DNA from: Owenia fusiformis
Lineage: Eukaryota > Annelida > Polychaeta > Sabellida > Oweniidae
Direction: 5' to 3'
DNA: 64,000 bases
Assembly (NCBI GenBank): GCA_903813345.2
Contig: CAIIXF020000001.1
Coordinates: 17,505,915-17,569,914 of the forward strand
Below, one piece after another: positions 1 to 64,000 of the stretch; positions within the stretch are counted from its first letter, which is position 1; each line of letters starts with the position of its first letter. The translations under genes and the position numbers were made by a program. Below the pieces are notes generated by a model. The model was not told the origin of the DNA, did no database searches, and worked only from the letters and a program-made list of their open reading frames with translations.

Positions 1-515
1 AAAAATATATAAATTGTCTGTCTTAAAGTTTCATTCTAAGTATCCGCCCTTCACCCTTTATATCCTCCTACATGATTTCTAAGGAGTCTCTGCAAGGTTA
101 GCTTGAGTGCTATTGTATTTTTCTTTCAGATTATGTATATACTGCTGGAATTATACTGGGAAAATATTTCCTTAAAAACACTTATTTTTGCTCGATCCAA
201 TCCACCTTTTAATCTTTACCATTATGTATGGACAAATAAACAAGATGATTCTATCATGATTCTTCCTCAGTTCATGGGTTAGGTGGATCATTGGGAAGCA
301 AGGGAGGTGTATTACCGAATAAGGGAAATAGATCCAACTAAAAGTGAAAAAGCGAATGACCAATTTCAAAATCAACCCCAAAAAGCTTACAGGTACAAAC
401 AGGGATATCGACCAATGGGTCATCTGACCATCTGAATATTTACTTAAAAATATGATTTGCACAGTTGATGGTATGATGTAGGCGTAACTGCTTCTAATAA
501 TAAAGGCAGACTTAC

Positions 516-3356
516 AGGAGCGGCGACAGCTGGTGGCTTGGTGCCACTGGCACTCTCTAGGGCAGCTACACGGCTCGTAAGTGCACCAATCAGAGATCTC
601 AGATCAGCAGCAACTGTGACACAAAAGATGAGAAACCGGAGTAAATTAACAATTTTACACTGAAAGTAATTTATTTCTATATTTGGCAATGTTTTTTTCT
701 GAAATCATTTTTGTCTGAATATATATAAATTGACAACAAATGAGTTATTTAGTGTCTTACCTAGTTTTGATAAAGCCCTCATTAACCCCCCCCCCCCCCC
801 CTACGACAAATCTCCCTCTTTCTCTCATGTTCAAGTTGAAAAGACGGAAGGGTCAAGAGACTTGAAGCAAGACCATGCCTTACCTTGTCTTAGAGCTTGG
901 TTTTCCTGTTCCACATTGTTCAGCCTGTTGATAACCTCGCTATTATCAACTCCTACACCAACAGCAAGTCCTTGACCCTACAACACATTAAGAGATCTAA
1001 ATTGAATCAACCAAACCAACTGTACAAAAATATTGTTGCCTTAAGAAGCTAGGATTCTGACAATATAATGCACATTCTATGTGCACACAAACGTATGGAT
1101 GCAAGACATATTATTAAGTTTCCATATAACAACATGTCATGATAAACCTTAGAGTTAGTAACTCATATTTAAATTAGCCTGTTGTTACATCTAAAATTAA
1201 GTTGACTTCAAGAAACTTATATTACATTAAACAATAATTACATAAAACTATTGTAATAAGATTTAGACTTAGAATATCAAAGCAGCTATTGCTTATCAAA
1301 GCCATCACCCTTAAGAATCACACTACTACAAACAGCACATTAAGTACAGGCCAGGGTAAATTAAACATAAATAAAGTACTACTTTACAAATGATGAATTG
1401 AGAAAAATCATATAAATATCAAGGAACATAGTTTTATTCTCAACTCATCATATCGGCATTTTTAGGTGTGACTAGTAATTAACTTAAATGTTTCTTAATC
1501 GAGAGTACAATATATATCGGAACAGAATTGGAATAGAACAGATTTTAGAACTTGCTTTTTAGAGTTTGGAACTTTTGAAAATTTCAGACCTAACTGACTA
1601 AAATTTTGTACAATAACATATTGTCAGTGATAATTTATTTACTTTATTTCAGTAGCAAAATTAATTATGAATTATTTATAATAATTCATCTCATATAAAA
1701 CAACTTTAACAAACAAGTGAACTCCTCAATATTTTCAATTTATAATTGATTTGGTTCAATCTACTTGAGCAAATGTGTTCTTTGAGAAAAACTGATAAAA
1801 TATCAGAACATGGAGAGGCAGTTTCAAAAATCTGTTTCAAACGGGAAAATCGCATGGATTGGACATTTATTCCATTCTGTGCCAGGCTTTAATACAAAGC
1901 AAATCATAGACATTCAGACATTTCAGTACAATATCAAACAAACAAGAACAACAACCATACAAAGTACAACAGTGCATACATACAGACTTGGTGTAATGTT
2001 AATCATGCTATTTGAGGTAAGCTTTACTCACACTGTTACTGAGAGAGTTTTGAATTTGTTGCCTGGCCCGAGCTATTTCATTCACGATGGAACTCTGAGA
2101 ACCCTAGAGAAGATTGAAAAGGCAGTTTATTCCTCTGATACCCTAGAACTATAATTCAATCATGCCACATGGTAAAGGCAGTGATTTCACACCAGCAGAG
2201 AAAAAATAATTTAGGGCACTTCACTCAGGAGTGAAAGGGATCTTTTATAAGTTGAAAATCAGTTTACATTTAAAGTTGAGAATTTGCAGCGTGTTCAAGA
2301 TCAGAGCCATTGGAACATATTTTGTTTGATTTTTACAATTGTAAGAATTGGCAAAATCAGAATTTGCACTCTGAGTTACAAATATGAAGATCATGGTTTT
2401 AATGCACAATCTTGTTATATCACATGCATAATATCAGGCAACAATTTCATTTCGACTAAAATGCTTAAAACAATGTGAAGTAGCAACAGTATTGTCTCTT
2501 TTAATTCTTGCAAGTATTTAATTTAAACTGGCAGCTAGGTAAACTTTTACTCAATAAAGACCTACACAATATGTTATTTGAGTAATTACCCAAATGGATA
2601 GAGGCATTCTCTGATTTAGTTCAATGGGATGATTAAAGGGGTAAACCATAGAGAGTTTGGGAAATTGCCAAAAGATTCTAATTCAAATATAAGACATCAC
2701 CACAAAAAATGACATTGATTATGTTGCCATTTCACAGTTTTATGTAGACAGTTTCCTTATAAACTTTAACACAATTAGTAGCACAAATTAATGTATCGGA
2801 ATTATCATTCAGTTACCAAAAACAATTCAGATTTTAATATCAATGTGCAAACTCTAATGTGCAATTTTATACTAGGGTATCTTAAATGTTATTATACAAT
2901 GTATTTTGCAGATGAAAAACGAGCAAATCTTCAGAATGATTGAGCTACATGTACTACTTCTACTACATGTATTTCGAATTTTTATTTTTTATCAAGTTAA
3001 TGTTGAAAATATCTCAATCTGAGTGAACATCAAATCAAACAAATATTGTAAATATCACCTGATGTTATATATAAGGTTTACATTCTTGACAGTACCACTG
3101 GTACAACCTACAGTACTAAAACAAATATCCAAAACCTCAACCAACAACATGAATGTTCAATAATGAAATCCTCAACCAAGATAAAAAATAATTACAGAAC
3201 CAATTAGAATTAAAGTACCAATAAATTTACCTGAACTACAAGGCCAGAGTGAGCACCAGCTAGCTTCTCTTGGTATGCCTTCTCAGCATCTTCACAACGC
3301 CATTTATCGTACCATACATTCTCCTGCATTAAGAACTGGGCAGCGTTGGTGGCCAT
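516..3356 (-). CDS. EEF1D: Elongation factor 1-delta, N-terminal part (gene runs off the left edge)
   Basis: EEF1D is the guanine-nucleotide exchange subunit of the eEF1B complex, which recharges eEF1A with GTP in the cytoplasm. Four coding exons join in frame: 3356-3231, 2094-2032, 977-884 and 613-516, giving about 127 residues. The first exon starts MATNAAQFLMQENVWYDKW, like the MATNFLAHEKIWFDKF start of vertebrate EEF1D. The second holds the IARARQQIQNSL helix. The third and fourth (EVINRLNNVEQENQAL, DLRSLIGALTSRVAALE) are the leucine-zipper region. Each boundary has GT/AG (for example GTGAGT after exon 2). The acidic and C-terminal exchange domains are not in the window and should lie to the left of base 1. 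An acceptor at 3377 just upstream of the ATG shows a noncoding 5' exon. Family assignment is firm; EEF1B is excluded by the zipper and N-terminal motif. Confidence 0.88.
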
Positions 3357-3376
3357 GTTAGTTGAAGGTGTATGTT
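3357..3376 (-). other. EEF1D: EEF1D 5' UTR part of the first coding exon
   Basis: Twenty bases between a pyrimidine-rich acceptor ending in CAG and the EEF1D start codon. Because an acceptor sits here, at least one noncoding exon must lie further upstream; a plausible donor (CACCAG/GTTTGTG on the minus strand) is at 4218-4211. Confidence 0.6.
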
Positions 3377-3683
3377 CTGGAATAAGACAATAAATGAAAA
3401 AATAATACCGTGGGTACTGGGCTCACATGGTTTTGCTCAAAAGTGAATGATGGCTAAAATGGCAGAAAATAAAAAAATGGAAGTAATTTTTGCCGATTTT
3501 TTGCAACAAAATTATTTCATACAACCTGAGACTAACATTAGAGTATATTAGTCTCAGATACAACTACTCTTTACAGTGACATGACTTTTTACAATGCAGG
3601 ACACCTGATGTTATTTGTAAAGCTAGGAAATGGGCCACAAGTGAATTTCGCAAGACAAAAATGGCGACCATTTTGAAAATAAC

Positions 3684-3954
3684 ATTTTGGTAAAAAATTG
3701 CTATACCTGCACATGTTATTTTCTGGTACAAAATTAAGTATGAAGGCATGTGTGTATCTCCTTGCTTTTTTCAGGAAAGTATCATTACACTGTCTACTTT
3801 TAGTAAACCTGGAAACAGGTCAATGGTAGCGCCTGTGTTGTCTGGAAACTTTGGAGGCCTTTGGAAAAATAGAAAGTGTGAAATATCAGAAGCCTTCATA
3901 CTTTATTTTGTACCAGAAAATAACATGTGCAGGTAAAGCAATTTTTTACCAAAG
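3684..3954. repeat. Short inverted-repeat element in the EEF1D 5' intron
   Basis: Arms of roughly 58 bp at 3688-3746 and 3893-3951 are reverse complements with a few mismatches (shared core ACCTGCACATGTTATTTTCT). The arms enclose about 145 bp. Looks like a MITE; no coding capacity. Confidence 0.6.
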
Positions 3955-4210
3955 TATTATTTGCTAGCTGTACCTTAACATCCTAAGATTGTTGCCACCC
4001 GATTGACATTTCTGATTTTCTTCAAGAAATTCTTGCAAAAGAAAGTTGAGTTTGATTGACCGGCTTCACAATCTAGTTGTTTTCTCAGTCAGTATTGATA
4101 AATAAACATTTCAATCATTGTCAGTTTTCAGATGACACTAAGAAACATTCAAAACAAATAAAAAGCAAGCATACGACTCGTAGATTCCAGGTAAATTAGA
4201 TCAAGAAATA

Positions 4211-4439
4211 CACAAACCTGGTGGAAACGTGTACAACTTTTGAAACAGGAAGTGAAAGGAACGAAACGGGGAACAAGTAAGGAAAGGAAAAATTATGCCC
4301 TTATATCGCAAATATATTTCAACATATACCTTTTAATATTAAATAAATTATAATACATTTGTTTAATGGAAAATTGTATGAAAAAGTTCAATTTTGAATT
4401 TATTTATGATTACAAAAATATTCACTCCGAACTTTGATC
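4211..4439. promoter_or_regulatory. Shared EEF1D/CHRAC1 promoter region
   Basis: The two genes are divergent and their inferred 5' ends fall in this short interval. On the minus strand it carries a long pyrimidine-rich run (about 4292-4246), which would suit a 5' terminal oligopyrimidine start as known for translation-factor mRNAs, followed by a possible donor at 4218. On the plus strand an ETS-type ACAGGAAGTG motif lies at 4245-4254. Transcription start sites are inferred, not seen. Confidence 0.4.
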
Positions 4440-7400
4440 ATGGCGGAACAAAAAAGTGAGAAACACAACTGTTTGTTGCCATTATCAAGGATAAAGACCA
4501 TAATGAAGAGTTCTCCCGATGTCACACACGTAGCACAAGAATCACTCTTTGTCATAACCAAGGCAACCGTAAGTAATACGAAATAATATTGTAGATAATC
4601 AAATGCGAAAAGTACAATTCACATATTATCGCCCACAAAATTGACAACCCCAAAAATCATTATTCTTTGTTTATTGGGACATTCCCATTCTAGTGGGCAC
4701 CATGCATTGATTTCTTTAGAAAGGAGACTGACAGTACGAAAATTTCGTGACCACATGTTTGGAATTCAGCTGTTTTATACACTGATGTTTCTCCATTATT
4801 CTTAGCCTACAGTCTGCAGATAGTATGTATCCAACAGACCCCTCGCATGGATATCGCGGCGATATTTTGTGCACATAAATTTCTTGTTTATTACAAGAAT
4901 GTTCACCTTGAAAATTGGTGAATATGTTGAGGAGATGTTCATCTTATTAAACTACTATTTTTTTCAAGGCCTGTCTGCGTCGCTAACATGCTAAATATAA
5001 GAGTTAGCTGACGTTTGGGAGTCTGACTTACCTTCTAAAGGTTAGAACCCGAATCTTAATGAAACCATATCACCTTTGTTCCGTCAACCATGGAGCATTT
5101 GCCACAACATCCAAGAGGTAAATCATGGATCGAGAAAATGAATGATTTCCTTGTAAGTTCCGGAAGTTTCAATACGAAAAATTACCGAACATATGTGAAA
5201 ACCAAATATTTGTTCGTTGTTTTCACGATTTACAGGTTCGTTTGTTCTTCAATGTTTTGGTCTAAATTAAAGCATTATAAAGCATCACCAACAGGTCTTT
5301 CTCTATTAATCGACTAATACAGCAGACGGCTCATATTTCTACGTAGCATTTCATTCAGACCAATAGTGGGAGTGTAGATCACGCAGTTTCGTTCGTTGCG
5401 TACTTAACTTGAAATTGGTAATTTTTAATATTGACTACTTCAGGATGTAGAACATTGCTTAATATTCTTTTAATTTTCACACCAGACATGCTTGGTTGAC
5501 ACGTCAACAAAGTAAAGTTCAAGGTTCAATGCGTTATTTCGTGATAACTACAACGCCTTCCCGGAAGTCAACATTGATGAAAAATGAAAAAGTCGGAAAA
5601 GCATTTACGCTAATTTCTATCAAATGCTATGTTTATGCATCATCATCGACGCAACAAAGGTGATATAGTTTCATTAAGATTCGGGTTCTAACCTTTAGAA
5701 GGTAAGTCAGACTCCCAAACGTCAGCTAACTCTTATATTTAGCATGTTAGCGACGCAGACAGGCCTTGAAAAAAATAGTAGAAGCAAAAATATTTGTTTA
5801 AGGTAACGCTTAAGTTAATCAAAAGTACAAACGATAATCCATGCCACTTGGTGAAGTCACAAAAACTTATATGAGGATTACATGAAGTCTAGAAGTAGTT
5901 CCGGCAAGAAAAATGGTGCACATGAAATATTTGTCAGAAACTATGGTTTGAGCTTTATCATTTCTAACAATGCAAGAAGAGCACATTTTCATGCTCCCTC
6001 GATGTTCCATGGTAAGGTAAGATGATTTGTGGAAATTTTGGATTCTTGCAAATGTTTGACTGTTGCAAGGCTACTCCTTCAAACTTTCAAAAATTAGCCT
6101 CATTTCACGGTCTTAATGTTAGCTTTGGGGACCCATGCACCTCCAATTCATAGTTATAAAAAATGCGCTAAAAGTGAAGTTTTCTTTGACATGTCTCTTT
6201 AGTCAGGAAGTGCATTCACATATAAGGAAAACAGAATACAAAATCATGTGACTTAGTCAAAAATATATGGCCGCCATTTTTTTGTACTTCTGATGAAGTT
6301 AACGGTTACCATAAGGCAGGTAGGCAACAAGTTGATATAAAATAATGAAATATTCAGACTCACCAAATTTTCAGGATGTGTTCATAAGTAGATCGCAAAA
6401 TCAGTGTCAAGGACTTTTGACTTCACGAGATCCAAACGAGATATTCAAATTTTTGAACTTTGACTTTTAACTTCAAACACATGACCACTTGATTACCTCG
6501 GCCTTATTCATGAATATTCCCGCTCTATTAACTATAAATGTTGAAAATCAATCGGGATAATGATACTAAATGACTAGATCTAATAAATTCCAGCACAAAT
6601 TGAATTTATCAATAGGCTTCCATAATGTTGCTCCATCCGCTCCACATGTTATTTGTTTACAAATAGACTGACATCACTAAATCTCGTTTATCGTGAGAGT
6701 TGGCATTGCCAAAATGGCTTGACCTAATCAATGCCTTCGCTACAAGAAGCTTCTGCATATTTTATGAATATCTTTAAGAGGACAATATACGAAAAAATAA
6801 TATTGTAAGTTCTTTATAAGGTAATCATTTTATAATTATACATACTTATTTGTAACATTACAACAACACCACATTTTACAATAGGTGACTTACAGTCTGA
6901 ATTTATTCAGATGAAGGATACAGTCTAAGTCTGTTGAAGTGCTTCAAGGCAACCAGTTGAACCTAAAAACTAAGAAATCTAAAGATTATTGTGCAACATA
7001 TTCATACTGCACATGAATGGCATTTGTATATTTCAGATTATTTAGTGTTTAGTGCAATAAAAGCTTGTGCCCTCTTGTAATCTGAGGTCTAAAGTTTGGA
7101 ACATAAATAATGACTAACACTATGAAAAAGACATTATGTCGCACATAAAATAAATGCTTACCTCTTGTCTCTATTTTTCCGTACTGAAAAGTACAAATGT
7201 AGTGGAATTTGTGTCTATAATGACAATTTGGAACTTAAAAATTTGAAGGGATTTTCACATGTTAAGGTGCCATGATACTTAACAGGAAATGACAAAACAG
7301 GAAGTAACAAAAAGCTATGCATTTTAGACATTTTTTGAACAAAGATAACAGAGTTCTGTTTTGACCTCCAGTCAATTTAACTATTCACATATCATTTACA

Positions 7401-10400
7401 TGACAAGGATCACAATGTACATGGTCAGAATGACCCTGAACATGATGAAATCATGGTATTACCTTTTCAGCCCTTTGAAAATGTGACTGAAAAATAGCTA
7501 AAAGTAGGAGCTAGGGAAGGTCAATGAACAGAATCTTTTGAATTTTTCAGAAAATGTGCCCAATATAATGCTTTTACTGATACAATCTTTGAAATTTTAG
7601 AAAATTGTCTGAAACAAAAATGGCGGTCATAAAAAGGAAAATAAATCGCTTTTCAAATCAGTTTTTTCATTTATTTTCTTTTTCTATGAATGATATCAAA
7701 TTTTCAAAGATTGTATCATTCATTCATATTCATTCATTGTTCAAAAAATGTCTAGAAATGCAAAATGTTTTGTCACTTCCTGTTTTGTCATTTCCTGTTA
7801 AGTATCATGACACTTTAATCCAGACTCTTTAAATGTTGAGGTGATTTTGGAGCCAGATTACGCCGCAAGAAGAATTGGCTCCCAGAATGCAATGTGACAT
7901 GTGACAGCTTTCAAAATGCAGTTCCGCCATTTTGAAATCTGTCACGGGGTTAACTGATGTTGCATGCTGGGAGCCAATCCTCCTTGGATCATAACAATGG
8001 CGGTCCATGAAAACATTCATTCGATTTGGTAGGAATTTATCATTTGGAGGTATGAAGCTTTGGATTCATTTATTGTGCTACTTACAGTGAGCGGAGATTA
8101 TTTTTCTACCATTTGGATGAGTTTGAGACATAAAACTTAGAATTTAGCTCATTGTGACAACTTTTGATGGTTGAGGTTTATTAAAGTTTTCCAGTGAATC
8201 TGTCATGTTATTTTTTTCAGAATTAACATTGCAGAGAAGCATCAAAATATAAGAGGATACAGACTTTATAAGCAAGATATTATTCAAAATGGTGAAAAAA
8301 TATTCAAAATGCTTTAAATGATTTAAAGGAACATGTCAGAAAAATATTTGCTGTTTGTTTCATTATATTTAAATGCAAAACAACTATATTGTAATATTGA
8401 ATTAGCAAATTGTTATCAAATGACACATCCCTATCCTATCTGTATATAAAAGCTGTCATTCAAATTGATGTTTTTCTACACTCTGATCTTAGCCAAAAGG
8501 CAGAGAAGCGAAACTACTGTTAACATTGCTCCTTATATTATATTCAAAAGTGCATCAATGTCTTCTATAATGCCATGCATGCATTTGGCGATTGAAGATA
8601 ATTTTGTAAATGTAACTAATGATGATAATTGATCAATAAATAAAAAATAAAATAAAATAATGTTTTTCTACAAAAAATACGTAATTAATTGGTAAAATCA
8701 GCGAGGTCTGGGGCAAATCACTCAAAATTGGATTTTGTAGTTAATATACCAATATTTCAGGAAATTTACTCCCTTTTATTAAGTCAGAGAGGAACTTTTA
8801 ATCATGAGAGGAAATTGACATGGAAAAAATGCTCAAAAAGGGTTTTTTAGGTGCAGGACATAGGTATTAAGAGGTATATTGGAGTGAAACCCCCGGGGTT
8901 CTGTTTGGATTGAAAACAGATGAAAAGGATTTTGAAAGTAGCCTGCCTTATGATTTTTGAATTGCCTAAAATTAACAATGAATAAGATTGTGTTTCAGAA
9001 TGCTGGTACCACGGGGTACCATCGAATAATTTTGGCAACGTACCGGAGAACGACATTTTACTAAGAAATGGCAATAATTTAGCACAATATATTTTTTAAC
9101 TAGAGTTCTATTTTGATTTTGACAAAAGTAAGTATTCCATGCAATAACTATTTCATTCATGAGTTTGTAGGAATTCTGTTGGAACCCAGTTCTGATCTAG
9201 TACGAAGTTATTGAAATCGGCGCAGTCGGACTTTACTCCGAAAGATGGTTTTTCGATTATAACTTATAGGCCCTATGCTTTAAATCATATATTTTATTTT
9301 TTTAAATTACATAATTCAACTGATCTGCTCCGGTTACGTTCCCAGCTCCGGTTACGTTCCTAAGTAATATTTTTAAAACTTTTTTTTTAATTAAACAAAT
9401 CAGAGTCGTTTGAATCAGAAATAACAGAATTATTCAATAGTATAAGGACTATTCTGTACTTTTTTCAAAAGTCTATACTTAAATGTTGTAAAAAGTTATA
9501 ATCGAAAAACCATCTTTCGGAGTAAAGTCCGACTGCGCCGATTTCAATAACTTCGTACTTGATCAGAACTGGGTTCCAACAGAATTCCTACAAACTCATG
9601 AATGAAATAGTTATTGCATGGAATACTTACTTTTGTCAAAATCAAAATAGAACTCTAGTTAAAAAATATATTGTGCTAAATTATTGCCATTTCTTAGTAA
9701 AATGTCGTTCTCCGGTACGTTGCCAAAATTATTCGATGGTACCCCGTGGGTACAAGGTCACCCTGCTGGTCCATCCAGAATAGCATAATATTACATCTAC
9801 CATAACTTGACATTGTTGATTTGAGGGCAGCACAATCTTAAAAATAAGTTTCACATATTCTGATTACATTGGATAAGACTACAGTATAAGCCAAGGTGGT
9901 TTAACTTCATACATGGCCTTTGAATTCTTCTCTTTTTCGGACACTGATACTGATATCTGAAATCAAACGAATGGTCCCTAAAATTACAAGATTTACAAGT
10001 TTTACAAGTTTACAAGATTTACACAATTTATACTCTACCCAGACTTTTAACAATAAGCCAACACTGGGGTTGCCATTCCAGAACTTTGCTTATATTCTAA
10101 AAGGACACTCCACTAGAACCAGACCTGCAATAACAGATTTTGCCACAAAAATTGCAGAAGGTTTTCACAAATGCTCACAACACCAAATTCAAATAATGGG
10201 AAAATATATAGAAATACATTATTTAAGTGTTTTTTTAATATGTGGTTATGTTTCATGTACATATATTTGCAGGAGTTGTTTGTACAAGACTTGGCTAAGA
10301 CAATACACAAAAAATCAGGCAGTGGTAAATCAGTTTCTTATAAAGATCTCTCAACTCTGGTGGATGAAGAGGAAAATATGCAATTTTTACAAGGTAAACT

Positions 10401-11147
10401 AGAAATGTATTTATCCCATACTTGGACATGTTACAGGTACATAAAGCAGGTTTTGCCCTCGGGCAGATATATTATATTGGCCTCGGGATAATCCCAATAT
10501 CCTGAACCTCATAAAGGATAAAGGATCTCTATATATCCTATATGTTACATTTTCAATATAATTAGATATGTATATACATGTATAATGTTTATACATATCT
10601 CAAGTGTAATGGGGATTAGTAGGATTGAGACAAATTCAGCTTTTTTGAAAATATATTTTTGAAATTTTTTTTCCAATTTAATGTTTTTTTGCTCTCATCA
10701 TTTGATTCTATGTCATGCTTATTTTCTCTAAATTCCCAACAGTTTTTAGTTTATTAAAGATAAGTCTTTGACTCTTAAAGTTGTCTTTCAAAAAATTAAG
10801 AAAAGAGACATTTCTGCATCAGTAATTTCTATATTTGATCAGCAATCTCAATTTCTCTTTCCAGAAAAAATTGCAATAGAAATAGTGGCATGATTTTATG
10901 AAATATTCCCTTCAATATTTCACACTTCACACTCCAGGAAAAAATCAACTTAATTTGTAGTACTCTAAACCTCAAATACCCTTGTACCATAAACATCAAA
11001 CAAATGCATAAACACATGTGTGCTTGTAATTCATTGTCAGCTTCATATTTTCTTTCAGATATCATTCCAAAGAAGATCCTTGCAAAGGATTACCTTGATA
11101 AACAGAACAATACAGAAAGTGATGATGACATCGTTATGCTAGACTGA
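4440..11147 (+). CDS. CHRAC1: Chromatin accessibility complex protein 1 (histone-fold subunit)
   Basis: CHRAC1 (CHRAC-15) is a small nuclear histone-fold protein that pairs with POLE3/CHRAC-17 in the ISWI-ACF1 chromatin-remodelling complex. Three exons join in frame: 4440-4568 (phase 0, ACC/GTAAGT), 10273-10393 (CAG/GT, phase 1) and 11059-11147, giving 112 residues against about 131 in human. Exon 1 encodes LPLSRIKTIMKSSPDV and ITKAT, the first histone-fold helices. Exon 2 gives ELFVQDLAKTIHKKSGSGK and a YKDL strand-helix. Exon 3 gives DIIPKKILAKDYL and an acidic tail ending SDDDIVMLD. The human protein has LPLSRIRVIMKSSPEV, TELFVQCLA and DILPKKILASKYL in the same order. The first intron is 5.7 kb and holds several mobile elements. 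Upstream it shares a promoter with EEF1D. Confidence 0.93.
4952..5781. repeat. Foldback element with about 134-bp inverted arms (CHRAC1 intron 1)
   Basis: Left arm 4952-5085 and right arm 5648-5781 are near-perfect reverse complements (for example GGTTAGAACCCGAATCTTAA and its complement). The interior, about 560 bp, has no credible coding sequence. The arm resembles that of the element at 41142-42314, so the two belong to one family. Confidence 0.8.
7264..7817. repeat. Inverted-repeat element (CHRAC1 intron 1)
   Basis: Arms of about 77-80 bp at 7264-7340 and 7738-7817 are reverse complements (ACTTAACAGGAAATGACAAA in the left arm). A smaller inner pair around 7583 and 7705 (GATACAATCTTTGAAA) extends the hairpin. 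No open frame of note. Confidence 0.7.
7870..7987. repeat. Small hairpin repeat
   Basis: ATTGGCTCCCAGAATGCAA on the left pairs imperfectly with TTGCATGCTGGGAGCCAAT on the right, spanning about 118 bp. Directly follows the previous inverted-repeat element. Confidence 0.45.
8476..8511 (-). pseudogene. U2 snRNA 5'-end fragment
   Basis: Read on the minus strand these 36 bases match nucleotides 2 to about 36 of U2 snRNA (TCGCTTCTC, GCCTTTTGGCTAAGATCA, GTGTAG), with one substitution and one extra G. The match stops at the branch-point recognition segment; the rest of U2 and its Sm site are absent, so it cannot be a working U2 gene. Probably a retro-inserted or captured fragment. Confidence 0.7.
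9009..9749. repeat. Palindromic element with 257-bp nearly identical arms
   Basis: Left arm 9009-9265 and right arm 9493-9749 are reverse complements with only one mismatch noticed, around a 227-bp loop. The arms have no long frame of their own apart from the mirror-image shadow. The loop contains a doubled CTCCGGTTACGTTCC motif. Near-identity implies a recent origin or arm-to-arm conversion. Confidence 0.85.
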
Positions 11148-11608
11148 AATCAAATATAGAAACCGTGAATTACACTACATTAGTGCTGGACTACTGACAT
11201 CATAGAATGCAATATAATATGCTGTGTCACCTATACTCATGCTACATGTAACGCAATGGAGGACATAAATGACTAGTTTATATGGGTAGCTGCAGTGGCC
11301 TGCAAGGGAGCATATTTGTTTCATGTTTTGTATGTATGTCTTGAGAAAGTGATCTGATGAAAAATGTATGCAAATCAAACAATGGATTTAGACTTTCTGT
11401 CATGTGCTCCATGCACTTGCAGGATTTGGCTACTAGGATGTTTTAGTGTTTCAAAACTGATTCTGATGGAATGGAAAACATTAATTACTAAATGCTGTTT
11501 TCTATTGCATAACTGGAACAATATGAGCCATATCTACATACCCTTTCATGCATCTCATTCTTCAGATTGTTATTTTTAATGTTGCCCTTTGTATGTTTTT
11601 ATAAGGAA

Positions 11609-11622
11609 AATAAACTAATAAA
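11609..11622 (+). promoter_or_regulatory. CHRAC1 poly(A) signals
   Basis: Two AATAAA hexamers (11609-11614 and 11617-11622) follow the CHRAC1 stop by about 460 bases, defining a plausible 3' UTR. Confidence 0.55.
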
Positions 11623-14102
11623 ATTGTACAAATCAGTATACTTGATTCCAGTCTTCAATCATCTTACTTGTAATGTGTCCATGTGGTCCATGCTTTTTAG
11701 TACATTATGTAGATTGTCAGAATTGAGTGCTATTCTAGTTAAAAAGTTTATGATTTACAGTCTACCAGAGATGTCAGGTCATCCATTATAACATTTTGTG
11801 TCACTATATCCGAGAACATCAACATCTGCATTGTTAATTAATTACAGAAAATTTTGGATCTAGCTTAGCAATGATATGTGAGTAGATGACAAAGATTTCA
11901 TTGGGTTTATTAGAATGTATTACATGAATGCATCGGAAATAGCTTAATGGTGCATTTATCACTGACGGATCGAGTAAATGCAGTTGAAATTATTTGTTCA
12001 AGTCTAAAACTTTTTAACAACATTAAGCTATTGCACTAGGGCTGTTATATAGATATTAGCAAACTAACAATTGTTCTTCCTTCATAATTTAGATTTAATT
12101 ACACTATACTTATCATTAATTCGTCATTCATGGTTTAATTACTTAATGCTGCAGATATCAGGTTCCTTGTCTGGCGCGCGTCAATTACTATGAGAGTAAT
12201 TTCATAAAATGTAATAAGAGGTGCCACATTGGCTCATATATTTTTACGAAACAAAAAGTGTTGTTCCAACCAATCAAAAAATGATTCTGAAATGAAATAT
12301 GAAGTCATAGCTGATGGGCATAAATAGAATTCATCTTCACTAATTTTTGCAGGGACTCAATATGAGTGATTGCACACATTTAATAGAACATATTTCACTT
12401 ATCAGATTGAGTCATTGTTATCACTTTTTAATGATGATTGAGTCTTATCAACTTTGCTAGGGATAATATCTCGTCAAATATACTCCAGGTCCCCATGAAA
12501 GCATAAATGGATTGCCACGAAGCATATCTGAGTAGCCAATACTGTTGGAGCATCTAGCTGTCTGTGGTGTTTTAAAGACTTTAAGTTGCCAAATGAGTAT
12601 TAAATCTGCAATTTCAAATATAATAATGCTGTAATTAAAAATCTTTATTTTTTGGTATTAAGTTTAATAAAAAAACTTAGCTATAATATTTTAATGACTT
12701 TGTGAGAAAGATGAGATGTCAATGTTGTATCAGGTTAAGCTTTTAAATGAGTAAATCTACTTTTCTGATCCATTTCCTCGGTTCTGAGCAGGGATGGATG
12801 TGTCATCCGATAACCAAGTTTTTATTTCTAGGGTTTGAATCTCACAGTTGCATGACTGGCAAATTGCCAATGGCAACCAGTTTCCACCCTTTGCAATAGA
12901 CTTTGAAAAACAGTTGCCCATTGGGCAATGGATTGAATGCCAATATGGTAAATTGTGGCAACCATCAGTTTTATCCTTAGTTGTAAACCCAGTCTATTTC
13001 ATAGTTTATTTCTTGGATCATGGAATTCATCAACTGACCATGTTTTCAGGATTAAGGTATATCTTCATCAATTATAGACATAATTCCACCTACAATTGCC
13101 AGGTTATGAACCTGAATGCCTTTATACATACATTAATTCCAGAGGAACTTGGTTTACTTTCGCATCTCATAAAAATACTAAATACAATTTCATAAATACT
13201 ATGCATTTTTATTCTTAAAATATATTGCTACAAATGTACAGATAATATTCTTGTCAAAACTACAATATAAAAATCAGCCACAAGTTTTTGTCACTCATTG
13301 CAAAGTTTGGGTCTTTTTACGTCTTTAGATTGGCAAATGAATTTTCCAAAGCAAAGAAACCCATTGTGTCTTATATTAATAAACATATGTATATCAGAAC
13401 ATTTACATATTTGGTATGGCAACAATCATTCAATTACATGTATTAAAATTGAAGTCTGGTAGTTCATCTGAGAAAATAAGGAAATTTAATTGTTCTCATT
13501 CAAGTCGAAATAAGGTTTGGGTCAATGTGACCAAGTCAGCTGTTTTGTATAGTCATGGCGTATCAACAAAACCAAATTGAGCATTGTTCAGTTGTTAGGG
13601 ATTGTGAAGCACATCAAATGACAGCTCCAGGAGGCAATAAATTGAATAGGAATTCTGTATACTACATGTATATCTAATATTTCCAATAAAGCCTTGAGAG
13701 CCTTGGAAAATGGAAGTTCTAAATTTCAGCTAATTTTTTCATTTAAGAACATGTTCTCACATTTTTGCCGAAAAGCTAAGCATTTAAAAGACTTCAAAGA
13801 CAAACTCCCTAAAATTAGGGTAGAGAAGAAGTAGATCAGCTATAAAATAACAACCAAGTATGTGATATACACAAATGTATGATGCACTGTACTACAAGAC
13901 CTTGAGGAGAAGCTTTATATTACACAATGCTGCAAAAAAACAAACATGAATGGATTTACAATGATTAAAACAACAGTAATATTGCATTTTCTGATTAAAC
14001 ATTTATATAGTCAATACTCATTCACCAGTTGACCTTATTTGTGTCGTAAAGATCAGATATTGACTCATGAACACATTTATTCACCTGTCTATTTTGGTAA
14101 TA
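11623..14102. other. Intergenic stretch, CHRAC1 to CYS1
   Basis: AT-rich sequence with no supported gene, RNA or clear repeat. Short frames, including one at 12848-13195, show no domain or splice context. Confidence 0.5.
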
Positions 14103-14836
14103 CAGGGTGTTCAAAAAAACGCAACCCAAAGAAATCGCTATATCTTGGGAAACACTAATGCAATTATGTTCAGGAAAGAAAGAAGAGACGTTTGTATACC
14201 TCCTGTAGTTGGTAAGTTATAAAACTTGATGTCTTAGACACCTGCTCAAAAGACATTAGTATTGGAAAGATACGAAAAACGCAGTCAGGGGTGACTGCCA
14301 CAGCAATAAAACCGAATAACTTTCTAATCATAGTGTTTTAGCTCTTCAAATTTGGCACAAATCATCTTCATTCAAGGTATGGTAAATTTGTAGAGTGAAA
14401 TCAAAATCACTCCAGGGACTTTACAGATATGGTCGAAATGCGTTCAAAACGCAGTCAAACACCCTGGTTCAGGCAGACTTAAGAAGGTATTTTGACCATG
14501 ACTGTAAAGTCCCTGGAGTGATTTTGATGAAACTCCATTAATTCACCACACATTGAATGAGGATAATTTGTGCCAAATCTGAAGTGCCAAAACACTATGG
14601 TTAGAAAGTTTTTCAGTTTTATTGCTGTGGCAGTCAGCTTTGACTGCATTTTTTGTATCTTTCTAATACTTATGTCTTTTGAGCAGGCGTCCAAGGCTTC
14701 ATGTTTCACAACTTAATAACTACAGGAGCTCTACATGCACAGTATCTTCTTTCTTTCCTGAAACAATGAGTGCAATTGGATAAGTATTTTCCAAGATATA
14801 GCGATTTCTTTGGGTTGCATTTTTTTGAACACCCTG
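14103..14836. mobile_element. TA-flanked, wholly palindromic Tc1/mariner-type MITE
   Basis: The element begins CAGGGTGTTCAAAAAAA and ends with its complement ...GAACACCCTG, each end next to TA (14101-14102 and 14837-14838), the target preferred by Tc1/mariner transposases. The two halves are reverse complements along almost their full length (for example TCCAGGGACTTTACAG at about 14412 and CTGTAAAGTCCCTGGA at about 14501). It encodes no transposase. Confidence 0.8.
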
Positions 14837-15049
14837 TAATTCATTACTTGGCAAAAAAGGTGGCGCTATTATGTACATTTACACCAACAGTTCACAAGAT
14901 AATTCAACTAGATATTCATCACAAACTAATATTCCAATATCAGAGTTGCATTTTCTGGCTGGTTCACATTGTACCAATAACCAATCCAGAAATTCAGATG
15001 ACCAACATTTAATATTCAATGGGACAAGTATATTTTAAACAATATAGAT

Positions 15050-15742
15050 CAAATTCTGTTTGATAAGAGATCAAATTTTGTTTTCATGTAGCTATGTGAA
15101 TTCAAATCAAACTGATTCTATGTCTGATAATAAATTACACTCTGTGTCTGAGTTTGATTAAAAATCAAACTGTGTTTCTATGTGAATTCAAATCAAACTG
15201 TGTTTCTATGTCTGATTATAAATTACATTCTGTTTTTAAGTTTGATATAATCAAACTGTGTTTCTATGTCTAATAATAAATTACACTCTTAAGTTTGATT
15301 AAAAATCTGTGGAAGTTTGATTAAAATCTTTGTTTCTATGTCTGATTATAAATTACACTTTTTTCTAAGTTTGATTAAAAATCAAACTGTTTTTTCTATG
15401 TCTGATTATAAATTACACTCTGTTTCTAAGTTTGATTCTAAATCAAACTGTGTTTCTATGTGAATCAAAATCAAACTGTGTTTCTATGTCTGATTATAAA
15501 TTACACTCCTAAGTTTGATTTTAAATCAAACTGTGTTTCTATGTGAATCAAACTGTGTTTTTTTATGTCTGATTATGAATTACACTCCTAAGTTTGATTA
15601 AAAATCAAACTGTGTTTCTATGTGAATTCAAATCGAACTGTGTTTGTAGCTGATTATAAATTACACTCTGTTTCTAGGTTTGATTATAAACCAAACTGTG
15701 TTTCTAAGTCTGATCATAAATCAAATTCTGTTTCAATGTCTG
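15050..15742 (-). repeat. Minisatellite (25-30 bp units) in the CYS1 3' UTR
   Basis: About 24 tandem units of 25-30 bp. On the minus strand the unit reads like GAAACACAGTTTGATTTATAATCA. Two unit types (TTTGATTTTTAATCA and TGTAATTTATAATCA) often alternate, making a higher-order repeat of about 58 bp. The first unit overlaps the last codons and stop of the cystin-like gene, and the next two units keep the same reading frame and stop codon. Confidence 0.85.
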
Positions 15743-18700
15743 CGATGAGCTGTTCTTCTGAGATATCATAGTTTATGGATGGCTTCTTACTGGAAACAAA
15801 CAATTTAAAGTAACATTACATTTTGCATCAAACCATATTTGAATCTTATATATCATGATTCAATCAGATCATATTTCATAATACTAAGACTTTACAAACT
15901 TTTAATGTAAGTATCATGTCTATACGCTATATTATTTGGTGTATATTATACCAAGTTGATATTTTTTCATTTATACAGGTGATTTGTGTACCTTTTAGTT
16001 GCAGATACACCCCTTGTATTACTTGAATCTTCTAAAGCACCTACTGTAGTGGAAGCTAAAAATAAATATAGAATATTTATTGAGTACACTCACACCCCTG
16101 AGGGTCAGGTACAAGAAAGTGTAATACATAAAAAGAATATACATTGATTAGTAAGCATAAAACATGTACCATATGGTAACCATGAAAAGCATTGGAACAT
16201 GGCCAATCACAATATTTTTGAGACCATAAAGCATTTGTGGGAAAACTGTAGACCTCGCTTGCAATGTTTTCAACCTAGATATCTCAGATTCTAGAATATT
16301 TAGAATGACTTACTTTTTGCAGGACTACCTCCATATGATCCGAATTCATCCTATAATAGACCAAACAATAGATATAAAATATCAACTATAACATATAAGA
16401 ATAAGCCTTATAGCAATCTTATAGGCAATAAGCCTTATTACATCCCCCATGTCATTTATCTACTCTCTCGTGATCCGGGTATGAGTCCAACCTTTCCTTC
16501 CAGCTGCATTTTTAAATAACAATTAAAATGCTATATCAACTATATATCCAATTAACTCCTGAAGAAAAAGCCTCTCCATGTCATTATTCTCGCTTGATTT
16601 CCACTTTATTTTTAAAAAAGTACAGCTATGCATAATGCATCTTTAACTTCAGTTACAATTGTTCAGAAATATTAATGGGCTACAATCTGTTAGACAATCT
16701 GTATTTGAAATTGGATGTTTTATGAATATAAGAATTTTTCCAGTTATAGGTTATTCAAATGAAATTCAGACACTTTTTTCATCAAAATCAGCAAATGAAT
16801 ATATTACCATTTAATTTATTTGGCATCCCATTAAACAAACTAACACTGTTAATATATATCTGTTGATACATGAAAATAATTCCTCATTTTCTCAATGTGA
16901 AAAAATCAAGAGTTATACCCTGATTACAGATAATGCCTCTTTAAGTCATGTACTATGGTCTGGAAATTACCATGCTAATGAACAGATAATGCCTCTTAAA
17001 GGGTAACGCTTATTGTTTAGCAAATCAAATGCTCGTTTTTGGTGTTGCTCACCATTTAGTACAAAATAGAATCTGGGACCTATTGCGTAAGAGGTATCTG
17101 TGCTACTGCTGAGCTATATGGTGGACTACTAGTATAGATCACCATGCATTTATCAATGGGAATTTTTTATTTTGATGATCAATTTTACCTTTGATTGCTG
17201 AAGTTTCAGGATCTTCTGTCTGTGTTTAATTGAGAAATTGATATCTTGATCTACCTATACCGAGTATAAGTACAAAGCATGGTCTTATGAAATGTTCTAC
17301 TTATAGTTGAAACTATCAGTGACACAAAAATAAACTATTTTAAACTAAACTAAAACTAAAACAAAACGTTTTGGACTAACACAAGGATTTATATTTGTCC
17401 ATGAATCCTTTGGATAAGTCACACACCCAATCTCTCAATATTTACAGATTGACATGAAGACGATTTGAATAAACTGGAATGTACCGAACTCCCCTAAATA
17501 GACTGATCCAGTGGACTTGTCTGGAGTCTGTAACATGGTCTAAAAACACCATGCTAATTAATAGATAATGCCTCTTTAAGTCAAGTAACAATAGTCTGGA
17601 TGCCATGCTAATTAAATGAACAGATAATTTCTCTTTAAGTCATATAACCATGGTCTGGAAAATCTTAAGCCTCAATGAGACCAATGAGCTCCATTTTTAT
17701 AAGATCATAACAATATACTTGGAATAAGCAATCAATAAATGTTACCATGTTAAAGGTTCAAAACATTATTTAATCATTGATTATGATCTGAGGCAAAGAT
17801 ATATGTACAATGTAAAAATGCCTGAAAGACACCAGTGTTATGGTGATATAAGGAGAGTGGGAGTACTCATCGTGCCAATACCTACTTTACATTATTTCCC
17901 ATAAGGGTTGATACATGTTCAACAACTTATAATTTCAAGATTGGAACGAATATAGAAAATCTTGTTATTTCAAAAAACAAATGCTGTTTCATCGATAACA
18001 AGAGGTATTTGAAATGATGTTACAAAAACATTTTAAGTCACGTAATAAGAAGATTTATGGGTAGTTTGAAAATATTGTTATTCTGGTACTAACATTCCAA
18101 TCAAATAACATGGTAACATTGAGAAATTAATATATATTTTAAATCCTTCAATCTACCCAGAAATAAATGTTATGCTTTTAGGGTATATGTGGCACCCTAT
18201 ACTCCCACCCAGAAATAAATGTTATGCTTTTAGGGTATATGTAGCACCTATTCCCTTTTCCCACTACAACCTGTAAATATGTTTCATTGATTTTAATTAA
18301 AAAAAGAACTTTCTTTTGATCTCAGACATTATTCTGCCATCTTATACTCTTTGGAATTATCTGAGTGGGATTTTACAAGCAAGAAATAAGAACAACGATG
18401 AAAATATTGGCTTAATTATAGGCTCTCAGGCATGCTATTCATCAATCTCATCCCATTCAATTTGATGTCTTTGGAAGCTTGTATTAATTGGTAACCTTCA
18501 TGGATTAGAAATGGAATCTCAATTAATTTCACTTTCTCACTTAAGTTAGCAGAATAAGTTTCAAAATTGAAAATTCTGCTTGTACATTTTTAATTCTAAA
18601 TGGTCAGTTTGAGAGAGTTATCACTATACTGGATGTATTTATAGCCACAGAAGATAAAAATCAATTGCTCTGTCCTATAATTGTATTGATTGTATCACAC

Positions 18701-21700
18701 TTCCCATCATTTCCGAGACAATGAACTTGCCAAAGGTAAGGTTATAAAAAGCCAAATTGTAAGTCAAATAATGATTTAAAGAGGTAGTATCTGCTAGAAG
18801 GCACAATTTGAACTACTTGGTATCTTTACATCGATTTGCCAATGGCCAGGTACCAACTCCTACATAAATGAGGTTAATTTAACTCTGAATGGCAAAAAAT
18901 CATTTTACTAGTTTAATATCATTAATTACTATCAATTTCTTGGGTACTTGTATCTGTATTTTGACCTTTCAAACAATTTGTTATTATGGCATTCACTTTA
19001 AATCATGAAATCAACATTTTCAGACAATCTGGAATGTCATATTGTCCTTTAGAATAAAGCCACATTCAGTCCCTACTGATCAATAGCTTCTGTTTATCCC
19101 ATAGTCTCCTGTAGAAGATGGTATTCTTTAAGTTTCTTTTATAGTCTCTTCACGTTATGCTCATTTATGTAATTTATTAGTGTTTCATACTTACATCCTT
19201 TTTATTGGCAGCCTTGAATTTATTTGGATCGAAGCCTTGGATTATATTCTGAAAAAATAAAAAGAGGAGGCTTATATATAATATAAACTTGACTATTAGA
19301 TGTATTGCTGCAGCTTTTCATTGGATAAAGTTATTTAAGGTGTCTTATAAGACATCATCAGTTGGAAGCAATGTTATTAAAAACATTTTAAGTGAATTTA
19401 TATATTGCTTGTGACACAGATACAAATTATATAAAACTTGAAATCAACTTTAGAAAGTAAGTTCAAAGTTGTATTTGCCATTTCTCTGATGGCAGCTTCA
19501 AGTATAGACGATAGAAAGAATTAGGTATTTGAACCTTGATAAAAGAATTAGGGTTGCAAGGGTATAACATTGTCATGCTCCTGATTTATAAGATTGCATG
19601 CCTTTTTTCCTTTGCTTCCCCTTGAAACCACTTAAAACAGCCTTTATTTGAGCAATGAAAGGCTATAAGGTAACAGTAAAGGTCTAAAATTCTTATACAC
19701 AAAAGCTTCATTGAAGAATTATTCTCAACATACCTGTGAGATGTTGTAGATTGAACACAATTGATTTTGAAATGTTTTGCTCACTAAAAATTGTTTGTAC
19801 TTATCTAAGGCTATACTGTTGTCAAATAATGGCAAAAAAGTATTTAAAAATTCATCACAATAACAATGGTTTTATCATGCTATGATGGTGACAAAAAATG
19901 TAAATCCATATTTATTATTTTAGAATCTTTAAAATGCAAAACAGTTTGACTGATGGACAAATTTAAAGAATATTCCTTCATCACTCATAGAATCATTCTG
20001 TATTAATATGCTATTCTGGAATAAATTTGTTGATTATAATAAATCTACATAAAAAAACCAAAGGATCCACCATTATCACTTTCAAAATGGTTGGGTTGCA
20101 TTTCTAGTGTGACCCTGTAATATCATTTGTCAGAGACAGAATTATTATATTGTATTAAGATTTTAGTACTGCTTTAATAGCCATGTATCACTAGAAAACA
20201 TTAAATAACTATAGATCTACCTTATAGCACTAAGAATTATGATTGTCTAAAGTGCAGATAATCTCACAGAGAGCATAAAATACTGAGTAGAATATCACAA
20301 TAGATCTATAGTAAAAGAAAAAACATTTCTTATTTTGCCTAATATTGTTAATATACAAAAGGCTTTAACAAGATTATTCAAATATCATTATATATTTGTA
20401 TTTAGGACACTAAGCTCAAAATGGACAAGGTAACAACATAACTTATGAAGACAAATGTCTCCACCCTTTAAACATCATAGTCTATTTAAACAATTGTAAA
20501 ACTGGTTTACAAGTTCAAAAAGTCTTTTTAGACTGGCCTAAAAAATAAATACAAAATCAATAAATATGAGGTAAAAAATCCTGCCACAACACAGTGAAGT
20601 TCACGGGAGGTGCATGGTACACAGTCTTTAGGCATGACTATAGCACAGTCTGATCATTAAAGGCTATAGTGCAGTTTCATGCCTGCCAACATTCTGTTTT
20701 TTATTTGCTAGTTATGATGCCTTGTAAACATAATTACAGGAATATGATATAATATTCATCCAGTCTATTATATTTACAATGCAACTTGGTAACAGAGTGC
20801 TCTTATAAGGAACCTTATCTTAGAGTAAATAGTTGCAAACAAGATCAGTTACATGAACACTTTGATATTGATACCCTTATCAAGAAACCTGTGAATTAAA
20901 TCACAATGTTACACGGGCCATAGCCAGCTTTTGGCAGGGGGAAGGGGTTACTTTCTAAAGAATTCCAGAGTGGGACCACTTTTGACATCATTGGGCCAAA
21001 AATGGCCAAATCACTTGAAAAGTGCTCAGAATGGTGAAACACTGCAAGATTTTGTAAGGATTTTTTCTACAGGCCTGTTACCTTTAGGAACTTTTCTATC
21101 CTCTCTATACATGTAACTTTACTACATGTATATAAAATTAAAGAATATTTTGGAAATAAGAAAAGAGGATGAAATTTCCTATTGCAAGGGGAATGTTGAC
21201 AAGAGGAATGGAACGCAGTCAATACAATTACCATTACCAGTTGGTGTCACACATTCTCATGAAATAAAGTACATTCTTCAAAATCAAATCAATCATTCAA
21301 TGAACTCAAATATTGTTAAAACACAGCAGGTTTTTCTTAGTGACATGTGACATATCTTATATAAATATAGTACTGCTGTGCTGTGATCAATTTGTAAAAT
21401 TCTTTCATCCAAACTCATTCGTCATCTGTAGCCATTTCTATGCAATATTAATTAGAAATCAAAATTGAATTATGTAATTCCTTTGCTTATACACTAGAAC
21501 CAATAATTTTATTGATTTACACAGTTGCTCAAACTTAGCCAAACCAGAACTATACATGAAATCACTTTTAGAGAAAGATCAATCTGATAAGAGGCTAAAG
21601 TCCATGTATGATTGTAGGTAACTTGGGGGCTTCCGTGGATTATCATCAATAATTTAGCCTTTGTTAGTATGCATGATCAAAATAATCAATGTTTCTGAGG

Positions 21701-22913
21701 ATCAAAATAATCAATGTTTCAAGGCTTGAATTCCTTAGCAAAGATTAGTGGCAAAGTATATCACACTTGATCTGAAATACTAAACAGTTTGGGAAATTGT
21801 GATCATAATGCTTTTTGGTAATTAACTAAAACACAGTGAAACCTGGGAAGTGGAACACCTCTAGAAATGGAACACCTCTGTTAATTGAACACATGGGAAG
21901 TGGAATACCTCTGTTAGTTGAACACATGGGAAGTGGAACACCTCTAGAAATGGAACACCTCTGTTAGTCGAACACTTTCAGAGTCCCAATACCAACTGAC
22001 TTAATGTTAAATGAACCTAAGTGTTCCACTTAGACAAGATTCATTGTACTGCATATAAGATATACCAGCCCCCATAATTTTAATTTTCCAAACTATGCTT
22101 TTAGATACTGAACCTCATTTGAATATACATGTACAGTGAAACATGTTTAGTAGAACAAGAACCTCTAGAAGAAGAACACCTCTGTTAGCGGAAACCTTTT
22201 CAAGAGCCCCAAGACCAACTGATTTAATGTAAATAAACCTATATAAGTGGAACATCTCCCAACTAGAACACTTGTAGAGGTACCAAAGTTGTTCCACTAA
22301 GACAGGTTTTACTGTAGGCCTATACATAATATTTTAAACAGTAATTTAACATCCATCTGCTTTATACTGTTAACCTATAAGTGAATAACTTCAAATGTTT
22401 ACTCACCTCTTCCAGTTTCCAATCCTCTGAATTGCGATCCCATTGGCTAGTTGGTTTCTCTGACCCTAATATTAAATCCTGCTCATTTATATTCTCCCGA
22501 TTTAAATTCTGTTTAGCAATTTTTTGAGCATAAGACTCTGGATATTCCTCCTGAGAAAGTTTTGAATTTTTATTGTTGTATTCCATGAGGATTTTCTCCT
22601 CTTCCTCATCAGTATCCCAGCTTTTTTGAGAAGTCTTGTCATCAGTTTCCATATTGTCTTTAGGTTGGGCTATATCTGTAGCCCTATTTGACTGTTTAGT
22701 TGATTTTGAATAATCTGTATTAATTGCACTATCCAAATCCTTTTCTAACTCATTCGCACTTTCTTCGTCATACACATTATTTTTTGATTTCTCATCCGGT
22801 TTTATTGTACATGTCACTGTTTCTTCACCCCAATCGTCAGTTGTCTCAGAATCACTACTTTTGATTGTTTTCCCATTTCTTGGAGATTGTCCTTTTGAAC
22901 CTCCAGATCCCAT
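15714..22913 (-). CDS. CYS1: Cystin-1-like ciliary protein
   Basis: Cystin is a myristoylated ciliary-membrane protein; its loss in the cpk mouse causes polycystic kidneys. Five exons join in frame: 22913-22407, 19248-19195, 16350-16314, 16055-15992 and 15789-15714, giving 245 residues against about 145-158 in mammals. The start MGSGGSKGQ is an N-myristoylation signal (Gly2) as in mammalian cystin (MGSGSS). The end, KKPSINYDISEEQLIADIE, matches the family tail KKP...ISYDHSEEGLMASIE. The middle of exon 1 is long, acidic and low in complexity (DTDEEEEK near residue 100), which explains the extra length. All introns are GT/AG (GTGAGT, GTAAGT, GTAAGT, GTACAC). The small middle exons are the least certain, but phases agree throughout. 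The stop codon lies in the first unit of a tandem array. Confidence 0.72.
16351..19194 (-). other. CYS1 intron 2, with short direct repeats
   Basis: No gene seen. Several imperfect copies of a unit containing AGATAATGCCTCTTTAAGTC occur at about 16929-17000 and 17535-17665, and a 52-bp tandem duplication (ACCCAGAAATAAATGTTATG) lies at 18155-18255. Confidence 0.55.
21834..22046. mobile_element. CAGTGAAACC-type MITE, copy 1
   Basis: Starts CAGTGAAACCTGGGAAGTGG and ends in a degenerate complement (...CAAGATTCATTG) next to TA. Internally carries several copies of GAAGTGGAACACCTCT. Ends suit Tc1/mariner/pogo non-autonomous elements. Confidence 0.55.
22134..22314. mobile_element. CAGTGAAACC-type MITE, copy 2
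   Basis: CAGTGAAACATG at the left and CAGGTTTTACTG at the right, flanked by TA on both sides. Same family as 21834-22046 and 49966-50125. Confidence 0.65.
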
Positions 22914-25064
22914 TCCTACCAGCTTACCTCCGTTTAATAAACTCCACTTTTATTATAACTCAGCTGTAAAATATCCTCAGTTAAATCTTCCATTAGAGCC
23001 AATTTGATCCTAATACAATCCAAAAGAATTCCTCTATTATCAAGTAAGACGTGTATACATTCTAAATTCCATATCTCCAAAACACTGTAGTCTAAGGTAA
23101 ATACCACTTCACATAAAACTCTCACTTCTGACTAGTGTACATTCTAATAGCAACAAAGGTAAATAAGAAATTAAACAATGTTTTAAGCTTTTCTAATCGA
23201 ACTAGTGCACTTTTTCACTTTAAGTTGATTCAGTCTTCTAACCTTATTATTGATTGAATTAACGTATCCAACAATATGTTGACTTAACCAACCAATGCAA
23301 TTGATCTAATTCCCATTGTAACTTAAAGTTCAAGTTCCAATTTTCTTAATTCTTTACCATTGGCTATATGTGTTATCAATGACTAGTAACTAAAGCTACA
23401 TGTTTATAGCTGGTGTTATTGGCAATTGAGTGATAATAGGGAGCTAATATGGATGATTTCTTCAGTCAGGTTGTCACGGTAACAGTTTTTTCAACAACAT
23501 GTTCCATTAAGAAAAGTTATTTACATTAACAAGTGGTACCACTCGCCAGTAATATATTAGAGAGTGAAAACTTAATCTAAACTAAACTAATGTAAATCCC
23601 TTAACTTGTTGCCATGGTGACTAATTCTGCCCATAACATGCTCAATCATGGTGCACATTGTATTTTCAAGTCAATAATCTGACCACAGCATCACACAACA
23701 GGATTCTCGGTATTATAGATTTTTGCACTTGAAAGAGCTTTGAAACTATTAAATAGATGGCTCTCACTTCAAAGGTTCAAGGTTTATACTTTCTTTGTTA
23801 AATAATTCCTTATGATACAATAATGTTTGGTTGTAGCCAGGCATAAGGCAGGCGACGTAACTGCCTCCCATAATTCTACAGAATTCTTGAAATGAACATG
23901 AACTTCATTTAGTTATTTTTCTATTATTAAAAAACTTAATTAAAGGGTTCATATTTCGTTTGTTGGGGTTTGCAACTTTCTAAAATTGCTGTCTTATAAA
24001 TAGACATTTTTGTCCCCCAAAATTCAAAAAATAAATTGAAATTGATGACATTATGGTTTCCCATATGAAATCTAAGATTAACTCGTTGAAATCTATACAA
24101 AGGAATACCATCAGGCCAACATATGTCACAATGGCAACTAAACAGTCATTTTCTCTAAATGTTATCAAGAGATTTTGATTGAACATTGTAACAACAGTCA
24201 GCACCATCTATCAAACATCTAATATAATAGAATGATGTCCGATAATTTAGAAAAAAATTCTGAATATTTTTTTTCTCAAGTCAGGGGCTTTGATCAGTGA
24301 TATTATATGTTTATTCAACTTTCATATTTTTGTAACTAGTCAGAATAACAGTTTTAATATTTCTTGGCAATCTATGAATAAATAGATACAATGCGGGTGT
24401 ATTCCATCATGTCCTTGAGCAGCAACTTGGCCAAAAAATAAGAAATTTTGAACTTCAAGCTCAATCTACGACTCACAAGAGATTCTGGCCATGGTTTCAG
24501 TTTCAAAATAATGCTTAAAGTATTGAAATTCAACTAAAGTTAAAAATAAGGTTAATTACAAAAGAATCAATGATTATGACCAAATAAAAAAAACAGAGTC
24601 CAATGAGCTACCACACTTTCAGTCTAATCACTGTGGTTGTAACAAATGCTTTGTAGTTGAGATCATTATGGAATCTGATAATATAATTATGCTCCATTGT
24701 TTTGGTACCATCATTCTGAATGATTCATCATCTACATGTACACATATATGACTATTATTATAATTACGTATTCAACATGGCTTTTATTAAACATCACATA
24801 TTTGAATCAAACAAGGTATTAACATGCAAAATGTCACTAAATGCCATTTGCTACAGACACCAAACCCTAACTGCCATACACCAATCATAAAACACCATCC
24901 ATAAAAAGCTGGATCCACCTGATGCATGCATGATTGTTCTCTGTAGAGCACCGCCTGCATAATGTACTCTCCATGGTTTGTTTAATGATTTCCTTTGTGA
25001 AAGCATGGTTTCTCTTCAATTCATGTTTGACAAATAACAAACAAGGCATTAACATGACAAAACT
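22914..25064. other. Intergenic stretch between CYS1 and SPAG1
   Basis: Upstream flank of the cystin-like gene. No gene or structured RNA seen. The promoter should lie in the first few hundred bases but shows no clear TATA or initiator. A copy of the short ACAAGGYATTAACATG family lies at 24812-24905. Confidence 0.45.
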
Positions 25065-25640
25065 TCTGAGAACTTGTAGATGATTTTTAAAAGAAAAATT
25101 GGTCGGTTTGAGGCAAGTTGGAAAAAGATCTTTTTGACCTTGTTTTACCTTGAGAAGGTCATTGAAGGTCAAATCTTAAATCTTCTGTAGATTAAAAAAA
25201 ATTAGTCAATTTGAAGCAAGTTGAAAAAGACCCCTTTAACCTTGAGAAGGTCTTTGAAGGTCAACTCTTAAATCTAAAGTCAAATTTGAACTTCTGAGAA
25301 TACATCGATGATTTTGAAAAAAAATTTAGTCAATTTGAAGCAAGTTGAAAAATGACATTTTTGACCTTGTGAGGGTCAAATCTTAAGTCAGATCTGAACT
25401 TCATTGAAGATCAAATCAGTCAGATTTGAATTTCTGAGAACTTGTAGAGATGATTTTGAAAAAAATATTTGGTCAATTTGAAGCAGAAGGTCAAATCTTA
25501 AGTCAGATTTGAACTTTTGAGAACTTGTAGATGATTTTGGAAAAAAAATTGGTCAATCTAAATCAAGTAGAAATTTTTTTTTTGACCTTCAGAAGGTCAA
25601 ATGTCAAATCTAGAGCTTGTAGATGATTTTGAAACTAGAC
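25065..25640. repeat. Tandem repeat, units of about 90-130 bp
   Basis: About five degenerate units, each containing TTGGTCAATTTGAAGCAAGT, GACCTTGAGAAGGTC and CTTCTGAGAACTTGTAGATG. The TTGACCTT...AAGGTCAA segments make small hairpins inside each unit. Confidence 0.7.
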
Positions 25641-25790
25641 AACAGCAATGACAAAGCGTAGCAAATCTCATCGAACAGCCTCGGCTGACATTTTTACAAA
25701 TGAAGTATATAGCAAAAATCGTAAAATAACACACAAAAAATGGCCACCATTTTCAAAATGGTTGCGCACTATAGCCAGATTGTCATCAGA
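25637..25790. repeat. Dispersed repeat family A, copy 1 (left end)
   Basis: Begins ACTAGACAACAGCAATGACA, then AAGCGTAGCAAATCTCATCG, as in the copies at 37413 and 52268. It is interrupted by the palindrome starting at 25823, and a possible internal segment (ATGGCAGCCATTTTTCAAAA) reappears near 26634. Confidence 0.6.
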
Positions 25791-25822
25791 AAGTATAATA
25801 TGCTTCTAAGTAGGCACATATA

Positions 25823-26538
25823 AAAGGACGATTCTCGGTTTGGAGAACAGTCTCCTGGGCTAATAATTTTTTTCATGAAAAATATAGAAATATTACCCAA
25901 ATTAAACTATGAATATTCAAAAGAGGACATTTAAATCTACAAGATGTAAAAATAAAAAATTGGTCTGAAGCAGGGATAATGCTCAATTAGACTGATTCAA
26001 TAAAATACAAGTCTTGATTTTGGGGAAAGAAGTTCATCAGTGTACTGCGCTAATATTTTTTTGCGAAAAAACTAAAAATATTACCCAAATTAAATTATGA
26101 CTATTCAAAAGAAGACATTCAAATCTATATTATGTAAAAAAAATCAAAGGACGATTCTCGGTTTGGAGAACGAAGTTCATCAATCTAAATGAGCATTATC
26201 CCTGCTTCGGACAGATTTGATTTTTTTTACATAATATAGATTTGAATGTCTTCTTTTAAATAGTCATAATTTAATTTGGGTAATATTTCTATATTTTTGC
26301 AAAAAATTATTAGCGCAGTACACTGATGAACTTCTTTCCCCAAATCGAGACTTGTATTTTATTGAATCGGTCTTATTGAGCGTTACCCCTGCTTCAGACC
26401 AATTTGTCATTTTTACATCTTGTAGATTTAAATGTCCTCTTTTGAATATTCATAGTTTAATTTGGGTAATATTTCTATATTTTTCATGAAAAAATTATTA
26501 GCCCAGGAGACTGTTCTCCAAACCGAGAATCGTCCTTT
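25823..26538. repeat. Large nested palindrome (about 350-bp arms)
   Basis: AAAGGACGATTCTCGGTTTG at the left end and its complement at the right, with complementarity through most of the length and a centre near 26180. A second offset pair (about 26146-26183 with 26566-26605) shows repeated folding or an extra partial copy. No coding sequence. Confidence 0.75.
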
Positions 26539-27006
26539 GTCCGAAACAGGGATAATGCTCATTTAGATTGAAGAACTTTGTTCTCCAAACCGAGAATCGT
26601 CCTTTCAACAAAATCACACACACGTACATGTCAATGGCAGCCATTTTTCAAAATGGCTGCCTACTTGCCAAAATGTCAAAAGACAGTGTTGGAAGTTGTA
26701 AGAAATTGTTACAGGCGCCAACTACCATCACAAAAATATCGGAGACCATAGCAATATGTCACAACTTTTGGTGGTGGCATAAAAACATACTGACATTCAC
26801 ATATTTCAAGTACATTTCAACTTTCATTCAGTTGTTTTTATCATAATACATTTTTTATTTGAAAAATCAAAATTCTTTTCATAAAACTCAAGTAGAACCA
26901 CAACTTTTTCAGTCATTAAAAATAATATTGAACTGATAAAAATATTTCACGAATCTGTGGTATTATAAAGACAAGACACTGTATTAAGAAACTCAGCTCA
27001 ATATTC

Positions 27007-27012
27007 TTTATT
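27007..27012 (-). promoter_or_regulatory. SPAG1 poly(A) signal
   Basis: AATAAA on the minus strand about 110 bases after the proposed SPAG1 stop. It supports the placement of the terminal exon. Confidence 0.5.
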
Positions 27013-27122
27013 ATGAAAAATGAAACAATAATGTAATGTAATAATAAATACATAATAACATATGCAAAAATTCTGTTTTGATCAAACTCAAGTGATTATT
27101 TTAAACAACATTTTACTGTTTT

Positions 27123-30100
27123 TTACAAGAGTTCAGCCATGTGAGAATTTCTTTCATTGTTATCTGTGAAAGACATAATAGTAGCAGTATAGGCTGTGCA
27201 AGAATCATAAATATTTCATTGTCTGAGAATGTACTGTACCACTAAAATTCAATCTTATATTATTAATAGATAATGCTGATTTATAAGGAATATTTCAGCA
27301 TATATAATATATATTTGATTATTTAACCATATTCATATGCATATGAAATGGTAGCTTTTTGTGCATATTACTAATAAAGCAGTCAATAGTACATGCTGAG
27401 CTGCTGCCTTGCAACTACACATCTTTGCGAAGGAAATGTACAAAAGTTTCTCTATGGATTTTATTATGCCATATTCAATAGACAATATGACCTTCCAGCA
27501 TCTGCACCCTGTAATACAACTCCATCTATTCTCAGCAAAGCTGACTGGAACAGTTTATTTTACTTCCCACTGTTTAAAGATTTCTAATATTTCCTATTTC
27601 CTCATTTTGTCATTTTATTCCATACTGCTTAGCTATATTTTCTATTTCCAATTTGGTGTAATTTGTGGGAGGTTTAGTTTTCAAACTTGACAAAATGTCC
27701 GTCAAAACTGAAAAATAGACATAGCAATTGCATAAAATATATAAACATTTTGGGTTTATCCATTAAGTTTCACCTGATTTTAAAAGTTAAGTCAGTATGA
27801 ATTGACCTTGACCTTGACTTTGAATTTTGATATGCTTACTGAAAGGCATCCGTGTTCAACTAATATTTTACTTGCCGACTTACAATATAAATTTCAATTT
27901 GACATCATCGCAGCTTCTCCTTAAACAATGTTCTCAATTGGATGCAAAATTCATTTTTCACAATTAAGTTCAAAATAGGTCAAAATATGCCTAATTTTTT
28001 CATAATTTTTCTCATTGTGAGCATGAATTGGAATTGAAAAGTTCAAAATTGATGCTGAGTGCCCACTTAGGCTTAAATATTTGGGAATTACTGAATATAT
28101 CCGAAAGTAGTTCTACTTGCCCCATCTTATAAACACCTTAAACCATACAACACTTACCTTGTTTTTCTTGGCTTGACATGAACATGGCAATCACATCAAA
28201 CCTCTGAACTTTGGAGAGAAACTTCAGGATATCTAGGGTCTCTACAACTTTACCTGAAAATGAAGCAGGCATATTTTTAGGGTATATTATGGTTAGATAA
28301 TAATTATCAGACAAAATTTCATACTACATAAATGAGTTTGAGGTTCTCAATACAGAATATTAGATCATTTTGAGTGATATCGATTTCTTCTTGATGAGTT
28401 GATATCAACACAAGTGATTGAAGCAAATGAGAGTTGACATTTGATCTAAATAAAATGTTATGAAAGAAATGATCTGATATTGAGCATTCCATGACTATAA
28501 TCAAATTGTTATTTTGATTCAACTTCCACCATATTTTAATTTTGAAGTACATATGTTACAAACAAACAAGCTTTAGTTGGAACAAGAGTACATCTCCTCT
28601 AACTTATTTGAGTGGAAGTAATAACAAAAAATAGCCAATGGATAAAGCATCTGGCCCATTCTGGTACTAATCACTCAATCTGATATCTCCAGATGAGAGG
28701 GGTACAACATTTTAATTGTGATGATTCTCATATTTATCGCCCTAAGATGTTGAAACATTACAATGTTACATAACATTCTATTGTCATTGCTTTTATTGTT
28801 CATGGAGTGTGTAGCAGTTTGGGACAATATTCCATATTTCTGTACTTCAGAGTTCAGACATGAGGTAGTGAATTGTACAAGTAAATCTGATCTCTGACAA
28901 GATGAAAATTCCAATGAACTCATTCATCTAAGTGTACGAACCAAAATTTAGGATTACAAGTTAATTAAATACGTAAGGCTTGTTTGTTTCAGATTTTTGT
29001 TGAACATCATTTTGTAAAAAAAATCTTATTAGATTAAATATACATAACATTCATTGACATCCCCTCATCAGATAGATTCAACTCTTACCTTCCTTATTGT
29101 AATCTTCTACACACTTCACTATAATACTAAACATCCCTCCATCCAGTTTATTACTCAGGACTGAAACAAAACAAAACACAGGATTATAACTTGCAATACA
29201 CTATACTGTATACACAGCAGTAGGTATAATTTCTATGTTCATAAAAAATCATATACTACATTTAGTCCTTTGGGAGTAGACAAGTTAGCTGAATGGTAAA
29301 GGAAAAATCCTGCATTAAAGTCAAAATTAAGTAAACATTGCATTCAAAATTCGTATGGCTGTCTCTCTAATTATCTCTAAATAACTTCAGAGAAATAATT
29401 TCTAAATACATGTCTACAGTACTATGTAATCTGAAAATAGAAGTGATTAAACCTGCACATCGCTCCAAAACGCAATATGTTGACATATATTGTTTTTACA
29501 TTTTCAAGCTCTAATATAAAGTTTATGTATATAAAAATTGTTTTTTTCTGCGTAATATCAAAGAACAATCATTTAGTTGAAAAAATAAAAAGGCGAATGC
29601 GGGATTCGAACCCGGGCCTCCCGCGTGCTCAGCGAGGATTCTACCGCTACACCACCGTATTACTATAAGGCCATAAGAAGTAGATTCTTTGTTTTGCGTC
29701 CCCTTGCTTGCACGATTTTGAGTAAATCAGAAAAAACAAACACATCCAAATAGCAATCACAAGGATCTGAATGTACCATCACATTTCTTTCAATTAGAAT
29801 CAGAAGAAATGGCGGATAATTTGATGTGCGTCAAAATTGACAGTATTATTGATTACGTTGGCATACATTTTGTATTTTCTTATTTTGTACCCTTGAATAA
29901 TATAGTTTAAATTATTATATAATAATAAACATAGATATGTCTTCGTAATTACTGCAAATTGGTATGTCATCCCATTTTATTCCCTTAAAATGTATACATT
30001 TCTCAGCAAACAAGTTTGTGTTTTTTCTTGAGTTTGTGTTTGTTTTCCTTGTACCCTTGCATGGTTTTGATTTTGCCAAGACGCAAAACAAAGAATCTAC

Positions 30101-33100
30101 TTCTTATGGCCTAAGTAGTGTATGTAATTAAACGCTACTTATTTTGAATGCTATGATTCGGAAGTGACGTCACGTTCTTCATTTAGAAACCTTTCCAAAA
30201 TCATATTGCGGCTCCGATCGAAGCAAATTCAATGAAAAATCTTTGAAATGACACATTTATCGTAAGTATTTCTACACAAGATTTGCCCCATTTGTTCATC
30301 ATTCTATAATCTTTCATTAAGCTCAAAATGATAAAGTTCACCCCCGAAACAACCCAAGATTGCGTTTTGGAGCGTAGTCCAGCTTTAAATATAAATACAT
30401 GCATGTTGTAAATGACTATACCTTTGGGGATATTTTTGGGCTTTAGCTGACTGAGAATTTTGGCATATGGAGCTATCTCAGTGGAACCTTTCAGTGAGTT
30501 CCAAGCAGTCATGAACTCATATGGTGTAGGCTTACTGCTCAGGTGTGGTGTAGAAGGTGCTGCCTTAGGTAAACCTGCAACATGTGCAGACTTCAGCTTA
30601 TCATTCAAGCAAAAACTATTACATTAATAAAATAATAAAAAACAGAAAGTGAAATTAAGTCAGACCCAATGTCTTTGAATGTATTCTTTAATCTAAATAT
30701 ACATACTTCTTTTGAAATTATTCTACATTGCTTAAACTGAACTGAAACTGAAAGACACTATACATTTTTCTTAGTAATTTCTCAATAATATGTAACTTGA
30801 CTCTGTTTAGGTTTAGAATTTAGTGAATGAAATATTTTACCTGCACTAGTTTCCACCAGAGTGCTTGCTTTTTTCACCTGTTCCTTTTGCTTCTTGTCTT
30901 TTCCAGGTGTCTTTTCTGGACTTCCTGCTCGTTTGCCATCAATACCTTTTGTTATTGTAGATTTCAATTCAGTTATTTTTTGGGTTATTTTTCCCGGGGA
31001 TTTTTTCGCCTCTTTCCTCTCATCATCTGAAGAGCTCCCCACTTCCTCAATGGTGATTTTCTTGCCTCTGGTCAGAGAAGCACTTGAGCCAGGGGACTTC
31101 ATTTCAGTCAATTGCTGAAATTAGAATGTGAATCGCAATTATTATGGCATACAGTAAGTGCAAAAATATTGAAGATTCAATAAAACATCAAGAAGTGAAA
31201 ATGACCAGAGCTCTCTCATAGCACAGTAGTTTTCCAACACTGATCCGCCCTGACTTCTACCTCATTTTCCCTTGACCTGATGATAAATGGAATAACATAA
31301 CAGTAATGACATGTTATACTGCAAATCAGTATTGTATCACTATGCTATGTGCTACATATGACTGAAAATGAACAAATGATTGATTTGTCTACCGGATATG
31401 CAGAATAATTGCTCATCTCTTTTCACTCTGACAAACTATTTAAAACTGGCTGCTGGACAAGTATCCCTGCTTTCTCAAAACAATTTTGCATCTTAAATTC
31501 CCTCCACAATTTAGTCAACTTTGAGATAAGATGAAATTTTTAGATAAGGGAAATATAATTTTGTTTTCCCCAAAAATGTTCCAACAAAATTTCATACCTT
31601 TTTGTAATACTGTTTCACCACATCAGCTTCTTTCTTAGCAGCAGAGTTCTTAGGGTCAAGTTTCAGCAATGTCATGAGATCTTCCAAACTTTCCTTATAC
31701 TGCATGAGCATCTGAAATATGGAAATTTACAACATTAGGTACCAGATCGATACTTTTACATAGTCCCAAAACATAACACATAACATATAAGTTTGTATTG
31801 ACATGTATTGACACCCAACTCATAAAATCGAATATTCTTTATTTTCTTTATAAATTAAAGCTCCTTTTCAAAATTGATGTATGATAGAGACCAATTTTCA
31901 ATGTGCATGTGAACCTTTGGTCTGTGTTTTCTATGTACCAGTATATACATGATTTTACCACATTTCTCTCACTCTGACAGGTAATCTACATCTTCAGAAA
32001 GAGAACCATAATAGCTATAAACAGTCAATTAGTTTTAAGCCGGACTCTACCTTTCTAGCTTGAGCTCTCCTGAACAAAGCCTTGATATTCTGTGGCTCAT
32101 ATTTCAGCACCACCTTACAGTCTTGTTCAGCTTGTTGAGGTTTGTTTATCCTCAGGTAGCACAGGGCACGGTTAGTGTAGCTAACAGGTCTTTCTGGGGC
32201 CAGTGAAATACATCCAGTGTAACACTCTATAGCCCGACTGAAGTTACTCTGAAAAATTCAAAGTATTCAAAATTCAAAGTATGTATACAATTTCTAGATT
32301 GACACAATTGTGTATCATAACAATGAAACTGATTTCAAAAGAACACCCATGGAAAATATGAATGTGGTAAAGAACTATAAGGTTAAGCTTTTCAAATTAG
32401 TGGTATTTTAATTTTCTACTAATGATTTATTTCCATAGAAAAATATAAATAAAACATACATGTGTTGCAGTATTTTAATACATCCAATATTTGTGGTTAT
32501 ATACACCCTTACCTTCTGTACACAGTCATTCCCCTGAGCTTTTAGGTTATCAAATTTGGCATCAATGTCCTCCCCATTCCCAGTGAGCAGATTTGTCACA
32601 GTTGAACTTGCTTTTTGAGACTCAGAAACAGCTGCCTACATTAAAAATTACATAATTTACTAGAATGCCTTTAAATGGACATTGGCCTTTCTGAAGCTGA
32701 CATTCATTTTATGTTTAAACTTACATAAATAGCGAACTGAGCGACATTTAGCATCATTGAAATCTAAATCGAAAAATACGACATTTAATTTATATCTAGA
32801 TTCAATAGGTGATAAACCCTAAATGAAAGCTCTTTCTACTTACTTGTGTGGTGGTGACATTTGTTGTGATGGTGGTTGATTTTGCTAATCCACTTCCAGA
32901 CATTGTTGTTATCACTGGGATTTCATGCTTTTGGATAGGGGGAATTGTGGGTAGTTTTTCCCGCCATTTTGTGCCATCGAGGGCATTAAGCATTTGGCTG
33001 CACCTGGATGAACCCTGCATGGCATTGTCAACGCTGTTGTCAACTTGGAGCACATGTTTGTAGTCGATATATGCTAACTGATATCTGAAATATAGATGAA

Positions 33101-36100
33101 CCATAAGTAGCTCAGATTTATATGACATAAACTCTTCCATCCTCCGATCACGGGGTTTCAAAATGCAGAATATCTTCTTTCTTTTTACACCCCACTATAA
33201 GCAGTAGGCATTTCCCCGATTAAGAACTCGCAATTTGATGTATACGTCGTCGGTGCATAATTAGATCACACGACTCAGTTTAATCCGGCGCTTCCAAATT
33301 GGTTATAGCAGGGGGGAAGAAGGAGGTAGGATTCTGGACACCTGCTTAGGAGGATGAAACTCTTTCTCATGCTATTATCTGCTTGAATTTGCAATTCTTA
33401 TCAGCTTATCACTGACCTAATTTTAAAGAAGAAGATCATGTTTGGGCGAGCTGGATTCAGCTGAGGATAAGCCAATGATCAGACTGGATAAGAAAAAGAA
33501 GAATTGATTTGTTCCTGCTGTAAGTGAACCCACTGACCTCCTCGACTTGAATCCAGGGAAATCTGCCAGCATGACTGGACAAAAAGCCCATCTTAGAAAT
33601 TCTTTTTTAATAAATAATTACAAAATCCTGCATAATGCTATTGAGTTACAAGACTTACTTTTCCATAGTCTCATATGCAGCAGCTCTTCGTAGGAGAGGT
33701 TTCAATGAATGAGGTACGAGATCTAGAGCCTTGGAACAGTCATCTACACAACCTCTGCAGTCCCCTATCTTAGTCTTACAAGCTGCTCTGTTACTGTACA
33801 ATGTGGAGATGTTCACCTTCTGTTTGTCTTTAGCTACAATAAATGGTATAACTTTCAAGGTACAACCAAACTTCATAGAAATATGCTTTACAGCTAAAAA
33901 TTACTGAGACAAGATTGGGAACATATATTAGATTAGATCAAGTTATTTGAATGTAGTTTTATGATCATAACATTTTAATGAAGTGATAAGATTTTTAACT
34001 ACATTATTCCTTTACATCAATGGAAATTATATCAAGAAGGATATGACTAGAACATTAGTCACTCTGACACTGACAAGACCTGAGAAAATCAAACTCAACA
34101 GAAGTATTCTCCAGATTTGTATCAGGTTTGCACTTTACATGTAGAGGGTTATGGTACTAGTATACACTCAAGACTACAGTGGTGTTATGGTAGAATTTAT
34201 GTTATAGTGGATGGCTGTTACATATCATACCAGGTAGCAGTTTCTCAATTGCCAAATTGTACTTCTCCACAGCATGTGCATACTGTCCTGTCTTGAACAG
34301 TTCATTTCCACTTTCCTTTAGTCTTCCTACACTGGATGGCAGAGGTGGCATCTCAAACACAGGCCTCTTTAATTCATCCGTTGGTGTCTCCTCAACAACA
34401 ACAGCATCAATAACCTTTTCAGTGCCTTTCTTAGGATCATTAATTTTATCAGTATCTTCACCCCTAAGACATGACATTTTAGTCATAGCTCCTCCATCTG
34501 TTTGTTCACGTTTCTTTATAGTTCCTTCACCCTGAGATTTTGAGTCGATTTCCATAGTGTTTTCTGGCTTGTTGATTAGATCAACAGGAGTTGAACTTTG
34601 TTCTGTATTAGCATGTCCATTCACCATAGGTGGCTCAGAGGTATTAGTTGTAGCTTGAGTAGATTGCTCTTCTTCTGATTCTGAGTCACTATCCGTCTCA
34701 ACTATCTGTATCTTCTTGCCTTTCTTGGTGACAACTGGACTGTCTTCTCTGAAATAGTAAGGCATGCACCGACCTTTAATAACTGTACTATTTGATGGGC
34801 TCACATAGTGAAACAAGGCATCAACATGACAAAATGTTACCACTTTGTAAGTTATTGCAAATTGCTACAGACATTGAACTCTGACTGGCAACTATTGAAC
34901 ACTGTCCACAAAAAATTGGAGACTATTGTCAATATGTTACCACTTGTGGTGCTGACATAAAAACTAATTTTCATAAAATAAGGCAAAAGAAGAGGAGCCA
35001 GGACCTGGACCTACAAAAATTGAGCATTAGTTCAGATAAATAGCAGTTTTCTTTGTCCGAAAATTGTTGATGGAAAGATAAATGGAAGGACAAACAGAGG
35101 AATAAATAAAAATTTTAGAGTAAGATTAAAAAAATTAACTTATTAATTTTTCTGAATTCCACTAACTTTTTTTGTTCCTCATCTGATTCTTCCATCTCGT
35201 CCACCTCTTCAATGACCATTCTCGTTCCTTTCTCCTTCTTCTCAGCTAGTTTCCTGTTCAGACTGGCAAGAATATCCTACAGGTAGAAGTTAAAAGGATA
35301 CATTGTAAAAATGGGCAGATTTCGAGTGTACATTCGATTGTGTTGTACATATTCAATGGTTTTCAAGAGTGCATTGTTCAAATGAGCCTTGGTTCATGAA
35401 GGATTAATGCATGTATGTATGTTAAAAAATCTACAGGAAAATAAATTTCAACAAAGGAAAAATGTAGACCTAACTAAAGCACAGAGTATATGTCTCATAA
35501 TTATATCTGCTGCACAAAAGGTCTGTTATCTACCTCCTATATTGTATATGGCATGCTGCGTGACTCTACAAGCATCCCAAATCTTAGGAGGAACATGTTA
35601 ATATAGAGTACATCAACAATTAATTTGACAAAAAATGACCATACACTGGGTTATCTTGAAAAGTAAGCATGCATTCGGTAAAATAATTCTTTGAAAATAT
35701 CTCAATTTCTTCTTTCTTTTACAAGCAATTTTTACCTTGGCACGTTTGTTAATTGGCTCAAGGGCCAGGACCTTCTGTATATCTGTCTTAGCATTCACAT
35801 AGTCCTTCTTTCCCTCTCGAGCAACACCTCTTCTTAAGAAAGCTACAATACGAAACTCACATTGCAATATGGACATCAAAATGTAACCTCACATTGAGAT
35901 AATACAACACATGATCGAGATATCAGAAATGTCTCATATAATAATAATTGAGATCTTCAATTTACAAGTAAAATTATTAATTTAATTTCTTCCGAGTGGA
36001 ATTGGATCACCACTTAAGACACTGTTACCTCCGCTTGGACCTTAAACCAGAATTAACAAACTGAATCTATAAATTCTTTTTGGCTAAATTGGCAATTTGA

Positions 36101-39100
36101 GGAATTTTCATCCATATTTTCAATCTGCAAAACTGAATGAACAATTTTGAATATAATATATGTCCTACCTTTTATATTATCAGGCTCGAGGCTAAGCACT
36201 GTATTGCAGTCTTTGATAGCCTCATCCCAATGTTTTAACTTCAGATCTGAAAAAAGGAACAATATGGATATCTGTCTATCAGGTGGTCAAATACTTGTTT
36301 TGAAACAAAAAGCCATGCCTCTGATTTTTCCTACAACTCAATATACCATTATAAATTTCAATAATTTCTCAGGTTACTTGTTCATGTTCAATAAAATCTT
36401 GAGCCCAGATTCAATTTCAAAAAACTGATCCAAATCCCCAGCTTTAAAATCTTAGATCTCGGATTCATTTTCCATTTCAATCCCTTAACCAGGATTTTTG
36501 GGGACAAAATCTCAACCAGGCAGTATTGAAAAATGCATCCATTTAAGATCACAGAAACATGCAGATGATTACTCAAGCTTACATGCCAGGGCTCTGTTGT
36601 TGAAGGATGCAGCAGTTGAAATGAGAGAGAGGCTCCGGGAATAGTATGTTATAGACTCCTCAAAGTCACCACAACGGAATGCCTAGAAAGAGAAAAATTT
36701 TGATTATTGAATGAATGAACTTCATTACATAGTCATCAGTGAAGCTGATCAAACCATAATCTGCACTGTTTGTTCAATAACTGCAGTTTAAAATGGTTAA
36801 AGCACTTTTTACATCAGCCCTATGATGACAAGATGTAACATTTCATATTATACTTATATAACATGGCAACAAGCAATTTGATAGATTGGTTTAGAGTCCA
36901 TGAATTGAATTGAATTGAAAGAGTAATATACAGCACAAAACCTATATCCAGACAACTGAGTGTCACAGAGTAATTCTAAATCAATACAAACCTCATTGCC
37001 TTTATCCTTTTCTCTGTTTGCTTTCAGCTGTCTTTCTTCAGGAGTCATGTCTATAACAGAAGCAGACATTAAAATAAAGTCAAAGGAATTCAATACTATG
37101 TTTACAATTTGTTGTTTTTCATAAATAACACATGAGAAATTCTTGGGAACAAATGACATGTTAAATGTGTCCACACACAATTTCCCAATTGCTGTACTAA
37201 TGCAATCTGGATCCATTTTACTGGAGAAAGTTGGTTAACCAAGGGTAAAGACAGAGAACATATTTAAATTGAAAAATAGTTTAACAGTTTCCATAATGAT
37301 TATAAGACAAAAAGGTTGTTTTCAACGCATTGTACATTTATAAGAAAAAATCACAATGCTCACTGACATTGTAGAATGTGTATTGTTATTGTATATATTA
37401 TAAATTGTGTAAACCAGAACAACTGCAACGCCAAAGCGTAGCGAATCCCATCGAACAGCCATGGATGGCATTTTTACAAACAAAGTTTATAGCAAAAATG
37501 GCAGGCATTTTTCAAAATGGCTGCCTTCTACCAAAAGTGTCATTAGACCATTTGCCATACTTATAGTATTCACATACCAAATATGAACAAAATTGCTCCA
37601 CTACTTTTTGAGTTATAGTAAAATACGTTAAAATGGCGGCTATTTTTCAAAATGGCCGCCTTCTACCAAAAGTGTCATTAGACAGTGTGCCATGCTTACA
37701 GTATTCACATACCAAATATGAACAAAATCGTTTCACTACTTTTCGAATTATTATAAAATACATTAAAATGGCGGCCATTTTTCAAATTTTTTTTCAAAAT
37801 GGCCACCTTCTACTAAAAGTGTCATAGGATAGTGTGTCATGCTTTTAGTATTCACATACCAAATATGAACAAAATCGCTCCACTATACTTTTCAAGTTAT
37901 AGTAAAATACGTTAAAATTTCTACCAAAAGTATCATTAGACAGTGTGCCATCCTTATAGTATTCACATACCAAATATGAACAAAATCGCTTCACTACTTT
38001 TCGAGTTATAGTAAAATAGGTTAAAATGGCGGCCATTTTTCAAAATGGCAGACATTTTTTAAAATGGCCACCTTTTACCAAAAGTGTCTTTAGACAGTGT
38101 GCAATGTTTATAGTATTCACATACCAAATATGAACAAAATCGCTCCACTACTTTTCGAGTTACAGCAAAAATCGTAAAATAACGAGTAAAGGCCGCCATT
38201 TTTCAAGATGGCTGCCATGTGCTTCTTTAATATCTACATTTCTAGCTTTATTAATGTCCTATATAATTTTTTTACATCTAAAACATATTGCTATTACAGT
38301 TTTACATATTGCACCTAAATTCCTGTAAATTCGGCACTAAAATGGCCGCTATTTTGAAATGCTTTCGAGCAGAACTTCTAGCCCCATAGGGTATATGTGT
38401 ACAAAATATGAACAAAATCGGGCCAACGGTATTTGAGTTATTGCCCGGACGGACAGATGGACGGAGGCGTTCCCTGTATCCCTCCGAACTTCTTTCGATT
38501 GGATAATTACCTTTATCTGATATTGTGCTGCTGATGTCACCCAGTCCTGTTTTGCTGTCTCCCATTTTTTTAACTTTCTCTTTGGCATCTTTATCAACCT
38601 TTTCACATTCCCCCTCAATGTCAAACTTATCCCATTCGTTGTAGCTTCTAGGCTTAACAGACTTCTTTTTCTGAGATTCATTCTTAGCTGCAGTCTGGAA
38701 AAGAACAGTAGTTCACTGAAGGCATGTACAGTATTAGCATATTATCCGATAATTTGGTATTCAAAAATTTGGTTGAAAGTTCTTATCCACTGCATTGACA
38801 AGAACATGATAAAAAATTAATGGTACACATGTATGTTTAAAATAAGTGTAGTAAAAGATCTCCTCAAAGTGCAATTGTTCATACACATACATGTAGGAGT
38901 TTATTTCAATAATCATGTAACCAATCATAAAGTTACCTTTTTATCAATTGGGATACTTTGTCCAGTGCCTCTAATGGGTGGAAGTTCTGGTTCCTGGCCA
39001 CCATCTGCCACTTTCATTGTCTTAATGTGCATCTCTAAGTCTTTCGTCTCCTGATGCCAGTCCTTAAGTTCATTGTCGAGGGCAGCTTGTTCCTCATATG

Positions 39101-39976
39101 TTAAATCTGCTTTCGTTGAGATAGGTTTAGATTTCCTCAACACACGACTACAAAGTGTTATAAAGGACATAGTATACATGTACAGTATATTTATATTTCG
39201 TAGGTTTTGAAAATGTCCTACCTAACCTAATAGAATGGATGTTGGCTCATTACTATTCTGACTACTCAGATTTCCTGTATTTTCCTGCAATGTTAGTTGG
39301 GTAAAATTTGTACTAGTTTTAGCTGATTTTTTTGTTGTTATGGGAATGAGAATGCAACATGCTCTAAACAGACAATCATAATGGACTTCATCATTCATTG
39401 CTCTGTATTTCATAACTAATGCTTTAATCAATTTCCTGGTGAGAACCCAGGGATTTATAACAAGTTGTTAACAAATAACCTATATTTAAATAAAAAATAT
39501 ACAAACACATTGCCTACCTATTTGGATTGATTTCTCCTATTTTTTCCTCACATAATTGCTCCAAGTCTGGGTAGTGGCCTTCCTCCTTTGACCTTTAATA
39601 TATTGTAGAGCTAATTTGTTAACATTCATTTTAATTTCTAGTCTGGTTTTATGAAAACAATAAATGTCAAAAGGTATAGCTTGTAATAGTGTGCCATGCC
39701 TGTCTCTATTCTCTAATTACTTTAAGTTTTAATATAATTCTCAACATACGTAATTTCATGGTATGCAATTAACTAATTGAAATTAAATTCTTGACATTTG
39801 ACAGATTTATAACATATATTTTAACAGGAAAAGACTATGCCTTACCTCAATGCCTTGAGAATTTTTTCAAGTTCTTTTAGGTCAGAACAGCCTCTTATAT
39901 AAGTATAGTCGAGGTGGTCCAGAGGAATGTCATACTTTGATGTCACATTCGAAGAAGATAACATGGAAGCACTCAT
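27123..39976 (-). CDS. SPAG1: Sperm-associated antigen 1, TPR co-chaperone
   Basis: SPAG1 is a cytoplasmic HSP70/HSP90 co-chaperone needed to pre-assemble axonemal dynein arms. Twenty exons join in frame: 39976-39846, 39592-39518, 39147-38937, 38694-38511, 37050-36992, 36682-36583, 36246-36169, 35842-35736, 35276-35167, 34748-34231, 33833-33659, 33084-32844, 32635-32513, 32248-32051, 31711-31598, 31114-30841, 30574-30422, 29160-29089, 28253-28158 and 27163-27123, about 1019 residues (human 926). The start IPLDHLDYTYIRGCSDLKEL and SYNEWDKFDIEGEC match SPAG1. TPR blocks fall near residues 212-315, 500-620 and 685-800, separated by acidic linkers. An RPAP3_C domain (PYEFMTAWNSLK, VLSNKLDGGMF, LKFLSKVQRFD) covers about 915-1005. 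The last exon, short and poorly conserved, is the only doubtful piece. The ATG lies in an exon with a 5' UTR starting at 40014. Confidence 0.92.
29592..29660 (-). pseudogene. tRNA-Gly-like remnant
   Basis: On the minus strand the D-arm (GTAGCGGTAGAAT), CTCGC/GCGGG anticodon stem, variable region (AGGC) and T-arm (CCGGGTTCGAATCCC) look like tRNA-Gly. The anticodon loop is altered (TGAGCAC, with a purine at position 33) and the two acceptor strands do not pair. An internal RNA polymerase III B box remains. It is most likely a dead tRNA or a SINE head, not a working tRNA. Confidence 0.6.
29668..30112. mobile_element. Inner MITE with 33-bp perfect inverted termini
   Basis: Termini 29668-29700 and 30080-30112 are exact reverse complements (start AGGCCATAAGAAGTAGATTC). 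It is nested within the TTAA-flanked element, next to the 5' side of the tRNA-like remnant. Confidence 0.75.
34805..34967. repeat. Dispersed short repeat family B, copy
   Basis: Begins AACAAGGCATCAACATGACA and ends ACCACTTGTGGTGCTGACAT. Related copies are at 24812-24905, 26690-26795, 49517-49645 and 56641-56727. The TGTCACCACC...GGTGGTGACA ends form an inverted pair. About 130-160 bp, noncoding. Confidence 0.6.
37413..38503. repeat. Dispersed repeat family A, copy 2, with about 135-bp internal array
   Basis: Starts with AACGCCAAAGCGTAGCGAAT, then CCCATCGAACAGCC, and ends CCTCCGAACTTCTTTCGATT; the ATCCCATCGAA and TTCGATGGGAT ends are inverted (intact in copy 3). Between them are about five units of roughly 135 bp, each with ACCAAATATGAACAAAATCG and an AAAATGGCGGCCATTTT palindrome. 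The right end carries a GGACGGACAGATGGACGG run. It fills a SPAG1 intron and stops within a few bases of the splice donor at 38510. Confidence 0.75.
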
Positions 39977-40013
39977 TGTTCTACTTGATTTTTGAGTGCT
40001 CCCAAATTATTTT

Positions 40014-40202
40014 ACTGGAAAGAAAAATATCAAACTAAGCGCCATGTTCACACCTGGTAATTGGGCAAAAAATCCATTAATGAATAGGTGTACGGTTTAC
40101 CTAGTTGCAATCCCATTCTGGTCTTGGGAGCATTCAATAGAAACTCACATTAGATTTCAAAAGTAAAATAAAATGGTGCTAGCCATGCACATATTTCTTA
40201 CC
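40014..40202 (-). other. SPAG1: SPAG1 5' UTR intron
   Basis: The coding exon has an acceptor at 40015-40017, and a consistent donor (AAG/GTAAGAA) lies at 40202. This implies a noncoding first exon just right of 40202, within about 250 bp of the hairpin at 40481. Confidence 0.5.
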
Positions 40203-40480
40203 TTAATTGATTCTAAACACAAGCCTAAAAGTGTTCTCAAAGCCAAAAAAGTGGCTGTCTCAAATTGCAGTGATACACACTCCAATCTTTAAATCGACCA
40301 GTATTCCAAAACTGTATTTCTAAACTGAGGTTACATACTGAATGTAAAATAATTTCTTCTTTTTCGGCTTTGCTAGTTTTTTTTTCGACTTTTGAAATCT
40401 CACGTACGTGAGCTTCTAATTACTTCCTGCAAAAGCTATGTGGATTTTGATATAATAGCTTTGCCATGGCGCACTTGGGG

Positions 40481-40850
40481 CAGCTGAAAATAATAATAGT
40501 GACCTTTAAAACATGAATAATGAGATCCGCGGCTTACTTTTTCTCTAACTATGTCTTACATCAGTATCATCAATCCGTGCAAGTATTGGAGCGCTGAAAT
40601 ACTTCTTTTTCGATCAAGACTTGTAAATTGTTCACAGAGTGAATATTTTTTTGACCCATTTCCAATATGGCGGTCTGGCGGTGAAAAAACATTCACTCAG
40701 CTAACAATTACAAGTCTTGATCGAAAAGGAAGTACTTCAGCGCTCCAATACTTGCACGGAAGGATGATAATGATGTATGACATAGTTAGAGAACAAAAGT
40801 AAGCCGCGGATCAACTTATTCATGTTTCAAAGGTCACTATTATTCAGCTG
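40481..40850. repeat. 370-bp hairpin element upstream of SPAG1
   Basis: Arms of about 150 bp (CAGCTGAA...left, ...TTCAGCTG right; shared core GCAAGTATTGGAGCGCTGAA) around a loop of about 70 bp containing ATATGGCGG. Arm identity is high but not perfect. Confidence 0.75.
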
Positions 40851-40919
40851 TCCATTTCTCCGTTGAAGAGCCATAAGTTTCAAAATCTAACATGGCTCTC
40901 GAAGTGAGTAAAGCTTCTA

Positions 40920-41133
40920 CAGTTTGGAACAAAAATAATGACACATGGATTTGCTGAAGTGAGGATTTCCCATGTTAAAAATAAGAGAATTTTCAAAAGG
41001 TCATACATCAGTGGATGAGAGTATGTAATATATATTATTTATATATAATATTTGAGACTATAGGGCTTTCAAAACACCATGGTTTTGATATGGTGATATA
41101 AAATCCACCTGTCATTTATTTTGTTCCAAACTG
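40920..41133. mobile_element. CAGTTTGGAAC MITE, TA-flanked, copy A
   Basis: CAGTTTGGAACAAAAATAAT at the left and GTTCCAAACTG at the right, with TA on both sides. About 214 bp. Related in reverse orientation to 42520-42756. Confidence 0.7.
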
Positions 41134-41141
41134 TATATAGA

Positions 41142-42314
41142 GTAGATTTCATGGCCTGACTTCGTCGGTAGAACTTGAAAAATAAGATTTATCTGAAGAT
41201 AAGGAGTCTTACTTACCCTCTAGAGGTTAGAACACACATTTTAATGAAACCATATCAGCTATGTTTTGTTCATGATGAAGCATAAGCACAGTACTTGATT
41301 GAAATTTGTGTTAATGCTTTTTTTCCTCGTGTTTACTTCCGGGACGGCTTTGCCTCTATCACGAAATACTGTATTGACCTTGAAGTTTAATTTTGTGACA
41401 TATCATCCAACCATGTCTGATATAAAAATAATTAAAATATTTGAAAATAATGTTTTGTGGTCTGAATGAAATGATGCGTGGAAAGTATGAATGGGTTGTC
41501 TGCTGTATTAGTCTATTAATATTCTAGGACCTGTTTGTGATGCTTTATAATTTAGACCAAAGTGTAGACGAATACACGCATGTGTAAATTATAAAATCAA
41601 CGAACAAAGATTCAATTTTCACAAATATTCGGTAATTTATCGTACTGAAACTTCTAGGAAATCATTCATTTTCACGATCCATAATTTACCTACCTCTTGG
41701 ATATAGCCTTTTCCAATGGCCATGATGATATCATGGCTAGTAGGACTAGGGACATCTTGAAGTCTACTTGGATATTGTGTACCCTGCGTGCAGAGTCTAG
41801 TTAAACTACACTCTGCCTAGTAGAGACTATATTACAGTTTAGTAGCCCCACCCCCACGACGGGTACCGGTGACAGTTTGGGTAATAAATCACTTTTGACC
41901 TACGCGCTGACCTTTCTTCCACCAATCAGCGAGCTTGAAGAAACATACGCCAAATGCATTCTAATTAAATATGCACATGTCATTGGTCAATTCCGGGCTC
42001 AATGACGACGTCAGAAGGACTGACCATATATAGAACGTCGGTCAAATTTGGCCGACGAACACTGATTGGCGCGGTGAGTTCACAGGTTTATTTTAGTTTG
42101 AAAGAGTGAAGACGAAGCTCTCTTTTAAGAAGTGAAGTCAAACAAATGCAAAGGGTACATATTGTGCTAAATGCTCTATAGTTGACGCAACAAAGTTGAT
42201 AGAGTTTCAATTTGAAATGTGTGTTCTAACCTCTAGAGGATAAGTAAGACTCCTAATCTTCAGGTAAATCTTATTTTTCAAGTTCTACCGACGAAGTCAG
42301 GCCATGAAATCTAC
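41142..42314. repeat. Foldback element related to 4952-5781, carrying promoter-like sequence
   Basis: Ends GTAGATTTCATGGCCTGACT and its complement, arms about 130 bp. The arm shares GGTTAGAACNCNNATTTTAATGAAACCATATCA with the element in CHRAC1 intron 1 (degenerate form). The middle has CCAATCAGCG (about 41923), ATTGGTCAATT, a TATATAGAAC box near 42027 and GATTGGCGCGG, which together resemble a compact promoter. Confidence 0.7.
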
Positions 42315-42519
42315 CGTCTAGAATGCTCTCATGAGCAGAATGGTCAAGAGTTCCCCCCACTCACTGTGTACCAGTCTTTTTTTCTTTGATACACGGGGTG
42401 AACTCTTGTTCTTGGGCCTGTGATCATAAAATTCTTTTATTCTGCTTGAGGGAACAGTCTGAACTAAAAAATTCACTGGATCTAGGCTAGCCTAGATTAT
42501 AACTATAAGATCTAGCCTA

Positions 42520-42756
42520 CAGTTGGGGACAAAAATAAATGACAGGTCGATTTTCGATCACCATTTCCTAATTATGGTCGTCTGAAAGCCCATAATTTCC
42601 AATATTGTCTAGATACATATCCCTTAAAATTTGTATATTTTACATTTTGTATAATCTCATCCACTGATTTATGGTCTCTTGTAAATTCTCTTATTTTTAA
42701 CATGGGAAATCCTCACTTCAGCAAATCCACCTGTCATTTATTTATGTCCCCAACTG
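42520..42756. mobile_element. CAGTTGGGGAC MITE, TA-flanked, copy B
   Basis: CAGTTGGGGACAAAAATAAA at the left and GTCCCCAACTG at the right, TA at both flanks. Its internal half (GGATTTGCTGAAGTGAGG on the minus strand) matches copy A at 40920-41133. Confidence 0.7.
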
Positions 42757-42960
42757 TAGATTAGATCTAGCCTACATTTAGATATCGTTTCGAAAAAGGA
42801 AAGTAGTCTTTTTACGATAGTTTACACTCAGGAAATCCAAATTAACAACTCAATACGATTCTCCAGTATTTCATGTAAATTTTTATATACGAAGAACCAA
42901 TTTAAAAGTTCTAACTCGTCTAATACAATGAAAAATTACCTGGAATTTTGTCTGGAAATT

Positions 42961-43009
42961 TCTTCAAATTTGGGCGATAATTCAGGATATCACGTGACCA
43001 AGCTCAAAA
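42961..43009 (+). promoter_or_regulatory. HACD start-proximal promoter/5' UTR
   Basis: A CACGTGAC E-box (42991-42998) lies 12 bases before the ATG. No TATA box seen. The real transcription start is not determinable from sequence. Confidence 0.35.
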
Positions 43010-46000
43010 ATGGCGAACGGACCGAAAACTGATTTAACCTATGGGGAAATGTATTTATTGATGTACAATTTCTTTCAAATGCTGGGGTAAGTAACAACAA
43101 TAGTATCTCTTCATATTGACTTGGTCTTACTGTCTGAATTACGAATTGAATATGAAATGTGACCATGATAAAATGAATTTTAAAATCACATGGGCGATAA
43201 TAGAGTGAGTTCAATGTGCAGAATTCATAGACCAAACCCTTTTCACCTCTAACAGGCTGATCGCTTCAATCTCTCTCATCTTTCAGGTACAGATGAGTTC
43301 AGTATCACAAGGGAATTGAATAATTTACCGTCCAACAGAGAAATCAAACGTTTAGCGCTTACTAAATGGTAGTCACTTATCGAGTTCTGGCTTGCTTTAT
43401 TGACTTCTGTTTTAGTCATGAATTTCTATTACACTCATCTTATTAAGAGTTCATATCGCATAATAACCCTTATTATCGGATTCCAGCTGTTAGTAGTATT
43501 AATTTGAATAAATTAAAACTGAGTAGTACAGCTGAGTGGACATGTATATGCACCGATAACTAGGTCTATTTTTGCTTAGCTGCCAACGGAAACACACCTT
43601 TATAGGAGACTAGGCTATTTGTACATAGCTGTAAATAGCACATGGATTTTAGTTCAAATGATCTGCTCGACTTGTTGAATTTTTTCAACAGTCATTTGTT
43701 TGCAGTTTTTTGGAACTTTATTTACTAGTCTAGCTACATTTGTTTGGACTTATGAACCATTAGTACGGCTCCTAGTGCTCCTGAAATTATGTACTTGGAC
43801 AGGTAGGGAAATATTATGTTTTTTCAAAATGGAAGTTTGAATACTGAAGGTCTAAATGACCATGGTCTATAATGACCACAGTCAAGGTCTAAATGACCAC
43901 AGTTTAGGTCTTAATGACCACAGTTTAGGTCTGAATGACCACAGTTTAGGTCTGAATGACCACATGTTATTTCTAAATGAACACATTTTAGGTCTAAATG
44001 ACCACTGTTTATGTCTGAATGCACACACCAAAGGTCCAAATGACCAAAGTTCAAGGCCTATAAACCAAAGTTTGACCAAGGTTCAAAATGAGCCGCCATC
44101 AGAATAATAGTCATATTAGAGGTCATATTACAGTTTCAGCGAGCATATCCAATTGCATAGCCTCATAATAGGTTCAAATTAATAGAATCATTTTTGTTTT
44201 GATTCAAGTTCTAGTAATCTAGTGCTTATAGATTCATGTTCTGTTTATCAGCGGTCTATATGTTCAATATGTTTGACTCATTTTTTGAGAACAAGTCCGA
44301 ATTGAAGATAACAGACAAGCACGTAAAATCTGTCCATAAATATTGGTCAATAACATTATCCTAGTAGATATCAAAATATGAAGAAAAGGCTAGAGCAAGC
44401 TATCTAGAAAGTAAATGAACTAAAAATGTTCCTAGTCCCAAAGCAGATAGAAATCTACAATTGCAAAATGGGAAATGGCATATGCAATACTGGTAATGTG
44501 TGTCACATGGACTTCCTGAAATAAAGCTCTTTATCCATGGAATTCGGGTTAACAGCCCTAGATCAAATGACAATACTCGTACAATATTTTGCTATTGTTG
44601 CTAAACAAGGATTTCCCATAACCAACTACTGTAGTTGAAACAAGCTTCATGCTTCAAATTTTCATTTTGACAAGAGTGAATTGGAGAATTTTCTGTCTTC
44701 ATACCATTACCTAACCAAAAAGAGAATACCCCAAGCTGGGCAAAAGAATTGTTTGGTGATGACTCAACAAAGATTTTGTCAAAGACAGATCAAAATCTTT
44801 CAATAGATTATAAATACAAGTATTTGACAGCCTTTTGAATAGGCCAGTGAAAGCAGAAACTGTCAGCTGCCAATAGCTATACAGCTAGAAGTCATGACAA
44901 ACAATGTCATTATAGACGATGTCGCTCCAGCACAACTTAGGCTGTAGAAAAATCCTTGTCCAATGACAGGTACGTCAATTTTATTTTTAAAATTAAACCA
45001 AAATGGATCTAAAAAAGATGAATGTTTTGACATAACATCAGATCTAGAAAAAACAATCTGGAAGTTCACTAAAACAGAAACTTAGGTAAATCACATATAC
45101 TTTTTGAAGTTTCAAAGTCACCTACATAGAAATATGAAGTATGGTCAAGGTTACCAGAGATTCTGAGAAATGATAACAATATAGCTTAAGATTTCTAAAT
45201 GGAAAGCAGCTTTAATATTTCTAAAAACTGCGTTTTTAAGCAATCGGATGTTTTGTCCATCCTTTAAAAACAGGAGATTCATTTAACTCTTAAACATGCA
45301 ACAGAAAAGCAAAGTCAAGCATAGATCAATTTCTGTGTCACATATTGTTTTTCACATGATTGTTCCCAGAGACTCGTTCTCAATCTAAACTCTAAAAAAT
45401 CTAAACCTTAACCATTTAGTTGGTATGAATATTTCAAAATGGAAGACATGGTAACTCTAAGAAACATGAGATGGCCAAACAATTACCGATGGTGAAAGTC
45501 CATGCTAAGGATGCTTATATGACCATAAGCATACATTTGAGGCACAGGAAATAGCTCTGTTGAATGATATAACATCATTTGAGATCATTACTATGGACCT
45601 TGCTTCCCTCAAACTCGTGAAAATACCGTAAGCACTATTGTGGAATATTTAATTTGGTTTTGAATCTTTTATTGATTCTCTAATGTCATTAAGCTCTCGC
45701 CTATCTGCTACTCATGAACATGATTTCAAGTTAGTGAAATATTTGTTTCAAACTGAAGTTTCTGATAAATGGGGGAAAGCCTATTGTTGCATTTTCCCAT
45801 CATAAAATGGAGCTTTGTAGGTTTGTGATCAATACAATTGAGATGAACTTGAAGGCCTTAATAGAAATGATAGTTTCTATCAAAATTCTCGCAAAGACTT
45901 TGTAGGGATAGAATCAACCCTAGTCAGTAATCTTACTCAAGTTATTGAGATACTTTTGAATTGTACTTTAGTCTGTAATCTGTATATTGAACCTCTACAT

Positions 46001-49000
46001 TTATTGACACTTGCAAAGGTCAAAGCAGTCCTACATGTATGCATTGATTGCCAAAATAACTCACAAAAAAATGAATTCAAAATTTGATAGTGATTGGTCC
46101 AAGAAGTCGAAATTCAGAATACTAATAGTGTTATCCGAATCAATAATTACAATAACAACAAAAAAGCAGCCTGTTTGGCTAAAGTTCAAGTCTGACGGGA
46201 CAGTAGCTTAGGGGAAATAGATTAAACAAAAAATTGTTTCATATGAATGAAAGCCATGGATATGGTAGTGAAAGTATTCACAAAACTTAGACAATGTTAT
46301 ATAAAATTAACAAGAAAACCACGATGACATTATGTGAACAAAATGTGGGGAACGAGATGGCTAGAAATGTTAAAAGCAATGCAAGATCGTTCAGATACCT
46401 TTGCCAGAGATATCATTATTACTGTATAATATCTTCCAAGGAATCAGAATTGAATGTCAGATCAAACCTAGAGAAATTCCTCGATGCATCAAACTAGAAA
46501 TAAGATTGGGAGATTTTTCCTAATTGAAAGTTTTAAGGTCCAGATAAATTGATTTTGTCGACCAGTAGAAAATTAATATTTCAGGTGGAAACTAAACCCA
46601 GAAACTCTGGAAGTTGACATATTTATTCAGAATAAACAGTCAAATAACTTTCCTCCAATTTCTTAAATCAGCCGATTACTGGTTAAAGTGAGACAGAAAA
46701 AATGCACAGATATGGCTCTTATAGCCCCAATGTGGCAAATGGCTCTGCGGTATCTATAATTGTTGGAAATGTTGGTCTGTATGCCCATCTTATTGCCAAA
46801 CCATATGAAATTACTAATATCTAATCTTACAGCCTTTATAAAAAAAGAAGCTACATAACACTAACGGTGTCCAAATGATCATCCTCAAGTTTGAAACTAG
46901 AGGTTTCTGCGACAAACTAGCAATACATGTACATGTATGTTCATTAAATCAAGTAAAGAAAGTACTTAAATTACTTCCAAGGACCCCTGGAAAACATGGG
47001 TATGCTGCAAGTTCTAATAAACATGACATTAATATTTAGCCTCTGATACAAATTTAGCCAATTTCCTAACTGAAATGTCAAATCAGGTATGTGCTATTCG
47101 TTTCTCGATACTTAAAGTCTGCAAAATCAGCATATAATGGAACCATAGATAGGTAAGTCAATACCATGTTCTGGTTGATTTTATGGAAACTTTTACAATG
47201 GAAACCCACTAAATAAAATAAATGAAACTTGGGATGTGAATAAGGTCGTACTGTATCTCACATTGAACATTCGGGTCAGAATAGAATTCTCAACTGAAAG
47301 TACACAATAAGTCATGTTAATGTCTATTTCAAGCATGTATCCCAGGGCCTCTGAAATAATATGCCATTGGATGGTTGTCAAAGACAGAATGTCAACACAT
47401 AAAATTGGGGTTTCAAGTTTTTTCATGAGAATCCATTTAATAATGTTGTACTAGCATTTAGAAAATACCAGAAACATCTGAAACAAACTACTAGTAGTAG
47501 AAGGGAATCATAAGAAGGAAGTTTAAATTATCCTTGTCAAATGTCATGCGATGCCATGAATGTACATATCCAGTAAAACATCTCATATACATACACATTA
47601 GCAGTTTCTATAACAATACATAAAGGTCTTAATTTTATAGAATAATAATAATAGATAGATATTTAATAAATACATTTAAGTACATTTGAAAGACATATTT
47701 AACCAGGTATGCAGTAACAGTACCATAAACTTGAACATTTGATATATCTACAAACCAAGTGATGGGAAATGCAAATTAACTGAATGCTTAACAATTTTAC
47801 AATCGGTTAAACTGATAAAGGAAATTAAAGGATTTAGATCAGTTGTTCTGAGGTCATGTTACTTTAAACATGCGATATGAACTCTTAATAAGATGAGTGT
47901 AATAGAAATTTTACAATTTCTTAAGAATCTCGCTAATGAAATTATAATTTTATTAACGAGATCTTATTAAGAGTTCATATATTCCCCCCTCGCCCACCCA
48001 GTCGTTAATTGTCACTAAAACACAGTTTTGTGTTATTTCAGAACATAACCACAGACAACTGAGTTATGAAGGGTAGAATTAACATTCAACAATCTTCATC
48101 AAGTCAAATATTATGTATCTGGATTTTTACACTCTCAAAGTTGTAATGAAAGTTTTTAAAGTTTAAATCTCACAAACAGTGATAGGTTTATATCCTATAC
48201 TACACAGGACTTTATTTTAACTTTGCATCCCACAAAGATGTGGGGATAAATTGGACATCTCACAAGCAGTGGATGTAGTTGTTTTCTTACTTGAAGAATT
48301 CACTGATGTTTACTCATAGTAAGGTGAGTTTTTTCAATGGTTTCAGAATATTAAGTTGGCATCTAAGCAATAGACCTAGTTATCGGTGCATATACATGTC
48401 CACTCAGCTGTACTACTCAGTTTTAATTTATTCAAATTAATACTACTAACAGCTGGAATCCGATAATAAGGGTTATTATGCGATATGAACTCTTAATAAG
48501 ATCTCGTTAATAAAATTATAATTTCATTAGCGAGATTCTTAAGAAATTGTAAAAGTATTCAGTGCGCTCTCTAAATTAATAAAGTGAAAATACTGTACCA
48601 TGTAACCAAAGGCAGCATTATAGTGCCAGGTGATTTTCACGTTCACGATGATGGGATAAAGACTGTGAAAGAAGAACAAATTCCTGTGAATGGTTATCCC
48701 TGAAATGTAGATCTTCCACTTCAAAACTGTCCCCTGACCTTATTGCTCTTATTGAATCTGATTTCAGATGGACAGCTATATTCTATACTGTATTCCTGCA
48801 CATAGTGGTAGAAGAGACCAATGTTGGTGTCTATGATGCGGTATCCTTGCTCTTGAAGATCTTCCAAACTGCTGCCATTTTAGAGGTACATGTACTACAA
48901 TATCATGGAATTAATCATCTCTCCTGAGGTTGATAGGTCAGAATTATATCCTAGCATTGTGTAAATGCTAAAAAATAACATTTTATCATAACAGTTCGAA

Positions 49001-51038
49001 TCATAAAGTTTTTGTTGTTTCCTACAGTGAAGTGTTTTGAAGCCATCAGTCAGTGATTCTATATTGCATTTACCTATTGTATTGTACATGTATCTAGCAT
49101 TATATTTTATTTTAAACATAAATTGCATACATCAAATGAATGTTAAAAACACTGTTTTGTTTTTATCTGGTTGTATCATCTGTTCTCCTAGGTTGTCCAT
49201 TGTATGACTGGACTGGTGAGATCCTCTTGGGTCCTGACTGCCTTCCAGGTGGCATCAAGAGTATTTCTAGTATGGGGAGTCACACATAGTGTTAAGCAGG
49301 TGAGAAGGATACCATATTCATGTTCCAGTTTTGATTATTCGGGGAATTTAAATTCCACTGATTCTATTTTTGTATTTAGACTGGCAGTGTACATGTATAT
49401 TATAATTTGTTTGTAATTAACGATTTGTTGTCTTCAATATTGAGCTTTAACAATGTGCATGTATAATAATTGCCCCCCTTTATCCACATGTTATTTGCAT
49501 ATATACTTTATATTATAGACCAGGCATTAACATGACAAAATATCACCACCTTGTAAAGTGTATCAATTGTTACAGACACCAAATACCAGTCACAAAGAAT
49601 GATAGCTATAACAATACTATGACCACTTATTGGTGGTGACAAAAAAGACCAATGTTTGTTCTTTCTAACATCACTTCTTTGTGTCAAGAAAAGGCCCACT
49701 GTAAAAATAAATAGCTTGAATGTAGGTTTAAGAAGTACTCTTTGTGTTTGCAGACTCAAGATACACTTGGAGTTACTCTCTACATTGCTGCCTGGACTCT
49801 GACTGAGGTGATCAGATATGGCTTTTACTGCTGTTCCATCATAGAAAACATGCCCTATATATTACAGTGGCTCAGGTACATTTGCCTTACTAAACAGTGC
49901 TATTCAGATGGTACTGCTTGAAATACTAAGTACTGTTATTCAATTTTGTTCAACCAAATATAGTACAGTAAAACCTGTCAAAGTGGAACACCTATGGTAT
50001 CTCTAAAAAGTGCTCCACTTGGGAGGTGTTCAATTTATGGATGTTCATATTATAGTTAAGTCAGTTGTTCTTGGGACTCTGAAGTGTTCCACTGACAGAG
50101 GTGTTCTTCTTCACAGGTTTCACTGTCAGCTGTTCACTGAATGTAATATCTAGTTTGGAACTCATGGATTATACAATTTTAATATGTGATCTAATCATTT
50201 AGGAGCAAAGAACTTAAATATTACCACTTTAATTCAGGTAAATTAATTACATTTTTCTCAAACTTTTCAGATACACATTGTTTATTGGACTCTACCCCTT
50301 AGGAGTAACAGTAAGTTTGAACTAATTTGGTATTTCTTAGAGACTGTAGACTGCTCATATTTTGAAACTCAATGTCAACCAGTGGTGTGAACCATGAAGC
50401 TGTTTGAAGGTCATTCTACACTTTTAGAAAATACTTTTAAAATGTGAAAATGTATCTCAACATAATTTTAACCAAATATTTTGATTTTCAACTAATGTTT
50501 TCTATCATGTGTATTTTGGTCATTAACAGACAATCTTTCCAAGTAGACAAATCATATTCATTGAAATGTTACCTGATTGCAGTTTTTAATCGTAAAAAAA
50601 CTAATTAATTTGTGTAAAAATGATGAACATATGTAAAATGAAATAATGATGAGACCAATGTTTAATGTTGAATGATGTCTATCATGTCTATGTTTGCAGG
50701 GTGAACTGATGACCATCTGGAAAGCTCTGCCAGTTGTAGAGAAGACAGGGTTGTACTCTCTCAGATTGCCAAATAGCATCAACTTTGGATTTGATTACCA
50801 CTATTTCCTCATTATAGTCATGCTCAATTACATTCCAAGTAAGTCATATGGATAAGTTTTTAAATGTAATTTTCACTTGTAATAGCATTGTCAAGGACAG
50901 CAATTGTTAAAGCCCAAAAACCTTAATCATGCTTCATAATCATGCTTCCTTGTACTTTCAGTATTCCCACAGTTATATGGACACATGTTGAAACAACGAA
51001 GGAAAATAATTGGAGGACAAGGAAAGAAGACTGATTAG
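43010..51038 (+). CDS. HACD2: Very-long-chain 3-hydroxyacyl-CoA dehydratase (HACD1/2 type)
   Basis: HACD enzymes dehydrate 3-hydroxyacyl-CoA, the third step of very-long-chain fatty-acid elongation, in the ER membrane. Seven exons join in frame: 43010-43086, 48768-48885, 49192-49299, 49754-49875, 50271-50310, 50700-50838 and 50962-51038, giving 226 residues. Matching blocks include [42 protein letters not shown] and [19 protein letters not shown]. Tyr150 and Glu157 in LYPLGVTGE have the spacing of the catalytic pair known from yeast Phs1. About six membrane segments are expected. The protein ends KKTD, a KKXX ER-retrieval signal. The first intron (5.7 kb) holds a nested repeat complex. Vertebrate HACD1 and HACD2 are paralogues, so the number in the symbol is only nominal. 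Confidence 0.93.
43848..44066. repeat. 21-bp minisatellite
   Basis: About ten units of AGGTCTGAATGACCACAGTTT with drift towards the right end. Because the period is a multiple of three, it stays open on both strands (NDHSLGL repeats on plus), a by-product rather than a gene. Confidence 0.8.
44067..47870. other. Unassigned interior of HACD intron 1
   Basis: No exon of HACD and no confident gene. Several 40-65 codon open stretches (for example 46011-46211 and 46294-46497) are isolated and lack recognisable motifs. They may be debris of a mobile-element protein. Confidence 0.35.
47909..48554. repeat. MITE with about 71-bp inverted arms
   Basis: Arms 47909-47980 and 48484-48554 are reverse complements (ACAATTTCTTAAGAATCTCG in the left arm). 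It ends 214 bases before HACD exon 2 and contains the right copy of the 132-bp repeat. Confidence 0.7.
49517..49645. repeat. Dispersed short repeat family B, copy
   Basis: CAGGCATTAACATGACAAAA, then TATCACCACCTTGTAAAGTG at the left and ATTGGTGGTGACA at the right. Lies in HACD intron 3. Confidence 0.6.
49966..50125. mobile_element. CAGTAAAACCTGTC MITE, copy 3
   Basis: CAGTAAAACCTGTCAAAGTG at the left and CACAGGTTTCACTG at the right, about 160 bp, left side next to TA. Same family as 22134-22314. Lies in HACD intron 4. Confidence 0.65.
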
Positions 51039-51458
51039 AACAAAAAAACCATGACAATATTTATAACTCTGATAACCAGAATTTAAAGATGAGGACAGAA
51101 CTTAAGCCCAGAATCTGAAATCCACTGATCAGTTTTCACTGGACTTAGTTGACACATCCAATCTCTTGAGTTCAAGTGTCTAATTTGATAAACTGTTTGA
51201 TGGTTGATTTAATCAAGTGTGATGTATAATCCAATCAATGTTTAATTTGATATACCTTGATAAAATCAATTTGCCTTTAAGAAGACTTTGTTGACAGACC
51301 TTGTGGAGTACACACAGCTCCAAATCTGTAGTAACACATCTTGTACACGAGTTCAAGTGTCTTATTTGATAAACTGTTTGATGTTTGATATACGAGTGTG
51401 ATTCCAATTCCAGTGTATTTGATACATTTTGATATATGCTGTCCTAATCTTCAGATGA

Positions 51459-51508
51459 AATAAAGATTAAAAAATTATTTATAATTTATTATCATGTATT
51501 TATTTATT
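51459..51508. promoter_or_regulatory. Facing poly(A) signals of HACD (+) and STT3A (-)
   Basis: AATAAA on the plus strand at 51459-51464, and minus-strand AATAAA at 51485-51490, 51499-51504 and 51503-51508. The two converging transcripts should end within a few tens of bases of each other. Confidence 0.6.
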
Positions 51509-52015
51509 CACTTGTTGAGAAGATGAGTTAACAAATAACACACTATAATGGATTATGTCATGATTCCAATGCACACAATAAATCAGGTTATGAAACCACC
51601 TCTAATATCTCGTATTACAAAAATACCATCACCTCTTAAAAGGGTAATGAGACTACAGATTATGCAATACTATAGTAGTCACTTCTAACCTGTACTTTGA
51701 ATGTCTCAAGGATAACTCTGGAATATCTTTGAATTTGGCATTTTCCTTATTCTGGCAGTTCTATAGCATGATTTTTTATTTTAAACATTTGCCATTCGTA
51801 TTTTCATTCACATAATGAACTCAAAATAGATGATATGAGTTATATAAAATATATCAATGCGCATAAGTAGTTGTATAAAACAATGTCTACATGTACACTT
51901 GAAAATATGGAATGAAAATCGTGAATTATGTTTCTATATATTGTACTAGAATGAAGAATGTGTCTCTTTGAACTTAAAATGTAGTGTAAATATTTTTTTA
52001 TATTTTTATCTTGTG

Positions 52016-60951
<8,936 letters not shown>

Positions 60952-61218
60952 CCTGCTAGGTTACATTGTGGAACGCAGCCATACACAACAATGAAGGCAA
61001 CAAAATATCAATATTGACATGATCTTAGCAGAATTATTGAAAATTCAGATCGTCCATTTTGCAAGCTCACTTGAGTGACACCCAACCATGTCTTCAAGGA
61101 GAAGTAAATATTTTGGAAAATGTTTGGCGAGCATTTGCTACTGATTATAGAAGGTCCAATTACGCAACGAACGAAACTGCTTAAGGTCAGGGTGCATGAT
61201 GGAAAATTTTCTGCATTC

Positions 61219-61564
61219 CTCAATTGAGTCACATGTTATTTTTCAAACAAGAATCACTCCTTCCCCAGATTGTCTATATCTTCCAGTTTTGCACATTGAG
61301 TGCACTTATGTGCCTAGAAAAGACTTGTGAGAAGAATGTTTTGATAAAATGTATAAAAAACAAGAAAATTCAGTGAAAAAAATCAGAAAATTTTCAGAAA
61401 TTTTTTTCACTGAATTTTCTCGTTTTTTATTCATTTTACAAAACAAATGTTCTCACAAGTCTTTTCTAGGCATATAGGTGCACTCTTTGTGCAAACCTGG
61501 AAGATGTAGACAATGTGGGGAAGGAGTGATTCTTGTTTGAAAAATAACATGTGACTCAATTGAG
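61219..61564. mobile_element. 346-bp perfect-looking hairpin insertion
   Basis: Arms of about 170 bp (starting CTCAATTGAGTCACATG and ending in its complement) meet with almost no loop near 61392. It interrupts sequence that is found uninterrupted, inverted, near 62850-62880. Confidence 0.75.
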
Positions 61565-63199
61565 GGTAGTCATATAAATCCGACCGTTGTATGCTGTTCT
61601 TCGATATTCCTTGTTCTTATTTGGATATTTATTTTTTATCATTTTCTTTGCATACACGGTCGTAGATATTATATGGAACAAATTGCGGTAAACGCTTTTC
61701 TGGCCTGTCTTGGTAACCATAGTTACCATACTAACCAAAGTCACACAAATTATCACGTAATTATTTAGCTCCAACATCAAAGTGTTAAATCTTACCGTAG
61801 ACATGTAAAACGCTTGATAATTGACGAAATATAATCAATTGAATTATATTTTCATTATCGCCCGCCATATTGCTGAATGTTGTTTCCGGTAGTCTAAATG
61901 TATAACATGTATCGAAACGGAATCATAATTATTTATTACACAGAGATCGATTCCAAAGCCGTTCTCTGCCACTTATTACTTTTCTTATTTTGAAACAATA
62001 ACTTTTCCAAATAACTTCCCTTCTCAACGACACTGCTTCCCTTTCAACTGAATATTCGTGTAACAACAACTTATGATTTCGTTTGATATACCACTCCCCC
62101 CAGTTTTCTGCAAGTTAAAATGCTCAATTCTGCAAGTGAAATTAGTGAATTCTGCAAGAAGAAAGGGCTAATTCTGCAGAAATTCCGCGGATATTAATGG
62201 TTTTCGAACCAGTAAACGGGAAAATATCGTGATAGTCAGGTAGTCAGTCACTACATACATGCTGCCATCTAACGGCAGAAATCAAACGATGGCGTTTTAG
62301 AATTTTCACTTCGCATAATTTGGGTTATTTCTGCAAGGGATTTGACTGAAAACGTGTCAAATTGTTACAGGTAAGACTGACTTTTTAAACTTTTGGAAAA
62401 TATATGGATTCTGCGGAAAATTCCGCGGAAATTGACCAAAATAGTTGATTCTGCAATTCCGCGGGCAGAGGCAAATTCCGTCCGCGCTCTGCAGACACGG
62501 AATCCTGGGGGCAGTGATATACATGTAGTTTTACATCTAGACTATCAGATTAACCCGGAAGTGACCTTGCTAGGCAAAATGAGAAAATTTTAAAATTTAA
62601 CAGCGTGCTTATATTTCTTCAATTACCAAGCGTTTTACGTGCCTAAGGTAAGATTAAATACTTTATAGTTGAAGCAAAGAAATTAATTTATCATTTGTGT
62701 GAATTTGGTTGGGTAGACATGCCAGGAAAGCAATTCGCGCAATATAGAAGCGCTAGTGTTTATGACCCTCGTATGCAAGAAAATAAGAAAAATAAATATC
62801 CAAATCAGAAAAAATAACAACAAATAACATCATACGAGGGTCAGATTTATATGACTAAATTGAGGGATGCAGAAAATTTCCCATCATGCACCCTGACCTT
62901 AATTGTATTTCATGCCAGACAGGCTCAGTACGCAATGAACAAAACTGCTAAATTGTATTTATAGTCTGCTTATTGATCTATTGATTCATAAAGACCTGAA
63001 ATGATGCATTCAAATAAGACCGCCTCCAAAATGAAAATACTACACATAAAATGGTGAAAAACAACGAACTAAAGTTGAAAGATTGCGACGTTCGCTACTT
63101 TGTTCAATTCCGGAAATCTCCAAGGGGCTGCAAATGGGAATTTTTTTAGATTTAGATTTCATAACCTCAGAATACTGCCATCAGTGTCGTGTTTGGTTG
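61565..63199. other. Upstream flank of STT3A, partly inverted-duplicated
   Basis: No gene supported. 61565-61650 pairs in reverse with about 62754-62870 (shared TTATTTGGATATTTATTTTT-like core). 62120-62470 has repeated ATTCTGCAGAAATTCCGCGG motifs. A GCCCGCCATATTGCTG segment at about 61860 looks like a YY1-type site. Confidence 0.4.
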
Positions 63200-63325
63200 A
63201 GTTCCACAATGTAACCTAACAGGATGGATGGCATAGAATAAACTGGTAAGTAGACACATGGTAACATTTCTTTATTTCGTTATTTTAACCTTATGAACTG
63301 GTCACCAGAATAAGCGTTTCGATTC
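63200..63325 (+). pseudogene. Inverted partial copy of STT3A exon 1 and flanks
   Basis: About 125 bp match, in reverse orientation, STT3A exon 1 with its 5' flank and splice donor (60859-60980) at roughly 90% identity. The donor ACTG/GTAAGTAG is kept, but the reading frame is ATG GAT GGC ATA GAA TAA, a stop after five codons. No further STT3A exons follow on this strand. Confidence 0.75.
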
Positions 63326-64000
63326 TATAAATCTAATTTTTTTTATAACCGAGACCGGTTCAAATTTCAAAACTAATAAGTGAATATCTGTAACAGCTAA
63401 ACTTTAAAACTCATAAAACTTTTGTCAACATAGAAAAATATACCAGTGCATTGTGTTGTAGTATTTGTAATATTACTGTAAGATGCATAATCGAGAAATC
63501 TTACCTTTTCCAAATAATATTGTAAAAAATAATACCACCTGGAAAAAATGGCGACCAAAAGGACAGATGATACACGATCTTTGATTGGTTCATATTTCCA
63601 CTGGACGACAAAGCTAAGGTTTCGACAATAATGCTTTTTTGCTTTTTGATCATTTTATCGGTGATTCTTGTGGTATTCCCTATACCGGTGAAAGAAATTA
63701 TAGGATTTAAATCAATATATATGCATCATATACATTAAATCTTGATATTATCAGGGCAAGTCTTGTTTTCCCGGGACAGAGTTCGTCGACGTGGACAAAA
63801 AGTGTAAAAAGATATTTGATTGGTCTTAATTTCTTATTTCGTTTAGTGTACAGCATTAAAGTCCCGGGTACGTTCTTCAACACAGTTCATTTTACTATAC
63901 ACTATATTTATATCTACATTTAACATCACCATGGATGCTGACAATTACAATAAGCAAAAAAATATGCCAACTCTATCGAACTATTATATACAAATTATAG
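63326..64000. other. Right edge, no gene supported
   Basis: AT-rich sequence. A short ATGGCGACC-initiated frame at 63548 has no family resemblance and no confident donor. Confidence 0.35.

Follow-up and report, generated by a model that had tools for sequence, protein, structure and literature searches.

Slippage between short repeats can turn unique sequence into a minisatellite, and the founder units of such arrays are hard to identify. Minisatellites of 3' untranslated regions (UTRs), of the variable-number tandem repeat (VNTR) type, include one with a 40-bp repeat in the gene for the human dopamine transporter. The protein that bears on the locus described here, cystin (CYS1), is a myristoylated ciliary protein. 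We analysed a window, meaning the whole stretch of 64,000 nt of Owenia fusiformis DNA under study, and searched the 498-Mb genome in one assembly. The window holds a cystin-like gene whose last codons are also the first unit of a tandem array, and we find that this array probably grew outward from the coding end.

The coding exons of the gene, all on the minus strand, are predicted as follows.

22403 to 22913, minus strand: probable first coding exon, beginning MGSGGSK; its 3' end is uncertain.
15992 to 16055, minus strand: candidate middle exon of 64 nt, predicted, which joins the terminal exon in frame.
15714 to 15789, minus strand: terminal coding exon, encoding SKKPSINYDISEEQLIADIETEFDL followed by a stop; its first codon is split with the preceding exon.

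The MGSGGSK start at 22913 is of the N-myristoylation type and heads a long open frame, for which two donors come into question: GAG/GTGAGT, ending the exon at 22407, has the better consensus and is out of frame with the candidate middle exon, and A/GTAAAC, ending it at 22403, is the only one of the two that is in frame. With the 22403 donor the predicted three-exon frame comes to 216 residues, and an additional small exon may be absent from this set. The terminal exon starts at 15789 behind a TTTCCAG acceptor and closes with the stop codon TGA at 15716-15714, and a search of the 498-Mb genome with its peptide gave one match.

The name cystin is used because the MGSGGSK start resembles that of human cystin and the C-terminal tail appears to do so too. 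The tail INYDISEEQLIADIETEFDL ends at the same place as the human tail, for which we take the pattern YD.SEE.L.A.IE.E(Y/F), and shares 11 of 20 residues with it, a count that none of 200,000 shuffles reached; the identities comprise 3 of the last eight residues, which are derived from the unit, and 8 of the 12 just before. We treat this likeness as a pointer to the family, short of a test. PMC11240719 gives the human start as MGSGSSR, so that MGSG.S is common to it and to the predicted MGSGGSK, which has the MGSGxS N-terminus of cystin, its myristoylation being putative. Necdin binding needs the last 25 residues of cystin, according to PMC3859662, and the terminal exon here codes for 25 residues. 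In contrast, the ciliary targeting motif of mouse cystin, AxEGG, as named in PMC10731465, is missing from the protein read from the predicted exon set, which at 216 residues compares with 158 in human and 145 in mouse (same source); non-mammalian cystins may not need AxEGG. No Pfam family matched either of the two frames submitted at E up to 1, and Pfam may hold no cystin model; no solved structure matched the first 35 residues of the predicted protein, and its tail peptides were not found in the literature searched. With the absence of AxEGG counting against cystin, "cystin-like" is the safe term.

Elsewhere around this gene, a short tandem array with 17-, 33- and 50-bp periods occupies 21837-21975 in the predicted first intron and is, by eye, unrelated to the 3' array. 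Upstream, one of four frames tested, at 32015-32257 on the minus strand, is an exon with tetratricopeptide repeat (TPR) families, its best solved-structure match being sperm-associated antigen 1 (SPAG1; E 1.1e-28), and, judged by eye alone, other minus-strand frames from about 31500 to 37000 may be additional exons of a SPAG1-like gene.

The array itself falls into two parts.

15711 to 15740, minus strand: seed unit U00, the last nine codons (DIETEFDL-stop) plus TCA, which form the first unit of the array.
15040 to 15710, minus strand: the 3' array, 24 further segments of 21-36 nt (U01-U24), cut by eye, of types A, C and B.

An earlier sequence-only reading, which describes the feature well, had placed DIETEFDL-stop-S at the coding end, where we also find it (15740-15711), and had the next two units continue in frame with a stop, which they do, 15710-15681 reading DLETQFGL-stop and 15680-15651 NLETECNL-stop at 30 nt each. 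It had described an array of nearly 700 bp from 15050; 25 head-to-tail segments including U00 divide 701 nt without remainder, and recognisable units run from 15740 to about 15040, slightly past that limit. Its "two alternating unit types" are partly right, because the third type, C, is a variant of A: types A and B are present, with three A-B pairs (U01-02, U12-13 and U17-18), but four A-C-B trimers of 79-88 nt (U03-05, U06-08, U09-11 and U19-21) include the shortened form. Typed by eye, U01-U22 comprise nine A, four C and eight B units and the truncated U15, left untyped; type A units begin GACATAGAAACACAGTTTGATTT, type C is type A minus its first two bases, and type B units are AACTTAGAAACAGAGTGTAATTTATAATCA. 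U14-16 form a triple with the truncated unit in the middle, and U22 is a lone A. Mean identity between units at lags 1-7 is 0.769, 0.797, 0.886, 0.766, 0.853, 0.814 and 0.794, peaking at lag 3, and the trimer order is not clean because lag 5 is also high. The array is most likely a minisatellite, ordinary in kind: its units (25 segments of 21-36 nt) stand in tandem in several copies within the roughly 10-100 bp usual for the class, and the unit-to-unit identities, together with how the coding unit scores on the profile relative to its null, indicate kinship by descent and not by composition.

Membership of the coding unit in the array is borne out by a profile built from the inner units U02-U22 only, on which U00 scores 30.7 bits; among 126,242 other positions of the window, both strands included, none exceeds 14.0, and the highest score in 10 Mb of Markov-1 simulated DNA is 17.0. 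Tandem Repeats Finder, run as that reading had proposed, puts the array edge of several of its rows at 15739-15742, inside the coding sequence. A chance resemblance of two AT-rich stretches might be read from gapped local alignment, where the coding unit scores 19 and the best of 42,048 sampled background 30-mers 18, but this lead is narrow because the method ignores register; in register, every other window position and all simulated DNA stay at or below 17.0 bits, and the matching position abuts the array. Chance is thus a very unlikely source of the likeness. The DNA match and the peptide match are not independent, because random synonymous codings of the unit peptide already score 14.3 on average, 604 of 5000 reaching the 18 scored by the coding 27 nt. 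An earlier duplication within the terminal exon, upstream of this unit, was considered and rejected, since 30-mers lying wholly upstream of the coding unit score 7-10 by gapped alignment, within a background whose mean is 8.6.

Within the genome, the type A/C pattern has 8 of its 11 matches inside the array, the other three being no more than the reversed control yields (4), and the type B pattern has all 7 of its matches there (control 0). The whole array was found once, in a search that skips very common words and so gives lower bounds. A dispersed repeat or transposon as the source of the units was rejected, as the unit patterns rise above control level only in this array, and without further copies above that level there is no outside array on hand as a donor.

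Repeats of other kinds lie nearby. About 200 bp beyond the array, a palindromic element at 14101-14838 has arms that are 84-95% complementary; in a genome search with 14090-14850, 40 of 646 candidates were scored and all 40 matched (itself and 39 others, 87-95% identity), and the element is a foldback-type (MITE-like) repeat, structurally unlike the array. A long inverted duplication at 8847-9783, with mirrored open frames giving identical peptides on both strands, is probably another foldback element. Tandem arrays at 37495-37918 and 52342-52593, with units of 135 and 136 bp and a similar AAATGGC-containing consensus, likely belong to one dispersed family.

The direction of growth was addressed by asking whether differences from the coding unit are silent, with an expectation of 13 in 81 (16%). 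In nine comparisons with the coding unit, silent changes made up 4 of 5 differences for the type-A plurality consensus (P 0.003), 3 of 4 for both the A template and type C (P 0.015 each), 3 of 5 for the all-inner consensus (P 0.032) and 3 of 7 for type B (P 0.087), and, among single units, 3 of 6 for U01 and for U12 (P 0.056 each), 3 of 7 for U02 (P 0.087) and 4 of 7 for U19 (P 0.015). These comparisons are not independent, each counting four to seven differences that share one common history, and some vary with the choice of consensus. The two edges of the array, U00 and the last unit, U24, share the states AACAGAATTTGAT. U24 agrees with U00 at 17 of 21 positions and with the inner consensus at 16; one of the shared states is also present in seven of the eight B units and the other in U18 and U23, so as a mark of the ancestral unit they are suggestive only.

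Conversely, a pre-existing 3' array may have supplied the tail, either through loss of an earlier stop or through an exchange that replaced the original last codons, and the coding unit is in register with the array and scores as one of its members. When exchanges between the coding unit and later units were simulated, 12-16 of 24 cases ended in a tail no longer than 10 residues. However, the tail up to its stop fits human cystin at equal length, and this alignment of tail and stop would then have to be a coincidence; the type-A differences are mostly silent, and no array was found elsewhere in the genome, although repeat searches can miss matches. We therefore regard an array-supplied tail as rather unlikely. 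Outward growth, which the sequence-only reading had also favoured, is the probable direction: in-register homology, mostly silent differences, the lack of a second locus above control and, as a lead, the fit of the tail to human cystin all point that way, short of proof.

Under outward growth, the cystin-like gene would first have ended in a short tail resembling that of the family, and a stretch of about 30 nt, which took in the last nine codons together with the bases just past the stop, would have been tandemly duplicated, either through slippage in replication or by unequal exchange. The new copies, all placed past the stop codon, would thereby have escaped coding constraint and could have diverged into types A (with its variant C) and B, after which unequal exchange would have spread them partly as A-C-B blocks until they filled the space from the stop codon to the poly(A) site. 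The first copy would have been kept as protein by selection. We infer the mechanism of slippage or exchange, the direction of growth and the transcription of the array as 3' UTR.

Two further readings concern what the array might do to the protein. The gene end and the array could co-evolve, the coding unit having seeded the array and exchange or conversion being able to rewrite the last eight residues in return; we consider this a long shot, which if true would mean that a single minisatellite determines how long the 3' UTR is and also how a ciliary protein reads at its C-terminus. The repeated in-frame stops could alternatively act as a fail-safe that preserves protein length if a contraction of the array reaches into the gene, in keeping with the retention of frame and stop in U01 and U02. 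However, for the three crossover points simulated, 16, 12 and 12 of 24 exchanges kept the tail to 10 residues or fewer, against an expectation of 54% in random DNA of like composition, which does not support such a role and leaves it next to no chance.

Past the stop codon, the first candidate for a poly(A) signal lies just beyond the array.

15008 to 15013, minus strand: ATTAAA, the first AATAAA or ATTAAA past the stop, starting 27 nt beyond the array end; a consensus match only.

Neither AATAAA nor ATTAAA occurs between the stop codon and 15013, and hence neither occurs in the array, where the weaker variant CATAAA is found at 15567; another, AATATA, lies at 15034. As it follows the stop codon and precedes the first ATTAAA, the array probably makes up most of the predicted 3' UTR of about 700 nt.

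Folded as sense RNA, 15713-15001 is more stable than 20 of 20 shuffles (z -4.06), as is its antisense (z -2.35), an excess expected on both strands because the repeat contains six exact dyads, of which one is shorter and the other five have the form GTTTGATTTNNAATCAAAC. Folding as DNA gave z -2.07 and -2.33 for two trimers (8 and 2 of 200 shuffles doing as well), z -1.54 for the opposite strand of the first trimer and z +0.89 for the coding edge. Folding thus showed hairpins in the inner units tested and none at the seed unit, and those of the inner units may have helped slippage. Bearing on the suggestion of the sequence-only reading that unit number could alter mRNA behaviour are the placement of the array ahead of the first ATTAAA and this modest excess of folding. 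The array could conceivably have a function in the 3' UTR, its dyad hairpins binding a factor or acting on mRNA stability, translation or the choice of poly(A) site, given the six exact dyads, the folding of both strands and an array free of AATAAA and ATTAAA. However, 10% of sequences simulated from the array composition also lack both hexamers, which makes their absence not unusual, several units are truncated or have no dyad, and the folding test used only 20 shuffles per strand. Moreover, low folding energy is expected without selection, because the dyads are symmetric in DNA and were repeated by amplification. Function is on this evidence improbable, and neutrality of the array is our default.

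The titles and abstract openings covered by our literature search hold no like description of a minisatellite at a stop codon, and we make no claim that none is in print. Should the array prove neutral, it would be no more than a clear example. Relatives with and without it would test how such arrays begin and how selection acts on an edge unit beside a free array. As in other minisatellites and VNTRs, the units are about 30 bp, head to tail, with variants and a partial higher-order arrangement, and one locus was found; as in minisatellite birth by slippage, a single-copy stretch appears to have become a founder unit. Here, in contrast, the probable founder straddles a stop codon, marking growth with a reading frame, and because it carries both frame and stop, the register and the probable direction of growth can be read. 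What makes this array notable, beside the minisatellites compared, is that its first unit and probable founder can still be read as the end of a coding sequence.
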